This document shows positions 1 through 64,000 of a stretch of 64,000 nucleotides of DNA, one piece after another. Source of the DNA: Ruminiclostridium cellulolyticum H10. Lineage in GTDB: Bacteria > Bacillota > Clostridia > Acetivibrionales > DSM-1351. Position 1 is the stretch's first letter. Every line of letters starts with the position of its first letter. The position numbers were made by a program, and so were the translations under genes. The notes under the pieces are model-generated. The model ran no database searches, was not told the origin of the DNA, and saw nothing but the letters and a program-made list of their open reading frames with translations. The stretch covers positions 1,324,001 to 1,388,000 of the forward strand of contig NC_011898.1 of assembly GCF_000022065.1 (NCBI RefSeq), written 5' to 3'.

Positions 1-60
1 ATCGAAGAAAAAATTATGGCTCTGAAACATTCCTTAGACAAGCAGAACCATCGAAGTTGA
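1..60 (+). CDS. C-terminal tail of an upstream gene (partial)
   Basis: The window opens inside a reading frame (frame 1) that closes with TGA at 58-60, leaving about 19 residues rich in charged and helix-forming amino acids. A good intrinsic terminator follows at 80-107, which supports a real gene end. The tail would fit the coiled-coil end of a MerR-type regulator, but that is a guess; the fragment is too short to identify. Confidence 0.4.
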   Translation: MEEKIMALKHSLDKQNHRS

Positions 61-79
61 TACACGGATATGACATAGC

Positions 80-107
80 AAACCGCACTTTAAAGGTGTG
101 GTTTTTT
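80..107 (+). terminator. Intrinsic terminator
   Basis: A nine-base-pair stem (80-88 with 96-104, one G-U pair) with a seven-base loop runs into a T stretch ending at 107. It separates the upstream gene from the hydrogenase operon. Confidence 0.7.
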
Positions 108-213
108 CATGTCAATAATTATGCAGACGTTGCAAGAGTAACTTAATCCTAAGATTGTGCATAGTTATGAATATTCAATGAATTTATCAAATATATTTAT
201 AGGAGAGGTTAAT

Positions 214-663
214 ATGGATTGTGAGGATGCCATTTGCCGGAGAATAAAAACAATGGCGGCTGAAACTGATAACTATATCAATTTAATAAACACAGCACCT
301 TGTATATACACGAGAAATATGCTTTTATATCAACTCAGGGAGAAAATAAATGAGATAGACTTTTTAATCGGCTTTATATGCCGGAAGGAAAATCAAATGG
401 AAATTAGTCCCATTGAATTGCCGCAGCAACATGATAGAAAAGATTTTACACTTGAAGAATTAGCTAAGTTTAACGGCAAAGACGGTAATCCCTCTTATGT
501 GGCGGTAAATGGAACAGTGTATGATGTTACGGATAATGCAGCTTGGGCTGCAGCCTCACACTTTGGACTTACGGCAGGAAAAGACTTAACAGCCGAATTT
601 GCCTCATGCCATGCAGGACAGTCCATACTAAACAAATTAAAGGTGGTTGGGAAGCTGATTTAA
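214..663 (+). CDS. Cytochrome b5-like heme-binding domain protein
   Basis: A 149-residue cytoplasmic protein. Residues 1-65 are helical and unrecognised. Residues 76-149 match the cytochrome b5-like heme/steroid-binding domain (DFTLEEL start, [12 protein letters not shown] core); His116 and His133 are the plausible heme ligands. The ATG at 214 is chosen because AGGAGAGG lies at 201-208; the frame is open upstream from 157 but has no ribosome site there. The stop overlaps the next start (TAATG), so it is translationally coupled to the [NiFe] hydrogenase small subunit. It may be the electron partner of this soluble hydrogenase, which lacks a membrane cytochrome b gene here. Heme binding is inferred from the family and not proven for this branch. 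Confidence 0.75.
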
Positions 664-1562
664 TGAATAAAACAAAAACATGTCCCGAATATGCCGCACG
701 TCTTAAAACAGCGAGGGAACTATTTGATAGAGTCAAAGACAAAATCAGTGAAGGAACATTGATGAGGAGGAATCTTGTCTGGCTGGAACTGACAGGTTGT
801 TCAGGAAATATCATTTCACTATTGGATGGAGCAAACCCTGATTTTAAATATTTGATTTCACAAATGACTAACTTTCTATATGATAACAGTCTGGTGGCTG
901 CCGAAGGTGAAAAAGCCATGGAGAAATTGATGGGTAGTATTGGTGATGAATATATTCTTGCTGTGGAAGGGGCAGTTGCAACTAAAAACAACGGTATGTA
1001 TAATGTTATCGGCCGCTGGCAGGGAAAACCTGTTACTGCTCTTAATGCTATTAAACTGCTGGGAGAAAAGGCTTCATATGTTATAGCACTTGGAGCCTGT
1101 GCCTCTCACGGAGGAGTTTCGGCAGCTAAACCAAACCCATCAGACTGTGTAAGTGTGCAAAGTATTCTGAATAGAAAGGTAATTAAGCTTCCCGGATGTC
1201 CCTGCCATCCTGATTGGTTTATGGGAACATTGGCCCATATACTTTTATATGGAGAACCGGAGCTTGATAACAGGGACAGACCGGTATTGTTTTACAGTAC
1301 ATTAATTCACGACCGATGTCCAAGAAGGTCATTTTTTGATAAAGGAATCTTTGCAAAGAAGCTTGGGGAAAGCACCTGTATGTTTAAGCTGGGGTGCAGG
1401 GGGCCTGTTACTCGTATTGACTGTCCCATACGTAAGTGGAATCAGTATGTAAACTGGCCTGTAGAAGATGATACACCATGCATTGGATGTGCCCAGTTTG
1501 GATTTCCCGATCAAATGGAACCATTTATCACGTACAATACTACAAGAGAGGTAAAGGAATGA
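663..1562 (+). CDS. [NiFe] hydrogenase small subunit
   Basis: The electron-transfer subunit of an uptake-type [NiFe] hydrogenase, 299 residues. Fe-S ligands seen: C46, C146 and C179 (proximal site), H216/C219/C239/C245 (distal 4Fe-4S) and C254/C273/C276 (medial). The first proximal cysteine of the usual ECTGCS motif is Leu43 here (ELTGCS), and an extra Cys181 follows C179. There is no N-terminal twin-arginine signal and no C-terminal membrane helix, so the enzyme should be cytoplasmic and soluble. The start at 663 overlaps the previous stop; an in-frame start at 543 would lie inside the b5 gene. The stop overlaps the large-subunit start (ATGA). Family assignment is firm; the physiological direction is not visible. 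Confidence 0.92.
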   Translation: MNKTKTCPEYAARLKTARELFDRVKDKISEGTLMRRNLVWLELTGCSGNIISLLDGANPDFKYLISQMTNFLYDNSLVAAEGEKAMEKLMGSIGDEYILAVEGAVATKNNGMYNVIGRWQGKPVTALNAIKLLGEKASYVIALGACASHGGVSAAKPNPSDCVSVQSILNRKVIKLPGCPCHPDWFMGTLAHILLYGEPELDNRDRPVLFYSTLIHDRCPRRSFFDKGIFAKKLGESTCMFKLGCRGPVTRIDCPIRKWNQYVNWPVEDDTPCIGCAQFGFPDQMEPFITYNTTREVKE

Positions 1563-2971
1563 CCAGGAGGATTATTATAAATCCAGTTACAAGAATAAGC
1601 GGGTTCATGGAAATAGATGCGGTAATTGATAAAAATACCGTAACGGACGTTAAAACGGAGGGGTTGCTTTTCCGGGGGTTTGAGAAAATGCTTGCCGGAA
1701 GAAATCCTTTTGATGCGGTATATTTTACACAGCGTATTTGCGGCATATGTTCTACGGCCCACTCTGTGGCATCAACTCTTGCACTGGAGACCGCAATGAA
1801 TGTAATTCCTGCTGAACAAGGAAAATATCTCAGGGATATTCTGCATGGATGCGAGTTTATGCAGAATCACATAAGGCATTTCTATCAGTATACCATACCG
1901 GACTTCGTGAGACTGCCGGACAAGTATCCGCTGTATGTGACAGAACATAATGATTTCAGGATACCCAAAGGAAAAAATGATGAAATAGTTAAACATTATT
2001 TTGAATCACTGGACATAAGCCGGAGTGCACATGAAATGCTGACAGTACTGGGCGGGAAGGCACCGCATAATCATGGCATTTTTGTGGGAGGAATAACAAC
2101 TCAGGCAACGACCGATAAGATAATCAAGATAAAATCAATATTACATACAATACGGAAGTTTATAGCAGACATAATGATACCCGACGCTTACACCATAGCT
2201 CAATATTACAGTGATTACTATAAAAAGGGCAGGGGCTACGGAAATCTTTTAAGTTATGGCTGTTTCAACAAATATAATGAACTGGGCACTTTGTATGTTG
2301 ACCCGCTGGTATACACACAAGGTAAGATAAATGTATTCAATCCCGGTGAGATAACCGAGGAAATTGATTATTCATGGTACAAGGACAAAATGAGTGAGTA
2401 TAAACCTACCGATACCATAACGGAAGAAGATATGAGTAAAAGCAAGGCATACTCTTGGGTCAAGGCTCCCCGATACAGCGGTATACCTTATGAAGTTGGC
2501 CCACTGGCAAGGCAGTGGTTAAGCGGAGAATACAGAAATGGAATATCCACTATGGACAGAACAATTGCAAGGGTAATGGAAACTAGTAAAATTGCAGAAA
2601 TCATCAGTATTCTTATAGAGAACCTAATTCCAGGAGTAACCGTTCAAAAAGAATATACGATTCCTACATCATCAGAAGGAGCAGGACTTATAGACACCAC
2701 TAGGGGTGCTCTTGGCCATTGGCTTAAAATAAAAAATGGAATTATTTCATTTTATCAGATTATAACTCCTTCTGCATGGAATCTCTCTGCCAGAGGAAAT
2801 AATGGCATGAGAGGAACTGCGGAGCAGGCATTAATGAATACAATAATACGGGATATTGATAGCCCGGTTGAACTGGGAAGAATCATTCGTTCCTTTGACC
2901 CATGTGTTTCCTGTGCAACCCACGTGTATTCTCAGGGGGAGTTTATTAAAACTATACAGGTAATGCCATGA
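1559..2971 (+). CDS. [NiFe] hydrogenase large (catalytic) subunit
   Basis: A 470-residue subunit carrying the Ni-Fe active site. Both nickel-binding motifs are intact: RICGIC (C61, C64) near the N terminus and DPCVSC (C449, C452) near the C terminus. The protein continues 15 residues past His455, the usual cleavage point, so it is made as a precursor that needs the endopeptidase encoded next. The start at 1559 overlaps the small-subunit stop by ATGA; the longer in-frame start at 1478 would lie inside the previous gene. The accessory Hyp proteins for the CN/CO ligands are not in this window and must be elsewhere. Confidence 0.95.
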   Translation: MTRRIIINPVTRISGFMEIDAVIDKNTVTDVKTEGLLFRGFEKMLAGRNPFDAVYFTQRICGICSTAHSVASTLALETAMNVIPAEQGKYLRDILHGCEFMQNHIRHFYQYTIPDFVRLPDKYPLYVTEHNDFRIPKGKNDEIVKHYFESLDISRSAHEMLTVLGGKAPHNHGIFVGGITTQATTDKIIKIKSILHTIRKFIADIMIPDAYTIAQYYSDYYKKGRGYGNLLSYGCFNKYNELGTLYVDPLVYTQGKINVFNPGEITEEIDYSWYKDKMSEYKPTDTITEEDMSKSKAYSWVKAPRYSGIPYEVGPLARQWLSGEYRNGISTMDRTIARVMETSKIAEIISILIENLIPGVTVQKEYTIPTSSEGAGLIDTTRGALGHWLKIKNGIISFYQIITPSAWNLSARGNNGMRGTAEQALMNTIIRDIDSPVELGRIIRSFDPCVSCATHVYSQGEFIKTIQVMP

Positions 2972-3432
2972 AAGAATTAATTGTTATTGGAATTGGCAAC
3001 AGACTAATGATGGATGATGGAATTGGTGTACGTGTAGTAGAAGAGTTGAAAAGTAAAAATACAAAAGCTGATATACTTTATGTGGTTGGTGAAACCGATG
3101 TTTATTATTGTTTGAATCAAATAGAAGATGCATTAATGGTCATTATTATTGATGCTGTTTATTTAAAAAAAGAACCTGGGAGTATAAGTATCATACCCTT
3201 TGACAGAGCCTCTGAAAACTATATCAATCCCATGTCGGTTCACGACTGTAATTTACTAGGAGAAATGAGAGGAAAAAACATCAAAGGCGTATTAATCGGC
3301 ATTGAACCCTATGAGATTAATTACAGCACAAGCTTGTCAGAGGTTTTAGAGTCAAGATATATCAGAATCAGTGAAGATATAGGAGACATAATCGAGGATT
3401 TTACAAAGAATAAAAGGGCTTCACAGGATTAA
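2968..3432 (+). CDS. Hydrogenase maturation endopeptidase (HyaD/HybD/HupD family)
   Basis: A 154-residue nickel-dependent protease that removes the C-terminal peptide of the large subunit after metal insertion. The N terminus has the family motif GIGNRLMMDDGIG; Asp16, Asp61 and His91 (SVHDCN) match the metal-binding triad of HybD. It overlaps the large subunit by ATGA and is the last gene of the hydrogenase operon. The unprocessed tail in the large subunit just upstream is its expected substrate. Confidence 0.92.
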   Translation: MKELIVIGIGNRLMMDDGIGVRVVEELKSKNTKADILYVVGETDVYYCLNQIEDALMVIIIDAVYLKKEPGSISIIPFDRASENYINPMSVHDCNLLGEMRGKNIKGVLIGIEPYEINYSTSLSEVLESRYIRISEDIGDIIEDFTKNKRASQD

Positions 3433-3473
3433 ATTTATATCCCGTAAGGCCCTTAACTCTCTATAATTTAATG

Positions 3474-4067
3474 TTAATAGTATAAGTAGTTGCGGTTTTC
3501 TTTAGCAGCTTGTGCATCAGCTTTCGTTTTTTGAACTGTATTGAACGGGTGTTGCGGTGGTGCATATATCGAATACAGTTTAATCGGTTTATTCCCTGTG
3601 TTAATAAGGTTGTGCCATTTACCAGCAGGTATGATAAATGCAAAGTCTTCACGCACATTTGCCTGAAAATCCAGATAGTTTTTACTATCTCCCATTTTAA
3701 CAAGTCCTTGGCCTTCTTCAATACGTATAAATTGATCAAGGTCTGGGTGTATTTCCAAGCCTATTTCTTCTCCTGGATTTATACTCATTAGAGTAACCTG
3801 TAAATGGTTTCCCGTCCATAAAGCTAAGCGGAAATTATTATTCTGCTTTGTGGCTTTTTCAATATCAACAACAAACGGATTTGGACCATAATCCTTTAAC
3901 ATAATAGGAGAACAAGGTTTTGTTTGCTCCGTATAAGGAAGGTATTGACTAGGAAACTGACTCCAAAAATCCGGGTTATTTAAGTATGGGCATTGATACA
4001 TTTTATCATCCTTACCCATTGGGTTATTATTATATGGACATGGATTCTGTTTTGATGTATTATACAA
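3474..4067 (-). CDS. Cupin-domain protein
   Basis: A 197-residue protein with a proline/asparagine/tyrosine-rich N terminus (about residues 1-55), then one cupin barrel. Cupin motif 1 is seen around HPDLDQFIRIEEGQG and motif 2 around PAGKWHN, giving possible metal-binding His and Glu residues. Similar proteins occur in spore-forming Firmicutes, some linked with spore coats; function is unknown. The start is TTG at 4067, supported by AAGGGATGG a few bases upstream; the nearest ATG in another frame stops at once. It is divergent from the gntR gene and shares its 236-bp upstream region. Confidence 0.75.
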   Translation of the reverse strand: MYNTSKQNPCPYNNNPMGKDDKMYQCPYLNNPDFWSQFPSQYLPYTEQTKPCSPIMLKDYGPNPFVVDIEKATKQNNNFRLALWTGNHLQVTLMSINPGEEIGLEIHPDLDQFIRIEEGQGLVKMGDSKNYLDFQANVREDFAFIIPAGKWHNLINTGNKPIKLYSIYAPPQHPFNTVQKTKADAQAAKENRNYLYY

Positions 4068-4212
4068 CTTGCACCATCCCTTTCAAAGTTTATATGTTTA
4101 CAGTATTATCCTATGTTTTATGTTAATAGGATGTGCGGTAAAAAACATCTATTTTATAGCAAATCGTAAAAGTCAATAGTGAAAATGTACATAAAAATAA
4201 TGTCGAATCGTG

Positions 4213-4241
4213 TTGACTTTTGGTTATAAACAATATATTAT
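4213..4241 (+). promoter_or_regulatory. Sigma-A-type promoter of the gntR-nucleoside operon
   Basis: TTGACT (4213-4218), a 17-bp spacer and TATTAT (4236-4241) lie 62 bp before the gntR start. This is the only strong promoter seen upstream of the long operon that ends near 15.2 kb. Confidence 0.6.
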
Positions 4242-4303
4242 GTAAGTGGACATAACAACATATCAATATAATATTATATTAACAACTCAATAGGGGGATA
4301 ATT

Positions 4304-5032
4304 GTGAGCGGAATGGTACCTAAATACTATTTGGTAAAACAAAAAATAGTAGAAATTATTGATAATGAGGAAATCGGCCCGGGGGGGCTTATTCCGAGTG
4401 AAAGAGAACTCATGGGTATCTTTGGACTGAGCAGGATAACAGTTAAAAAGGCAATAGATGATCTTGTTAATGAGGGATATCTTTATCGTATACAAGGTAA
4501 GGGAACTTTTGTTAAAAAAGATACTCTGGATCAGGATTTGATTTCAATAACCAGTTGTACTCAAGATATAATAAAATTGGGAATGACCCCTTCTAAGAGA
4601 CTTCTCAAGTCGGAGGTTATTGAAGCTGACAAAGTTATGCTCAGGAAATTGCAGCTTAGTCAGGGGGACAAGGTGTATAAAGTTAAGCGTGTATATTATG
4701 CAAACAACGAACCTGTTAACCTGACCACTGTGCACTTACCATGCAAGTTATTTCCCTTAATAGACACCTATGATTTCGGAGTTGATTCTATTTACAAAGT
4801 ACTTGAAACAAAATATGGTACAAAAATTACAAAAGCAATAAGAACCATTGAGGCAGTATTGGCGGTTGATGAGGTTGCCAGAGAACTTGAAATAAAAGAA
4901 GGTGATCCCGTCCTTTTGTTTAAAGCTGTTACACATGGAATGGTGAATGGGAGAGAAATACCTATAGAAACTTTCAAAAGCTTCTATAGATCTGACAAGT
5001 TTAAATTTTACATTAACCAGGTTCATGAATAA
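4304..5032 (+). CDS. GntR/HutC-family transcriptional regulator
   Basis: A 242-residue regulator with an N-terminal winged helix-turn-helix (residues about 8-75; PSERELM and SRITVKKAIDDL are typical) and a C-terminal UTRA ligand-binding domain (about 95-238) as in HutC, NagR/YvoA and PhnF. UTRA domains usually bind a small pathway metabolite, often phosphorylated, so the likely inducer is a product of the downstream genes. The start is GTG at 4304 with TAGGGGG six bases upstream. It heads the operon and is probably autoregulatory. Confidence 0.9.
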   Translation: MSGMVPKYYLVKQKIVEIIDNEEIGPGGLIPSERELMGIFGLSRITVKKAIDDLVNEGYLYRIQGKGTFVKKDTLDQDLISITSCTQDIIKLGMTPSKRLLKSEVIEADKVMLRKLQLSQGDKVYKVKRVYYANNEPVNLTTVHLPCKLFPLIDTYDFGVDSIYKVLETKYGTKITKAIRTIEAVLAVDEVARELEIKEGDPVLLFKAVTHGMVNGREIPIETFKSFYRSDKFKFYINQVHE

Positions 5033-5120
5033 CCCGTAAATACTGAACTAGACAAAATGAAAGTAAAATGCCAGGTAAGGTAATATGCTATGGCTTAGTT
5101 TTTTGCACCCCAAAATCCAT

Positions 5121-5171
5121 TAAGCTATGGCTTTACAAATAGAAGCTCTAAGATCGCGACTTAGGCTTCTA
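5121..5171 (+). promoter_or_regulatory. Hairpin in the gntR-bmp spacer
   Basis: TAGAAGC-t-CTAAG (5140-5152) pairs with CTTAGGCTTCTA (5160-5171) with one bulged base; no T run follows. Just before it, the words GCTATGGCTTAG (about 5088) and GCTATGGCTTTAC (5124-5136) form an imperfect direct repeat. This could be an RNA processing or stability element that sets gntR apart from the transporter genes, or an operator. Function is unknown. Confidence 0.35.
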
Positions 5172-5220
5172 AATAAATATATTTAATCTTTGAAACAATA
5201 TTATCGGAGGAGAGGTCCAC

Positions 5221-6435
5221 ATGAAAAAAAACACAAAAAATTTATCTTTTTTACTAGTAGTAATTATGTTGGTATCCATCATTTTTACAGGCTGTTCTAC
5301 TTCCAAAACCGGTAATTCCTCAGCAAGCAGTTCGAACTCCGACACTGATAATACCGGACTTGGAATAGCATTGATAACTTCTGCTGCGGGTCCTAACGAC
5401 AAGGGATATAACCAGTCGGCTATTGCAGGACTTGAAAAGGCAAAGAAAGATCTGGGTATAAAGTATAAGGTTGTTGAAACTACAGACGTTCCAGGAAGCT
5501 TGTCACAGCTGGCAGGTGCGGGCTACAAGCTCATTTTCAGCCTTGAATACAACTTTGATGCATTGATTAAAGGAGTTGGAGGAAGCAAGCCTATTGCTGA
5601 ACAATATCCTGACACAACGTTTGTAATATTTAATGACAATCCAAACGTAAATGATGACGGAAGTGTAAAGCATAAAAACGTTGTATCTGTTCTCTTTGAT
5701 GTCCATGAAGCCTCCTTTATGGCTGGTGCATTGGCTACACTAGTAAATGAAAATGCTTCAAAGCTGTTTAATAGTTCAGAGTATTCCTTTACTTCAGGTG
5801 ATGCAGGAAGAAAAGTAGGCTTCCTTGGAGGATCAAAATCAAATGGTATCACAGTATTCGGATACGGTTTTGCTGAAGGAATCAACTATGTAGCTAAAGA
5901 GCTCGGTGTAAATTATACCTTCTACAGCGACTATAACGCAGGCTTCAGTGATTCAGCATCAGGAGCAACTAAAGCAAACACTTATTATTCTGATGGTGCA
6001 AACATCGTATATGCAGTTGCAGGTGCTGTAGGTGACGGGGTAGATGCGAAAGCTAAAGAGGTTAAAAAGCTTTCTATAGAAGTTGATGCGAACAAGGATT
6101 CAAATCAACCGGGATATATATTGACAAGTGTTTTAAAGAACACAGAAGTACCTGTATATGAAATAGCAAAGAACTATAAAGAAAATGCTATGGATAAGGT
6201 AAACGGAAAAGTATTGAGTTACAATCTGGCTACCGGTGCAACAGGAATTACTGATTTGAGCGTTATCGAGTCAAAAATAACAGCAGACGGAAAAGCAAAG
6301 TGGGATGAAATAAAGGGTCAGCTAAAGACTATTTCTGACAAGATAGCAAGTGGTGAAATCAAGGTTACAAATGCACAGGCTGGAGACAAATTTGATAAAA
6401 CCAAGCTTGCAAATTTAAAAATGCCAAACGACTAA
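5221..6435 (+). CDS. BMP-family nucleoside-binding lipoprotein (ABC importer)
   Basis: A 404-residue extracellular substrate-binding lipoprotein of the BMP/PnrA/Med family. The signal peptide ends in a lipobox with Cys25 (FTGC), followed by a Ser-rich linker and the periplasmic-binding fold (GIALITSAAGPNDKGYNQSA is typical of the family N terminus). PnrA-type proteins bind purine nucleosides. A strong GGAGGAGAGG site precedes ATG 5221. It is followed by the ATPase and two permeases, giving a complete importer. The actual ligand cannot be read from sequence. Confidence 0.92.
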   Translation: MKKNTKNLSFLLVVIMLVSIIFTGCSTSKTGNSSASSSNSDTDNTGLGIALITSAAGPNDKGYNQSAIAGLEKAKKDLGIKYKVVETTDVPGSLSQLAGAGYKLIFSLEYNFDALIKGVGGSKPIAEQYPDTTFVIFNDNPNVNDDGSVKHKNVVSVLFDVHEASFMAGALATLVNENASKLFNSSEYSFTSGDAGRKVGFLGGSKSNGITVFGYGFAEGINYVAKELGVNYTFYSDYNAGFSDSASGATKANTYYSDGANIVYAVAGAVGDGVDAKAKEVKKLSIEVDANKDSNQPGYILTSVLKNTEVPVYEIAKNYKENAMDKVNGKVLSYNLATGATGITDLSVIESKITADGKAKWDEIKGQLKTISDKIASGEIKVTNAQAGDKFDKTKLANLKMPND

Positions 6436-6468
6436 AAATAAAAATAAACCAGAATGAGGGCGGCAAAT

Positions 6469-8016
6469 ATGTATGCAATAGAAGCTGTTAATTTAACAAA
6501 AAAATATGGCGATTTTGTTGCTAACGACAATATAAACCTTTCTATCGGCAAAGGTGAAATTACCGCAATAGTCGGAGAAAATGGGGCAGGAAAAACAACT
6601 CTTATGAACATGTTTTTCGGACTACAGCGTCCCACAAGCGGCGAATTGCTTGTTAATGGAAAAAAGGTTTCATTTGGTTCTTCATTAGACGCCATTAATT
6701 GCGGCCTGGGTATGGTGCATCAGCATTTTAAGCTGGTGCCCAGCCTGACTGTTTTTGAAAACATACTACTTGGAGTCGAAATAAGCAGAAAAATAAATTT
6801 TTCTCAAAAACTTAAATTGGGGACTCCAATAATAGATAAGAAATGTGAAAAGAAATATGTACAGAAAATTATTGAGGATTACAAGTTTGAGCTAAATGCA
6901 GACGATGTAGTGGAAAACATTTCCATAGGAGCGAAGCAGCGTGTTGAGATTTTAAAAATGCTTTATCGTAATGTAGATATTCTTATATTCGACGAGCCTA
7001 CTGCGGTTTTGACTCCTCAGGAGGTGGATGAGCTTTTATTAAGCTTCAAGGAGCTTAAGAAGCAGGGAAAGACAATTATACTGATTACTCACAAGCTGCG
7101 TGAGGTAATGGAAGTCAGCGACAAGGTTATTGTCATAAAACGTGGTAAGGTAGTGGGAAGTAAGGCAACCAAAGACACAAATTCGGCTGAAATAGCTAAA
7201 ATGATGGTTGGCCGTGAAGTAATACTGAATGTAAGCAAGGAAGATAAGGATGTCAGGGAAAATAAGGTTGCCTATTCCGTAAGCAAATTATCTACCCAGG
7301 ATAACTTCGGAAAGAAAGTTATTGAGGATATAAGCTTCGAAATAAAAGAAGGAGAAATTCTGGGCGTTGCAGGGGTAGAAGGTAACGGACAAAGTGAGCT
7401 TGTAAGAGTTCTTTCAGGACTAATGGAATCAACGGAAGGCTCGGTACACTTGTACGGTAAGGATATAACCAATAAATGGCCAAGTAGCCTGCGTGCAGCT
7501 GGCATTGGAATAGTTCCCGAAGACAGGTATGCTCAGGGTTTGTGCAAGGACATGACAATCCTAGAGAATATTATAGCCGGTTATCACAGGAACAAGAAAG
7601 TTTGCAAAAATGGAATCATGCTGAAAAATGAAATTGAAGATACAGGTAACAAGCTTATAGAAAAATATGATATCAGAATTGCTGAAAAGAACGGTAATGT
7701 ATCACAGCTGTCCGGGGGAAATGCCCAGAAGATAATTGTGGCCAGAGAGTTCGATTCTGACCCAAAGGTACTCATAGTAAGCCAGCCTACCCGTGGTGTG
7801 GATATAGGCTCAATAGAATTTATTCATAATAAGATTCTGGACCTGAGAAGTGAAAACAAAGCGATTTTACTTGTTTCCAGTGAACTAAGCGAGATAATGA
7901 ACTTGAGTGACAGGATAATAGTTATGTACAAAGGGCGTATTGTAGGGGAAGTTGAAGGTAAAAAGGCAGACAGCACTAAAATAGGGCTGCTAATGGCGGG
8001 ACTATCCTTAGAATAA
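6469..8016 (+). CDS. Nucleoside ABC transporter ATPase (two NBDs)
   Basis: A 515-residue ATPase with two fused nucleotide-binding domains, as in NupO/YufO and RbsA. The first domain has Walker A GENGAGKTT and Walker B ILIFDEPT; the second has a degenerate P loop (GVEGNGQSEL), signature LSGGNAQK and ILIVSQPT in place of Walker B, the usual asymmetry of this family. ATG 6469 is preferred over 6454 because GAGGGCGG ends five bases upstream of it. It drives import through the two permeases that follow. Confidence 0.93.
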   Translation: MYAIEAVNLTKKYGDFVANDNINLSIGKGEITAIVGENGAGKTTLMNMFFGLQRPTSGELLVNGKKVSFGSSLDAINCGLGMVHQHFKLVPSLTVFENILLGVEISRKINFSQKLKLGTPIIDKKCEKKYVQKIIEDYKFELNADDVVENISIGAKQRVEILKMLYRNVDILIFDEPTAVLTPQEVDELLLSFKELKKQGKTIILITHKLREVMEVSDKVIVIKRGKVVGSKATKDTNSAEIAKMMVGREVILNVSKEDKDVRENKVAYSVSKLSTQDNFGKKVIEDISFEIKEGEILGVAGVEGNGQSELVRVLSGLMESTEGSVHLYGKDITNKWPSSLRAAGIGIVPEDRYAQGLCKDMTILENIIAGYHRNKKVCKNGIMLKNEIEDTGNKLIEKYDIRIAEKNGNVSQLSGGNAQKIIVAREFDSDPKVLIVSQPTRGVDIGSIEFIHNKILDLRSENKAILLVSSELSEIMNLSDRIIVMYKGRIVGEVEGKKADSTKIGLLMAGLSLE

Positions 8017-8027
8017 AGAGGGAATTT

Positions 8028-9110
8028 ATGAAGAAAAATAATACACTTTTAAAAAATATATCTAATGTTTTATTTCCGGTAATCAGTGCCCTTATATTAG
8101 GTGGGATTCTAATTGCTGCAATAGGTGAAAATCCTTTTTTGACCTATTCTGTAATGATTAAAAAATCTCTCTTCAGTCTGGACGGGCTCTTAAAAACCTT
8201 ACACTTTGCATCACCATTAATTCTTACAGGGCTTGCAATTGCAATAACCTTTAAGGCAAATATCTTTAATATGGGTGTTGAGGGTCAGGCAGTGCTTGGT
8301 GCATTTTTTGCCGGAGTAGTAGGTTTTACTGTAAAGGGATTACCTCCGGTACTCCACATAACCTTATGTGTATTAACCGGTATTGTTGTAGGTATGCTTT
8401 TTGCACTTGTTCCGGCTTTACTAAAGGCATACTTTAATGTAAATGAGATGGTTGTAACACTTATGCTCAACTACGTTGTTGTTGAGATTGTAAAGTTTCT
8501 TTCCCAGGGAGTATTCAAAGACCCATCTTCCGGATATGTTTCAACCTATCCGATAGCGGAAAGTGCCATGTTTAAAAAAATATTCGATTCTAATCTGACT
8601 GCATTTTTCTTTATAGCACTTATAGTTTTTGCAATAATGTATGTGGTTTTCAATAAATCAAAGCTTGGATATGAAATAAAAGCTATCGGTAAAAACCCTG
8701 AGTTTTCGGAAGCCACGGGTATGAACGTCAGTAAAAAAATTATTATTATTATGCTTATAAGCGGTGCAGTAAGCGGATTGGCAGGAGCAGGGTTCCTTAT
8801 GAGTGAGAAATACAGATTTACCCTTGATTTTTCAGGAAGCCCGGGATTGGGCTGGGACGGTATGCTCATTGCACTTCTTGGTAGTCATAACCCCATCGGA
8901 ATACTGGTGGCAGCTGTATTCTATGCGGCACTGAAAACCGGAAGTGACTATATCGGCGTATTTACCAATGTTCCCAAAGACATTGTAGGTGTTATTCAGG
9001 GTATTTTGATACTGCTACTTTCTGTAAAGTTTTTTAATGAAAAGTTTCACTTGTTTGAGAAGTTTAAATTTTTGTGGAAGAAGTCTTCAAGTACAGACTT
9101 AAATAAATAG
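8028..9110 (+). CDS. Nucleoside ABC transporter permease 1
   Basis: A 360-residue membrane protein of the BPD_transp_2 family (NupP/YufP-like) with about nine hydrophobic segments. The first helix starts near residue 11 and the GAVSGLAGAGFLMSE region lies near 245-260. It is 11 bp downstream of the ATPase and 12 bp upstream of the second permease, so the three are one transcript and one complex. Confidence 0.92.
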   Translation: MKKNNTLLKNISNVLFPVISALILGGILIAAIGENPFLTYSVMIKKSLFSLDGLLKTLHFASPLILTGLAIAITFKANIFNMGVEGQAVLGAFFAGVVGFTVKGLPPVLHITLCVLTGIVVGMLFALVPALLKAYFNVNEMVVTLMLNYVVVEIVKFLSQGVFKDPSSGYVSTYPIAESAMFKKIFDSNLTAFFFIALIVFAIMYVVFNKSKLGYEIKAIGKNPEFSEATGMNVSKKIIIIMLISGAVSGLAGAGFLMSEKYRFTLDFSGSPGLGWDGMLIALLGSHNPIGILVAAVFYAALKTGSDYIGVFTNVPKDIVGVIQGILILLLSVKFFNEKFHLFEKFKFLWKKSSSTDLNK

Positions 9111-9122
9111 AGGTAGATGATT

Positions 9123-10040
9123 ATGAGCTTATTGAATAACATTTTGTATGACATGGTCTATCATAGTGCACCGCTGATTCTTGCCGTACTGGGAGGATTG
9201 TTTGCACACAGGGCAAACGTGCTTAACATTGGACTTGAGGGTATGATGCTTATGGGTGCCTTCAGCAGCACACTGTTTGTTCTGGTTACGGGAAGTTTAT
9301 GGCTGGGAGTTTTATTAAGTGTTTTATGTACACTTATATTGGGAATGATTTTTTCATTCTTTGGAATCACAATGAAAAGTAACTTTATTATTACCGGATT
9401 CGGAATTAATATTTTTGTTGCAGCCTTGAGTTCCTTTGTTCTTAAATATATGGAAATGGCTAATATCAATGTCAGCTCTATTATTAACACTGCGGGCTTA
9501 AAAATCAATATACCTGTTATCAAAGATATACCTGTATTAAATTCACTTTTAAGCGGACACACAGCTATTACCTATTTAAGCATTATACTCATCGCTGTTG
9601 TCAGTGTTATTGTATATAATACAAAATTCGGTGTTTATGTAAGGGTTGTTGGTGAAAATGAAGAAGCGGCGAAATCTGTTGGTATCAACAGTGCGGCAAT
9701 AAAGTACATTGCGGTGCTCATAGGGGCGACTCTTTGCGCTTTAGCCGGTGCAAATCTGGCAGTTGAAAGAATGGCCCTGTTTACCAACAATATGACAGCA
9801 GGCAGAGGTTTTATCGCAATAGCCGCTATATATTGCGGACAAGCCAAACCGATAAAGTCAGCACTATATGCAATTCTTTTCGGACTTGCAAAGTCCTTGG
9901 CTATAAACCTGGCCTTGTTTGCAGGACCTATATCAGGGCTGTTTGAAATAGTACCATACCTGATGATTGTTATAGTATTGTTTGCGGTTTCGACTATTGA
10001 GAAACGACGTACAAATATAAGGGGGTTTAAACTTGAATAA
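9123..10040 (+). CDS. Nucleoside ABC transporter permease 2
   Basis: A 305-residue BPD_transp_2 permease (NupQ/YufQ-like), shorter than its partner as is usual for this pair. The HRANVLNIGLEGMMLMGAF segment near residues 25-45 is a family hallmark. ATG 9123 is preferred to 9117 because AGAGGT (9109-9114) then has an eight-base spacing. Its end overlaps the next gene by eight bases. Confidence 0.92.
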   Translation: MSLLNNILYDMVYHSAPLILAVLGGLFAHRANVLNIGLEGMMLMGAFSSTLFVLVTGSLWLGVLLSVLCTLILGMIFSFFGITMKSNFIITGFGINIFVAALSSFVLKYMEMANINVSSIINTAGLKINIPVIKDIPVLNSLLSGHTAITYLSIILIAVVSVIVYNTKFGVYVRVVGENEEAAKSVGINSAAIKYIAVLIGATLCALAGANLAVERMALFTNNMTAGRGFIAIAAIYCGQAKPIKSALYAILFGLAKSLAINLALFAGPISGLFEIVPYLMIVIVLFAVSTIEKRRTNIRGFKLE

Positions 10041-10602
10041 CACGGCACTTATTATTGTAGACATGGTAAAGGATTTTACAGACCCCGAGGGGCTGGTGTT
10101 CTATCCTCAAAATCTCGAAATATTGCCTAGGATAAAACAGGTTCTTGATGAATGTAGGAAACATAATATGCTTGTTATCTTTCTAAGGCACAGCAACAGA
10201 AAGGACAAATTTGATAAAAACCTGGTTAACATGCGTCCAAACTGTATTGAAGGCACCGGGGGAGATGAAATAGACCCAATGCTTACGGTTGACCCGGTAA
10301 AGGATTATGTAATTAAAAAAAGACGCTACAGCGGTTTTGTGGGCACTGATCTTGACATGGTATTAAGAGAAAATAAAATTCAAAACGTCATATTAGTAGG
10401 TACCAAAACCAATTGCTGTATACGGGCCACAGTCACAGATGCATATTACCTGGATTATACACCTATAGTGGTATCTGACTGTGTGGCAACCAATGACGAG
10501 ACGGTAAATCAGGTCCATTTGACGGACATAAAGAAATATTTGGGCAAGGTAATTACTTCACAGGAGCTTTTCGATCTCCTGGATAAAGGGGAGATGGTCT
10601 GA
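10033..10602 (+). CDS. Isochorismatase-like cysteine hydrolase
   Basis: A 189-residue hydrolase of the isochorismatase/nicotinamidase superfamily. The triad is visible: Asp10 (IIVDM), Lys96 (before RRYSGF) and Cys129 (NCCIRAT). Members hydrolyse amides, carbamates or N-carbamoyl compounds, including nicotinamide, ureidoacrylate and biuret. The TTG start at 10033 has GGGGGT six bases upstream and overlaps the permease gene; the end overlaps the kinase gene. Its place between importer and kinase suggests it cleaves an amide or carbamoyl group of the imported compound or its free base. The substrate is not known. Confidence 0.85.
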   Translation: MNNTALIIVDMVKDFTDPEGLVFYPQNLEILPRIKQVLDECRKHNMLVIFLRHSNRKDKFDKNLVNMRPNCIEGTGGDEIDPMLTVDPVKDYVIKKRRYSGFVGTDLDMVLRENKIQNVILVGTKTNCCIRATVTDAYYLDYTPIVVSDCVATNDETVNQVHLTDIKKYLGKVITSQELFDLLDKGEMV

Positions 10603-11555
10603 TGAAATATGATGTTGTAATAAACGGATATATCAGCTTGGACAGAATTATTAAAACAACAACTCCTTTAAGATACGGATATACTTCACTGGTTGAGAAC
10701 AGTGACAATGCCAAGATTCAATATGGAGGATGTTCAACGAATATCGCCTATCTTATGGCAAAGCTTAATATGAAGTCTCTTCCTATGATAAGAGTAGGGG
10801 CAGATGACTACAGGGAGACAGGATTTTATGATTATCTAAAAAATGCCGGAGTGTGTATGGATGCGGTTGAGATAGTTCCTGATGAAACAACTTCAAACTG
10901 TTACCTTATAGCTGATTCAGAAAATAACCATGTTACGATTTTTTACCCTGGAGCTATGGACAAAAAGTATGCAAAAGGGATGAATCCGGAGTTTTTCGCA
11001 CAGTCAAAGCTTGGTGTTATGACTGTGGGATCATATGAAGATAATCTTGAATTTTACAGACAGTGTATGGCTAAAAAAGTTCCTCTGGTTTTTGGGATGA
11101 AATGTGATTTTGATGCTTTCCCTGAAAAATTCTTTAAAGAGGTTCTCTCTTCCAGCAGTATAATTTTCTGCAATGAAGGAGAACAAGGGGAGATACAGAG
11201 GGTATTTGGCCTTAATGACATAAGGGAGCTGTTTGATAACACAGCAGCACAGATTATAGTAACAACACTGGGCAAGAAGGGAAGCGTTTATTACCAAAAG
11301 ACAGAAAATGGTATTTTATCCCATAGAATAGCAGCCGCTGAGTTTGGTAGTGTGGTTGATACTACTGGTTCAGGTGATGCATTTATGGCGGGCTTCCTGT
11401 ATGGATATTTAAAGGGCAGAAGCATAAAGGACTGCTGTAGCCTTGGAAGTGTACTTTCATCCTTTATTATTGAAAAGGTTGGGTGTACGACTAATGCTCC
11501 TTCTGAACAGGAATTTCTGGAGCGTTTCGAAAAATTTATAGAAGAGGAAGTGTGA
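10602..11555 (+). CDS. PfkB-family carbohydrate/nucleoside kinase
   Basis: A 317-residue ribokinase-superfamily kinase. The N-terminal sugar-binding glycines (GGCSTNIAYL, about residues 43-52) and the C-terminal DTTGSGDAF motif with the catalytic Asp are present. It overlaps the hydrolase gene by TGATG. In this context it probably phosphorylates a ribosyl compound, either the intact nucleoside or the released sugar. The family is certain; the substrate is inferred. Confidence 0.9.
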   Translation: MKYDVVINGYISLDRIIKTTTPLRYGYTSLVENSDNAKIQYGGCSTNIAYLMAKLNMKSLPMIRVGADDYRETGFYDYLKNAGVCMDAVEIVPDETTSNCYLIADSENNHVTIFYPGAMDKKYAKGMNPEFFAQSKLGVMTVGSYEDNLEFYRQCMAKKVPLVFGMKCDFDAFPEKFFKEVLSSSSIIFCNEGEQGEIQRVFGLNDIRELFDNTAAQIIVTTLGKKGSVYYQKTENGILSHRIAAAEFGSVVDTTGSGDAFMAGFLYGYLKGRSIKDCCSLGSVLSSFIIEKVGCTTNAPSEQEFLERFEKFIEEEV

Positions 11556-11562
11556 TAATAAG

Positions 11563-12321
11563 ATGGAGACTTTATACGCAAAAACACAGGAAAAGGATAT
11601 AGCAAAATATGTTCTCTTTTCAGGTGACCCTTGGAGAGTTGAGACAGTTGCAGGCCAGTTGGAAGATGTGAAGCATATAGCCTTTGCAAGAGAATTTAAC
11701 ACCTATACAGGCTATTACAAAGGTGTTCGGATTACAGTGACATCAACAGGAATAGGTGCTCCATCGGCTGCAATTGCAATGGAGGAAATGTACCAGTGCG
11801 GCATGGAAGTAGCTGTGCGTATGGGAACAACCATGGGGTTAAAGGATGATTTGCTTGGAAAGCTAATTATTCCCACAGGTTCAATGAGAGAGGAAGCTAC
11901 CAGCAAAACTTATGTACCGGTATCTTATCCTGCGGTAGCGGACTTTGATTTAATCAATTGCATGAATAAAAGTACTTTACAAAACAACAGACAATATGTA
12001 AACGGATTATCCTGCACATTGGATGGTTTCTATAGTCAGATGAGGGATTCACGTCTTTCAGAAAAAATGCAGAGGGATATGAGTGAAACATTTACCGCTC
12101 TAAAGAAATACAATATATCGGCTGTAGATATGGAATCAAGCTGTATGCTGGTTTTAGCTAATCTAATGGGAATAAAGGCATGTATTGTTACAATGACAAC
12201 TGTTCTTGAAAATCTGAAGGATTTCTTAAAAGGAGATGCAAGAACACAATCAGAAGTTGATTTGTGCAAAATCGCAATGGATGGACTTGTTATATATCAT
12301 GAGGAGGTGGCTTCTAAATGA
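11563..12321 (+). CDS. Nucleoside phosphorylase (uridine/purine phosphorylase family)
   Basis: A 252-residue NP-I family protein. Visible are the phosphate-binding SGDP (19-22) and the RMGTT strand, and the VDMESS motif that contacts the ribose in UDP- and PNP-type enzymes. It would split a nucleoside into base and sugar 1-phosphate, with Pi as co-substrate. The start is ATG 11563, seven bases after the kinase stop. Finding both a kinase and a phosphorylase in one nucleoside operon suggests a two-step sugar route that a simple salvage operon would not need. Confidence 0.88.
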   Translation: METLYAKTQEKDIAKYVLFSGDPWRVETVAGQLEDVKHIAFAREFNTYTGYYKGVRITVTSTGIGAPSAAIAMEEMYQCGMEVAVRMGTTMGLKDDLLGKLIIPTGSMREEATSKTYVPVSYPAVADFDLINCMNKSTLQNNRQYVNGLSCTLDGFYSQMRDSRLSEKMQRDMSETFTALKKYNISAVDMESSCMLVLANLMGIKACIVTMTTVLENLKDFLKGDARTQSEVDLCKIAMDGLVIYHEEVASK

Positions 12322-13106
12322 AGGGACTAGAATTTAAGGACAAACCTATCGTAATGGGAATGGTTCATTGTCTTGCACTACCTGGAACACCTGATTTTTG
12401 CGGTGATATGAAGAAAATAACCGACCAGGCTGTAAAGGAAGCAATAACACTTGAAAAGTCAGGAATGGATGCCATTATTATTGAAAATATGGGCGATAAT
12501 GTGTTCGGAGTAAACATGGACATTGAACAGTCATGTGCTCTTGCGGCTATAAGTGCTATCGTTGCTCAAAATGTTAATATACCTATCGGTATTGATGCAG
12601 CTATGAACGATTACAAAACCGCATTATCCATTGCAAAGGCAATAGGGGCTGATTTCGTAAGAATTCCGGTTTTTGTGGATACAGTAGAATTTTTTGGAGG
12701 AATAATCCAACCTTGTGCAAGAGAGGCTATGAAGTTCAGAAAGAACATAGAAGCTGAAAACGTAAAGATATTTGCAGATATCCAGGTTAAGCACACACAC
12801 ATGGTACTACCCCATGTAAGCATTGAGGATTCTGCAAAAGCTGCTGAAGCTTGCGGTGCCGACGCCATAATCGTAACAGGTACCCACATAGGGGTTGAGA
12901 CTCCCATAGATATTATTAAGAGAGTCAAAAAAGTAATCAGTATACCTGTAATAGCCGGAAGTGGTGTAAAAACAAACAATATAAAGGAACAGCTTGGCAT
13001 TGCAGACGGTGCCATAGTAGGGTCCAGCCTGAAAGAGGGCGGAAATATAAAAAACCCTATTTCTCTGGAACTTTGTACAGAACTAATAAAAGCATTGAAT
13101 ATATAA
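12318..13106 (+). CDS. BtpA/SgcQ-family TIM-barrel protein
   Basis: A 262-residue protein of the BtpA family: GMVHCLALPGTP near the N terminus, IIIENMGD near residue 55 and a phosphate-binding-like end (VIAGSGVKTNN, then GAIVGSSLK). BtpA was first linked with photosystem I assembly and SgcQ with a sugar cluster; no enzymatic role is settled. The C-terminal glycine motifs suggest a phosphosugar or phosphonucleoside ligand. It overlaps the phosphorylase gene by ATGA, so it belongs to the same pathway. Confidence 0.85.
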   Translation: MKGLEFKDKPIVMGMVHCLALPGTPDFCGDMKKITDQAVKEAITLEKSGMDAIIIENMGDNVFGVNMDIEQSCALAAISAIVAQNVNIPIGIDAAMNDYKTALSIAKAIGADFVRIPVFVDTVEFFGGIIQPCAREAMKFRKNIEAENVKIFADIQVKHTHMVLPHVSIEDSAKAAEACGADAIIVTGTHIGVETPIDIIKRVKKVISIPVIAGSGVKTNNIKEQLGIADGAIVGSSLKEGGNIKNPISLELCTELIKALNI

Positions 13107-13130
13107 TGTAAATTTAAAATAAAGGACTGA

Positions 13131-14282
13131 ATGTATATGATGAGACCAATGAAACTTGCCGGAAGCCAGCTGATGTTTGGTGCAGGTTCACTTGCACACC
13201 TCAAGACCCTGACGGGGAAGAGGGCAGTAATAGTAACTGGCGGCTCAAGCATGAAAAAGAGCGGAATTCTGCAAAAGACCATAGATTATTTAAAGGAAGC
13301 TGGAATAGAAAGCAATGTATTTGAAGGGGTTGAGCCTGATCCACTGTTTAGTACGGTTTACAGAGGCGCAGAGGTAATGAAACAGTTCCAGCCTGATATA
13401 ATTATCGGACTAGGAGGCGGTTCTGCAATGGATGCTGCCAAGGCAATGTGGGTATATTATGAACACCCTGGGCTGACAACACTTAATGACATTGTACCAC
13501 CAAATGTAATACCAAAGCTAAGGAATAAGGCTATTCTGGTATGTATACCTTCAACCAGCGGTACAGCCAGCGAAGTCAGCCGTTCTGTGGTAATTACCGA
13601 TGACGAAACCCACATAAAGTATGGGGTAGGAAATATGGAAATGATGCCGGATATCGCAATATGCGATCCCGAGGTTACTGTTACAATGCCGGCAAAAATT
13701 ACTGCTGAAACAGGTATGGATGCATTAACTCATGCACTGGAAGCACTTGCTTCAAACAGAGCAAATTATATTAGCAATATATTCGCAAAAAACGCAGCAA
13801 AGGATATTATAGTAAATCTACCAAAAGCGTACAGCCAAGGTAATGATATTGGAAGCAGGGAAATTATGATAAATGCATCCATGGCTGCGGGAATGGCGTT
13901 TACCAATGTTTCATTGGGAATAGTTCATTCTATGGCACACACTTTGGGAAGCTTTTTTGGAATTTCACACGGACTTGCTGATGCTGTGATACTGCCCTAT
14001 GTGATGGAATTTAATTCACATAATGCTGACGCAAAGAAACTATACGATGAATTGGCAAAAGAGCTAGGTGCGGCGGATTTAGTTAATGTGGTATGCGAGC
14101 TGAATAAGTCCATCGGTATTCCAAGCCATTTTGCAGAACTCATACCGGACGAAAAGAAATATATGGATGAGCTGGACGCAATGGCAGAAATGGCTCTAAA
14201 GGACGGATGTACTAAAACAAATCCTGTTATTCCTTCAATAGAACAACTCAAGGAACTATTTATTAAAGTATATAAAGCATAA
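13131..14282 (+). CDS. Iron-containing alcohol dehydrogenase
   Basis: A 383-residue group III Fe-ADH. The NAD-binding GGGSAMDAAK lies around residues 98-107; metal-binding residues are in the DALTHALEA stretch and the two histidines around SMAHTLGSFFGISHG. ATG 13131 is four bases after AAAGGA; ATG 13137 with ten-base spacing is equally possible. In the operon it may oxidise or reduce an aldehyde made from the sugar portion. It is followed by a 164-bp gap with a structured element. Confidence 0.88.
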   Translation: MYMMRPMKLAGSQLMFGAGSLAHLKTLTGKRAVIVTGGSSMKKSGILQKTIDYLKEAGIESNVFEGVEPDPLFSTVYRGAEVMKQFQPDIIIGLGGGSAMDAAKAMWVYYEHPGLTTLNDIVPPNVIPKLRNKAILVCIPSTSGTASEVSRSVVITDDETHIKYGVGNMEMMPDIAICDPEVTVTMPAKITAETGMDALTHALEALASNRANYISNIFAKNAAKDIIVNLPKAYSQGNDIGSREIMINASMAAGMAFTNVSLGIVHSMAHTLGSFFGISHGLADAVILPYVMEFNSHNADAKKLYDELAKELGAADLVNVVCELNKSIGIPSHFAELIPDEKKYMDELDAMAEMALKDGCTKTNPVIPSIEQLKELFIKVYKA

Positions 14283-14294
14283 AAAACACTGAAG

Positions 14295-14403
14295 TTTCCC
14301 GGTTGGTATGATATTATTCTGGTGAATTCGCAGCACCACGAAGCATTTTATGTAAACTAATTAACATACTCTAAACCTCAATAATTAAGTACCACCGGGA
14401 AAA
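14295..14403 (+). ncRNA. Candidate structured RNA (three-way junction) in the operon
   Basis: A long-range helix of 12 base pairs with one bulged T closes an 83-nt loop (14295-14307 with 14391-14402). Inside are a TGGTG/CACCA hairpin (14320-14338) and a TATGT/ACATA hairpin (14349-14368). No T run follows, and the ribosome site of the next gene starts 31 bases downstream. The fold looks like a three-stem junction RNA, possibly a riboswitch or processing element before the TrpA-like gene. I do not recognise it as a known class. Confidence 0.4.
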
Positions 14404-14446
14404 CAATATAAAAAATAATTATGCCGCAAGGCTCAGGAGGCTTAAC

Positions 14447-15169
14447 GTGAAACTAATATGTTATTTATCCAACGGATACCCAACAATAGAGTCAAGCATA
14501 GAGATTGCTAAGGACTATATTGACGCAGGCTGTGATATAATCGAGGTGGATTTTCCTTCCTCTGACCCATACCTTGAAGGGGAGTATATCGCAAATAGAA
14601 TGAGAGATGCCCTTACAGTCTGCAATGATTATGACAAGTATATGGACGGAATTATTGAGATAAAGAATAGTCATCCTAATACCAAATTTATACTATTGTC
14701 ATATGAAAATACAATTCTTGAAATAGGTGTTGACCGTTTTGTAAAATTCTGCGTTGACAATGATATAATGGACCTTATCTATGTAGGAAAAGACAATCGG
14801 GAAGTAAAAAGCAAGCTGATTGACAACGGTATAAAGATATCCTGCTACGTTCAATTTCACATGGATGAAAATGAAATACGGGCAGCAGTTGAGTCAAACG
14901 GATTTGTTTATATGCAGGCTAAGCCTACTACCAATAACATTAATCCAAAATTTCCAACTCTCAAGCACTGCATAGATCACTTGAAGGGCCTTGGAATAAA
15001 AAGGGAGATATACTGCGGTGTAGGTATATACGCACCCGAAGATATAAAAATGGCTAAGGAAGCCGGAGCTGACGGTGTTTTTGTGGGAAGTACTGTATTG
15101 AAGCTTCAAACAGACATACCAAAGATGAAAGAAACAATTGCTTTATTAAAAAAGACTTGCAACGAGTAA
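14447..15169 (+). CDS. TrpA-like (tryptophan synthase alpha homologue) TIM-barrel lyase
   Basis: A 240-residue TrpA-fold protein, shorter than the usual 260-270. The catalytic Glu of TrpA is kept (IIEVDFPSSDP); the catalytic Asp position (PLADG in TrpA) reads PYLEG, so Asp is replaced by Glu. The phosphate-binding strand (GADGVFVGSTVLK) is present, but the conserved loop after the fourth strand is absent. There is no trpB nearby. GTG 14447 has CAGGAGG six bases upstream. It closes the nucleoside operon and might perform a retro-aldol cleavage releasing glyceraldehyde 3-phosphate from a phosphorylated ribosyl-like compound. That role is inference. Confidence 0.75.
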   Translation: MKLICYLSNGYPTIESSIEIAKDYIDAGCDIIEVDFPSSDPYLEGEYIANRMRDALTVCNDYDKYMDGIIEIKNSHPNTKFILLSYENTILEIGVDRFVKFCVDNDIMDLIYVGKDNREVKSKLIDNGIKISCYVQFHMDENEIRAAVESNGFVYMQAKPTTNNINPKFPTLKHCIDHLKGLGIKREIYCGVGIYAPEDIKMAKEAGADGVFVGSTVLKLQTDIPKMKETIALLKKTCNE

Positions 15170-15191
15170 GAAAGGTGTAACTAGCTAAAAA

Positions 15192-15494
15192 AGGGCTGTT
15201 ACAACATTAATTTTACCTTTTAACATGTACTCAGAGTATAAATTGTATCAATGGAAGCTTGGTTAAAGATATTTGCAGTTGTTTATCGGCGAACAAGGAT
15301 GTTTTACCGGAAAACTTACACAATGTAGGTTTTAGCGAAACAATGAATCATGGATGATGAATGTGAGCGACGGTAAAAAATCATAAGCTGAGCCGCTAGA
15401 AACTCTTGCAAATATCTTGGAAGCAATCATTGATATAATTTTATACGGGAGTACCGGTGTTAAAACAGAAAAACTTTCTGTTTTGCAACAGCAC
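15192..15494 (+). mobile_element. MITE-like element, longer copy
   Basis: The ends carry imperfect inverted repeats related to GGGGCTGTTGCAAAATT (left GGGCTGTTACAACATTAA, right TTTTGCAACAGCAC). Most of its length matches, in inverted orientation, the element at 56839-57026. Relative to that copy it has about 117 extra bp (15294-15410) and decayed ends. It has no transposase gene. It lies between the TrpA-like gene and the end of the minus-strand chaperone gene. Confidence 0.7.
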
Positions 15495-15509
15495 CTTTTG
15501 TCTGTTATA

Positions 15510-16139
15510 TTATTTCAAGAACGACTGTATTTTTGCCTGACTTATTAAGTCTTTTATTTCCCGATCATAAAATTCAGAAAATTTAGAATTAACTTCATTG
15601 GGATCTTCCAACTTAACCTTTTTAAACTTTTGCTTTAATGCATTTTTATAAGCCCCACGTATCAAAGCTTTTTTATAAGTAGGTTTAACACTTTCCCAGT
15701 ATTCATCCTCACTCATTTTCAACCCGCTTATGTATTCCTTAAATGCTTTATATTGCTTACTGTCCATACTTATTTCTTCCCGAGCCGATTTTATAGCAGC
15801 TTCAACCTGGTGGTCAGATACGCGAAATCCCTCTTTAACAGCTTGCGTATAAACTACGTGGCTTTCAACTATTCTGTCCAATATTTCTTTATCTGACAAC
15901 TTATTTTCACTATTTATCATTGCTTTGTAAGTGTTAAAGCCTTTTTTAGTTATATTTTCACCATTAATAGTTGCAACTATGTCCTTCCCGGCTTTAGTTA
16001 ATGTCTGTGATTGCTTTATTCCAAAGAATTTTGCAGCACTCTCACTTTTTGAAAAAGTATACCCAACTATACCGAATATTAAAATAACGGCTGTAACTGC
16101 TATGATAACTACCTTTTTTCTATTATTACCATGTACCAT
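15510..16139 (-). CDS. Membrane-anchored SurA/PrsA N-terminal-like protein
   Basis: A 209-residue protein: a short basic N terminus, one transmembrane helix (about residues 9-28), then an extracytoplasmic helical domain like the chaperone part of SurA/PrsA (VATINGENITKKGF, then DRIVESHVVYTQAVKEG). No parvulin PPIase domain follows, so it is a chaperone-only member or a truncated one. ATG 16139 is used because AAAGGAG lies seven bases before it; the frame continues upstream to 16280 without a ribosome site. It stops 16 bp from the MITE. Confidence 0.75.
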   Translation of the reverse strand: MVHGNNRKKVVIIAVTAVILIFGIVGYTFSKSESAAKFFGIKQSQTLTKAGKDIVATINGENITKKGFNTYKAMINSENKLSDKEILDRIVESHVVYTQAVKEGFRVSDHQVEAAIKSAREEISMDSKQYKAFKEYISGLKMSEDEYWESVKPTYKKALIRGAYKNALKQKFKKVKLEDPNEVNSKFSEFYDREIKDLISQAKIQSFLK

Positions 16140-16354
16140 GGAAAATCTCCTTTCAACGAATGTACTAAGTTGCAAATAAAGATAGTTATTTCTATAGTAC
16201 CAGTATATTACAAAAATGTAAATGTTGAGTCTGGTGGACTCTGTTATTTGATAAAATCTACATAAAATTATAAATGGCACATAAAGGAATTAAAGTAAAA
16301 AGTGAGTTAGCAGAATAATGCTTTTATGTAGACATTTGGATTTACAAAATATGG

Positions 16355-16360
16355 TATAAT
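16355..16360 (+). promoter_or_regulatory. Extended -10 promoter before the bpsA cluster
   Basis: TATAAT (16355-16360) is preceded by TG one base upstream (TGGTATAAT), an extended -10. The -35 region is poor; TAGACA 20 bp upstream is the best candidate. It lies about 230 bp before the BpsA start and likely drives the cluster to 20.6 kb. Confidence 0.5.
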
Positions 16361-16434
16361 TCTTACTATAATTACAAACGCAAAAAGGATGTTTAGGAGG
16401 ATATTTAGCGACAGCGGAGAATATAAGTCATAGG

Positions 16435-16560
16435 ATGCTGACCCGCAATTCTAGGAACAGTATAGTAGAAGGTGTTGCCCATGGAATAATTGCAGACTAC
16501 AATATAGTTGATTATCTTATGGATAATGTTTATAATATTTTAGAGGTAAAAATTACATAA
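16435..16560 (+). CDS. Possible small protein upstream of bpsA
   Basis: A 41-codon frame starting at ATG 16435, ending in TAA 32 bp before bpsA. The same frame is open back to 16372. A perfect AGGAGG at 16395-16400 points to a start near 16405, but the in-frame codon there is TTA, not a standard start. The predicted peptide is helical and hydrophilic, with a regular look unlike random sequence. Either the gene has lost its start codon, or it begins at the weakly supported ATG. No homologue recognised. Confidence 0.3.
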   Translation: MLTRNSRNSIVEGVAHGIIADYNIVDYLMDNVYNILEVKIT

Positions 16561-16591
16561 AAAACCCTGTAGTTGGGATGAGGTGGCTGTA

Positions 16592-17767
16592 ATGCAAGAT
16601 GTGCAGGATATTGTTTTTAAAGTATATGAAAATGTACACTTGGAAGAAGGAATAGTAGTCCTCAAGAATTTCCTTGTAAATGCGTATATGTACAGGGGTA
16701 CTTCCGTAAAGGAAATGTCCCGTATGTTGAATTTACCAGTTCCTGTTGTGTCTGCGATTAAAAATGAATTTAAAAAGAATGGGATTGTAGATTTAAGCAA
16801 CGGCATAGGTTTGACAAAGAATGGAGAAATCTATGTGAAGGATGTACTGGGGTATAAAAATGCCGATACGGATGTTCTGAAGGATATTTTGGAAAATACT
16901 GGTATTGACCTTTCAAGGTTTGAAAAAGAGATTGAAGAGTTGGGAGCGATTTACCAAAACAGGCCTGAAGTCGATGTTGAGGTGGACCAATCCAAGTGTA
17001 CAGCGGAAACAGGGATGAAAAGGGCTGTACTCATGCTTAAATCAGGCTGCCTGATAGGCAAAAAAATTGCTTGTATTGGAGACGATGATTTAACAAGTAT
17101 AGCTATTGTTTTATTGTTAAAGCATATAGCAGTAAGTGACAACTTAAGCGGTATGGCGGATATTACTGTTTTTGATATAGATAAACGGATATTGTCTTAT
17201 ATAAAAAAAGTTTCCGAAGAATATAAGATAGACATAGAATGTATACAGCATGATTTATGCAATCCCATTGATAATCAGTACAAAAATAAGTTTGATTGCA
17301 TTACTACTGATCCACCGTATACATTAAACGGACTGAACCTATTTTTAAGCAGAGGTATTTCGGTTCTAAAAAAAGAATCAAATCTAAGTGTGTTTTTGTC
17401 CTTTGCACATAAAACTCCTCAGATTAGGTTTTTAATGCAGCAGTTATTTGTGAACGAAGGTTTGATTTTGTCAAATATATATCCCAAATTTAATGTTTAC
17501 GAAGGAGCACAAATACTTGGCGGTGTGAGCGACCTTATGATTCTTACCACTACTGCCCAGTATACAAAAGAATTAATTTCCGGCATATTCAGCGATGAAA
17601 TATATACCGGGAAGTTTAAACAGACAATCAGAACATATGAGTGTAAGCAATGCAGTGAGAAATATTTGGTTGGAATGAATCAGAAAATTACAACGATTGA
17701 ACAGCTTAAATCACAGGGATGTTTAAAATGCCCTGCAAATAAGTTTAATTTAATAAGAAAAGGATAG
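16592..17767 (+). CDS. bpsA: BpsA, N4-bis(aminopropyl)spermidine synthase (branched-chain polyamine synthase)
   Basis: A 391-residue member of the former DUF43 family. Residues about 1-85 are a winged-helix domain; a Rossmann-like aminopropyltransferase domain follows with signature GDDDLTS (163-169) and DPPYT (240-244); the C terminus has two CxxC-type pairs (ECKQC and CLKC) that may bind zinc. BpsA adds two aminopropyl groups from decarboxylated SAM to N4 of spermidine and is best known from hyperthermophiles such as Thermococcus. ATG 16592 has AGGTGG five bases upstream; GTG 16583 is the alternative. It is first in a run with GNAT, FkbH-like and ACP genes; speD lies 3.1 kb downstream. Confidence 0.88.
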   Translation: MQDVQDIVFKVYENVHLEEGIVVLKNFLVNAYMYRGTSVKEMSRMLNLPVPVVSAIKNEFKKNGIVDLSNGIGLTKNGEIYVKDVLGYKNADTDVLKDILENTGIDLSRFEKEIEELGAIYQNRPEVDVEVDQSKCTAETGMKRAVLMLKSGCLIGKKIACIGDDDLTSIAIVLLLKHIAVSDNLSGMADITVFDIDKRILSYIKKVSEEYKIDIECIQHDLCNPIDNQYKNKFDCITTDPPYTLNGLNLFLSRGISVLKKESNLSVFLSFAHKTPQIRFLMQQLFVNEGLILSNIYPKFNVYEGAQILGGVSDLMILTTTAQYTKELISGIFSDEIYTGKFKQTIRTYECKQCSEKYLVGMNQKITTIEQLKSQGCLKCPANKFNLIRKG

Positions 17768-17770
17768 GTT

Positions 17771-18226
17771 ATGGAAAACATTAATATAAGGCCAATAAAA
17801 GAAACAGATATACCTGTTATTGCGGAATTTGAAAAGGAGATATGCATTATTTCTTTTGGAGATACTGCGGTAACCGACCTTGATGTTCACCAAAAAAAGC
17901 TCTTAAAGAGTCATAAGAAAAATCCGGAAGGAATGTTTGTTTTAACAGTACATGAAAAAGTAGCAGGATGGCTGTGGATGGATGAGAAAATTAATTTTCT
18001 GACAAACGAAAAATATATTAATTTCCGTAGTTTTTATATAGAAAAAAATTTTCAGGGTTCAGAACTAAGTGTGAAATTAATGGAGTTTGCAATGGAATTT
18101 TGCAAAAGTGTACAAGCAAATATGGTTGTGGGTAAGGTCTATATTGACAACATATCCATGAGGGCATTGTATAAGAAGTTCGGATTCAAACCGACTCATT
18201 TGACCATGGAGTATAAATTTGACTGA
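17771..18226 (+). CDS. GNAT-family N-acetyltransferase
   Basis: A 151-residue protein with the GNAT fold: N-terminal IRPIKETDIPVIAEFEKE, a central SFYIEKNFQGSELSVKLMEF stretch at the acyl-CoA site (a poor match to Q/RxxGxG/A), and the NISMRALYKKFGFKP end motif. It starts four bases after bpsA. A polyamine or the downstream carrier-bound product are natural candidate substrates, but the sequence alone does not tell. Confidence 0.82.
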   Translation: MENINIRPIKETDIPVIAEFEKEICIISFGDTAVTDLDVHQKKLLKSHKKNPEGMFVLTVHEKVAGWLWMDEKINFLTNEKYINFRSFYIEKNFQGSELSVKLMEFAMEFCKSVQANMVVGKVYIDNISMRALYKKFGFKPTHLTMEYKFD

Positions 18227-18254
18227 ACAAACATGGATACCGGGAGTATTGCAA

Positions 18255-19289
18255 ATGATTAAGTGCATTGTTTGGGATTTGGATGATACTGTTTGGGATG
18301 GTACATTAAAATATAATTATGATGTCAAGGTCAAGGATGATATTTTAAGTACAATAAAGATGGCAGACCAACTGGGTATTATACAGACTATCGCCAGCAG
18401 AAACGATTATTCGGCTGCCATGGATAAAATAAGGGAATTGAATATAGATAAGTATTTTTTAAATCCTGAAATATCGGATAGCTCAAAAGCCGACAGTATT
18501 AAAAGAATATCCGTTCATTTCAATATAAGCCCGGACAGCATTGCGTTTGTGGATGATAATGACTTTGAGCTCTATGAAGTAAAGAGATTCTTGCCGGAAG
18601 TAATGGTCTATAATATAAAGGATATACATTTTCTGGAAGCACAAATAAAGTCCTTAGCCGATACATTTCCTTCTTTATCGAACCACAGAGAGCTAATGGA
18701 AAAGAGAGAAAAAAGGATACAGGCAGAAAAGGCATTTATCGGCACAAGGGAAGAATTTTTAAAAGAGTGCGGCATGACCCTTATAATCCGTACATTCAAA
18801 GAGAACGATCTTAACCGCGTTTTTGAATTGGTACACAGGACAAACCAAATGAATAATTTGCAGACACGATTAGATCTGGATTCTTTAAAAAAATATGGTA
18901 TGGATAAGAACAAGGCTATATTGGTTTGCGAGCTTTCTGATATTTTTGGAGAACATGGTATTGTCGGAGCAAGTCTGTTCAGCTTGAATGGCCGGAAGGC
19001 GGTTTTGGACTTATTCTGTATTTCCTGCCGTGTTGAAGGAAGGGGTATAGGAACCGCATTTCTCAACGGTGCCATGGTTAGTCTGAAAAAGTATAAATCT
19101 GATATAAGATGCTTTGAATGTAATTATGAGAAAAAAGAAAATAATAAATCCGCATACCTGCTCTTAAAGCTTCTGGGATTTGAAACAAGGGTAAAAACGG
19201 GGAAAAAGTTTTTACTTCAAATAGCTTCCGAGGAAGTCAAAGAGATGGTAATTGAATGGTTAAAAATAGTATATGGAGAGAACAAATGA
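18255..19289 (+). CDS. FkbH-like HAD-superfamily protein (HAD-IIIC plus GNAT-like domain)
   Basis: A 344-residue protein. Residues 1-130 are a HAD domain with motif I VWDLDDTVWDG (Asp8, Asp10), motif II around TIASRND and motif IV DDNDFE; residues about 150-340 are a GNAT-like domain with RTNQMN and GRGIG. This is the layout of FkbH-type enzymes, which take a C3 glyceryl unit from 1,3-bisphosphoglycerate and load it on an acyl carrier protein. ATG 18255 is chosen (GGGAGT seven bases upstream) over the TTG at 18219 inside the previous gene. Its stop overlaps the start of a stand-alone ACP, the expected partner. Confidence 0.88.
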   Translation: MIKCIVWDLDDTVWDGTLKYNYDVKVKDDILSTIKMADQLGIIQTIASRNDYSAAMDKIRELNIDKYFLNPEISDSSKADSIKRISVHFNISPDSIAFVDDNDFELYEVKRFLPEVMVYNIKDIHFLEAQIKSLADTFPSLSNHRELMEKREKRIQAEKAFIGTREEFLKECGMTLIIRTFKENDLNRVFELVHRTNQMNNLQTRLDLDSLKKYGMDKNKAILVCELSDIFGEHGIVGASLFSLNGRKAVLDLFCISCRVEGRGIGTAFLNGAMVSLKKYKSDIRCFECNYEKKENNKSAYLLLKLLGFETRVKTGKKFLLQIASEEVKEMVIEWLKIVYGENK

Positions 19290-19537
19290 AGGAACAAATA
19301 TACAATCAGGTCTGTGAAATACTAGAAGAAGTAATTGAAAAAAAGAAAAATATAATTGATGAAAATACAGTTCTGCTCGGACAGGGTGGAATTATGGATT
19401 CTTTAACAATTACCCGGTTTATTAATAAAGTAGAGAGTAAATTTCAAGTAGATATAATCGAAGAGGACTTGGAACTGAAATGCCTGGAAACCGTAGGCAG
19501 CTTGACTGAATTTTTGTATGATGGCGGGAATAAATGA
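19286..19537 (+). CDS. Acyl carrier protein (stand-alone)
   Basis: An 83-residue ACP. The phosphopantetheine attachment site is the serine of the GGIMDSL motif, followed by the usual helix II (TITRFINKVESKF). It overlaps the FkbH-like gene (ATGA) with GGAGAG five bases before ATG 19286. It is not next to fatty-acid genes, so it is most likely the dedicated carrier for the FkbH product. Confidence 0.9.
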   Translation: MKEQIYNQVCEILEEVIEKKKNIIDENTVLLGQGGIMDSLTITRFINKVESKFQVDIIEEDLELKCLETVGSLTEFLYDGGNK

Positions 19538-19600
19538 ATTTAGTATTAACCTTACTGGAGGCATCCATGCTCAATTATAATTATATATGGAGAAATTAGC

Positions 19601-20614
19601 ATGAAAACTTATTTAATAACAGGTGGAGCAGGATTCATAGGTTCTAATTTTATCAGGTATATGTTAAAAAATTATAATGACATTTTTATAATTAATGTAG
19701 ACAAGCTCACTTATGCAGGCAACCTAGACAATTTAACAGGAGCTCCGATTAATGATACAAACTATAAGTTTTGCTGCTGTGATATTTGCGACAAAGATAA
19801 AATAGAAGAGATATTTAAACTACATAAAATTGATTATGTAGTTAATTTTGCCGCAGAGAGCCACGTAGACCGCTCCATGACCAACACAAAGGAATTTATC
19901 GAAACCAATATAACGGGAACCGTCAACTTGATGAATGCTGCGAAGAAAGCATGGGAAATCAGAGAGGATGAATATATCAATGGGGTCAAGTTTCTTCAAA
20001 TATCAACAGATGAGGTGTATGGTTCTTGTACTGAATGTTGTTCAGAAGAATCTCCTTTGAACCCACATAACCCCTATTCTTGCAGCAAGGCGGCTGCTGA
20101 TTTTTATGTCAAATTCTATTGGGATGCCTACAAGTTCCCTGTCAGTATTACACGAAGCTCAAACAATTACGGCCCATACCAATATCCGGAGAAGCTTATT
20201 CCGCTGATGATACATAATACAATAGAGAACCTCATGCTTCCGGTATATGGTGACGGTATGCAAATGAGGGATTGGATATATGTTGAAGACAATTGCAGAG
20301 CAATAGATCTGGTTTTACATAAGGGCGAACAAGGTGAAATTTACAATATAGCTACAGAGAAAAAATATCATAACCGTTTTGTTGTAGATAAGATTTTGAC
20401 TTATATAAAAGGGGAAGTGCGTGAGGACATGATTCTTCATGTGCGGGATAGAAAGGCATCAGACCTTTGCTACAGTATCAGTACTAAAAAGATCCGGGAG
20501 AAACTGGGGTGGAGTCCATCCGTGAATTTCGATAATGGACTTGACAAAACAATACAGTGGTACCTGGATAACAAAGATTGGATGGACAGGTCCCTAATGA
20601 CAAATATCTTGTAA
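19601..20614 (+). CDS. dTDP-glucose 4,6-dehydratase-like SDR enzyme
   Basis: A 337-residue extended short-chain dehydrogenase close to RfbB. NAD motif GGAGFIGSNF (residues 8-17); STDEVYGS carries the catalytic Asp-Glu pair; the YSCSK motif has the active Tyr and Lys. It would convert dTDP-glucose to the 4-keto-6-deoxy sugar. No other dTDP-sugar genes are near, so a related NDP-sugar substrate is possible. It follows the ACP by 63 bp and is probably cotranscribed, giving the cluster a sugar component. Confidence 0.88.
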   Translation: MKTYLITGGAGFIGSNFIRYMLKNYNDIFIINVDKLTYAGNLDNLTGAPINDTNYKFCCCDICDKDKIEEIFKLHKIDYVVNFAAESHVDRSMTNTKEFIETNITGTVNLMNAAKKAWEIREDEYINGVKFLQISTDEVYGSCTECCSEESPLNPHNPYSCSKAAADFYVKFYWDAYKFPVSITRSSNNYGPYQYPEKLIPLMIHNTIENLMLPVYGDGMQMRDWIYVEDNCRAIDLVLHKGEQGEIYNIATEKKYHNRFVVDKILTYIKGEVREDMILHVRDRKASDLCYSISTKKIREKLGWSPSVNFDNGLDKTIQWYLDNKDWMDRSLMTNIL

Positions 20615-20869
20615 AACAGTATAGCTCAAATCTTCCAGCCAATAAAATTGACAAATATTATCACATGCTTAAATACTCCAACCATAGAATTCCGTTTACA
20701 TAAATATTCCGAATCAGTAAGTATTGGAAATATTAACATAAAACAGTTTATTTATTTTAAAAAATTTGCTAAAATAAGGTTTATAATAATATAATTTCTT
20801 CATGAGCAAAAAGTTTACAATAGTATGATGTATTGACTTTCGGGTCAGGATTATAAGGAGTGTTTAATA

Positions 20870-21289
20870 GTGAGGCCAAAAAGCAACTGCTTGGTTGAAG
20901 CCAAAGAAGAACAATATAAATTTATAGGAACACATATATTGGGGGATCTATACGGAATATCCAACGAAAAATTGGAGAATATAGATTTCCTTGAAAAGGT
21001 AGTTACGGATGGTATAATGAAAGCCAATGCATCATGTCATGGAATTCAAGTTAAGAAGTTTAATACAGGGGGAATTACCTTGATAGCACTATTGGCTGAG
21101 TCTCATGTTTCGGTTCATACGTACCCCGAATACAATTCAACATTTATAGATGCATTTACTTGCGGTGAACACTGCAATCCGCAGTTAATTATTGATACAA
21201 TTGTAGAAGGGCTGAAACCGCAAAAAGTTATTATCAACCAAGTAAGGCGAGGAAAAAATAAACGGATACGCTATATTAAATCTGATTAA
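20870..21289 (+). CDS. speD: S-adenosylmethionine decarboxylase proenzyme
   Basis: A 139-residue prokaryotic class 1 AdoMetDC. It self-cleaves between Glu77 and Ser78 in AESHVSVHTYPE to make the pyruvoyl group; His83 and Cys98 (AFTCG) match other conserved active-site residues. It supplies decarboxylated SAM, the aminopropyl donor for BpsA encoded upstream. The start is GTG 20870 with AAGGAG nine bases upstream. No speE (spermidine synthase) is in the window. Confidence 0.93.
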   Translation: MRPKSNCLVEAKEEQYKFIGTHILGDLYGISNEKLENIDFLEKVVTDGIMKANASCHGIQVKKFNTGGITLIALLAESHVSVHTYPEYNSTFIDAFTCGEHCNPQLIIDTIVEGLKPQKVIINQVRRGKNKRIRYIKSD

Positions 21290-21369
21290 GCATAAATATT
21301 ATTTTAGGCCGACAACGGTTTTATAATAATATAATTTATAGTACTTAGCTTTAGAATAGGAGGAGAAAT

Positions 21370-22005
21370 ATGAAGATTAAGTGGTTTGGACATTCATGTT
21401 TTCTTTTAACATCGGACAATGGTATCAGAATACTAACAGATCCTTTTAATGAGCAGGTGGGATATCCTCTTCCAGAGACAAGGGCTGATATTGTTACAAC
21501 AAGCCATGATCATTATGACCATGATAATGTAGAAATTATAAAGGGTAGCTATAAGCATATAAAAGGAATTGGTGATTTTACTTATGACAATATAACCATA
21601 AGAGGTGTATCAACCTTTCATGATGAAATGGGCGGTGCAAAAAGAGGTAAAAACACAGTATTCATATATTCGATTGATGATATTACTATTTGTCATTTAG
21701 GTGATTTGGGACATGCTTTATCTCAAGAGCAGATTAAGGAAATAGGAAAAGTAGATGTACTCCTTGTTCCAATAGGTGGCGTATATACAATTGACGGAAA
21801 CACTGCAATAGAGGTTATCAAATTACTTAAACCCAGGATTTCAATTCCGATGCACTATAAGACAGAACATCTGTCTTTTGAGCTGGATGGCCTGGATAGC
21901 TTTTTATCAAAAATATCCGGTAAAAGGGCAAATTGCAACGAAATTGTATTAAATAAGGATAGTTTATCAGAATATTCAGAAATATTGGCTCTGGATTATT
22001 TATAA
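21370..22005 (+). CDS. Metallo-beta-lactamase-fold metal-dependent hydrolase (UlaG/YtkL-like)
   Basis: A 211-residue MBL-fold protein with the metal motif SHDHYDHDN and further ligands in HLGDLGH and PMHYKTEH. Such small stand-alone members are common in clostridia; their substrates are generally unknown. AGGAGGAG lies before ATG 21370. Confidence 0.85.
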   Translation: MKIKWFGHSCFLLTSDNGIRILTDPFNEQVGYPLPETRADIVTTSHDHYDHDNVEIIKGSYKHIKGIGDFTYDNITIRGVSTFHDEMGGAKRGKNTVFIYSIDDITICHLGDLGHALSQEQIKEIGKVDVLLVPIGGVYTIDGNTAIEVIKLLKPRISIPMHYKTEHLSFELDGLDSFLSKISGKRANCNEIVLNKDSLSEYSEILALDYL

Positions 22006-22037
22006 CAAAAATCAATTTATTAATAGAAAGGGTTTTT

Positions 22038-22598
22038 ATGAGTGCTTGTATATGGCCCGGCAATAATCCAATAATGCAACAATATCATGATAACGAATGG
22101 TGCAGGCCAAACTATGATGATTCTCATATCTTTGAAATGCTTACACTGGAAGGTGCTCAAAGCGGATTATCCTGGAGTATAGTTCTCTCAAAAAGAGAAG
22201 AATACAAAAGAGCTTTTAATAATTTTGATATCATGTATTGCTCAAAACTGAGGGATGAAGAACTGGAGAATATCAAAAGTGAATATAATGTTATAAAAAA
22301 TTCCCTAAAATTATGGTCTGTCAGAAGCAATGCATTGGCAGTACTTAAAATCCAAGCGGAATTCGGAAGTTTTTCAGAATACCTGTGGCGTTACGTAGAT
22401 TTTCGCCCTCAGATTAATAATTGGGATTCCGAAGAACACATTCCTGCACAAACTCCTTTGTCGGAACAAATAAGTAAAGATTTGAAAAAGAGAAACTTTA
22501 AATTTGTGGGTCCTATTATAGTCTATTCATTTATGCAGTCAATCGGTATGGTGGACGACCACATCAGGTCATGTCCATATCATTCATTAAACAGATAG
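22038..22598 (+). CDS. tag: DNA-3-methyladenine glycosylase I
   Basis: A 186-residue Tag enzyme that removes 3-methyladenine from alkylated DNA. The N terminus CIWPGNNPIMQQYHDNEW is diagnostic; Cys4 and His17 with the C-terminal His and Cys (DDHIRSCPYH) form the zinc site. Start ATG 22038, with AAAGGG upstream. A strong terminator follows. Confidence 0.93.
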   Translation: MSACIWPGNNPIMQQYHDNEWCRPNYDDSHIFEMLTLEGAQSGLSWSIVLSKREEYKRAFNNFDIMYCSKLRDEELENIKSEYNVIKNSLKLWSVRSNALAVLKIQAEFGSFSEYLWRYVDFRPQINNWDSEEHIPAQTPLSEQISKDLKKRNFKFVGPIIVYSFMQSIGMVDDHIRSCPYHSLNR

Positions 22599-22632
22599 AA
22601 TAAAGAAGTATTTTTTAAAGTGTTAATTTTTT

Positions 22633-22675
22633 GAAAACGTCAGCATTTAATAGAATGCCGACGTTTTCTTTTTTA
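22633..22675 (+). terminator. Intrinsic terminator after tag
   Basis: A near-perfect 15-bp stem (GAAAACGTC-GCATT arms, one mismatch, TAATAG loop) followed by a T run at 22669-22675. Confidence 0.9.
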
Positions 22676-22758
22676 TTAAATACTGTTTTTCTAAGGTAAG
22701 TTGAGAATTTCACTGTGCAATTAATTAAATCCAAATATGTAAAATATTAGGTTGTTTT

Positions 22759-22786
22759 TTGACCATTAGAATTACTTAAATAATGT
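22759..22786 (+). promoter_or_regulatory. Possible promoter of the tail-fibre-like gene
   Basis: TTGACC (22759-22764), 16-bp spacer and TAATGT (22781-22786), 33 bp before the start at 22819. Confidence 0.4.
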
Positions 22787-22818
22787 GAGTAAAATCAAAA
22801 AACTTAGGAGGTATTTCA

Positions 22819-23844
22819 ATGACTCAAAAAATTATTATCAGAAAAGGTACAAAAAGCGAACTAATTAACTATGGTGCATTAGATCTTGGTGAACTTGGTT
22901 TTTGTACAGATACCAAAGAGGTCTATGTAGGTGACGGTACCCTGAATTTTTTGGTGGGTGCTGCACTGAAAGGCACACTTGCTAACCGCCCGGAACCATC
23001 AACCAGCGGAAGATTCTATTTTGTAATTTCAGGAGACGACAGAGGAACTCTTTATTATGATGACGGTTCAACATGGTATAAGATCAATAATAATTCTGTT
23101 GGGGAACTAAAAGGTACTCTGGATGATATTAAAGACGGCATCAATTACAAAAAAGTAAGGGCGGAGGATATTACAGAAGGCCACGTTAACAGGGTTTCTG
23201 ACGGTAAGAATACAAAAACCGCAGCAGAAATTAAGGAACACATAGACAACCCGGAAATACACAGGAAAATAAATGATTCAGGGTTAGCTGCTACTGATCT
23301 TTGGTCTGCTCAAAAAATCAAAACTGAGATATTCAGTGCAATAAAGGGTCTCGACTGGCAGGATAGTGTCAAATCATTAAATGTCAAGACAGTACCTGCG
23401 AATCCACAAACTCATGACAGATACATTATTTCTGCCGATGCAGAAGGTTTATTCAGTGGAAAGGAAGGCCAGATTGCAGACTGGAACGGTTTCTCCTGGG
23501 ATTTCTATGTTCCTTCAACAGGCTGGGCCGCATATGTTGAGGATCAAAACAAGAATTATACATATAACTTATCAAACCAATGGGTTGTAACCGGAGGTGC
23601 AAACCAGACCATTGAGGCCGGGAAAGGTCTCCAAGGAGGCGGATCACTTGACACTATTACCATTGACGTAGGTGCCGGAAACGGTGTGGAAGTAAATGAT
23701 GATTCCGTATCTGTAAAGCCTTACCGTGGAATAAACGTAGATAAAAACGGTGTCAGCGTTAACATTGATAATGATTCAATAATATTTGACGACGAAAACG
23801 GTTACACACTGACAATAGGAAAAATCGACGGTGGTTCTTTCTAA
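22819..23844 (+). CDS. Phage tail-fibre-like protein (MTD-type N-terminal domain)
   Basis: A 341-residue protein. Residues 1-50 resemble the N-terminal repeat of phage major tropism determinants and tail fibres (IIRKGTKSEL, DLGELGFCTDTKEVYVGDG). Residues about 180-260 look like the DUF2793-type tail module (PANPQTHDRYIISADAEG, then the WNGFSWDFYVPSTGW stretch). The C terminus is beta-rich and repetitive. No head, tail tube, terminase or lysis gene is nearby, so it is a domesticated or isolated fibre. It has a strong ribosome site (AGGAGGT). Confidence 0.7.
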   Translation: MTQKIIIRKGTKSELINYGALDLGELGFCTDTKEVYVGDGTLNFLVGAALKGTLANRPEPSTSGRFYFVISGDDRGTLYYDDGSTWYKINNNSVGELKGTLDDIKDGINYKKVRAEDITEGHVNRVSDGKNTKTAAEIKEHIDNPEIHRKINDSGLAATDLWSAQKIKTEIFSAIKGLDWQDSVKSLNVKTVPANPQTHDRYIISADAEGLFSGKEGQIADWNGFSWDFYVPSTGWAAYVEDQNKNYTYNLSNQWVVTGGANQTIEAGKGLQGGGSLDTITIDVGAGNGVEVNDDSVSVKPYRGINVDKNGVSVNIDNDSIIFDDENGYTLTIGKIDGGSF

Positions 23845-23857
23845 GGCGGTGTCTTAA

Positions 23858-24061
23858 ATGGAAAATAATAAAACCCTTATATGTATACGCAGGGGAACTA
23901 AATCCGAGCTGAAAGAAATTGTTCTTCAAGAGGGGGAACTCGGATTTACCACTGATACACATGAATTATATATTGGATCAGATTGCGGAAATTTATTGCT
24001 GTCAAAGGGTAAACGAAAACGTAAAAACTCTGACAAAGAAAAGAAATCTGAGGGTTGCTGA
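23858..24061 (+). CDS. Small MTD-N-domain protein
   Basis: A 67-residue protein whose first 50 residues repeat the N-terminal domain of the preceding gene (IRRGTKSELKEI, GELGFTTDTHELYIG), followed by a Lys/Arg-rich tail. It starts 13 bp after that gene, so it is a truncated duplicate cotranscribed with it. Confidence 0.65.
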   Translation: MENNKTLICIRRGTKSELKEIVLQEGELGFTTDTHELYIGSDCGNLLLSKGKRKRKNSDKEKKSEGC

Positions 24062-24080
24062 TTTTAATAAGTTTTAGTAA

Positions 24081-24122
24081 AGGTAAGTAAATTGACAACC
24101 ATATATTTACATTTACTTACCT
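24081..24122 (+). promoter_or_regulatory. Inverted repeat around a TTGACA box
   Basis: Perfect 11-bp arms AGGTAAGTAAA (24081-24091) and TTTACTTACCT (24112-24122) flank a 20-bp centre that begins with TTGACA (24092-24097). It lies 31 bp before the large secreted-protein gene. An operator overlapping the promoter fits best; no T run follows, so it is not a terminator. Confidence 0.45.
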
Positions 24123-24152
24123 CTACTATGATTAAAAAGAGAGGAATACATT

Positions 24153-27100
24153 ATGAGAAGAGTTATAAGTGCTTTTATAGCCGTAGTATTTATACTGGTA
24201 AGCTTGTTTTCAGGGATTACTAATGTAATGGCTCAACAAAATATTGACGATGCCATTAACTCTGCCGGTAATTGGCTTATGTCCAGTCAGAATACTGACG
24301 GTTCATGGGGTGAAACGACAGAAACAAAAAGCAGAATTACGTCCAAAGTTGTTGAAACTTTAAATAAATCTGGTTTAATTCCACAAAATAGTCAAAACGG
24401 AATGGGGTGGCTGACGAGTAACCCTCCCCAAAACAACACCGACCTGGCCAGATACCTATCCGTTGCTGGTCTTGATACTGCCAATAGAATAGCTGAAATA
24501 ATAAGCTCTCAGGCTGAGTTTGGCGGTTGGGGGACTGTAAACGGCGGAGCTACCGATAATCTGACTACATGCCTGATTGCATCTGTTTTGATGAAACGAG
24601 ACGGATATACAAAAGAAGTAACAAAGGCTGCCTATAATTTGCTATCAAATCAGAATCCTGATGGAAGCTGGGGTATGGTAAAAGGTACAAACACAGGCAG
24701 CACAGAACTGACGGGATTAGTAAGATCTTTTTTGACAGAATATCAAAGCAGGACAAGAATAAATATGTCAGTGGAACTGCAAAAGGCCGCCGAATGGCTA
24801 ATTGCTCACAGATATGCAGACAAAAGCTGGGGAAGTATAGAAGCCACTTATTTGGCTTTTTTAGGCCTTTGTAAAGATAAGCCGGAACTTGTTAGTAACA
24901 TACCCGATTACTTTATGAGTAAGCAGACTTCAAACGGTAGCTGGAACAATAACCCGTACGATACGGCTCTTGCAGTTGATCTGCTATATAGAGTAAATCT
25001 TCAATCTGCAGCTGGTATTAATGACATAAAACTTTATTCAAATGGTGTTACAACTGAAAGCTTTTCTCCAAAAGATCAGGTTGAAATAGTACCTGAGTAC
25101 ACAGGTCGCAGTATTCAGGTTTATGCAACGGTTATATCTCCGGACGGATTAAGAATTAATCTTTCACCAAACGCTATAGGTGGATTTTCCTGGGACTGCT
25201 CAATAAGCACTGAAGGAATCTATCAGGCTGAGGTTGTACTCAAAGATAACCAGGGAGAAATAAAGGCAATAAAAACAAAGCAATTCAATATTAAACCTAT
25301 ATTGGAAATAAGAGGCTGCGAAATAGAAATAACTCCCGGTGCATGTGTAATAAACAAGCCCGTTAAACCCCAGTTGGATTTTTATATAAATTGTAATGCC
25401 GCCAATATAAGTAAACCTGTCAAGGCAACTGTGAGTGTGCTTGACCCAAATGGATATGAAATATATACACAGGAGGCTTCTTCAATTTTAAAAACGGGTG
25501 AAAATACTATTTCACTTGGAAGTTTTTTGCCTGCTGTTACAAATCCTTCAGAATATAAAGTAAAAGCAGTATTGTATTATGATGGAAAGGAACTCTATAC
25601 AAGAAATGATTCTTTTCAAGTACTTGATACGGTTAATTCTACGTATACAACAAATGCTGATTTTGATTTGGGAACCCTGAAAGGTGTGAACCACACCGAA
25701 GTACCCGATCAGCTGCAGCTGAACAAGTATGCAGAGATTTTCCCATATATCTGGATTGCCAATGCTGGCGAAGGAACGGTATCTAAAATTGATACAAGGA
25801 CAGGTATGGAGGTTGCTCGATACCGAACAGGAAGTACAACCGGAACTAGTCCTTCACGTACCGCTGTTGATAAGGACGGTAACTGCTGGGTAGGAAACAG
25901 AGGAAACGGTACGGTAATAAAAATAGCAATGACAGGTGGTATAGATAAAAATAAAAATGGTAAGATCGAAACATCTACTGACCTTAATGGAAATGGCAAA
26001 ATAGATACTAATGAAATTCTCCCATGGGGACAGGACGAAGCAATTCTTGTTTCAAAATCTGTGGGAAATAGTTCGGAAAGCTTACCGAGAGCTGTAGCAA
26101 TTGACAAAAACAACAGAATATGGGTTGGATTATACAACGAAAAAAGGTTTGTAGTATTAAACCCTGATGACGGGAACTTTACAGGAATATCAGTAGCTAC
26201 CGTTTCACCACCTTACGGAGCGGTTATAGACAAGGACGGAGTTTTGTGGTCATCAGGAAACGGAACTCCATTAAGAATTGACAGCTTGGATACTAATACA
26301 AATACTTTCTTAAAAAGCTACGATGTCGGAAGAGGCCCTTACGGAATAGTCGTTGATAAAAATGGAATCGTTTGGGCTGCCTGTCCAACTAAAGATAGTA
26401 ACGATAGAAGTGCATTAATAAGGCTTAATCCAAGTACCGGGACATATACATACCATTATGGAAACGGAAATGTAGGCAGAGGAGTTGCTGTGGACAGGGA
26501 CGGCAACATATGGATGGCCTGTTCAGGAAATAACTGGGTCGATAAATTTGACTCTACAGGAAAATACCTTTTATCGGTAAATATAGGAGCTAGTGGAGGT
26601 TCGGTTCCCATAGGAGTGGGTGTTGACAGTGAGGGATATGTATGGGTAACCTGCAATAGCTCCAACAACACCTTCAAAATTAATACTTCTGGTAAAATAA
26701 TAGGCAGCTACGCTGTCGGTGCAGGACCATATACATATAGTGATATGACTGGTTATAACCTTCAAAATGTCACTGCTCATGACGGTGCCTGGGTTGTTAC
26801 ACATGATGGTGGAAACGAACAAAACACATGGTCCAATGTATCATGGGATCAGGTTATGCCCGAAAATACTGCTATAGCAGTAAGCGTAAAGGCTGCAAAT
26901 ACCATTGAGGAACTTGTAGGAAAAACATTTATAGCCATATCAAACGGAATACCTATTTCTAATGTAAGCGGACGTTTCTTAATGATTGAGGCAAAACTAA
27001 GTACTGCAAACTCGGCTAGTCCTATAATCAAGGAACTAAGAATTGAAGGTAAAAAGGGTGTTCTGACGGCTAATGCCGGAGAGGATATGAACATTAAGGC

Positions 27101-28826
27101 TTCACCGGGAGCTATTGATGCAGATGTAACCCTTGACGGGTCAAAATCAAGTGACCCGGACGGGAACAAACTTACATATAAGTGGAGCTGGAATAACGGA
27201 ACTGAGACGGCAGAAGGTATCCATCCCACAATAAAATTACCTGTGGGAACAACAGAAGTTTCTCTTGTAGTAAATAACGGATTAAGAAACTCGGAGCCGG
27301 ATACAATAAGGGTAACTGTTACTGAATTTTCGGTGCCTGATGATAAACCTCAAAAACCGGAGAATTTTAAAGCTGAAGTAACCGGAGGCACTGAAATATA
27401 TGTTTCATGGTCACCATCACTAAATTCCACTTTTTATGAATTAGAAGTTGACGGAAGTATTATAAACACAAAAAATATAACCTCATATTTACATAATGGA
27501 TTAATTCCAGGAAGTACCCACAAATACAGGGTAAGAGCGGTTAATTCAAAGGGATTCAGTGACTGGACTGACACGATTAGTGCTTCCACAGTAGACTATG
27601 CGGCCGAAATAGACCGTATTTTAAAAGAAGTAGAAGCAAAGCTTCCTGATTTAAAGTATTCTGAAATAATTCAAAAGACACAGGATTTGCTTGATTCCGC
27701 TAAAAAGCTGATGCCCAAAGTAAATGCAGGTCAGCTTAAAGACTCATTGCAGGCAAGAATAGATAAGGCACAGGATGCAATTATAGTTGCAGGAATTGAT
27801 GTTAAACTAACTGTGCTGGAAAATATACTGCCCAATATAAGCTCATTGGAACCTATAAAGAAAGCACTGGATGAGGTTCAGCTTGATGTTAATAATTTGC
27901 CTGCACGTCTGGATAAACAAAGAAATCAATTCCAGCTCAGAATAGATGAAATCTTAAAGCATTTTTCAAATCAGTGGTATTCAGAGCCTTCCATGGAATC
28001 TTCTAAAAGCAAGGCGGCCGTTATAAACGTAAACGGTAAAATTTATGCCATTGGCGGAATTAAGAGTGACGGAGTCCTTTTAGACACCATTGAAGAATAT
28101 AATCCTGAAACAAAAACATGGATAACCAAAACAAGTATGCCCGGCGGACCAAGGCAAGGTATGGCAGTAGCTGCAAAAGACGGAAACATATATGTTATAG
28201 GCGGCAAAGTTGGTTCAAAATACCTGGGACTTGTTGAAATGTATAATACTATGACAGATAAATGGACAAAGATGGCTGATATGCCCACAATAAGACAGGG
28301 GGCAGTAGCTGCTAATGTAAATGGTAAGATATATGTAATAGGAGGAAGTAATAGCACCAAATATTTTAGAAACGTTGAGGAGTATGATCCGGTTAATAAC
28401 AGATGGTCAACCGTTAGCAAAACTCCAATGCCTACAGCGAGAGATACAGCAGGAGTGGCTGTTGTAAACGGGGAAATATACGTGGTAGGAGGCTTCAACT
28501 CTACCAATAAATTTTTAAATTGTGTTGAGAGTTATAATCCCGCAGAAGACAAATGGGAGACAAAAACTTCTCTTAATGTTGCAAGACGTGCTCTGGGAGT
28601 TTGCCAGCTTAATAATATAATATATGCAATAGGCGGACGCAATAACGAAGGAGATTTGGGAGTAGTTGAAGTACTTGATCCAATAACAGGCACATGGAAG
28701 GAAAAGACTGAAATGTCTATGAAGAGAAGCTATTTAAGCATTGTACCTATCAATAGTTCAATCTATGCTTTAGGAGGAACTTATAATGAAAAGCCTGTAA
28801 ATACCGTGGAGCAGTTTATACCGTAA
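24153..28826 (+). CDS. Large secreted multidomain protein (cyclase-like repeats, NHL propeller, PKD, FN3, Kelch)
   Basis: A 1557-residue protein. A signal peptide ends near residue 27. Residues about 30-290 carry alpha-alpha repeats like squalene-hopene cyclase or prenyltransferase (NTDGSWGE, NPDGSWGM, NGSWNN). About 290-500 is beta-rich and Ig-like. About 525-860 is a streptogramin-lyase/NHL-type propeller (YIWIANAGEGTVSKIDT), interrupted near 597-620 by an EF-hand-like Asp/Asn stretch (DKNKNGKIETSTDLNGNGKID). About 970-1056 is a PKD-like domain (DGSKSSDPDGNKLTYKW), 1066-1146 fibronectin type III, 1150-1270 a helical spacer, and 1275-1557 a Kelch propeller (NGKIYVIGG repeats). No dockerin, LPxTG or S-layer anchor is seen. 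The make-up suggests binding or adhesion outside the cell, with no evident catalytic site. Confidence 0.85.
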   Translation: MRRVISAFIAVVFILVSLFSGITNVMAQQNIDDAINSAGNWLMSSQNTDGSWGETTETKSRITSKVVETLNKSGLIPQNSQNGMGWLTSNPPQNNTDLARYLSVAGLDTANRIAEIISSQAEFGGWGTVNGGATDNLTTCLIASVLMKRDGYTKEVTKAAYNLLSNQNPDGSWGMVKGTNTGSTELTGLVRSFLTEYQSRTRINMSVELQKAAEWLIAHRYADKSWGSIEATYLAFLGLCKDKPELVSNIPDYFMSKQTSNGSWNNNPYDTALAVDLLYRVNLQSAAGINDIKLYSNGVTTESFSPKDQVEIVPEYTGRSIQVYATVISPDGLRINLSPNAIGGFSWDCSISTEGIYQAEVVLKDNQGEIKAIKTKQFNIKPILEIRGCEIEITPGACVINKPVKPQLDFYINCNAANISKPVKATVSVLDPNGYEIYTQEASSILKTGENTISLGSFLPAVTNPSEYKVKAVLYYDGKELYTRNDSFQVLDTVNSTYTTNADFDLGTLKGVNHTEVPDQLQLNKYAEIFPYIWIANAGEGTVSKIDTRTGMEVARYRTGSTTGTSPSRTAVDKDGNCWVGNRGNGTVIKIAMTGGIDKNKNGKIETSTDLNGNGKIDTNEILPWGQDEAILVSKSVGNSSESLPRAVAIDKNNRIWVGLYNEKRFVVLNPDDGNFTGISVATVSPPYGAVIDKDGVLWSSGNGTPLRIDSLDTNTNTFLKSYDVGRGPYGIVVDKNGIVWAACPTKDSNDRSALIRLNPSTGTYTYHYGNGNVGRGVAVDRDGNIWMACSGNNWVDKFDSTGKYLLSVNIGASGGSVPIGVGVDSEGYVWVTCNSSNNTFKINTSGKIIGSYAVGAGPYTYSDMTGYNLQNVTAHDGAWVVTHDGGNEQNTWSNVSWDQVMPENTAIAVSVKAANTIEELVGKTFIAISNGIPISNVSGRFLMIEAKLSTANSASPIIKELRIEGKKGVLTANAGEDMNIKASPGAIDADVTLDGSKSSDPDGNKLTYKWSWNNGTETAEGIHPTIKLPVGTTEVSLVVNNGLRNSEPDTIRVTVTEFSVPDDKPQKPENFKAEVTGGTEIYVSWSPSLNSTFYELEVDGSIINTKNITSYLHNGLIPGSTHKYRVRAVNSKGFSDWTDTISASTVDYAAEIDRILKEVEAKLPDLKYSEIIQKTQDLLDSAKKLMPKVNAGQLKDSLQARIDKAQDAIIVAGIDVKLTVLENILPNISSLEPIKKALDEVQLDVNNLPARLDKQRNQFQLRIDEILKHFSNQWYSEPSMESSKSKAAVINVNGKIYAIGGIKSDGVLLDTIEEYNPETKTWITKTSMPGGPRQGMAVAAKDGNIYVIGGKVGSKYLGLVEMYNTMTDKWTKMADMPTIRQGAVAANVNGKIYVIGGSNSTKYFRNVEEYDPVNNRWSTVSKTPMPTARDTAGVAVVNGEIYVVGGFNSTNKFLNCVESYNPAEDKWETKTSLNVARRALGVCQLNNIIYAIGGRNNEGDLGVVEVLDPITGTWKEKTEMSMKRSYLSIVPINSSIYALGGTYNEKPVNTVEQFIP

Positions 28827-28874
28827 AGAATCACCCTTAAAAGTACCAGAATACAGTTTTAATGAGTATATTTA

Positions 28875-28905
28875 ATGGGGCTGTTTTGCAACAGCCCCAT
28901 TTCTT
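28875..28905 (+). terminator. Terminator built from MITE-end sequence
   Basis: Perfect 11-bp stem ATGGGGCTGTT / AACAGCCCCAT with a four-base loop, followed by TTCTT. The arms equal the terminal repeat of the MITE copies at 15192 and 56839, as if two ends were fused head to head. Confidence 0.7.
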
Positions 28906-28975
28906 GACTATCAAAAACTAATCCCCTTGACAACTAAACGAGTTAGCTTTAAACTTATATTAATAATGTTTACAG

Positions 28976-29240
28976 GCTGTGAAGAGAAGAGTAGACAACG
29001 TAGCGGATACAGAGAACCCCGGGAGTGCTGAGAACGGGGGGGGGCGAATTTGTTGAAGATGGACTCGGAGCTTCGTGCTGAGGGCTGGTACTCCGGCTTT
29101 AGGTATCGACGGGAACACCCGTTATAGTGTATACTGTATTATGCAGTTGTTAAGGCTTTTGCCGTGAGGCATTGGCAAATTAAAGTGGTAACACGAGTTT
29201 TCTCGTCTTTAAATAAGAAATTATTTAAAGGCGTTTTTTA
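28976..29240 (+). promoter_or_regulatory. T-box leader of metG, specifier ATG
   Basis: Stem I elements are visible (GAAGAG-AGTA, CAGAGAAC, GTGCTGAGAACGG) with the specifier region GAAGATGGAC, reading codon ATG at 29059-29061 for methionine. The T-box core AAAGTGGTAACACGAG lies at 29182-29197; its TGGT suits a tRNA with an A discriminator base. A terminator stem (29204-29233, CTTTAAATAA arms) and T run follow. Uncharged tRNA-Met should stabilise the antiterminator and turn on metG. Confidence 0.9.
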
Positions 29241-29276
29241 TTTTAATAAAAAGATAGCAATCAGGAGGAATTAACA

Positions 29277-31241
29277 ATGTCAAAAAAACCTTATTATTTG
29301 ACTACGGCTATTGCATACACGTCCAGTAAGCCTCATATAGGAAATACTTTTGAAATAGTATTGGCTGATAGTTTTGCAAGATTCAAAAGAATGCAGGGAT
29401 ATGATGTACGTTTTCAGACCGGGACTGATGAGCATGGTCAGAAAATAGAACTGAAAGCCAAGGAAGCCGGAATCAGCCCTAAGGAATACGTTGATGGCTT
29501 TGCAAAAGAAATACAGCGTATCTGCGATTTAATGAATACCTCATATGATAAGTTCATACGTACAACCGATGACTATCACGAGAAGCAGGTACAGAAAATT
29601 TTCAAAAAGCTTTATGAACAGGGAGATATCTACAAAGGATACTATGAAGGAATGTACTGTACTCCCTGTGAAGCATTTTTTACGTCTTCACAGTTAGTTG
29701 ACGGCAAATGCCCGGACTGCGGAAGGGAATGTCATCCTGCGAAAGAGGAGGCATACTTTTTAAAGCTAAGTAAATATGCAGATAGATTGATACAGCACAT
29801 TAATGAACATCCCGAGTTTATTCAGCCGGAGTCCAGAAAAAATGAAATGATGAACAACTTTTTACTCGCAGGGTTACAGGACTTGTGTGTTTCAAGAACC
29901 TCTTTCAAATGGGGAATTCCTGTGGATTTCGATGACAAGCATGTTGTGTATGTGTGGATTGACGCACTAAGCAACTATATAACAGGCTTGGGCTTTGATG
30001 CTGACGGTAACAGTGATGAAATGTTTAATAAGTTCTGGCCGGCCGATTTACATCTCATAGGCAAGGACATTCTTAGATTCCATACAATCTATTGGCCTAT
30101 TATGCTGATGGCATTAGAAGTGCCGCTGCCGAAGCAGGTGTTTGGTCATCCGTGGCTGCTCATGGGCAACGGAAAAATGAGTAAATCCAAAGGAAATGTA
30201 ATATACGCTGATGAGCTGGTTGATATCTTCGGAGTAGATGCGGTAAGATACTATATTCTCCATGATATGCCATTTGACAATGATGGTGTAATTTCCTGGG
30301 AATTGATTACTGAACGTATTAATTCGGATTTGGCCAATGTACTTGGAAATCTGGTTAACCGTGTAATCGCAATGACTAACAAGTATTTTTCAGGAGTTGT
30401 AAATAATTCAAATGTAAGAGAAGATATTGACAACGAATTAATAGAGCTAACTTTAAAAACACCCGAAACAGTAGTTGAGAAAATGGATAAATTAAGGGTA
30501 GCGGATGCACTTTCAGAAATATTTACATTATTTAAACGCTGCAATAAATACATTGATGAAACAATGCCATGGATACTTGCAAAGGATGAAGCTAAAAAGG
30601 CAAGACTGGAAACAGTGCTTTACAATCTTGTAGAAGGCATTGTAACCGGGGCAAGCTTATTGGAAGCATTCATGCCTGAAACCGCACAAAAGATAGTTGC
30701 TCAATTAAATACTACCGTCAGACCTTTGAAGGATATGAAGGTTTTTGGACAATACAAATCAGGAACAAAGGTTACGGAAAATCCTGAAATCCTATTTTTA
30801 AGAATGGATATAAAAGATATACTGGAAAAGGCAGGACAAAAAGAAGAGCCTGAAACGACTCCTGAACCTGCTGCGGAAGAAAAAAATGAGAATGTGATAA
30901 ATATTGAGCCAAAGGAAGAAATAACCTATGACGATTTTATGAAAATGCAATTCCAAGTAGGTGAGATAGTGGAATGTGCAGAGGTACCAAAATCCAAAAA
31001 ATTATTGTGTTCACAGGTTAAAATAGGCGGGCAGACAAGACAGATAGTATCAGGAATCAAAAAGCATTACACTCCCGAACAAATGGTAGGAAAAAAGGTT
31101 ATGGTATTAGTAAATCTTAAGCCAATAAAGCTTGCAGGTGTACTCTCGGAAGGCATGCTTTTATGTGCGGAGGAAGAAAATGGAGAGCTTGCACTTATGG
31201 TACCTGAAAAAACAATGCCATCAGGGGCTGAAATCAGATAA
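29277..31241 (+). CDS. metG: Methionyl-tRNA synthetase
   Basis: A 654-residue class I synthetase. PHIGN (HIGH motif) lies near residue 19, a zinc knuckle with CTPC and CPDC near 127-147, and KMSKSKGN near 300. A C-terminal tRNA-binding OB-fold domain (about 550-654, MQFQVGEIVECAEVPKSKKL) is fused, as in dimeric bacterial MetRS. Controlled by the T-box leader just upstream. Confidence 0.97.
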   Translation: MSKKPYYLTTAIAYTSSKPHIGNTFEIVLADSFARFKRMQGYDVRFQTGTDEHGQKIELKAKEAGISPKEYVDGFAKEIQRICDLMNTSYDKFIRTTDDYHEKQVQKIFKKLYEQGDIYKGYYEGMYCTPCEAFFTSSQLVDGKCPDCGRECHPAKEEAYFLKLSKYADRLIQHINEHPEFIQPESRKNEMMNNFLLAGLQDLCVSRTSFKWGIPVDFDDKHVVYVWIDALSNYITGLGFDADGNSDEMFNKFWPADLHLIGKDILRFHTIYWPIMLMALEVPLPKQVFGHPWLLMGNGKMSKSKGNVIYADELVDIFGVDAVRYYILHDMPFDNDGVISWELITERINSDLANVLGNLVNRVIAMTNKYFSGVVNNSNVREDIDNELIELTLKTPETVVEKMDKLRVADALSEIFTLFKRCNKYIDETMPWILAKDEAKKARLETVLYNLVEGIVTGASLLEAFMPETAQKIVAQLNTTVRPLKDMKVFGQYKSGTKVTENPEILFLRMDIKDILEKAGQKEEPETTPEPAAEEKNENVINIEPKEEITYDDFMKMQFQVGEIVECAEVPKSKKLLCSQVKIGGQTRQIVSGIKKHYTPEQMVGKKVMVLVNLKPIKLAGVLSEGMLLCAEEENGELALMVPEKTMPSGAEIR

Positions 31242-31285
31242 CAGTGTGTGTTTGGCAAAGGGATAATAAATATTTAGCAGTGTAT

Positions 31286-31320
31286 GGGATGTACCGAGGT
31301 CATTGGTACATCCCCTTTTT
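31286..31320 (+). terminator. Intrinsic terminator after metG
   Basis: Perfect 10-bp stem GGGATGTACC / GGTACATCCC with a nine-base loop and a T run to 31320. Confidence 0.92.
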
Positions 31321-31342
31321 ATATCAATAAAAATAAAATTAA

Positions 31343-31371
31343 TTGAATAGTGGGAACTATTAAAGTATAAT
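31343..31371 (+). promoter_or_regulatory. Promoter of the cel5A gene
   Basis: TTGAAT (31343-31348), 17-bp spacer, TATAAT (31366-31371). Transcription should begin near 31378, leaving a leader of about 380 nt before the cellulase start. Confidence 0.6.
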
Positions 31372-31377
31372 ATGAAC

Positions 31378-33187
<1,810 letters not shown>

Positions 33188-33209
33188 ACAATTGTTTCTG
33201 AAAAAAAGT

Positions 33210-33252
33210 ATCATTCAGTAGGGGATAATAACCTTCTGAATGATATTTTTTT
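33210..33252 (+). terminator. Intrinsic terminator after cel5A
   Basis: Stem ATCATTCAG / CTGAATGAT, extended inward by AGG/CCT with a small interior mismatch, then seven Ts. Confidence 0.9.
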
Positions 33253-33347
33253 AAGACATAGGTTACCGTACAAAATACTTTATAAATTACCTGAATAATA
33301 TGTAAATAAAATATAGTAAGCTAATGAATAAAGGTATATAATGTATA

Positions 33348-33866
33348 TTGCAGAAACTGCAAATATTATACATAGATAGGGGAATATGTAAAGGTATGAT
33401 AGAATCAGGTAAAGAATTTATAATGGAAAATGTTCTCTCTCTTAGAAAAAAGATGACTCAGAAGGAATTAGATAATCAATTGGAGAAAATAGGAGAATTT
33501 CTTCAAAACAATGGTGCAACCCAAGCCGGCCCTATAGTTACGGTAACATTCGGAATAGAAACAAAAGAAAGAGAACCTTTATTGGATATGGAAATACTAG
33601 TTCCAATGGACAAGGAATTGGAACTATCGGGCGACTATGTATTTAAACCCTTATTTCGCATAACTAATGCAGTATATGCAAGACACAAAGGAAATCCCGC
33701 AGATTTACAGCGAACATACAATGAGATGATTTTATTTATTCAAGAAAATAATCTCCAACAGATAACTGTAGGCTATAATGTTTTAATTAATGAGCCTATG
33801 CCCGGATTGACACTGGATGATATGATTATAGACGTTTACATAGGAATAAATCCGAATATTCTTTAG
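33348..33866 (+). CDS. GyrI-like/DUF5085-type small protein
   Basis: A 172-residue soluble protein starting with TTG at 33348. ATG 33396 or ATG 33423 (147 residues) are possible later starts, and none has a strong ribosome site. A conserved-looking block ENVLSLRKKMTQKEL is followed by a beta-rich region like the effector-binding domain of GyrI/AraC regulators (DMEILVPMD). No DNA-binding domain is seen. I place it near DUF5085 from memory only; function unknown. Confidence 0.55.
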   Translation: MQKLQILYIDRGICKGMIESGKEFIMENVLSLRKKMTQKELDNQLEKIGEFLQNNGATQAGPIVTVTFGIETKEREPLLDMEILVPMDKELELSGDYVFKPLFRITNAVYARHKGNPADLQRTYNEMILFIQENNLQQITVGYNVLINEPMPGLTLDDMIIDVYIGINPNIL

Positions 33867-33951
33867 ACTAAAATATATTGATATGTGTAATATTTTGAAA
33901 TTATTAATGCAGGTAATCCAGAGAGTTAATTTTGAAATAATTTGATTAAAG

Positions 33952-33989
33952 AAGGCATCAATCAGAAAGATCACTGATTAATGCCTTTT
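33952..33989. terminator. Bidirectional terminator between convergent genes
   Basis: AAGGCAT-c-AATCAG (33952-33965) pairs with CTGATT-a-ATGCCTT (33974-33987), with T runs on both sides, between the DUF5085-like gene and the dockerin-CotH gene. Confidence 0.85.
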
Positions 33990-34084
33990 AATAACTATAA
34001 ATTTTTGGACCATTTTTTATATATGCAAATATCTACTCAAAGTAGTACTACAGTTTACCTTGAAACTAATATCTAATTCCCGGT

Positions 34085-35950
34085 TCAACCACCCCAACCG
34101 GGCCATCCGGGATTTGTATTTGTGGTTGGCTTCCATCCGGATTTATCCAACCAAGCAGCTCTTTGGAGCAGAAAGTTCTGTAAAATTGTTACTTGTTCTT
34201 CCCATGTCTGGGTGGTTTGGGTACTGAAACCACCTACAGTGGCTGTGCCCAGATTGTTCCATTTCTGAAAATTACGTTTGGCTCCGTTGGCTAAAGGTGT
34301 TGTCAGCTTTTGAACCAGTGCTTTTATCTGTGTGTCGGAAAGGGGACCATTACGTAATTCCTGCCAGCGAGCACTTATCTTGCTTTGGAAAGCAGAGTCC
34401 TGCATAAGCTTGTAGTACCAATCACATGTGGAACTCATTCCAAACATTGGCTGAAATTGCCAACCTTCTACGTAATTTGTCTGCATACCCATCATACCTG
34501 TTACGCAGTTGTAACCCAGATCATAGTCCCAAACCGGACCTGCCGCCAGCTTTGCACCACGGTCCTTATATATGTAGGTGCTGCGCATGTATGAGTCACC
34601 TTCACGGGCAAGCTCATTTTCGATAATGTAGTTTATGAAGGAATCAACATCGATGTAAGCAGGATACCCGGTTGTTGGGTCAGAAGGATTAGTACTGCGA
34701 ATAGAGTTATGCACCTTTTGAATATAGTTGCTTATCCATGTCAACTGTTGGGGCAGCAGGTCATCAGGATCTTTTATCTCAAGATCGTTCCAGCCCGACC
34801 CTTTTACCAACGGTCCGTCTGTTGCCATCATATTGAACTGCATCAGGTAACCTCCGGTTATGTTCGGTTCTGTTAGATCATCGTCCTTGAGCTTTTTAAT
34901 ATTAACACGGTCCTTGTCGATTTCAAGTGTTTCTGTGAGAAGATATACTCCTTGGTAGTCTGCTGAGGATAACGGCTGATTATCAAGATTGAGATACACT
35001 TCCACAAATCTGTACCTTGGTGCTTTCAATCCCATAGTTGTTCCTAATTCATAAGCAAGAGCATTTCTTATAAGAGATTTATCAGGAAAAGGTGAAAGTA
35101 ACGCCCAGTCGCCGTCGCCGGGCATACCCAACAAGGAATACTTGGCATCTTCGTTCTGATTATCCCACAATTCAAGACGATAAGGTGTTTTTTCAAAATT
35201 TGCTGATGACTGGCCACGTACATGGAAGCCGGCGCGGGTGGCGACTGTTGGTGTTTGTAGTAGGGAAACTTCATTATTCTTTGGTTCCATCAGCATAATA
35301 GCAACGTCCTTATATTCACGTGCAGGTTTTCCTCCGCCGTAAGCATCCAGAATTAATACAGGGAGATCATGCTTTGTATCTATGGCACTGGAAACGTAGA
35401 TTGCTGTGCCCATTTTACCGCTTGGAGTCCCGTTTACAAAAGATTGAGCTCTCAACTGTGTTGTCCTGGTAAACGACAAAGGACTGGTATATGCAGGGGA
35501 ACTGGCGGTAGGAACACTCCCGTCAACAGTGTAACGGATTTGGGCACCAGCAATCTTTGAATTCAATGACACTGAAACCTGATTGCTGAAAGTACCGCTT
35601 GGAGCGGAGAAAACAATATCTCCGGTCAATTGGGCCGCAGGAGTATTATCTCCGGGCGTTGTATTGTTATCGGCCGGAAATTTAGTAATAATATGCAGAA
35701 TATATTGTTTCATTAATGCTAAATCAATAGCGTCTATGTTACCGTCTCCATTTACATCAGCTGCTGCAGGATTACTTATGGTCACGCTGCCAAAAAGATA
35801 ACCCTTCATAATGGAATAGTCGATGGAATCTACGGAACTGTCTGAATTCAGGTCCCCGTACACTGTAGCAGCACCGACAAAGGACATGGAAAAAAGGCAG
35901 GTGACGAGTGCAATAGCCGATAACAGTAATAGCAAGCGACTTTTTTTCAT
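34085..35950 (-). CDS. Dockerin-containing CotH-family protein
   Basis: A 621-residue secreted protein. Signal peptide about 1-28, then a type I dockerin immediately at the mature N terminus (about 31-91, DLNSDSSVDSID and DVNGDGNIDAID repeats), then a chitobiase C-terminal/Fn3-like domain (about 115-190, YTVDGSVPTASSPAY), then a CotH kinase-like domain (about 200-610) with HVRGQSS and the VWDYDLGYN active-site-like motif. CotH proteins are atypical secretory kinases; dockerin-bearing ones occur in cellulosomes. ATG 35950 has GGAGG ten bases upstream. An N-terminal dockerin is less common than a C-terminal one. Monocistronic. Confidence 0.9.
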   Translation of the reverse strand: MKKSRLLLLLSAIALVTCLFSMSFVGAATVYGDLNSDSSVDSIDYSIMKGYLFGSVTISNPAAADVNGDGNIDAIDLALMKQYILHIITKFPADNNTTPGDNTPAAQLTGDIVFSAPSGTFSNQVSVSLNSKIAGAQIRYTVDGSVPTASSPAYTSPLSFTRTTQLRAQSFVNGTPSGKMGTAIYVSSAIDTKHDLPVLILDAYGGGKPAREYKDVAIMLMEPKNNEVSLLQTPTVATRAGFHVRGQSSANFEKTPYRLELWDNQNEDAKYSLLGMPGDGDWALLSPFPDKSLIRNALAYELGTTMGLKAPRYRFVEVYLNLDNQPLSSADYQGVYLLTETLEIDKDRVNIKKLKDDDLTEPNITGGYLMQFNMMATDGPLVKGSGWNDLEIKDPDDLLPQQLTWISNYIQKVHNSIRSTNPSDPTTGYPAYIDVDSFINYIIENELAREGDSYMRSTYIYKDRGAKLAAGPVWDYDLGYNCVTGMMGMQTNYVEGWQFQPMFGMSSTCDWYYKLMQDSAFQSKISARWQELRNGPLSDTQIKALVQKLTTPLANGAKRNFQKWNNLGTATVGGFSTQTTQTWEEQVTILQNFLLQRAAWLDKSGWKPTTNTNPGWPGWGG

Positions 35951-36270
35951 ATTAAAAATACCTCCTATAAATAATTGGACTCTAGAGTCTACTTTAAGCA
36001 GGTGCATATAACACAATTATGTGTAAAGCAAGTTTAAAAAACAGTAATTGAGTATCGATTATAAAATTGTAGGGGAAAAATAGATAAATAATAAAGAATG
36101 TAAAGAAGAAAATCATGAACATTTATGTAAAACACTATGGTATATAGAATTTTCAAGGTTCAGTACAACTAAATAAAATACTTTTTAAAAAATATTTTAT
36201 TACGTTTATAATTATACTCTATACCAACACCATTTTCAAACAAATATTACAAAAAATACTATATACATAT

Positions 36271-36354
36271 TTATTTGGAATAGGTAATAGCCAGTGGCAA
36301 GCCAACATAACCAAGACCTATTACTGATTTTTTTCCCTGAGGTTTAATATATTT
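36271..36354 (-). pseudogene. Remnant of a nucleotide-sugar dehydrogenase N terminus
   Basis: On the minus strand a short frame encodes KKSVIGLGYVGLPLAI, the NAD-binding start of UDP-glucose/UDP-ManNAc dehydrogenases (WbpA/WecC-like). It has no start codon and meets TAA at 36271-36273. Nothing of the rest of the enzyme is seen, so it is a small decayed fragment. The remainder of the 35951-36522 gap is AT-rich and without other recognisable content. Confidence 0.55.
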
Positions 36355-36522
36355 TTATAAAAGCTCATGATTTATCACCCTTATATTTTCGAAATATATG
36401 CTTTCATGTTGTATTGTGATACAGTTAGAATATCGGTTAGCAATATAATATGTTATATTTTGCAGCATGTTACATATTGTCTGGAAATATAATACTATAA
36501 ACATAATTGAAAGGGTGATGGT

Positions 36523-37305
36523 ATGATATTTTGGTTTTCAGGCACAGGAAATTCATTTTATACTGCAAAAAGTATTGCACAACAAAACGATTTAAAATTA
36601 ATATCAATATCTGCTGCCGTAAACAGTGGAGCAGATATTTACGAATATGCCCTGGAGGATGGCGAAATAATCGGCTTTGTATTTCCTGTATATGCATGGG
36701 CACCTCCTAAAATGGTTCTTGATTTTATAAGTAAGCTAAAATTAAAGAACTATAGTAGCAACTATACCTTTTGTGTTCCAACCTGTGGACGAAATGTGGG
36801 GAACACTGTAAAGGTTATGGAGAAGTGTCTTAATAAAATAAATATAAACCTTTCAGCTGGATTTTCGATTATAATGCCAAACAACTATATAGTTATAGGC
36901 AATGTCGATTCAAAGGATAAGGAATCCCAAAAACTTGCTCAGGCAGAAAAAACTTTAAAAAATATATCTCAAATCATTTCTGAAAGAAAGACAGGTATGT
37001 TCAATGTAATAAAGGGCCCATTCCCAAGATTGTTTACTGTAGTAAACCCCCTGTTTAATAAGTATGCCGTTAAAACCGAAAGTTTTTATGCAACTGATAA
37101 GTGTAACGGATGCGGCATTTGTGAAAAGGTATGCACCTCTAAGAGTATTAAAGTGGACAAAAGACCGAAGTGGGGGAAGGAATGTACTCAGTGCCTGGCA
37201 TGCATAAATTTTTGTCCCACAAAGGCAACACAATTTGGGAAAGGCACCGAGAAAAAAGGACGTTATACCAATCCCAACGTTAGAATTAGTGAACTGTCAG
37301 AATAA
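36523..37305 (+). CDS. EFR1-family flavodoxin-ferredoxin protein
   Basis: A 260-residue protein joining a flavodoxin-like domain (FSGTGNSFYTAK at residues 5-16, an FMN-binding loop) to a C-terminal 2[4Fe-4S] ferredoxin domain (CNGCGICEKVC and CTQCLACINFCP). EFR1 proteins are cytoplasmic electron carriers common in clostridia. Start ATG 36523, with AAAGGGTGATGG upstream. Partners unknown. Confidence 0.92.
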   Translation: MIFWFSGTGNSFYTAKSIAQQNDLKLISISAAVNSGADIYEYALEDGEIIGFVFPVYAWAPPKMVLDFISKLKLKNYSSNYTFCVPTCGRNVGNTVKVMEKCLNKININLSAGFSIIMPNNYIVIGNVDSKDKESQKLAQAEKTLKNISQIISERKTGMFNVIKGPFPRLFTVVNPLFNKYAVKTESFYATDKCNGCGICEKVCTSKSIKVDKRPKWGKECTQCLACINFCPTKATQFGKGTEKKGRYTNPNVRISELSE

Positions 37306-37339
37306 TGGCGGCATTGAATCTACTATAAGCTCTTTAAGC

Positions 37340-37375
37340 TCTCATGGGTTAACAATTAACCAATGGGAGTTTTTT
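37340..37375 (+). terminator. Intrinsic terminator after the EFR1 gene
   Basis: CTCAT-gGGTTAA / TTAACC-ATGGGAG stem with small mismatches, followed by six Ts. Confidence 0.75.
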
Positions 37376-37417
37376 ATGTATAAATTAAATTAATTACAAA
37401 TTAACAATAATAACGAA

Positions 37418-37447
37418 TTGACAATATTGTATGACGTACAGTATTAT
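37418..37447 (+). promoter_or_regulatory. PadR-operon promoter with an operator-like palindrome
   Basis: TTGACA (37418-37423), 18-bp spacer, TATTAT (37442-37447). The spacer and -10 contain ATATTGTA-TGACG-TACAGTAT, arms of eight with one mismatch. This is placed as expected for an autoregulating PadR repressor. Confidence 0.6.
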
Positions 37448-37465
37448 ATTAATAGAGGTGGTAAA

Positions 37466-37822
37466 ATGGAATCTACAGATGACATACTAAGTTCACTGGT
37501 TGTGGAACTAAGGAGAGGAACCTTGGTACTATCGGTACTTAGCCAACTATTTAACCCTGAGTACGGTTATTCACTTGTACAAAAGCTTGAGCAAAAAAAC
37601 AATCCTATTGATGCAGGAACTCTTTACCCGTTATTGCGCAGGCTGGAGAAGCAGCAGCTTTTGGTGAGTAATTGGGATACAAGCGAAGCCAGACCAAGAA
37701 AATTTTATGTAATCAGTGAAGAAGGGAAAAAGGTATTTCAGTGTCTCAAAGAGGAATGGAGAACAATGTCCGGGAATTTGGAGAATTTATTGGAGGAGGA
37801 AAGGGATTATGGAGATGATTGA
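37466..37822 (+). CDS. PadR-family transcriptional regulator
   Basis: A 118-residue PadR winged-helix protein (GYSLVQKLEQKN, TLYPLLRRLEKQQLL, then a C-terminal dimer helix). ATG 37466 has AGAGGTGG five bases upstream; the longer frame from 37418 starts inside the promoter. Its end overlaps the next gene by 14 bases, the usual PadR-HAAS pairing. Confidence 0.9.
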   Translation: MESTDDILSSLVVELRRGTLVLSVLSQLFNPEYGYSLVQKLEQKNNPIDAGTLYPLLRRLEKQQLLVSNWDTSEARPRKFYVISEEGKKVFQCLKEEWRTMSGNLENLLEEERDYGDD

Positions 37823-38780
37823 CCGATATATATATGCAGTTACACAGCACCTGCCGGAAAATATCCGTGAGGATGTGAGTAAGGAGCTTCGGTCTAATAT
37901 TCAGGATATGTTGCCGGAGGATGCATCAAATGACCAGATAAGGGAAGTCCTTGAGGAATTGGGTAATCCTATAAAACTTGCGGTAGAATATAATCCAAAA
38001 AGTAGATACCTGATAGGCCCAAGCATCTATAACCAGTATATAACAATACTAAAGCTTGTAACAGGTATTGCTGCACTGACTATGGGATGTATAGCCATAT
38101 TTACCTGGTTGTTTAATCCTGTCGATGTACAAAAGACGGCAAGCGTTATAGCAAATATCATATCTGCATTTTTCGAAGGGGCTTTGCAGGGAGCTTTCTG
38201 GGTTACCCTAGTATTTGTAATTATGGAAAGAAGTGGGGTGCATGAGGGGAATAGCCCGTTTACAAAGAAAAAATGGACTTTGAAAGACTTGCCTGATATA
38301 CCTGACTATGGTAAGAAGAAAATATCAAGGGTATCTACGACTGCAGAGATATTTTTTACTGTTATAGTTACAGTGGTATTAATCTTCCGACCCGGGGTTA
38401 TTGGTGTTTCACTGAACGGAAGCCAGTTTGTGCCGATACTCAATGCTGACAGATTGAATACATATATAATCGGTATAGTTTTATTTGGAGTTGTAAGTCT
38501 TGGTATTCTGGTATGGAAGACAATTTATCCTTATTGGATCATACCATTGGCTGCCGCAAACGCAGGTTTCAACATTGCCACAGCCGTTTTCATGTTGTTT
38601 ATGGTAAGGGATAGGCATATGGTTAATGGTGAATTCCTAAACTTACTGGAAAGCCTTACAAAACTGACGCTGCCACAAGTGACATTAATATGGCAGAGAG
38701 GCCTTTGGGTATTTGCCGCCGTTATTATAATGATTGCAATCTGTGACAGTATAGCAGGAGTCTTCAAGTGTAAAAGATAG
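37809..38780 (+). CDS. HAAS-domain (DUF1700-like) membrane protein
   Basis: A 323-residue protein. Residues 1-65 form a HAAS/permease-prefix-like helical domain (DRYIYAVTQHLPENIREDV); about six transmembrane segments follow between 80 and 320. Such proteins pair with PadR regulators, may respond to membrane stress, and act with unknown partners. ATG 37809 lies nine bases after GGAGGA, inside the padR gene. Confidence 0.8.
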   Translation: MEMIDRYIYAVTQHLPENIREDVSKELRSNIQDMLPEDASNDQIREVLEELGNPIKLAVEYNPKSRYLIGPSIYNQYITILKLVTGIAALTMGCIAIFTWLFNPVDVQKTASVIANIISAFFEGALQGAFWVTLVFVIMERSGVHEGNSPFTKKKWTLKDLPDIPDYGKKKISRVSTTAEIFFTVIVTVVLIFRPGVIGVSLNGSQFVPILNADRLNTYIIGIVLFGVVSLGILVWKTIYPYWIIPLAAANAGFNIATAVFMLFMVRDRHMVNGEFLNLLESLTKLTLPQVTLIWQRGLWVFAAVIIMIAICDSIAGVFKCKR

Positions 38781-38853
38781 TATCTGGGGCGTAAGACGGG
38801 AGAGACATATGCATTTACCTTCATCTTCTTAATTACCTTTTACAAAAATTCCG

Positions 38854-38911
38854 AAAGAAGCACAAAATGAAATTTACACCCGTGGTGGTGTACCCCATTT
38901 TGTGCTTCTTT
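38854..38911. terminator. Long nested hairpin, probably bidirectional terminator
   Basis: Perfect 16-bp stem AAAGAAGCACAAAATG (38854-38869) / CATTTTGTGCTTCTTT (38896-38911), with an inner TACACC/GGTGTA stem in the loop. It separates the HAAS gene from the small minus-strand frame; the T run is short. Confidence 0.6.
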
Positions 38912-38946
38912 ATTCAGTTAGTTAAATTATAATCTACGTTAATTAA

Positions 38947-39087
38947 TCAGACTAGTCTCTTACCGGGTTTTAAACTTGAAATTAGAGTATTTAATTCTTC
39001 TACAGATTTTAACAGTGATTGAGCGTCGGAATATATCTTTTCCAGTACCGCCAACTGTGGATATGTTCTTATGTAATTGGGAGCCAT
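38947..39087 (-). CDS. Possible 46-residue protein or gene remnant
   Basis: An ATG-to-TGA frame on the minus strand of 46 codons with protein-like composition and heptad-like helices (LAVLEKIYSDAQSLLKSVEELN), ending with a basic tail. No ribosome site is seen before ATG 39087. It could be a small gene or the end of a lost larger one. No family recognised. Confidence 0.35.
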   Translation of the reverse strand: MAPNYIRTYPQLAVLEKIYSDAQSLLKSVEELNTLISSLKPGKRLV

Positions 39088-39267
39088 TGGTATAATTTAT
39101 GTTTTAAATAGAGGATTCGTTATATAAAGTATCGGTGAGCAGAATGTCATTTATATTGAACATATATTTAAGTTGAATTAAAAATTGTAGATTTTTACTA
39201 TCCTAGACATAGTAGGTACATGTAAGATTATTAACACTATCCCTTAATTTAGATTAAATGTTATATG

Positions 39268-39296
39268 TTGACATGTCATTAATTATGACGTAATAT
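39268..39296 (+). promoter_or_regulatory. Promoter of the tail-collar genes
   Basis: TTGACA (39268-39273), 17-bp spacer, TAATAT (39291-39296). The spacer holds a GTCAT-taatt-ATGAC inverted repeat that could be an operator. Confidence 0.6.
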
Positions 39297-39353
39297 AATA
39301 GATAGCAAATATTAAAACTAACTAATCCCAGGAAAAAGGAGGAATGTTTGTAT

Positions 39354-39956
39354 ATGGCAAGTACGGAGAGAATGCCCATAGGAAGTGTCATTTCATTTGC
39401 AGGAGAAATTAAATCTGAGATGGTTAACAGATTGTATAGAATGGGGTGGCTTATATGTGACGGCAGCAAATTGAAAATAGCTGAATATCCTGATCTCTTT
39501 CAGGCTATCGGAAAAGCTCATGGAGGAGATAATACATATTTTTACCTGCCTGATACGCAGAGCAAATTTATCAGAGGAGTAAATGGAGACTCAGTCGGCG
39601 AATCGGGCAGGCTCATGGATCCTGACGTAGCTAAAAGGACATTTGCAAAACCGGGAGGGAATACAGGAAATAATGTGGGTTCATATCAGGATTTTGCAAC
39701 AGGGCTTCCTAAGGTTAGCCTTACTACTGACTTTATAGGCAGTCATACACACAGTTTACCCCACTTGCCCGATGGCTCCCACAATGCCTATGCCGGCAGT
39801 ATAGGCAGGGACGGAGGAAAAGAAGCCGGTGACAATACCAGGACAGGCGAATCAGGTTCCCATTCTCACGAAATCATCGGCGGAGGAGATCCGGAAACAC
39901 GTCCTAGAAATATGAATCTTCATTTCATAATTAAATTCAGCAAAGACAGTAAATAA
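39354..39956 (+). CDS. Phage tail-collar-domain protein (one module)
   Basis: A 200-residue protein of the tail-collar/microcystin-dependent protein type: PIGSVISFAG, GWLICDGS, YPDLFQAIGKAHGGD, YLPDTQSKFIRGV at the N terminus, and SGSHSHEI with PRNMNLHFIIKF at the end. ATG 39354 is 11 bases after GGAGG; TTG 39348 (five bases) adds two residues and is also likely. It is the first of two such genes with no other phage genes near. Confidence 0.8.
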   Translation: MASTERMPIGSVISFAGEIKSEMVNRLYRMGWLICDGSKLKIAEYPDLFQAIGKAHGGDNTYFYLPDTQSKFIRGVNGDSVGESGRLMDPDVAKRTFAKPGGNTGNNVGSYQDFATGLPKVSLTTDFIGSHTHSLPHLPDGSHNAYAGSIGRDGGKEAGDNTRTGESGSHSHEIIGGGDPETRPRNMNLHFIIKFSKDSK

Positions 39957-39979
39957 TTTTTTATAGAGGAGGAAGAAAA

Positions 39980-41086
39980 ATGCCTTTAAAATTTCCCGTA
40001 GGTATGGTCATACCTTTTGCCGGACCCCTTAAAGAGGACCAGTTAAAATCATCCGGTTGGGTTCCTTGTGACGGAAGGGTGTTGGATAAAACACAGTATT
40101 CAGAGCTTTTTGATGTAATCGGAACTAAATATGGCGGAGATGGTATTCCGAATTTCAATATACCGGATCTTCGAGGCAGATTTGTACGTGCCACCGATCA
40201 TGGAAGAGGATATGATCCTGATGCTCAACGGCGTAAAGCGTCAAAATCAGGTGGAGCCGCAGGAGACAATACAGGCTCGGTACAGGAGTATGCAACAGCA
40301 AAACCGAAGAATAATTTTATAACAAACGATAAGGGTAATCATAACCACTTGGTAGACCATCTACCGACAGACTATTGGAATGCTGCGTGTGCAATAACTA
40401 GTAATGAAGGTGCTAATTTCCCCGGCCGTACGGCAACATCAGGGGAAGCAGGACAACATTCACATACCATCGTATCCGGAGGAGATAGTGAATCAAGACC
40501 TGTAAACCTATATATGTACTGGATTATAAAATTTACTTCCAGTGACTACGATGAATCCATTTTATTACCGGCTGGTTCAATTGTTTCGTTTGCAGGTGAT
40601 TCTGTAAAGAAGAGCAATGAGCTAATTGCTAACGGCTGGCTGCCTTGTATAGGCAGTTCATATGAAGCAAACAAATATCCTGATCTTTACGAGAATATTT
40701 CCAATATATACGGAGGAGACCAGAACAAATTTAATGTACCCGACCTTCGAGGTTTATTTATAAGAGGTGTTAATTCAAATACTTCAGAAACACCCGGGGT
40801 TCATGGAGCTACCAGAGTTGGTCAAACAGAGGACTATTCAACTGCTCTTCCAAAGACTTTAAATTTCACATTGTCAACAGATGGAGCTCATACCCATAGT
40901 GCCCCAAAACTGCCACAGGACAAATACATAGAAAATTATTGTGCAGGTCATGAAGTTGCCAACTTTCCATCTAATCAATATACCGGCAATAACGGCAATC
41001 ATGCTCATACAATCGCCGGCGGTGATGCTGAAACCCGTCCTGTAAATATTTATCTGGATTATATTATAAAATCCAGTAATGTTTAA
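39980..41086 (+). CDS. Phage tail-collar-domain protein (two tandem modules)
   Basis: A 368-residue protein with two copies of the same module: 1-185 (GMVIPFAGPL, GWVPCDGRVL, FNIPDLRGRFVRATD, HSHTIVSGGD) and about 190-368 (GSIVSFAG, GWLPCIGSS, FNVPDLRGLFIRGV, HAHTIAGGD). Each module ends with a PVNLYMYWIIK-type strand. It follows the one-module gene by 23 bp with its own GGAGGAAG site, so it looks like a gene duplication plus internal duplication. Role outside a phage unknown. Confidence 0.82.
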   Translation: MPLKFPVGMVIPFAGPLKEDQLKSSGWVPCDGRVLDKTQYSELFDVIGTKYGGDGIPNFNIPDLRGRFVRATDHGRGYDPDAQRRKASKSGGAAGDNTGSVQEYATAKPKNNFITNDKGNHNHLVDHLPTDYWNAACAITSNEGANFPGRTATSGEAGQHSHTIVSGGDSESRPVNLYMYWIIKFTSSDYDESILLPAGSIVSFAGDSVKKSNELIANGWLPCIGSSYEANKYPDLYENISNIYGGDQNKFNVPDLRGLFIRGVNSNTSETPGVHGATRVGQTEDYSTALPKTLNFTLSTDGAHTHSAPKLPQDKYIENYCAGHEVANFPSNQYTGNNGNHAHTIAGGDAETRPVNIYLDYIIKSSNV

Positions 41087-41117
41087 ATGGTTTACATATC
41101 TTTATAAATAAAATAAC

Positions 41118-41157
41118 AAAAAGCATGGATTGGTACAGCTGCCGATTCATGCTTTTT
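41118..41157 (+). terminator. Intrinsic terminator after the tail-collar genes
   Basis: AAAAAGCATG / CATGCTTTTT outer stem with an inner ATTGG/CCGAT part (mostly paired) and a T run ending at 41157. Confidence 0.85.
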
Positions 41158-41330
41158 AATCTTTGTTTACCTTCAATCCGAACCTTCTGACTTATTTTGC
41201 ATTGAAAATATACCATAGCCTATGATATATTTTAATAGCTCAACTATATTTAAAGTATTAAACATAAGTAAACTTTGCTTTTATGAATATAATAATAAGT
41301 ATCTTTTAAAGTTGTATGGAGGTAGATATT

Positions 41331-42320
41331 GTGGAATTACTGCATAAACCGCTAAGTATAGGAGCTCTTAAACTAAGCAACAGATTGGTTATGCCACCCA
41401 TGGCTACTGCAAAGTCTGAGGACGACGGGAAAGTAAGCCAAGATATTATTGATTATTACGATGAAAAGTCAAAGGGTGGCCATATTGGTCTTGTAATTAT
41501 TGAACACAGCTATATAAGTAAGGAAGGTAAGGCTAGCAGCAATCAGCTTTCAATAGCCGATGACAGTGTGATTGAAAATCTAAAGAATTTATCTGATGTG
41601 ATCCACAGAAATGGTTCAAAGGCCATAATGCAGATTAATCATGCAGGAAGTGCCACTTCTGCAGAAATAACAGGAAGTAGTCCTGTAGGCCCTTCTACAG
41701 TGCCACATCCGAGAAATCCAAATGTAATTCCAAGAGAACTTAGCAAGGATGAAATAAAAGATATAATCAGTTCATTCGCAAATGCTGCCGAAAGGGTTAA
41801 AAAGGCAGGGTTCGACGGTGTTGAGATACATTCAGCCCATGGTTACCTCCTTAGCCAGTTTTTTTCTCCGATAAGCAACAAGCGTTCGGATGAGTACGGC
41901 GGAAATGTTCTAAGCAGGATTAAAATACACCTTCAGATAATCAATGCCGTAAAAAAAGCAGTAGGAGAGGATTTTACTGTTTTTCTAAGACTTGGGGCAT
42001 CTGATTACATGGAGGGAGGAATCACAATAGAGGACAGCCTCATAGCAACCGGTGAATTTGAAAAGGCAGGAGTTTCAGCTTTAGATATTTCAGGTGGCTT
42101 CTGTGGCTATATAAAGCCTGATGCAAAGGAACAGGGTTACTTCTGGCCATTAACAAAGGCAATCAAGGAACATGTTTCCATTCCTGTCATACTTACCGGG
42201 GGAATTACTGATGCGGAGTCTGCAGAGCAGCTTCTGGCTGGTGGAAAAGCCGATTTGATAGGAGTAGGTAGATCGATTTTGAAAGATTCTGGTTGGGCTG
42301 CCCATGCAATGGGTATATAA
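41331..42320 (+). CDS. Old Yellow Enzyme-family NADH:flavin oxidoreductase
   Basis: A 329-residue FMN TIM-barrel enzyme. LHKPLSIGALKLSNRLVMPPM is the family N terminus; the VEIHSAHGYLLSQFFSPISNKRSDEYGG block carries catalytic and FMN-binding residues; a GVGRSIL phosphate loop is at the end. The length fits single-domain OYEs, without the Fe-S/FAD part of 2,4-dienoyl-CoA reductase. GTG 41331 is seven bases after GGAGGT, which lies downstream of the alternative ATG 41316. Confidence 0.9.
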   Translation: MELLHKPLSIGALKLSNRLVMPPMATAKSEDDGKVSQDIIDYYDEKSKGGHIGLVIIEHSYISKEGKASSNQLSIADDSVIENLKNLSDVIHRNGSKAIMQINHAGSATSAEITGSSPVGPSTVPHPRNPNVIPRELSKDEIKDIISSFANAAERVKKAGFDGVEIHSAHGYLLSQFFSPISNKRSDEYGGNVLSRIKIHLQIINAVKKAVGEDFTVFLRLGASDYMEGGITIEDSLIATGEFEKAGVSALDISGGFCGYIKPDAKEQGYFWPLTKAIKEHVSIPVILTGGITDAESAEQLLAGGKADLIGVGRSILKDSGWAAHAMGI

Positions 42321-42359
42321 ATTGACATAATGTAATTAATCCTGTAAGGAGGTGATAAA

Positions 42360-42554
42360 ATGATAACAAAGGACTGGACAATAACAGATATAGTTGAGAA
42401 ATATCCTAAAACCACTGAAATATTGATGAATCACGGGATGCACTGTTTCGGATGTATGGCAGCAAGGTTTGAGAATATAGAACAGGGTGCAATGGCTCAC
42501 GGTATAAATGTAGATGAACTGATGAAAGAACTTAATGATGCCATAAAGGAATAG
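42360..42554 (+). CDS. DUF1858-domain protein
   Basis: A 64-residue protein with the DUF1858 pattern: WTITDIVEKYPKTTEILMNHGMHCFGCMAAR, whose CxxC may bind a metal or act in redox chemistry, and a C-terminal ELMKELNDAI helix. It has a strong AAGGAGGTGAT site and is 39 bp after the OYE gene, probably in the same transcript. Confidence 0.9.
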   Translation: MITKDWTITDIVEKYPKTTEILMNHGMHCFGCMAARFENIEQGAMAHGINVDELMKELNDAIKE

Positions 42555-42592
42555 TTCTATAAACAAAGATTATAAGAGAATAGTTAGATTTA

Positions 42593-42655
42593 AAATAAGC
42601 ATAATTTTCGAAGTACTTCACAAAATGATTTTCGATTATTATGCTTATTTTTATC
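42593..42655. terminator. Bidirectional terminator
   Basis: Perfect 13-bp arms AAATAAGCATAAT (42593-42605) and ATTATGCTTATTT (42638-42650) with T runs both ways, between the convergent DUF1858 and DUF1646 genes. Confidence 0.8.
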
Positions 42656-42658
42656 TCA

Positions 42659-43714
42659 CTAAACAAAGAATAGTATTACAAAGTAAATAGTAAGTAGTAC
42701 CAATCCAAGAGGGAGTCCAATTTTTGCCCATTCACGGCTCTTTATGCCCAGCTTTCCAGCAGAGATGATATTGGGAATATTACCAGGAATTAACATTCCT
42801 CCGCTTAACAGCAGCCCCATAAGTATTGCCTGAATCTGTTTGAGGCTCATAGCAGGGCTGACTTCGGCAGCCGCAAGGGTAGCATTGTCCAATACAGCGG
42901 AAGATACGTTAATCCAGTATAAAACCATACTGGGAAGATGAATCACGTATGTGTTTATAAGAGGCTTAAACCCTGAACCCAGCAGTTCCAAAGCTATTAT
43001 AAATAGGAATATCTTTATGGCACGAACAAATACCGATTTCATGCTTTCTAGTCCCAAAACTCCTTCATTTTCGTCCTTCCAGCTATTTTCCCCCACATTT
43101 TCATTTTGATTTGCCTTATGCATCATTCTTGCAACCACAGCTCCAAGTATTGCCATAACAAAGACTCCGGGAATAACATATATTCCTATTATTCTAAAAA
43201 GATACGTAAAATCGGCTTTCAAAGAGGATACAACTATAGTTGAAAGAGGCTCTCCGATAGGAGTAAGGGCTGAACCTAAACCAATTGCAAAACAGGATAT
43301 TACAGTAAGTTTTACCTTTTGACTGTGCTTGAACGGAAGGGCATGCACTATTTCAACCAGTATCAATGCGGCAATTATAGCTGTAATCAGGCTGGAAACC
43401 AGACCTAGTACTAGTATAAGCAGAAAAACAAAAATACTTATAGGTACACGCTCTGTGGCGAATCCTACAAATTTCTTAATTTTACCTACTGATATCCTGA
43501 AAATCAATCCGGCCACCAGCACTGCACCGGTTATAAAATAAAGCAGATAGTTTTCAAATATATGCAGCAGTAAGCCTGTAGAAAGTGTGCCTGAAACTAT
43601 TGTTGCTGCAATTCCCATAACAAGCAAGAAGTACTCCAAATTATGCTCTATGGGTCTGAATGCAAAGGGGAGTATCAATATCAATGCAAGTACAATCAGA
43701 AGTCCGATAATCAT
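42659..43714 (-). CDS. DUF1646-family membrane transporter (ArsB/NhaD-like)
   Basis: A 351-residue integral membrane protein with about ten helices, including the FAIGLGSALTPIGEPLS and GMLIPGNIPNIISAG hairpin-like segments typical of the ArsB/NhaD ion-transporter superfamily. A cytoplasmic charged loop sits near residues 199-225. DUF1646 proteins are thought to be Na+ (or H+) antiporters. A short membrane peptide gene and a structured leader with a terminator precede it on the same strand, which suggests ion-responsive control. Confidence 0.85.
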   Translation of the reverse strand: MIIGLLIVLALILILPFAFRPIEHNLEYFLLVMGIAATIVSGTLSTGLLLHIFENYLLYFITGAVLVAGLIFRISVGKIKKFVGFATERVPISIFVFLLILVLGLVSSLITAIIAALILVEIVHALPFKHSQKVKLTVISCFAIGLGSALTPIGEPLSTIVVSSLKADFTYLFRIIGIYVIPGVFVMAILGAVVARMMHKANQNENVGENSWKDENEGVLGLESMKSVFVRAIKIFLFIIALELLGSGFKPLINTYVIHLPSMVLYWINVSSAVLDNATLAAAEVSPAMSLKQIQAILMGLLLSGGMLIPGNIPNIISAGKLGIKSREWAKIGLPLGLVLLTIYFVILFFV

Positions 43715-43736
43715 AAATATCCTCCGTAAATTTTTG

Positions 43737-43829
43737 TTACTTCAATAAATTTGCTACAAGAATAACAATTGCTATTGCGGCTACTACATAACAAATTACC
43801 ATTATAAGATGCCTTTTTATATTATTCAT
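43737..43829 (-). CDS. 30-residue membrane peptide upstream of the DUF1646 gene
   Basis: A 30-codon frame, ATG 43829 to TAA 43737, with a very good ribosome site (AAAGGGGGTGACTCTA). The peptide has a basic start (MNNIKRH) and one hydrophobic helix (about residues 8-28). It lies 22 bp before the DUF1646 gene on the same strand, so it may be a small accessory subunit or a leader peptide of the transporter. Confidence 0.65.
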   Translation of the reverse strand: MNNIKRHLIMVICYVVAAIAIVILVANLLK

Positions 43830-43926
43830 TAGAGTCACCCCCTTTACTCAAAGCGAAGCCGGGAAAATTTCTATAATAGGGAAGTAATTTATGCTACGAG
43901 AACCAGAATTTTCAAAATATGAACGC

Positions 43927-44010
43927 AAAAAAGTGGGAAACTCGTAAACATACGAGCTTCCCACCCCAGAAGCCTAATACTCTTGAAAACGGAAGTTATC
44001 CGTTCAACCG
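43927..44010 (-). promoter_or_regulatory. Riboswitch-like leader of the DUF1646 operon (candidate Na+ riboswitch)
   Basis: On the minus strand an aptamer-like part (44010-43965, with TTGA-ACGG / CCGT-TTCAA stem) is followed by a strong terminator (43964-43933, GTGGGAA-CTCGTA arms) and six Ts. The segment AGGCTTCT just before the terminator can pair with GGGAAGCT of its left arm, so the two folds exclude each other. An RNA motif named DUF1646, later reported to sense Na+, occurs before DUF1646 genes; location and layout fit, but I could not compare with its consensus. Confidence 0.55.
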
Positions 44011-44036
44011 TAAATAACTTTTATTAATTTAGAGAC

Positions 44037-44065
44037 ATTATATCACGTTAAAAAAAAATGTACAA
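44037..44065 (-). promoter_or_regulatory. Possible promoter of the DUF1646 leader
   Basis: On the minus strand TATAAT at 44042-44037, with a weak TTGTAC 17 bp upstream (44065-44060). It would start transcription about 20 bases before the structured leader. Confidence 0.45.
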
Positions 44066-44093
44066 TATAAAATCATATAAAAGAGGTGCAGGA

Positions 44094-44461
44094 ATGGACG
44101 GGAAAATGACTAAGTTTGAGATGATTGAGACAGCCTTGAAACTTCAGGGAGGTTCAAAATCTGCTATTGAAATAGCTACCCAGGCTGTAAGAAAAGGCGG
44201 CACAGTGTCAATGGTAGGTGTTTATGGAGCGAGATATAATATGTTCCCACTCGGAGATTTTTTGCAAGAAATATAACTCTTAAAATGGGACAATGTCCTG
44301 CACAGACTTATGTTCCAAGAATTTTGGATTTAATTAAGGAGGGTAAGTTTGATGCTACAGATATTATTACACACAAGCTCAAGCTGGATGAGGGAGAACA
44401 TGCTTATGAAATATTTGATAAAAAACTAGATAACTGTATTAAAGTCATACTGAAACCGTAA
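44094..44461 (+). pseudogene. Zinc-type alcohol dehydrogenase, 5'-truncated and frameshifted
   Basis: The first part (44094-44276) reads as the middle of an MDR/threonine dehydrogenase-like enzyme (TALKLQGGSKSAIEIA, VRKGGTVSMVGVYG) and stops in a T-rich run. One base shifted, the frame continues from about 44250 with RNITLKMGQCPAQTYVPRIL to KVILKP and TAA at 44459-44461. A lost T in the GATTTTTTGC run explains it. The N-terminal half of the enzyme, including catalytic zinc ligands, is missing. It is a dead gene remnant. Confidence 0.85.
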
Positions 44462-44574
44462 TTCTATAAAGTTTTTTTATTTGAAAACCATAAGAAACCG
44501 GAAAGTTTACAGTAACCAATCAAACTAAACTCACATATATTAGAACTATAATATATAAAAGTGAGTGATTTGCT

Positions 44575-45855
44575 TTGAGAATTCATGTTGTAAAGTCAGG
44601 TGAAAGCATATATTCAATTGCACAGCAATACAGGGTTTCACCGCAGAAAATAATATCCGATAATGAACTGAACAATCCGGATCAGCTGGTAGTAGGACAA
44701 ACTTTAGTAATACTGGAGGGAACCCGACGACATGTTGTAGCCCCCGGTGAATCAGTATATTCCATAGCAAGGTCATATAGAATAAGTGTAAATGAACTTT
44801 TGGCAGCCAACCCACAGATATCTGATCCCTCCAGAATACAGCCGGGAATGGTTATTACCATACCACCTGTAACCTATAATTACGGACCTATGGAAGTAAA
44901 TGGATATGCATTTCCCAATATTGACATGGAAGTGTTACGGAAAACGTTGCCTAATCTGACTTACCTCAGTATTTTCAGCTATCAGGTAAGTCCTGACGGC
45001 AACCTACAGTCAATACCTGATGAGCCACTTATTCAAGCTGCAAGAGCCGCAAGGGTAGCTCCGCTTATGGTTATAACCAATATAAAAGAAGGTGGGGGCT
45101 TTGACAGCGATATAGCACATTCAATACTAACAAACGAGACAGCACAGACAAACCTTCTTAATAATGTTACCAGAATTTTAAGACAAAAAAATTATTTTGG
45201 ACTGGACATTGACTTTGAGTATATATACCCATATGACAGGGAAAGCTATAATAACTTCCTGAGAAGAGTTGTAAGGACTCTCAGGCCACTGGGTTACACC
45301 ATTACTACAGCACTTGCTCCGAAAACATCGGCTACTCAGAAAGGAAAACTTTATGAAGCACATGATTATCCTGTTCATGGAGCATTGGTTGATCACGTTA
45401 TACTTATGACTTATGAGTGGGGATTCACATACAGTGCTCCTATGGCAGTATCTCCTATAACCGGTGTAAGAAGTGTTCTTGACTATGCTGTAACAGCAAT
45501 CCCAAGACGTAAAATATTCATGGGAATATCGAATTATGGTTATGACTGGACTCTTCCGTATACTCCCGGAACTGCTGCCAGAACGGTTACCAATACAGGT
45601 GCAGTGGACCTTGCCAGAAGAAGAGGGGCTGAAATCCAATATGATGTAATATCTCAGGCACCTTTCTTCTATTACTATGCTGATGACAGAAAACAGCATG
45701 TAGTCTGGTTTGAGGATGCCAGAAGTATTTTTGCCAGACTGACTCTGGCACATGAATACAGGCTCGGCGGAGTAAGTTACTGGACAATTAACAGTTACTT
45801 CCCACAGAATTGGTTGGTTTTAAGCTCTATATTCAATATAAGAAAGGTGCTTTAG
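44575..45855 (+). CDS. LysM plus GH18 protein (SleL/YaaH-like spore cortex glucosaminidase)
   Basis: A 426-residue protein with two LysM repeats (1-48 and 52-98; HVVKSGESIYSIAQQY and HVVAPGESVYSIARSY) and a GH18 barrel (about 108-420). The catalytic Glu is in FGLDIDFEYI (DxDxE). It has no signal peptide, as in YaaH/SleL, which are packed into the spore coat and cleave cortex fragments at germination. The start is TTG 44575 with a weak upstream site; the first residues match the family start MxIHVVKxG. Confidence 0.9.
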   Translation: MRIHVVKSGESIYSIAQQYRVSPQKIISDNELNNPDQLVVGQTLVILEGTRRHVVAPGESVYSIARSYRISVNELLAANPQISDPSRIQPGMVITIPPVTYNYGPMEVNGYAFPNIDMEVLRKTLPNLTYLSIFSYQVSPDGNLQSIPDEPLIQAARAARVAPLMVITNIKEGGGFDSDIAHSILTNETAQTNLLNNVTRILRQKNYFGLDIDFEYIYPYDRESYNNFLRRVVRTLRPLGYTITTALAPKTSATQKGKLYEAHDYPVHGALVDHVILMTYEWGFTYSAPMAVSPITGVRSVLDYAVTAIPRRKIFMGISNYGYDWTLPYTPGTAARTVTNTGAVDLARRRGAEIQYDVISQAPFFYYYADDRKQHVVWFEDARSIFARLTLAHEYRLGGVSYWTINSYFPQNWLVLSSIFNIRKVL

Positions 45856-46024
45856 AACTAAAATGAGATTTGACATAAATTGGAAGCGCAGTGTCCATGG
45901 TACATTTCTGCATAATTGATGCGGCTTGTATGCTTGGTTGCTGTGCTTTTATGTAAACGCCCAACAGACAGTAGTATTACAATTCACTGTAAATATTTAG
46001 TGTGTTTACAAATTAACAATTTCA

Positions 46025-46053
46025 TTGATTATTTATTATTGGTTTGATAAAAT
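46025..46053 (+). promoter_or_regulatory. Promoter of the EET operon
   Basis: TTGATT (46025-46030), 17-bp spacer, TAAAAT (46048-46053), 68 bp before the NDH-2 start. The rest of the 45856-46120 gap shows nothing clear. Confidence 0.5.
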
Positions 46054-46120
46054 AATGTAGAAACTTGTTGAAAAATGTAGAAAAATAAAGGACGATTTGG
46101 TAAGTGAAGAGGGGGAGCCA

Positions 46121-48130
46121 ATGAAAAGCAAAATACTAATTATTGGTGCAGGCTATGCGGGAATACTTACTGCTAAGAAACTGGCTAAGAAATTTAAAAA
46201 AAATTATGATGTAAATATTACCATTATTGATAAAAATCCGTTTCATACAATGCTCACCGAGCTGCATGAGGTAGCTGCAAACCGTGTTGATGAAGACAGT
46301 ATCAAAATCAGCTTGAGCAAGGTGTTTGCGGGCAGAAAGGTTAATGTTGTACTGGATACTGTTGAATCTATAGATTTTGAAAATAATACGGTTGCAGGAA
46401 ACAGCGGCACATATGATTATGAATATCTTGTGCTGGCAGCAGGTTCAAAACCGACATATTTTGGAGTACCCGGTGCTGAGGAATTTTCTCATAAGCTCTG
46501 GTCATTCGAAGATGCGGTAAATCTGAGGGAACATATCCATAACTGCTTCAGAAAGGCTGCTACAGAAACAAATCTCGAAGAGAAAAAGAGACTTCTGACT
46601 TTCCACGTTGTAGGAGCAGGATTTACGGGAGTTGAAATGGTTGGGGAACTTGCAGAATATGTTCCTATACTTTGTGAAAAGTATGAAATAGACAGAAAAT
46701 ATGTAAGTGTATATAATGTTGACGTTTTAACCCGTACAGTTCCTAATTTGCCAGAAAAGCTGTCAAACAAGGTAGAGAACCGTTTGAAGAAAATGGGCGT
46801 TGTTATGATGCTTAATAATGGTGTTGTAGGAGTAGGGGCGGACTTCATAGAAACAAAAAATGGGGACAAGGTAACAAGGCATACTGCCGGAACGGTTATA
46901 TGGGCGGCAGGTATTGAAAGCTCTGATATTACCAACAAGGCTGCAAATACTCTTCAATCTGCTGCAAGAGGACGTATAAAGCTTGACAAATACCTACGTT
47001 CAATTGATAACGACCATGTTTATGTTGTCGGGGACAATATGCTATATATACCTGAAGGAGAGGAAAGGCCTGTTCCTCAAATGGTTGAGAACTGTGAACA
47101 GAGTGCGGCAGTTGCAGCAAAGAATATCTGTAGTGCTATTACGGGTAAGGGCGAAATGACAGTTTACAAGCCTTCTTTCCACGGAATGATGGTTTGTATA
47201 GGGGGAAGATACGGTGTTGCAAGAGTCGGTTTGCCAAAGTTTATGTTTAACCTGCCGTCTTTTCTTGCTATGTTTGCAAAGCATTTCATAAATATTATTT
47301 ATTTTATACAGGTATTAGGCTGGAATAAAATTTTTAGCTATATTAAGCATGAATTCTTTACAATAAGAAATTGCAGAAGCTTCGTAGGCGGGCATTTCTC
47401 AAACAGAACACCAAGCTTTTTGCTTGTGGCTCTACGAGTGTGGCTCGGTGCAGTCTGGCTCTTTGAAGGTATTATGAAAATCGTTGGGGGCTGGTTTAAC
47501 AAGCCACAGCTTAAAGGGTTCTTCGGAGGAGCGAACGGGTGGTATGACAGTATCTTAAAGGGTGCTACTGATGGGACAAGCAGTGCACCTGCTAAAGCTG
47601 GAGCGGCCGTTGCAGAAGCAGTTTCCTCGGCGACAACAGCAGGAGGCGGGGAAGCAGTTGCAGAAGGAATAAATCAGATTGGAACAACAATAATCAACTT
47701 CGATTTCTTAAACCTGTTCCGTGTTATATTTGTAAGCGGCAAGCAGATTGCGGAGTCTACCCTGAGTGATTTTGCATTCAGACTTGATATTCCTCTTATG
47801 AATACTTTTGTTAATAAAGTTATACTTGCTAACGATTCTATCCAGATGTTTATGCAGATTTCAATCGTAATAGCTGAAATCTTAATAGGACTTGCATTGA
47901 TAGGTGGCTTGTTCACCACACCGGCTTCAGCTGTGTCACTAATATTACAGTTTATGTTCGTGTGCACTACAGGCTTGTATCTGGGAACCTTCTGGATGAT
48001 ATTTGCGGGAATTGCCGTATTGATTGGTGCCGGGAGAACCTTCGGACTTGACTATTATGTTATGCCATTCCTAAAAAGACAGTGGAAGAAAATCCCAATA
48101 GTTAGAAAATGGTATATATATAACGATTAA
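46121..48130 (+). CDS. ndh2: Type II NADH dehydrogenase with C-terminal DoxX-like membrane domain
   Basis: A 669-residue protein. Residues 1-400 are NDH-2: FAD site GAGYAG (9-14), NAD site VVGAGFTGVEM near 165, VYVVGDN near 300. From about 420 a membrane part begins with a DoxX-like helix pattern (RVWLGAVWLFEGIMKI, later FMQISIVIAEILIG), with an Ala/Gly-rich linker near 490-520. It would pass electrons from NADH to a membrane quinone. ATG 46121 follows GGGGGAG. Listeria Ndh2 of the EET locus also has a membrane extension. It heads the EET operon. Confidence 0.92.
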   Translation: MKSKILIIGAGYAGILTAKKLAKKFKKNYDVNITIIDKNPFHTMLTELHEVAANRVDEDSIKISLSKVFAGRKVNVVLDTVESIDFENNTVAGNSGTYDYEYLVLAAGSKPTYFGVPGAEEFSHKLWSFEDAVNLREHIHNCFRKAATETNLEEKKRLLTFHVVGAGFTGVEMVGELAEYVPILCEKYEIDRKYVSVYNVDVLTRTVPNLPEKLSNKVENRLKKMGVVMMLNNGVVGVGADFIETKNGDKVTRHTAGTVIWAAGIESSDITNKAANTLQSAARGRIKLDKYLRSIDNDHVYVVGDNMLYIPEGEERPVPQMVENCEQSAAVAAKNICSAITGKGEMTVYKPSFHGMMVCIGGRYGVARVGLPKFMFNLPSFLAMFAKHFINIIYFIQVLGWNKIFSYIKHEFFTIRNCRSFVGGHFSNRTPSFLLVALRVWLGAVWLFEGIMKIVGGWFNKPQLKGFFGGANGWYDSILKGATDGTSSAPAKAGAAVAEAVSSATTAGGGEAVAEGINQIGTTIINFDFLNLFRVIFVSGKQIAESTLSDFAFRLDIPLMNTFVNKVILANDSIQMFMQISIVIAEILIGLALIGGLFTTPASAVSLILQFMFVCTTGLYLGTFWMIFAGIAVLIGAGRTFGLDYYVMPFLKRQWKKIPIVRKWYIYND

Positions 48131-48177
48131 TGTTAAGTATCAAAATTAAAGACATTGTCCGCTTAAAAGGTGGTGAT

Positions 48178-49083
48178 ATGGTGATTGGAACATTTTTGAA
48201 TTATGTAGAGATAAAGACTAAAATAACTAGTACATTTGCATTCCTTATTACGATAGCCTACCTGTTTTATATAGGAAACCCTGTTAACTGGAAGCTTACG
48301 TTGATATTTTTTTTGGCAATGTTCATATTTGACTTGACTACTACTGCAATAAACAATTATATAGATACAAAGACCAATCACCAGTCACTTGGGTTCAAAA
48401 GGGAAACTGCTCTGGCTATAATATTTGTCATGCTGGGCATAAGTACTGCACTGGGTTTATACCTTGCGTATCTCAGTGATTTTGTGGTACTGCTTATAGG
48501 TGCTGTCTGCTTCATGTGCGGTATTCTATATACCTTCGGTCCTATACCCATATCAAGGCAGCCTTTGGGAGAGATTTTTTCAGGATTATTCTATGGATTA
48601 CTAATTCCGTTTATTCTTCTGTATATAAATCTTCCAAAGGGAACCCTTATAAACCTGAGCGTGAATTTTACAGCAATAAATCTTAATGTAAATATAATAC
48701 CGACACTTACGATAATACTTCTTTCGATACCGCCAGTATGCACTACTGCCAACATTATGCTGGCAAATAATATATGTGATCTTGAAAGGGATATTATGGT
48801 AAAACGTTTTACATTGCCCTTTTACCTCGGCAGGAAAGCTGTTTATTTGTTTGCAGGTTTATATTATTTGGTTTATTTCGATATCATACTCATGGTTGTA
48901 CTGGGCAAATTACCTGTAGTATGCTTGCTTTCATTAATAACGGTATATCCGGTACAGAAAAACATCAACCTGTTTTTTAAGGAACAGGATAAAGCAACAA
49001 CCTTTATTGTTTCTATAAAAAATTATGTACTTATAATGGGTTCTATATCATTGCTGATCTTCATAGGAGGATTGTTTTTCTAA
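48178..49083 (+). CDS. UbiA-family prenyltransferase (DmkA/MenA-like)
   Basis: A 301-residue membrane protein with eight or nine helices. The first Asp-rich motif is TTTAINNYIDTKTN (near residues 55-70) and the second is NNICDLERDI (near 197-206), both needed to bind Mg-prenyl diphosphate. It probably prenylates 1,4-dihydroxy-2-naphthoate to make demethylmenaquinone. ATG 48178 has AAGGTGGTG upstream; the alternative start at 48130 has none. In the EET locus this is the dmkA position, making the quinone used by Ndh2. Confidence 0.85.
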   Translation: MVIGTFLNYVEIKTKITSTFAFLITIAYLFYIGNPVNWKLTLIFFLAMFIFDLTTTAINNYIDTKTNHQSLGFKRETALAIIFVMLGISTALGLYLAYLSDFVVLLIGAVCFMCGILYTFGPIPISRQPLGEIFSGLFYGLLIPFILLYINLPKGTLINLSVNFTAINLNVNIIPTLTIILLSIPPVCTTANIMLANNICDLERDIMVKRFTLPFYLGRKAVYLFAGLYYLVYFDIILMVVLGKLPVVCLLSLITVYPVQKNINLFFKEQDKATTFIVSIKNYVLIMGSISLLIFIGGLFF

Positions 49084-49102
49084 CGGTATTTAAGGAGTTA
49101 AT

Positions 49103-49495
49103 ATGAATTTTGCTAAAAAGTCTGACATTTTAATAATATTAATTATTTTATTATCCGGAGGAGCTTTGTGGACCGTGTATAACAGCTTTTTTTCAAGTAA
49201 GCCCGCAAAAGCAGAGATTTACTATAAATCAGAACTTGTACAAACCGTTGTTTTGGAAAAGGGAAAAGATAAAACCTTTAGCATACCGCAAAGGGAGCAT
49301 GTAATATTTCGTCTGGCACCTGATGGCAGGATACGTTTTGAAGATTCAGACTGCCCGGACAAGGTTTGCATAAAAACAGGGTGGCTTGATAAGGTTGGGC
49401 AGACTTCTGCATGCCTTCCAAATGAAGTTTTTCTCAAAATTGTACCCCAAAATAATAACCGCAGTGAAAATGATATAGACATGATAGTTAAATAG
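49103..49495 (+). CDS. eetA: EetA-like protein (NusG domain II)
   Basis: A 130-residue protein with one N-terminal membrane helix (about 8-26) and an extracytoplasmic NusG_II domain. The SDCPDKVC and later ACLPNEVFLKI pattern is typical. EetA is a membrane protein of the Listeria EET system thought to help pass electrons from quinol to the flavinylated lipoprotein. It is placed between the prenyltransferase and the EetB-like gene, as expected. Confidence 0.85.
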   Translation: MNFAKKSDILIILIILLSGGALWTVYNSFFSSKPAKAEIYYKSELVQTVVLEKGKDKTFSIPQREHVIFRLAPDGRIRFEDSDCPDKVCIKTGWLDKVGQTSACLPNEVFLKIVPQNNNRSENDIDMIVK

Positions 49496-49533
49496 AAAGG
49501 TCAATTTTATTGATGAAAAAGTCAAGGAGCAGT

Positions 49534-50034
49534 ATGACAAAAATCAAACAGTTAGTTCTTACCGCATTACTTTTTGCTGTTGCCTTGGTGCTTTCTGTAG
49601 TTGAGAATTCTTTTCCGCCCATATCGGCAGGGATTCCCGGTATTAAGCTAGGACTTTCAAACATTGCCGTAATGTTTGCATTATTCTTTTTATATAAAAG
49701 ACAGGCATTAACAATTGCGGTTTTAAAAGCATTGTTCGTTTTATCCACAAGAGGGCCTGTAGCAGGTTTGTTGAGCCTGGGCGGTGGAGCTTTATCCATA
49801 GCAGTTATGTCACTGATGTTATTAATTTTTAAAGAAAGGATTTCATATCTGATTTTAAGTATATTAGGATCAGTATCACATAATGCGGGCCAGTTTATTA
49901 TAATATCAATTCTTTATACAAATATGTATCTCTGGGTATACCTGCCTGTGCTTTTAGTGGCAGGAGTAATCGCAGGGATAGCAACATCTGCCTTACTCAG
50001 GTTTATTTTACCGGCCCTTAACAAGCTGGTTTAA
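49534..50034 (+). CDS. eetB: EetB-like Gx transporter-family protein
   Basis: A 166-residue membrane protein of the Gx/heptaprenyl diphosphate synthase component I family, with five or six helices and the FPPISAGIPGIKLGLSN signature. ATG 49534 is chosen for AAGGAG four bases upstream; starts at 49510 and 49513 add seven or eight residues and have a weaker site. In Listeria the matching protein EetB works with EetA. Confidence 0.82.
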   Translation: MTKIKQLVLTALLFAVALVLSVVENSFPPISAGIPGIKLGLSNIAVMFALFFLYKRQALTIAVLKALFVLSTRGPVAGLLSLGGGALSIAVMSLMLLIFKERISYLILSILGSVSHNAGQFIIISILYTNMYLWVYLPVLLVAGVIAGIATSALLRFILPALNKLV

Positions 50035-50072
50035 ATAAAAACATACACAATTATATAGGGGGACTACTACTT

Positions 50073-51137
50073 ATGAAAAAAATTATTTCACTAGTAATGA
50101 GCTCTGTTCTGGCTGTATCGCTGCTTGCTGGATGTGGCTCATCATCCGAAACAAGTAATTCAACAAATTCTGCTGCACCTTCTTCTGCCGCTGCAAGCAG
50201 TGAAGCAAATGGCGATGCAGTTAAAACAGGACTTGCTGTTATGTCATCAATAGCGAAATCCAAAGATGCTGAAAATGAAGACGGACTTGCACAGGTTGAT
50301 TCAACAATAGTTGCAGTTACAGTTGACAAAGACGGTAAAATCGTTAAGTGTGCCATTGATGCAGCACAAACAAAAATTAATTTTTCAGCAGCAGGTAAAA
50401 TCATAACTGACTTAAATACAGAATTCAAGTCAAAGCAGCAGTTGAAAATTGAATATGGCATGAATAAAGCTTCCAAAATAGGGAAAGAATGGAACGAACA
50501 AGCAGACGCTTTCGCAAACTATGTTGTAGGGAAAACAGTTGATGAAGTAAAGGGAATAGCTGTAAATGCAGAAGGTGTTCCATCAGATAAAGAGCTTTCA
50601 GCCACAGTATCAATACATATTGCAGACTTTACTGCTGCAATTGAAAAGGCTGTGAATAATGCCAAAGATCTTGGTGCAAAAGCCGGAGACAAGCTTGGTC
50701 TTGGCGTTACAACAAATATCAGCAAGTCTGCTGATGCAGGCGAAAAGGACGGAGTAGCACAGGCTTACTCGAACTACTCAGCTACAACATTTGATGCTGA
50801 CGGTAAAGTAACAAGCTGTATTATTGATGCTTCACAGTCAGATGTAAACTTCTCAAAAACCGGAAAAATTACCTCTGATTTAAAGGCTCCTTTAAGGACC
50901 AAAATTGAACTTGGAGCTGACTACGGCCTTGTCAAGGCTTCAAAGATTAAAAAGGAATGGTTTGAACAGACCGAAGCTCTTGCAAAATATGCTGTAGGAA
51001 AAACAATTGATGAAATTAAAGGTATTGCTGTAAATGAAGAAGGAGTACCTTCTCAGGCTGAATTGACAAGTTCAGTAACCATCCATATAGGTGACTATCA
51101 GACAGTTATAGAAAAAGCAGTAGCTACTGCTAAATAA
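50073..51137 (+). CDS. pplA: PplA-like flavin-carrying lipoprotein with two repeats
   Basis: A 354-residue lipoprotein: lipobox with Cys21 (LLAGC), a Ser/Ala-rich linker to about 47, then two homologous modules (about 48-200 and 208-354). Each module carries a DG(L/V)AQ start, a YGMNKASKIGKEW or YGLVKASKIKKEW block (Ser134, Ser290), and an (A/V)GKT-xDE-(V/I)KGIAVN block. PplA of Listeria is flavinylated by ApbE and shuttles electrons to extracellular acceptors; the ApbE gene is next. The serine in the KAS motif is the likely attachment site, by analogy only. Confidence 0.85.
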   Translation: MKKIISLVMSSVLAVSLLAGCGSSSETSNSTNSAAPSSAAASSEANGDAVKTGLAVMSSIAKSKDAENEDGLAQVDSTIVAVTVDKDGKIVKCAIDAAQTKINFSAAGKIITDLNTEFKSKQQLKIEYGMNKASKIGKEWNEQADAFANYVVGKTVDEVKGIAVNAEGVPSDKELSATVSIHIADFTAAIEKAVNNAKDLGAKAGDKLGLGVTTNISKSADAGEKDGVAQAYSNYSATTFDADGKVTSCIIDASQSDVNFSKTGKITSDLKAPLRTKIELGADYGLVKASKIKKEWFEQTEALAKYAVGKTIDEIKGIAVNEEGVPSQAELTSSVTIHIGDYQTVIEKAVATAK

Positions 51138-51186
51138 TTATTGAAATAAAACAATCTATCTACAAATAATATAAGTAAAAAACAAA

Positions 51187-51240
51187 TTATATGCTTAAAT
51201 TGCACGCTTTAATATAGGTGTGCATTTAAGCATAATTTTT
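51187..51240 (+). terminator. Intrinsic terminator-like hairpin between pplA-like and apbE genes
   Basis: ATGCTTAAAT-TGCAC pairs with GTGC-ATTTAAGCAT and is followed by TTTTT. It could lower apbE expression relative to the abundant lipoprotein. Confidence 0.75.
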
Positions 51241-51284
51241 CAAACAAAAAGAAGTGCCGGATGGCTTGCGGAGGCTAAAATTAC

Positions 51285-52337
51285 ATGAACATGTTAAAAA
51301 AACTTACAACGATACTACTTGTACTAGCATTTCCCATAAATCTGTCGGCATGCGGAGAGAATCAGAAGACCAGATATGAGGCTGAATTTCTTACTTTGTT
51401 CGACACCGAAACAAAAATTGTTGCTTATGCCGAATCAAAGGAAGAATTTACAAGATACTCACAGCTCATATATGACAGCCTTAAGGAATACCATGAATTA
51501 TATGACATATATCATGACTATCCCGGAAAAAACAATATAAAGACAATAAATGACAATGCCGGAATCAAGCCGGTTAAGGTTGACAAAAAAATAATAGACC
51601 TGCTGCTTTTTGCAAAGGATTGGTATGAGAAAACTGATAGTAAAATGAATATTGCTTTTGGTTCAGTATTGAAAATATGGCATGATTATCGTACTACAGG
51701 AGAGGATGATGTGGAAAATGCCAAAATACCGCCAATGGATGAATTAAAGGAAGCAGCTCAACATACGAATATTAATAAAGTTAAAATAGATGAAAAAAAC
51801 TCTACGGTTTATTTGGAAGATCCCAAAATGAGTCTGGATGTAGGGGCTGTAGGGAAAGGATATGCTACGGAACAGGCCAGTCATACTGCATTTGAAAATG
51901 GCTTCAAATCAGGCCTTATTAGCGTAGGGGGGAATATACGTTCCATAGGAAACAAGGGTGTTGACGGTCAGCTGTGGAATCTGGGAATACAGAATCCTGA
52001 CACCGAAAGCGAAAACTCAACCTTAAAACTTATTTACGTAGCAGATAAATCAGTGGTTTCAAGCGGAGACTATGAAAGATACTATACAGTAAACGGAAAA
52101 AGGTATCACCACATAATAGACCCGAATACTCTGCTTCCATCTGAACATTTTTCAGCGGTTACAATAGTGACCAAGGATTCCGGTATAGCTGATGTCCTGT
52201 CCACTGCCATTTTCAATATGCCCTATGAGCAGGGGCTCGCGTTGATTGATTCTTTGTCCGATACTGAGGCACTGTGGGTTATGAAAGACGGTGAAATTAA
52301 GTACAGTAAGAGTTTTGATAAATATTTGAACAAATAG
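51285..52337 (+). CDS. apbE: FAD:protein FMN transferase, lipoprotein (ApbE/FmnB)
   Basis: A 350-residue lipoprotein with lipobox Cys23 (NLSAC). ApbE motifs: FGSVLKIWHDYR, then DVGAVGKGYATEQA, NVGGN-like SVGGNIRSIG, and HHIIDPNTLLPS with metal-binding residues. It attaches FMN from FAD to Ser/Thr of exported proteins. Its position after the PplA-like gene makes that its substrate. A small hairpin overlaps its stop codon (52335-52357). Confidence 0.93.
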   Translation: MNMLKKLTTILLVLAFPINLSACGENQKTRYEAEFLTLFDTETKIVAYAESKEEFTRYSQLIYDSLKEYHELYDIYHDYPGKNNIKTINDNAGIKPVKVDKKIIDLLLFAKDWYEKTDSKMNIAFGSVLKIWHDYRTTGEDDVENAKIPPMDELKEAAQHTNINKVKIDEKNSTVYLEDPKMSLDVGAVGKGYATEQASHTAFENGFKSGLISVGGNIRSIGNKGVDGQLWNLGIQNPDTESENSTLKLIYVADKSVVSSGDYERYYTVNGKRYHHIIDPNTLLPSEHFSAVTIVTKDSGIADVLSTAIFNMPYEQGLALIDSLSDTEALWVMKDGEIKYSKSFDKYLNK

Positions 52338-52429
52338 GGTGTCGTATAAGACACCTATATTTGTTATAATATGCATATCATGAAATAAATGTATGTTAAT
52401 AATTTAGTAAAAGAGGAGGATAGTACCTC

Positions 52430-53650
52430 ATGAGTGATAATTGGAAGAAGAACATTATACTATTTTTAACCGGTCAGACCATATCGCTCTTAGGATCATC
52501 TTTAGTCCAATATGCCATTATATGGTATGTGACCATAAATACTCAGTCCGGCATAATGATGACAATATCCATTATCTGCGGCTTTGTACCGACATTTTTT
52601 CTGTCGCCCTTTGCCGGAGTATGGGCTGACAGATATAACCGCAAAGTACTCATAATGGTATCCGACAGTTTAATTGCACTGGCTACCCTGATAATGGCGA
52701 TTTTGTTTATGGCCGGATATGACAGTATGTGGCTGCTCTTTGTAGTTCTGGCAATCCGAGCATTGGGAACAGCAGTTCAGACTCCTACGGTGGGGGCGTT
52801 AATTCCTCAAATAGTACCCCAGGAAAATCTTACAAGGGTAAACGGAATAAACGGTAGTATACAGTCATTGGTTATGCTTGCATCTCCTGTGTTAAGCGGT
52901 GCATTGATGAGCATTACATCGATTAAATCTATATTCTTTATTGACGTTTTTACAGCTGTAATCGGAATTATGGTTCTCCTTTTATTTGTACATGTGCCTT
53001 TACATGTAAAAGCGTTAGACAAACAATCTTTTAGTTACTTCAAGGATTTCTATGAAGGTCTTATATATACAAGAAATCATAAATACCTGAAAACATTCTT
53101 TTTATATGTAGGAGCATTTTTAGTATTGGTATCTCCGGCAGCTTTCCTGACACCTTTACAGGTTACAAGAACTTTTGGAAATGATGTATGGCGACTAACT
53201 GCAATCGAGATAGTTTTTTCTGTAGGTATGAGCTTAGGCGGAATTTTTATGGCATCATGGGGCGGATTTAAGAACAAAGCATACACAATGGCAATATCTA
53301 TCTTGATAACAGGAATCTGTACTTTTACCTTGGGTATAGTACCTGGTTTTTGGATATATCTGGTGTTCATGAGCATAATAGGATTTTCAATGCCTGTTTT
53401 CAATATTCCCTCTACTGTTCTTCTTCAGGAAAAGGTTGACGAGGAATATATGGGCAGGGTATTTGGTGTACTAACAATGATAACAAGCTCCATGATGCCG
53501 GCAGGTATGCTTTTGTTTGGCCCTCTGGCAGACTATATAAGGATAGAATGGATGTTGATAGTTACAGGATTACTTATTATAATTATCGGAATAGCACTAT
53601 ATTTGAACAAAATTCTTATAGAAGCAGGTAAGCCTGAGATTGAGATATAA
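52430..53650 (+). CDS. MFS transporter
   Basis: A 406-residue major facilitator with about twelve helices. The GVWADRYNRK loop between helices 2 and 3 is the MFS signature, and the LLGSSLVQYAIIWYV start resembles macrolide or drug efflux proteins. Strong AGGAGGA before ATG 52430. It may be separate from the EET operon (hairpin at 52335-52357). Confidence 0.88.
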   Translation: MSDNWKKNIILFLTGQTISLLGSSLVQYAIIWYVTINTQSGIMMTISIICGFVPTFFLSPFAGVWADRYNRKVLIMVSDSLIALATLIMAILFMAGYDSMWLLFVVLAIRALGTAVQTPTVGALIPQIVPQENLTRVNGINGSIQSLVMLASPVLSGALMSITSIKSIFFIDVFTAVIGIMVLLLFVHVPLHVKALDKQSFSYFKDFYEGLIYTRNHKYLKTFFLYVGAFLVLVSPAAFLTPLQVTRTFGNDVWRLTAIEIVFSVGMSLGGIFMASWGGFKNKAYTMAISILITGICTFTLGIVPGFWIYLVFMSIIGFSMPVFNIPSTVLLQEKVDEEYMGRVFGVLTMITSSMMPAGMLLFGPLADYIRIEWMLIVTGLLIIIIGIALYLNKILIEAGKPEIEI

Positions 53651-53793
53651 AAAGTTGAAGAGGGAGATTGTTTGAAGGTATAATGATTATTGGTTAATCT
53701 GAAAGATGGCGGGTGAGGATATAAGGAAGAGGGAGTTTTCTCCTTATAAGTTAATATATACAATTTAAGATTTACTAGGAATATTTAGAAGTG

Positions 53794-53835
53794 TACCATA
53801 CTGTATTGACAACTGTCCTTAAAGTATGGTATTGT
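53794..53835 (+). promoter_or_regulatory. speA promoter flanked by a 9-bp inverted repeat
   Basis: TTGACA (53806-53811), 18-bp spacer, TATTGT (53830-53835). TACCATACT (53794-53802) and AGTATGGTA (53823-53831) form perfect inverted arms 20 bp apart; the right arm overlaps the -10. This is a probable repressor site controlling arginine decarboxylase. Confidence 0.6.
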
Positions 53836-53949
53836 CTGCTTCTAGAAAATAAAAATTTTTGATTCTTACCTTTGTGAGCACCTTGAAATTTTCAAGAATA
53901 ATCCGTTGTTAGGTTGAGAATAAATTGTTATATGGAAAGGAAGAGGGCC

Positions 53950-55869
53950 ATGAATAAAGCAGAACTTTTAGGCAGATGGACTAAAGAAAAGTCCGAAGAA
54001 CTTTATGGTATTAAGAATTGGGGAGCCGGCTATTTTTCTATATCTGACAATGGAGAGGTGCTGGTGAATCCATACAAGGATAACGGCTCTGCGGCTGTAA
54101 GCCTGATGGATATAATATCAGGAGTCCGAGAACGTGGATTAGACATGCCTGTTCTCCTACGTTTTGAAAACTTGCTGGACTCACAGATTTCTTTTTTAAA
54201 TAATTCATTTAATGAAGCAATGCACAAGCTTAACTATAAAGGTGCATACCGTGGTGTTTACCCTATAAAGGTAAACCAGCAGCAGCAGGTAGTAGAGGAA
54301 GTAACCAGATTCGGTCAGAGATACCACCACGGACTTGAAGTTGGCAGTAAGGCTGAATTGGTTGCAGCACTTTCTGTAATGAAGGATAAGGAAGCCTGTC
54401 TTATCTGTAACGGCTACAAAGACGAAGAATTTGTAGATTTGGGTCTTTATTCCGTAAAAATGGGTTTTAAATGTTTTTTTGTAATAGAGATACCGGGTGA
54501 GCTGGATATAGTACTTGAACGCTCAAGGGCATTGGGAGTTAAGCCCAATATAGGTATTAGAATAAAGCTTTCTGCAAAGGCGGGAGGACACTGGACAGAA
54601 TCCGGCGGTGACCGCAGCATATTCGGACTCAATATGTCTCAGGTTATTTCAATGGTTGATAGGTTAAAAGCAGAGGGAATGCTTGACTCCCTTAAACTAT
54701 TGCACTATCACCTGGGTTCACAGATACCCAATATCAGAGATATTCGTTCGGCAGTTCTGGAAGCAGCCAGAGTATACGCGGAGCTTGTAAAAGAGGGTGC
54801 ACCAATGGGGTACCTTGATTTAGGCGGAGGTTTGGCGGTAGACTATGACGGTTCAAATACCAATTATACTAACAGCCGTAACTATACTGTGGAGGAGTAC
54901 TGCTCAGACATTGTCGAAGCCGTTATGACTACCCTTGATTCAAGCGACGTACCACATCCTGTAATTGTTACAGAGTCAGGCCGTACCACAGTTGCATATT
55001 ATTCAGTACTCATATTCAATGTACTGGATATTGAGAAATTTGAAGAGCATGATATACCTGACAAGCTTGACGAGAATACATCTGAACAGATAAGGAACCT
55101 GTTCGATGTAAATAAGAGTATAACACTGAAAAATATACAGGAGTGCTATAACGATGCCCTTTACTACAGGGATGAAATACGTGATATGTTCAAACACGGA
55201 CGTATAAGCCTCCGGGAACGTGCATTTTCAGAAAAGATATTCTGGAATACTATAAACCAGATAGCAAAGGAAAAACAAAAGTTGAAAAATGCTCCACCTG
55301 ACTTGGAGGATATTGAAAGTGCAATTGCCGACATTTACTACTGTAATTTCTCGGTATTTCAGTCAATACCTGACAGTTGGGCTATAGACCAGTTGTTCCC
55401 TATAATGCCTTTACACAGACTATTGGAGTTGCCGAAACGAAATGCCGTAATAGCTGATATAACTTGTGACTGTGACGGAAAAATAGACCATTTTATTGAT
55501 CTCCACGATGTTAGGACTACACTTCCGCTGCATGAATTTAAAAACGATCAGGATTATTATCTAGGAGTATTTCTGGTAGGTGCATACCAGGAAACATTAG
55601 GCGACCTTCACAATTTATTCGGAGACACAAATGTTGTTAGTGTAAGAATAAACGGTGACGGTACCTACGATTTTGTTAAGGAAATCCATGGTGATAGTGT
55701 TTCTGATGTACTTTCATATGTTGAATTTGATCCGAAGAGTATGCTTATAAGTTTCCGTGAAAAAGCGGAGCAGGCAATCCATGAAGGTTTGATCAGTGCC
55801 AGTGAAAGACCTGAAATAATGAGGGCATATGATAATGGCCTGAGAGGATATACCTATTACGAAAGGTAG
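53950..55869 (+). CDS. speA: Biosynthetic arginine decarboxylase (SpeA type)
   Basis: A 639-residue PLP enzyme of the alanine-racemase-fold ADC family; the length fits SpeA, not the short fold-I ADCs of Bacillus. PLP Lys107 is in YPIKVNQQQQ; HYHLGSQ, LGGGLAVDYDG and TESGRT motifs follow. It makes agmatine from arginine, the first step to putrescine. ATG 53950 is supported by AGAGGG. No agmatinase or agmatine deiminase is in the window. Confidence 0.95.
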   Translation: MNKAELLGRWTKEKSEELYGIKNWGAGYFSISDNGEVLVNPYKDNGSAAVSLMDIISGVRERGLDMPVLLRFENLLDSQISFLNNSFNEAMHKLNYKGAYRGVYPIKVNQQQQVVEEVTRFGQRYHHGLEVGSKAELVAALSVMKDKEACLICNGYKDEEFVDLGLYSVKMGFKCFFVIEIPGELDIVLERSRALGVKPNIGIRIKLSAKAGGHWTESGGDRSIFGLNMSQVISMVDRLKAEGMLDSLKLLHYHLGSQIPNIRDIRSAVLEAARVYAELVKEGAPMGYLDLGGGLAVDYDGSNTNYTNSRNYTVEEYCSDIVEAVMTTLDSSDVPHPVIVTESGRTTVAYYSVLIFNVLDIEKFEEHDIPDKLDENTSEQIRNLFDVNKSITLKNIQECYNDALYYRDEIRDMFKHGRISLRERAFSEKIFWNTINQIAKEKQKLKNAPPDLEDIESAIADIYYCNFSVFQSIPDSWAIDQLFPIMPLHRLLELPKRNAVIADITCDCDGKIDHFIDLHDVRTTLPLHEFKNDQDYYLGVFLVGAYQETLGDLHNLFGDTNVVSVRINGDGTYDFVKEIHGDSVSDVLSYVEFDPKSMLISFREKAEQAIHEGLISASERPEIMRAYDNGLRGYTYYER

Positions 55870-55916
55870 AAATAAGGGCATATGGACCATTCGTCTAAAA
55901 ATTGAAACAATTATTG

Positions 55917-55972
55917 CAAAAGGTGTGGGGCAAATTAGGTTAAACAACCTGAAATGCCTCGGACCTTTTTTT
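55917..55972 (+). terminator. Intrinsic terminator after speA
   Basis: Layered stem AAAAGGT / ACCTTTT with inner GGGGCA/TGCCTC and GGTT/AACC parts, then a T run. Confidence 0.8.
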
Positions 55973-56077
55973 AATTTGTACAGCTTTAAAATAACTTTAT
56001 GTAAACCAAATGTAACAATTACGCGATTTTCCTCATAATATGTAGTATAAATAGCAATAATGAGGAGTCGAATATGT

Positions 56078-56794
56078 ATGAATAGTATTCATGCTACAAA
56101 AATAACTACTATTGAAGAATACCTGATGCTTCCGTCAATAGCAAGAAGCAGTATAAATGTTGAATACGAAACAATCTATCTTTCAAAATTCAAGTCCAAA
56201 GCAATTCCCTATCTGGGTCAGCTTCCTTCATATCCGTTTTCTGAGGGCTTACACGGATACTGGGACTGGCTCTTCCTCATGCAACATTATGGTGTACCCA
56301 CAAGGTTGATGGATTGGTCTGAAGATGCACTAGTAGCGTTGTTATTTGCAATTGATGTTAATGCAAGACCAGCTGAACTTGAAAAGGACCCTGCTGTATG
56401 GTGCCTCAATCCCGTTAGCCTCAATGAGGCATTTAACTTCCATGATTTCTATCCACCGGGTTATATTCCTAATGTGGAGGAAAAGGAAGTATATGAAATG
56501 TTCGGACCTGTCCAAAGAGGTTTTAACAACAAAAAACCTGCTGCAGTTTACGGACCGCTGAACAGCACAAGGATCGTGGCACAAAAAGGTGTGTTTACGA
56601 TTTTTCCTTACACTGTTAACATGATTGAATTCGACAAACTGCCTGACAGTGAAGCATACCTGGAAAAACTGGTGATATCAAAAGATGCTAGAAAAAGCAT
56701 GACTGAGCAGCTGAGAAGGTATGGGATAAATTATGCACAGTTATTCCCAGAGATTGGATATGTGGCAGCCGAAATAAATGAAGAGGGATATTAA
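56078..56794 (+). CDS. FRG-domain protein, apparently lacking the FRG motif itself
   Basis: A 238-residue protein with the core of the FRG domain: LFLMQHYGVPTRLMDWSEDALVALLFAI. In typical members the EYL segment is followed by a strand with Phe/Trp-Arg-Gly before the LxPSIAR part; here EYLMLPSIAR joins them directly, so about 20 residues including the name-giving motif are missing, in frame. ATG 56078 is ten bases after GAGGAG. FRG proteins are poorly understood and sometimes linked with phage defence. It is alone, 45 bp from a MITE. Confidence 0.75.
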   Translation: MNSIHATKITTIEEYLMLPSIARSSINVEYETIYLSKFKSKAIPYLGQLPSYPFSEGLHGYWDWLFLMQHYGVPTRLMDWSEDALVALLFAIDVNARPAELEKDPAVWCLNPVSLNEAFNFHDFYPPGYIPNVEEKEVYEMFGPVQRGFNNKKPAAVYGPLNSTRIVAQKGVFTIFPYTVNMIEFDKLPDSEAYLEKLVISKDARKSMTEQLRRYGINYAQLFPEIGYVAAEINEEGY

Positions 56795-56838
56795 GCATGA
56801 GAGGATGCAAAATAGAAAATGCTTATAACTGACGGAAG

Positions 56839-57026
56839 GGGGCTGTTGCAAAATTGAAAGTTTTTCTGTTTTAACACCGGTACTCCCGTATAAAATTATA
56901 TCAATGATTGCTTCCAAGATATTCGCCGATAAACAACTGCAAATATCTTTAACCAAGCTTCCATTGATACAATTTATACTCTAAGTACAGGTTAAAAAAG
57001 GTAAAAATTAATTTTGCAACAGCCCC
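56839..57026 (-). mobile_element. MITE-like element, short copy with perfect ends
   Basis: 188 bp bounded by perfect 17-bp inverted repeats GGGGCTGTTGCAAAATT (56839-56855) and its complement (57010-57026). The interior matches the element at 15192-15494 in the opposite direction, without the 117-bp middle. No transposase; the ends resemble those of full insertion sequences that could move it. No clear target duplication. Confidence 0.78.
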
Positions 57027-57045
57027 ATCTACTTTACACAAATCC

Positions 57046-57411
57046 CTACTTCCCAAGATCCTCCCAATGCTCATATGCTTCATATAGCTCTGTAAATGCT
57101 CCCGCCTTATCTTTTGCCAGTATTGAACCGCGTAGGCGTGCAAGGTTGATGCTGAAAGCGTTAATTTCATCACGTTCTGAACTGAATTGAACCCTTTTGA
57201 CAATTTTCTTCCAGACTTCTGATAAATTTCCCGTATCCTTAGCTGCTTTGTCCCAGTCGTCCTTTTGAATATCATTGATAATAGTATTTATTGACTTTGG
57301 TATACTGTCATGATTTCCAAGGGGTCTTTTCAGAAAAATATCACTTTCCATAACAAGAATAAATAAAACCAGTGTAACAATTGGAATGGTTATAACCAGA
57401 AATTTTCTCAT
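57046..57411 (-). CDS. DUF4363-family protein
   Basis: A 121-residue protein with an N-terminal membrane helix (about 3-22) and an extracytoplasmic helical domain (DDWDKAAKDTGNLSEVWKKI). It follows the DUF421 gene on the same strand by 14 bp. The matching gene pair is found divergently at 58250-59324. Function unknown; it is a partner of DUF421 proteins in spore formers. Confidence 0.85.
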   Translation of the reverse strand: MRKFLVITIPIVTLVLFILVMESDIFLKRPLGNHDSIPKSINTIINDIQKDDWDKAAKDTGNLSEVWKKIVKRVQFSSERDEINAFSINLARLRGSILAKDKAGAFTELYEAYEHWEDLGK

Positions 57412-57425
57412 ATTGATTCACCCCG

Positions 57426-58154
57426 TTAATATGGTCCTTTATAATCACCGATATCGGTTATTTTAGTCATATGATCATTATACAAATCGATATAAAGGGA
57501 ACCGGATGGATTCAGTGTTGCAATAAAAACATCTGAAATGTCTGTAATTCCCTGCTTTTTAAGTTCATTTAATAACCAGTTTTTATCCTTATCCAGCTGC
57601 CTGAGGTTTTCTTCTATTAATATACCGTCATAAATAAGTTCGCTGCTTATTCCAGAGGCTTTTTTCTGAATATACATATCCTTTGGAGTCAGGTTCTGAT
57701 ATTCAGGCTTTTTAAGAACCGATAACTGTCCGTTCGGCTCAATGATTGCGAAGTCAACCTCAGTCAAGTCAAAAATGTCCTTGTTTCTTAAAAGCTCAGT
57801 AATATCTGAAACCCTGAATCTCATTTTTTTTAAGGTCTTTTCCATGATTTTACCGTTCATAATTACTATAGTAGGCTCATTTTCTAGATATTTGGCTACG
57901 TATCTCCACTTTAAAGTTATATATTCCAATAAAAGACCCAGAGCAGCCCAGGTAATTAAACCGATCCAGTGAGGCCAGGAACGGCTTGAAAGGTCAGTTG
58001 ACAGAGAAGCTGCAATGGAGCCGATGGTTATACCAAGTATATAGTCAAAAAAGGTAAGCTGACTTATTTGTTCCTTACCCAATATCCGGGTGAATATCAG
58101 CAGTGAAAAAAAACTTAGTAACGATCTTACGAATACTACCAGTCCTTCATTCAA
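57426..58154 (-). CDS. DUF421/YetF-family membrane protein (copy A)
   Basis: A 242-residue protein with three N-terminal membrane helices and a C-terminal DUF421 domain pair (MRFRVSDITELLRNKDIFDLTEVDFAIIEPNGQLSVLKKP). Start TTG 58154 has GGGAGGA seven bases upstream; the frame continues upstream to 58286 without a site. YetF-type proteins are linked with spores in some bacilli and clostridia. Confidence 0.88.
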   Translation of the reverse strand: MNEGLVVFVRSLLSFFSLLIFTRILGKEQISQLTFFDYILGITIGSIAASLSTDLSSRSWPHWIGLITWAALGLLLEYITLKWRYVAKYLENEPTIVIMNGKIMEKTLKKMRFRVSDITELLRNKDIFDLTEVDFAIIEPNGQLSVLKKPEYQNLTPKDMYIQKKASGISSELIYDGILIEENLRQLDKDKNWLLNELKKQGITDISDVFIATLNPSGSLYIDLYNDHMTKITDIGDYKGPY

Positions 58155-58249
58155 TATAATTCCTCCCGATAACCGATAATAAGTTATTATTCTTTTGTAA
58201 ATATTTTTTATGCAATTAAGCAAAATAATGATACGGAGGTGGTTAATTC

Positions 58250-58621
58250 GTGTTAATCGGGGCTGACATAAGAAGAAAACTGACATTTGTGTGGCTGGTG
58301 CTGTTTCTGTTAATGTGGATAGTTTTTACTGTGTGTTTTAAGACAGAGACTATGCGAAGCCAATTGGAAGCTGTTGAACAGGCAGTAACGAATAAAGAAT
58401 GGGCACGGGCGGAAAAGGAAACAGAAAAGTTCACAGCTACTTACAATGCAAGAAAGTATTTTATTGCTATTAATAATTCAACGGAGATAAATATTACATT
58501 CAACCATACGGTGGAACAACTGTATATTGCTGTAAAAAATAAACAGGATAGTGCCATGGAGTACACCGGATTATTGAAAGCATCACTTGGATACGCTGTA
58601 AGGCCATTTGCAGAGCCGTGA
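58250..58621 (+). CDS. DUF4363-family protein (copy B)
   Basis: A 123-residue protein with one membrane helix (about 12-30) and a helical domain like its paralogue at 57046 (NKEWARAEKETEKFTATY corresponds to DDWDKAAKDTGNLSEVW). Start GTG 58250 has GGAGGTGG upstream. It is divergent from copy A and precedes its DUF421 partner by 31 bp. Confidence 0.82.
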   Translation: MLIGADIRRKLTFVWLVLFLLMWIVFTVCFKTETMRSQLEAVEQAVTNKEWARAEKETEKFTATYNARKYFIAINNSTEINITFNHTVEQLYIAVKNKQDSAMEYTGLLKASLGYAVRPFAEP

Positions 58622-58652
58622 AACAGCATTTAAATAAGTGCGGGAGAACAAT

Positions 58653-59324
58653 ATGCAAACAGTTTTAATTTATTCTGTAAGGGTGGTTTTAGTCTACTTT
58701 TTTACCTATTTATCGACAAGGATACTTACAAAAAAGGCAATTGCTCAGATGACGGCTTATGAGATTGCAGGACTCATGGTTATTGGAAATGTTGCAGCGG
58801 AACCACTGGTTGACAAGGTAATGGTTAAATCAGTTTACGGAACAGGTCTGTTAATCTTATTAATGTTAATTACGTCAAGGATAGCTGTTGCAGACAGATT
58901 CACAAAAATAATGGAGCATAGTGCCTCAGTTGTTGTAAATAACGGTCAGATAGATTTTCATGAAATAAAAAGACTGAGAATCAGTTTGAATGTGCTTTTA
59001 GGAATGATTAGACAGCAAGGGTTTGACCGGGTTTCAGATATTGAAGCTGCAGTTTTAGAGCCTAACGGTACACTTTCTGTTTTTGCCAAGTCACACGATA
59101 AGCCTGTTACTAAAAGGGATATGAATATTAACGTTCCCGGTAAGCCAATCAGTATGCCACTGATAATGAATGGAAGAATTGTGCATGAGAATCTTGAGTA
59201 TGTCGGTAGGAGTGAAATCTGGCTGGTAGAAGAATTACAAAAACAAGGAATAAAGGATTATGTACATGAAGTTTTCCTTGCAGAGCTGGATTCATCCTGG
59301 AATGTAATAGTTTACAGAAAATGA
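58653..59324 (+). CDS. DUF421/YetF-family membrane protein (copy B)
   Basis: A 223-residue protein: three membrane helices (STRILTKKAIAQMTAYEIAGLMVIG) and the DUF421 domain (LNVLLGMIRQQGFDRVSDIEAAVLEPNGTLSVF). ATG 58653 has GGGAG six bases upstream. It is paralogous to 57426-58154 but clearly diverged. Confidence 0.88.
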   Translation: MQTVLIYSVRVVLVYFFTYLSTRILTKKAIAQMTAYEIAGLMVIGNVAAEPLVDKVMVKSVYGTGLLILLMLITSRIAVADRFTKIMEHSASVVVNNGQIDFHEIKRLRISLNVLLGMIRQQGFDRVSDIEAAVLEPNGTLSVFAKSHDKPVTKRDMNINVPGKPISMPLIMNGRIVHENLEYVGRSEIWLVEELQKQGIKDYVHEVFLAELDSSWNVIVYRK

Positions 59325-59369
59325 TTTAGAAAAGTAATTTAATAATACATTGTTTTAGGCTTAAATACG

Positions 59370-59394
59370 GTGGTATAATGTTATATTATACCAC
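59370..59394 (+). promoter_or_regulatory. Palindrome over the -10 of the oxidoreductase promoter
   Basis: Perfect GTGGTATAAT / ATTATACCAC arms, 5-bp apart. The left arm contains TATAAT (59374-59379); TTGTTT lies 18 bp upstream. It may be an operator, or a terminator-like stem for the DUF421 gene. Confidence 0.5.
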
Positions 59395-59417
59395 TGAGTT
59401 TAGATGGGAGGTTACAA

Positions 59418-60383
59418 ATGAGTGTCAGATATGGTATTATAGGGTTGGGTGGTATAGCTCAAGTATTTGCGGGAGCTTTAAAGGCAGTCCAGAATGCTGA
59501 ATTAACAGCTGTAGCATCCAGTAGCAGGGAAAGAGCTGAATCTTTCTCCAGAAAATTTAATACAGCAAAAATATATGACAGTTATACCGAACTTATACTA
59601 GATAAGGATGTAGATGTTGTATACGTAGCACTTACACACAATTTTCATTATGATATTGTAAAAAAGTGTATTGAAAACGGTAAGGCCGTTTTATGCGAAA
59701 AACCCCTTACTACAAATAGAAAAAATGCGGAAGAGCTAATTGCTCTGTCAAGGAAAAAGAAAGTCCTTCTAATGGAAGCCATGTGGACACGTTGTCTCCC
59801 TTCCTTTCAAAAAGCAAAAAAGTGGGTTGATGAAGGCCGGATAGGCGATGTAAGACTTATAGACGCTAAATTTTGCTTTAACGCTCCTTATGACCCAAAG
59901 CACAGACTGTTTAATCCTGAACTTGCGGGAGGGAGTCTGTATGATACAGGCGTCTATGTCATAGAATTTACAACGGGAATTCTGGGAGAGAAGCCTGAAA
60001 AGGTCAGTGGATTTGCGACAATAGCTGATACTGGCGTAGACGATTTTGCAGTAATAAATATGACCTTTAAACGAGGCACACTGGCTATGCTCAGTTGTGG
60101 GACAAGGGCAAATGTAAATAAGGATGCAAGAATTTACGGAACAAATGGAAATATAGTAGTGTATGAGTTCTTCAGTTCAAGAAAATGTGAGCTTTACGAT
60201 AATGACAATAATCTGGTTGAATCCTTTGAAGATAATTGCCGGGATGGTTTTATTCACCAAATAAGACACTTTAGTAATTTATTCGAAAGCGGAAAACTGG
60301 AAAGTGATATTATCCCCCTTGAAGATACTGCAGCTTGTGCTGAGGTGTTTGATGAACTATTGAAACAATGGCGAATAGTATAA
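59418..60383 (+). CDS. Gfo/Idh/MocA-family oxidoreductase
   Basis: A 321-residue NAD(P)-dependent dehydrogenase. Rossmann GIIGLGGIAQVF at residues 6-17; CEKPLTTN holds the conserved EKP motif; the substrate domain has GGSLYDTGVY with a likely catalytic Asp/Tyr. It acts on sugars or polyols, perhaps as a dihydrodiol dehydrogenase or glucose-fructose oxidoreductase type. Substrate unknown; monocistronic. Confidence 0.9.
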   Translation: MSVRYGIIGLGGIAQVFAGALKAVQNAELTAVASSSRERAESFSRKFNTAKIYDSYTELILDKDVDVVYVALTHNFHYDIVKKCIENGKAVLCEKPLTTNRKNAEELIALSRKKKVLLMEAMWTRCLPSFQKAKKWVDEGRIGDVRLIDAKFCFNAPYDPKHRLFNPELAGGSLYDTGVYVIEFTTGILGEKPEKVSGFATIADTGVDDFAVINMTFKRGTLAMLSCGTRANVNKDARIYGTNGNIVVYEFFSSRKCELYDNDNNLVESFEDNCRDGFIHQIRHFSNLFESGKLESDIIPLEDTAACAEVFDELLKQWRIV

Positions 60384-60489
60384 AGGTTATTAGAAAATTC
60401 TTCCCCCCTCAAAAAATCTTAATTTGACGAATGAATATACTGCAGCGAAATAAATCTCTGCATAATACATTAATCGGGAGGGAATTCAT

Positions 60490-61368
60490 ATGAAAATCAA
60501 AAAGATATTGGTTGGATCAATGGCTTTTGCAGTTTTTGTAACATCCTCAGTAATGCCGGGTATACTTGCCAACAGCAGTGATATACCGACAGCATATGTA
60601 ACAGCTAAAAAAGGAAATTCAGGTAATGATGACAAAAACTTGAAAAAAGCTAGCCAAAAAGAGCTGAAAGAACAAAGAAAGAAGGAAAGAGATGCACAAA
60701 AAGCAGCTATCAGAGCATCTTATTCTTCAGATGAACTTGCAAATCTGAAAATTGCGGGGGAAAAAATCAAGAAGAATAATAAAAATGTTGCTGTATTGCC
60801 GGTAGAAAATATAATTGTTAAGGGTGTAAAAGTAAAATTTGATACACCCCCGGTTATAAAATCCGGAAGGACACTTATTCCGGTAAAGGCATTGTCAGAA
60901 GCATTCGGAGCTGAGGTTAAATGGATTTCAGCGGAAAGAAAAGTTGTCATTACAAAAGACAGCACTGAAATAGTTCTTCAATTAGATAATAATAAGATAT
61001 ATGTCAACGGCGTGGAGTCAACGATTGACGTACCTGCATGTTCAATAAACGGAAGAACCGTTGTACCGATTAAATTTATTGTCGAAAAGATGGGCTTATT
61101 GGTAAAATGGGATAGTGATTCACAGGTAGTTGAAATTGAAAATCCGACTCCAACAACACCAGCAGAGCCAACAACACCAGCAGAGCCAACAACACCGGCA
61201 GAGCCAACAACACCGGCAGAGCCAACAACACCAGCAGAGCCAACAACACCGGCAGAGCCAACAACACCGGCAGAGCCAACAACACCAGCAGAGCCAACAA
61301 CACCGGCAGAGCCAACAACACCGGCAGAGCCAACAACACCGGCAGAGCCAACAACACCGGGACAGTAA
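60490..61368 (+). CDS. Secreted copper-amine-oxidase-N-like (stalk) protein with a TTPAEP repeat tail
   Basis: A 292-residue protein: signal peptide (about 1-28), a Lys-rich helical segment (about 40-85), a copper amine oxidase N-terminal-type stalk domain (about 105-215, PVKALSEAFGAEVKW and PIKFIVEKMGLLVKW), and a C-terminal tail of eleven TTPAEP hexapeptides. No enzyme domain follows; stalk domains in clostridia are usually cell-surface. The tail could span the wall. Start ATG 60490 with GGGAGGG. Confidence 0.85.
   Translation: MKIKKILVGSMAFAVFVTSSVMPGILANSSDIPTAYVTAKKGNSGNDDKNLKKASQKELKEQRKKERDAQKAAIRASYSSDELANLKIAGEKIKKNNKNVAVLPVENIIVKGVKVKFDTPPVIKSGRTLIPVKALSEAFGAEVKWISAERKVVITKDSTEIVLQLDNNKIYVNGVESTIDVPACSINGRTVVPIKFIVEKMGLLVKWDSDSQVVEIENPTPTTPAEPTTPAEPTTPAEPTTPAEPTTPAEPTTPAEPTTPAEPTTPAEPTTPAEPTTPAEPTTPAEPTTPGQ
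61153..61368 (+). repeat. 18-nt tandem repeat coding TTPAEP
   Basis: Eleven full 18-nt units (61153-61350) plus a partial one. Units differ only at one third-codon position (CCA or CCG for the inner Pro): A,A,G,G,A,G,G,A,G,G,G, a 54-nt superperiod over units 2-10. Length is likely variable between strains. Confidence 0.95.
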
Positions 61369-61425
61369 AAACAGCGTAATCAAATACGAAGTATTCTCTG
61401 TTATGTCAAGGGGGAGATACATTAA

Positions 61426-61620
61426 TTGGATACAAAACAATTATATAAAGATATGGAGACATTAAGAGAAAGACTGAACCTAGAGCTTGAAGCTTGTCTG
61501 GAAAATGGAGGCATGACTCTGGAGGTTTTGGATTTGAGCCAAAAACTTGATGATTTAATAGTAGCATATATGAGACTAGATAAGCCCCAAACTAATATAG
61601 AGAGTAATGAAGTTGCTTGA
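61426..61620 (+). CDS. Spo0E-like aspartyl-phosphate phosphatase
   Basis: A 64-residue helical-hairpin protein with the Spo0E signature LSQKLDDLIVAYM (SQxLD). These proteins dephosphorylate Spo0A~P and hold back sporulation. Start TTG 61426 with AAGGGGGAG nine bases upstream. It may share a transcript with the stalk protein gene; a terminator follows. Confidence 0.88.
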   Translation: MDTKQLYKDMETLRERLNLELEACLENGGMTLEVLDLSQKLDDLIVAYMRLDKPQTNIESNEVA

Positions 61621-61643
61621 AAGAATAAAAATATTTAATTTAA

Positions 61644-61695
61644 AAAACGGAACTTGTGTGAATAGTTATTTTATCTATCTACAGGTTCCGTTTTT
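61644..61695 (+). terminator. Intrinsic terminator after the Spo0E-like gene
   Basis: AAAACGGAAC / GTTCCGTTTT perfect 10-bp stem with a long loop and T run. Confidence 0.8.
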
Positions 61696-61791
61696 ATTAA
61701 TTATGAGCATGTAAGAAACTGTTATGTACAATTGTAAACGGATAGAAAATTATTGTTCATCACATAATATATCCGTATAAGATAAATTATA

Positions 61792-61820
61792 TTGATTTTT
61801 GATATTATTTTCTGTATAAT
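61792..61820 (+). promoter_or_regulatory. Promoter of the carboxynorspermidine genes
   Basis: TTGATT (61792-61797), 17-bp spacer, TATAAT (61815-61820), 45 bp before the dehydrogenase start. Confidence 0.65.
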
Positions 61821-61864
61821 CACCGTGAAGTAATAAGATATGTAAATCAGGAGGTATTGATGAT

Positions 61865-63064
61865 ATGGGAAAGGCTTTGATAATTGGTGCAGGCGGTGTA
61901 GCAAATGTTGTTATCCATAAATGCTGTCAGAACCCCGATGTATTTGAAGAAATATGTATAGCTAGCCGGACTTTGGATAAATGTGAGGCTATAAAAAATA
62001 AATTGACAGGAAGCAAAACTGTAATTCAAACGGCCCAGGTGGATGCTGATAATACTGATATGCTAATCAACCTTATCAATAAATTCAGGCCAGATATTGT
62101 TATAAATGTAGCACTTCCATATCAGGATTTGACCATTATGGATGCTTGTCTTGCAACAGGTGTACATTACCTTGATACTGCAAATTATGAGCCGCCTGAG
62201 ATACCAAAGTTTGAATATAAATGGCAATGGGCATATAGAGACAAATTTGAAAAGGCAGGAATAACCGCTCTTCTGGGAAGCGGTTTTGATCCGGGCGTGA
62301 CAAGTGTTTTCTGTGCGTACGCTCAGAAGCATTACTTTGATGAGATACATTATATAGATATTGTAGATGCAAATGCAGGAGATCACGGATATCCGTTCGC
62401 TACAAACTTTAATCCTGAAATAAATATACGTGAAATAACTGCAAAAGGAAGCTACTGGGAAAAAGGAAATTGGGTTGAAACAGAACCCCTTGAATTAAAA
62501 AGGGTTTACAATCTTCCTGAAATAGGACCAAAGGATATTTATTTGCTTCATCACGAGGAAATTGAGTCTTTGGCCCTGAACATCAAAGGTGTAAAAAGAA
62601 TTAGATTCTGGATGACTTTTTCTGAGAAATATCTTACACACTTGAGGGTACTTGAAAATGTAGGTATGACATCTATTGAGCCCATTGATTTCGAAGGCAA
62701 GAAAATTATTCCTTTACAGTTCCTGAAGGCTGTGCTTCCTGATCCTGCTTCACTTGGCCCAAGAACCAAAGGGAAAACAAATATCGGCTGTATTATACAG
62801 GGTGTAAAGGACGGAAAGCCAAGAACATATTATGTGTATAATGTATGTGTACATGAAGAGTGTTACGCAGAAGTAGGTTCGCAGGCAATTTCCTATACAA
62901 CAGGAGTTCCGGCGATGATCGGAGCAATGATGATACTAAAAGGAATCTGGAAGGGACCGGGTGTTTTCAACATTGAAGAATTTGATCCGGATCCTTTTAT
63001 GGAAGAGTTAAACAGATGTGGGCTTCCTTGGAAGGAAAGCTTCGCACCAGGGCTTATTGACTAA
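61865..63064 (+). CDS. Carboxynorspermidine/carboxyspermidine dehydrogenase
   Basis: A 399-residue saccharopine-dehydrogenase-like enzyme. NADP site IIGAGGVANVV (6-16); SGFDPGVTSVF and an HGYPFATNF block are typical of CANSDH. It condenses aspartate semialdehyde with putrescine or diaminopropane and reduces the product to carboxyspermidine or carboxynorspermidine. The decarboxylase gene follows. With putrescine from the SpeA route this gives spermidine without SAM. Confidence 0.93.
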   Translation: MGKALIIGAGGVANVVIHKCCQNPDVFEEICIASRTLDKCEAIKNKLTGSKTVIQTAQVDADNTDMLINLINKFRPDIVINVALPYQDLTIMDACLATGVHYLDTANYEPPEIPKFEYKWQWAYRDKFEKAGITALLGSGFDPGVTSVFCAYAQKHYFDEIHYIDIVDANAGDHGYPFATNFNPEINIREITAKGSYWEKGNWVETEPLELKRVYNLPEIGPKDIYLLHHEEIESLALNIKGVKRIRFWMTFSEKYLTHLRVLENVGMTSIEPIDFEGKKIIPLQFLKAVLPDPASLGPRTKGKTNIGCIIQGVKDGKPRTYYVYNVCVHEECYAEVGSQAISYTTGVPAMIGAMMILKGIWKGPGVFNIEEFDPDPFMEELNRCGLPWKESFAPGLID

Positions 63065-63080
63065 TAAGAAACATTAAACG

Positions 63081-63142
63081 GCCGCTGCCAAATGCCAAAA
63101 CAACATTAAAAGTTAGGGCTGGCGGCGGCTGATTTAACTTTT
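63081..63142 (+). promoter_or_regulatory. Two alternative hairpins between the dehydrogenase and nspC
   Basis: GCCGCTGCCA (63081-63090) can pair with TGGCGGCGGC (63120-63129). AAAAGTTA (63108-63115) can pair with TAACTTTT (63135-63142), whose loop holds the right arm of the first stem. The two stems interlock, as in a pseudoknot or a switch. GGAGG of nspC lies 22 bases further on. Confidence 0.45.
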
Positions 63143-63178
63143 AAAAATAAATTACGGCTCATTGGAGGCTGATTAAAA

Positions 63179-64000
63179 TTGATTAAGAATCTGGATATTG
63201 ATATAAAAAGCTTGCCGACGCCATGCTACATAGTTGATGAGCGTCTTCTTATTAAGAATCTTGAAATTCTGGACTCAGTCCAAAAGCGTACAGGCTGCAA
63301 GATACTTCTGGCACAAAAGGGGTTTTCTATGCACTCTGTTTACCCGTTGGTAGGCAAATATCTGGCAGGAGTCACTTCAAGCTCTTTGTTTGAGGCAAAA
63401 CTGGGTTACGAAAAAATGGGCAAAGAGGTTCATATTTATGCTCCTGCATATATTGAAGAAGAGTTTGATGAAATAATGAAATACAGTGACCATATAGTAT
63501 TCAATTCATTTCACCAATGGAACAAATATAAGGACAAGGTTAGAACATCAACTAAAAAAATAAGCTTTGGAATCCGTATAAACCCTGAATATTCTGAATT
63601 GGAGCATCCCATATATGACCCTTGCTATAAATTCTCAAGACTCGGTGTAACCCTTCCCAACTTCAAGCCAGAAGGACTGGACGGTATTGAGGGACTACAT
63701 TTTCATACAATGTGTGAGCAGAATTCAGATACACTTGAGAGAACAATAAAAGTAGTTGATGAAAAATTCGGACGTTATATCAAAGATATGAAATGGTTGA
63801 ATTTCGGTGGAGGCCATCATATAACAAGACCTGATTACGACATGGAAGCACTTGTACGTTCAATCAACTATTTCCAGGACAAATATGGTGTAAGTGTATA
63901 TCTGGAGCCCGGAGAAGCGGTTGCATTAAATACGGGTTATCTGGTAGCAAAGGTACTTGACATCGTTGAAAACGAAATGAACATTGCAATACTGGATACT
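63179..64000 (+). CDS. nspC: Carboxynorspermidine decarboxylase (partial, runs off the window)
   Basis: At least 274 residues of an alanine-racemase-fold PLP decarboxylase. Lys47 in LLAQKGFSMHSVYP binds PLP; the GLHFHTMCEQ, NFGGGHH and LEPGEA blocks are typical of NspC. It decarboxylates carboxy(nor)spermidine to (nor)spermidine. Start TTG 63179 with GGAGG ten bases upstream. Together with the previous gene it forms the SAM-independent triamine route. Confidence 0.93.
   Translation, partial: MIKNLDIDIKSLPTPCYIVDERLLIKNLEILDSVQKRTGCKILLAQKGFSMHSVYPLVGKYLAGVTSSSLFEAKLGYEKMGKEVHIYAPAYIEEEFDEIMKYSDHIVFNSFHQWNKYKDKVRTSTKKISFGIRINPEYSELEHPIYDPCYKFSRLGVTLPNFKPEGLDGIEGLHFHTMCEQNSDTLERTIKVVDEKFGRYIKDMKWLNFGGGHHITRPDYDMEALVRSINYFQDKYGVSVYLEPGEAVALNTGYLVAKVLDIVENEMNIAILDT

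Follow-up and report, generated by a model that had tools for sequence, protein, structure and literature searches.

Branched-chain polyamine synthases (BpsA) have been described from Thermococcus and Thermus, and in the enzyme of T. kodakarensis an acidic C-terminal cluster carries the aminopropyl group (PMC12979288). The formation of glyceryl-ACP by FkbH together with an ACP is an accepted proposal for the tetronate and methoxymalonyl pathways, and there is precedent for separate glyceryl-ACP pools within one and the same cluster (PMC7489565). Among the polyamine acetyltransferases, i.e. DpA, SSAT, PaiA and SpeG, the catalytic tyrosine of DpA is Y128 (PMC10267138).

Counterparts of all these proteins are encoded side by side in the window, i.e. 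the whole stretch of 64,000 nucleotides that was analyzed, comprising bases 1,324,001-1,388,000 of the 4,068,724-bp single-contig genome of Ruminiclostridium cellulolyticum H10 (Table 1). According to the ORF calls, the genes bpsA, GNAT, fkbH and ACP run head to tail on the plus strand from 16592 to 19537, and together with rfbB they make up five ORFs that are all intact and all on that strand. As the sequence-only reading had it, an acetyltransferase gene lies a few bases behind bpsA, the gap being 3 nt. The distance from the GNAT gene to fkbH is 31 nt with the ATG at 18258, which matches the starts of the orthologues, while the TTG at 18219 from the ORF calling would make the two genes overlap. 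The same reading saw fkbH overlapping a dedicated ACP gene, and the ACP start does overlap the fkbH end, by 4 nt, with FkbH scoring above the curated cut-off (TIGR01686, 171.8 bits against 146.65). The rfbB gene follows 63 nt after the ACP gene, and speD lies a further 255 nt on. All five genes of the earlier list are thus present and real; speD had been overlooked, and the interval, drawn from 16355, took in about 240 bp of leader with an ORF relic.

Table 1. Features of the bpsA region in the window (positions refer to the window).
Feature	Position	Strand	Description
Relic of truncated ORF	16400..16560	+	Upstream of bpsA; 3-dehydroquinate-synthase-C-like in Ruminiclostridium G005
bpsA	16592..17767	+	391 aa; BpsA-family aminopropyltransferase; GDDD and DPPY motifs; C-terminal four-Cys ribbon
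GNAT	17771..18226	+	151 aa; PF00583; proposed acyl-ACP:polyamine N-acyltransferase
fkbH	18258..19289	+	343 aa; HAD phosphatase and GNAT-like domain; proposed glyceryl-S-ACP synthase
ACP	19286..19537	+	83 aa; PF00550, 30.8 bits; orthologues; dedicated carrier; Ser of GGIMDSL is the predicted phosphopantetheine site
rfbB	19601..20614	+	dTDP-glucose 4,6-dehydratase; TIGR01181, 415 bits (cut-off 365); resident neighbor, outside the cassette
speD	20870..21289	+	S-adenosylmethionine decarboxylase; TIGR03330, 114.6 bits (cut-off 75.65); proposed aminopropyl-donor source

Within the genus, bpsA was found in two out of 11 genomes, with an orthologous fkbH adjoining it in both, and within the order in four out of 58, all four of which harbor the cassette bpsA-GNAT-fkbH-ACP. 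An alignment-based scan of named genomes gave 47 bpsA loci (the same collection returned no matches when scanned with the BpsA of the window alone), which together with those of the window and of Ruminiclostridium G005 makes 49. The cassette is present in 18 of these, the window included, with the ACP gene placed before fkbH in two. These 18 loci belong to several families and are distributed over two Ruminiclostridium, an uncultured Clostridia bacterium (E19 bin24), Acetivibrio alkalicellulosi, Herbivorax, eleven Paenibacillus and two genomes carrying the labels Eubacteriaceae and Roseburia. A split extra copy was identified in one MAG (G012), its GNAT-fkbH-ACP and its bpsA being situated at two separate contig ends. 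Mining genomes for bpsA beside fkbH and ACP, as had been proposed on the basis of the window, hence yields 18 loci in distant lineages of Clostridia and Paenibacillus; the outcome that had been named as telling against a common pathway, bpsA not being conserved together with the fkbH-ACP pair, fails to appear, the four genes being co-conserved across these lineages.

The association also holds when approached from the acetyltransferase. Of 391 genomes of the class, five encode a cassette-type GNAT, and each of these is bpsA-positive (hypergeometric 2.8e-10, ignoring phylogeny), and a clean gap separates these five matches, at 100 bits or more, from the next best at 36 bits. Furthermore, BpsA, GNAT and FkbH agree in their pairwise distances from cassette to cassette, with correlations of 0.98, and of 0.92-0.95 on eight representatives. 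The four genes are thus almost certainly one functional unit, and with speD they constitute a portable biosynthetic sub-cluster. When the presence of the cassette is mapped on the BpsA tree, at least five state changes result, three of them forced by well supported branches, so the cassette has been moved or lost repeatedly; a single origin on this tree is not supported, and long branches blur the detail. Paenibacillus solani and Paenibacillus sp. EZ-K15 each have two bpsA genes, one within a cassette and one standing alone, which fall on different branches. Since 31 of the 49 bpsA loci are cassette-free, bpsA also has other roles, and such stand-alone genes are often paired with speD, e.g. 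in Tissierella, Metaclostridioides and Clostridium mobile.

Several of the genes are fused in one lineage or another. In Herbivorax, bpsA and GNAT form a single ORF of 553 aa, in Paenibacillus J2TS4 fkbH and ACP do so, and in locus L082 bpsA is joined to speD (confirmed by Pfam), a layout also seen in L078. These last two loci encode a longer type of FkbH (519 aa and 239.8 bits in L082), which is not an orthologue of the cassette protein and is preceded by the ACP gene; the FkbH function was apparently acquired independently there, beside the same bpsA, GNAT and ACP. In Acetivibrio alkalicellulosi, a true speE is found directly after the cassette ACP gene.

The two genes downstream of the cassette differ in how they relate to it. 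Among the 11 genomes of the genus, speD is confined to the two that have bpsA, and no SpeE was found above the cut-off in the genome (a strict cut-off, passed by only four out of 14 control genomes), which makes BpsA the obvious user of decarboxylated S-adenosylmethionine. The NDP-sugar dehydratase that the sequence-only reading counted as part of the unit is indeed encoded (TIGR01181), but its membership does not stand: rfbB orthologues with 84-87% identity occur in three congeners lacking bpsA, and in the genomes G007 and G006 rfbB occupies this same stretch of the chromosome, where it comes immediately after the conserved upstream genes with no cassette between. The cassette was thus either inserted beside a resident rfbB or deleted from beside it. 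Judged by this gene order, rfbB was in place here before the cassette, and because of the copies in cassette-less relatives it was rejected as a member of the cassette or its pathway. Outside the genus, the cassette loci have no rfbB next to bpsA, and RmlA, which would make the RfbB substrate, was not found above the cut-off in the genome.

BpsA was assigned with a wide margin (PF01861 BpsA_C, 160.3 bits against a cut-off of 27; phmmer 9.9e-25 against T. kodakarensis BpsA, 5xnc). It shares with the Thermococcus and Thermus enzymes (PMC12979288) the family, the GDDD motif (G163-D164-D165-D166, invariant in six aligned BpsA sequences), the Asp of DPP (Asp225) and Tyr290, as mapped by one HMMER alignment with the numbering offset set from GDDD. 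The differences lie in the mesophilic Firmicutes hosts, in the operon with GNAT, fkbH and ACP, in the replacement of Glu259 of the T. kodakarensis enzyme by Lys or Thr, and in the C-terminus, where the acidic cluster is absent and a four-Cys ribbon (CxxC...CxxC) is found instead throughout the clade, with or without a cassette; this acidic cluster is a feature reported from the archaeal enzyme and may not be a defining trait of the family. Because both the acidic tail and Glu259 are replaced, the acceptor of the cassette BpsA may differ. An explanation of the ribbon as an adaptation to the cassette was rejected, as stand-alone BpsA proteins have it too.

In FkbH, residues D7, D9, S47, K77 and C257 are invariant in all 18 sequences compared, namely 17 cassette FkbH and one paralogue, and D99 is kept in 17. 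Residues 1-138 match the HAD fold (3slr, Z 19.4, 1.7 Å over 136 residues) and residues 173-326 form a GNAT-like domain. The FkbH domain, the stand-alone neighboring ACP and the HAD residues are all like those of the methoxymalonyl, hydroxymalonyl and tetronate pathways (PMC7489565), and by this analogy the cassette FkbH probably makes glyceryl-ACP. Unlike the malonyl-type operons, the cassette has no dehydrogenases, and no FabH-like enzyme is encoded in the window, polyamine genes being found instead.

The predicted structure of the GNAT protein (pLDDT 93.9) retrieved the polyamine acetyltransferase DpA at ranks 1-4 in Foldseek, with SSATs also listed, and superposed on DpA with a VIA Z of 19.2 (2.6 Å over 147 residues), other GNATs being tied with it at 18.5 and down to 18.3. 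Profile searches also find diamine/spermidine N-acetyltransferases and PaiA, so that in fold and profile the protein is alike to DpA, SSAT, PaiA and SpeG (PMC10267138). It departs from them in being encoded with BpsA, once as a fusion, beside an ACP, and in its P-loop for CoA, where the motif (Q/R)xxGx(G/A) is not kept: the Gly at position 4 is absent from all 19 GNATs and replaced by an acidic residue in seven. The position judged by sequence to be equivalent to the catalytic Tyr holds Tyr in 17 and Trp in two of the 19. An acylated polyamine is the likely outcome of this enzyme, and its non-canonical P-loop suggests a donor other than free acetyl-CoA, for which we lean slightly towards the ACP. 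A degenerate P-loop is no proof of ACP use, and the lead of DpA over other GNAT folds is within 1 Z.

The cassette is also found within larger clusters. In a DNA comparison with Ruminiclostridium G005, all pieces of the window locus are collinear but spread over about 36 kb, in the order bpsA-GNAT, fkbH-ACP, rfbB 17 kb later, and then speD. The intervening genes encode radical-SAM enzymes (two with B12-binding domains), a KASIII-like protein, two further ACPs, glycosyltransferases, a BtrH-like protein, a PIG-L deacetylase, an AMP ligase, a nucleotidyltransferase, an epimerase and, as read from the sequence, a DegT-like aminotransferase. Positions 16482-16559 of the window have 86% DNA identity to G005, where the ORF is longer and carries PF24621, and this shortened relic makes a deletion in the lineage of the window likely, at least upstream of bpsA. 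The window locus looks like a reduced version of a larger G005-like cluster, and its present product may, for that reason, be partial or different. In ten Paenibacillus loci, the cassette lies directly behind PKS-NRPS genes with the domain series AT-KR-ACP and KS-AT-ACP-C, the latter continuing into an embedded FkbH domain and a carrier. The earlier remark that no polyketide or NRPS gene is present accordingly applies to the window locus and not to these relatives. The cluster of about 45 kb in P. profundus also has a set of hydroxyacyl-CoA-dehydrogenase-like, FkbH and acyl-CoA-dehydrogenase-like genes, including a small presumed ACP without a family match, which reads as a hydroxymalonyl-ACP operon by its gene content. 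Since no such dehydrogenases adjoin the cassette fkbH, the product of the cassette enzyme should stay glyceryl-ACP. Going by what we take to be the gene roles in butirosin-type and zwittermicin-type clusters, the cassette-bearing G005 cluster, with its BtrH, PIG-L and radical-SAM genes, resembles the former, and the cassette-bearing Paenibacillus clusters, with their hydroxymalonyl-ACP set, the latter; we know of no bpsA in the described clusters of either type.

Alongside the co-inheritance, gene order, fusions, catalytic motifs and family memberships observed, the following route can be proposed, in which we infer every chemical step, as well as which C3 unit is loaded, which amine accepts it and that the GNAT draws on the ACP. 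SpeD would decarboxylate S-adenosylmethionine, and BpsA would move aminopropyl groups from the decarboxylated product to a polyamine, giving a branched polyamine. FkbH would dephosphorylate 1,3-bisphosphoglycerate and load the D-glyceryl unit on the dedicated ACP, whereupon the GNAT, with the ACP and not acetyl-CoA as its donor, would acylate one of the polyamine amines. The resulting N-glyceryl (glyceramide) branched polyamine may be the end product where the cassette stands alone, as in the window, and in Paenibacillus and Ruminiclostridium G005 it would be incorporated into a larger NRPS-PKS or aminoglycoside-like product as a building block or end cap. We give the full route close to an even chance of being correct, since its single steps support one another. 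Its core, the linking of a branched polyamine to a C3 unit carried by FkbH and ACP, had already been put forward from the window itself and is now strongly supported by the co-conservation, the fusions, the distance correlation and the structural match of the GNAT. The glycolipid-like product suggested at the same time is unsupported, as is a glyceryl surface polymer; no polymer-assembly genes recur in the minimal cassette loci.

The last step may be explained differently. The GNAT might be an ordinary polyamine N-acetyltransferase that caps or protects the branched polyamine with acetyl-CoA, leaving the glyceryl-ACP to another enzyme, i.e. a C domain or KASIII in the large clusters or an unlinked enzyme elsewhere. 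Its nearest relatives, DpA, SSAT, SpeG and PaiA, all use acetyl-CoA, the presumed catalytic Tyr is mostly in place, and PamZ-type N-acetyltransferases are reported to confer self-resistance in a related polyamine antibiotic (PMC9054821). The loss of the P-loop motif counts against this, as does the lack of any other candidate user of glyceryl-ACP in the minimal loci, and we consider an ordinary acetyltransferase, with its separate glyceryl-ACP user, unlikely. Doubt may also be directed at the acceptor of BpsA, which could be another amine (an aminosugar, an amino acid or a carrier-bound intermediate), so that the cassette would yield an aminopropylated C3 unit. Such an acceptor would fit the replaced Glu259 and acidic tail, the embedding of the G005 cassette in an aminoglycoside-like cluster and the lack of a SpeE above the cut-off; yet stand-alone BpsA proteins of the same clade have the same replacements, the GNAT resembles polyamine acyltransferases, and the cassette of A. 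alkalicellulosi adjoins a true speE. A non-polyamine acceptor is, in our estimate, rather improbable.

The likeness to G005 raises the question of whether the genes of the window are leftovers of a large cluster that make no product alone, as their collinearity with pieces of the 36-kb region, the shortened ORF and an rfbB without RmlA might indicate. The retained genes are, however, intact and constrained (dN/dS 0.07-0.13 at dS 0.7-1.1), and an equally minimal set is found on its own in Acetivibrio, Herbivorax, Paenibacillus J2TS4 and MAGs. A minimal pathway is for these reasons likelier than a dead remnant, and rfbB is older than the cassette at this site; there is little to be said for the leftover explanation. 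Lastly, that the genes are unrelated neighbors is hardly conceivable: despite the many bpsA loci without a cassette, the conserved order, fusions, correlated distances and co-occurrence refute it for the four core genes, and it is true of rfbB.

Each of these enzyme families is known, while their combination, its spread and the fusions were not found in the literature searched. Neither FkbH together with polyamine nor glyceryl-polyamine wording was found there, which is weak evidence as few subscription papers were covered, and a review on BpsA and branched-chain polyamines has no mention of Clostridi-, Paenibacillus or a gene cluster. In Firmicutes such as Paenibacillus and Ruminiclostridium, the branched-polyamine synthase belongs to a specialised-metabolite cassette that recurs from genome to genome, beside a dedicated glyceryl carrier. 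We tentatively put forward a Firmicutes product class of branched polyamines N-acylated with a carrier-delivered glycerate unit, in which the GNAT would act as an acyl-ACP:polyamine transferase and the portable four- or five-gene cassette would be plugged into NRPS-PKS and aminoglycoside-like pathways. This offers a testable case of polyamine acylation by a GNAT whose acyl donor is a carrier protein. Should the product prove to be a glyceryl branched polyamine, it would be a new antibiotic building block, and the bpsA-GNAT-fkbH-ACP signature would be a genome-mining handle for cryptic clusters.

The SurA-like gene upstream of the cassette marks the boundary of an insertion or a deletion. In a cassette-less relative (G007) it could be aligned in part, and the aligning portion adjoins rfbB there; different genes occupy its place in the Ruminiclostridium relative G005. 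Further upstream in the window, nucleoside-phosphorylase-like, BtpA/SgcQ-like, iron-alcohol-dehydrogenase and TrpA-like genes lie in a row, a putative catabolic operon that retains approximately 90% identity across the genus. Between the TrpA-like and SurA-like genes lies a TwoAYGGAY RNA match that stays below threshold, scoring 33.8 bits (E 0.019) where the gathering score is 43.

Coordinates of the features discussed
Feature	Location	Strand
Nucleoside-phosphorylase-like to TrpA-like gene run	window 11563-15169	+
TwoAYGGAY match (sub-threshold)	window 15264-15420	+
SurA-like gene	window 15510-16280	-
FkbH-like region L023	G000:C1:1217387-1218331	
FkbH-like region L017	G000:C1:2724274-2725215	
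ORF spanning bpsA and speD, Enterococcus larvae	L088:9953-11515	
bpsA cluster (L142, L022)	G005:C1:3838000-3877999	

The window's own genome (G000) harbors two additional FkbH-like regions, one of them a stand-alone gene (36% identity) and the other situated within an open frame of 2758 codons. Several FkbH copies were also found in Paenibacillus profundus, where the cassette lies at the end of an NRPS-PKS cluster of approximately 45 kb (L096-L098). In that cluster FkbH occurs as two genes and one embedded domain, and a hydroxymalonyl-ACP-like operon is present as well as a beta-lactamase-like protein.

The bpsA gene also occurs without the cassette. Downstream of stand-alone bpsA in three Paenibacillus loci (L073, L067 and L077), a 711-aa protein is encoded, which in L073 is DNA topoisomerase III, and in Enterococcus larvae, where the cassette is absent, a single ORF of 520 aa spans both bpsA and speD.

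Lastly, G005 carries bpsA, speD, fkbH and three ACPs within one cluster of approximately 30 kb, together with radical-SAM enzymes, a BtrH-like protein, a PIG-L deacetylase, a dehydroquinase, a DegT-like aminotransferase and sugar genes. This cluster looks like an undescribed, butirosin-like pathway.
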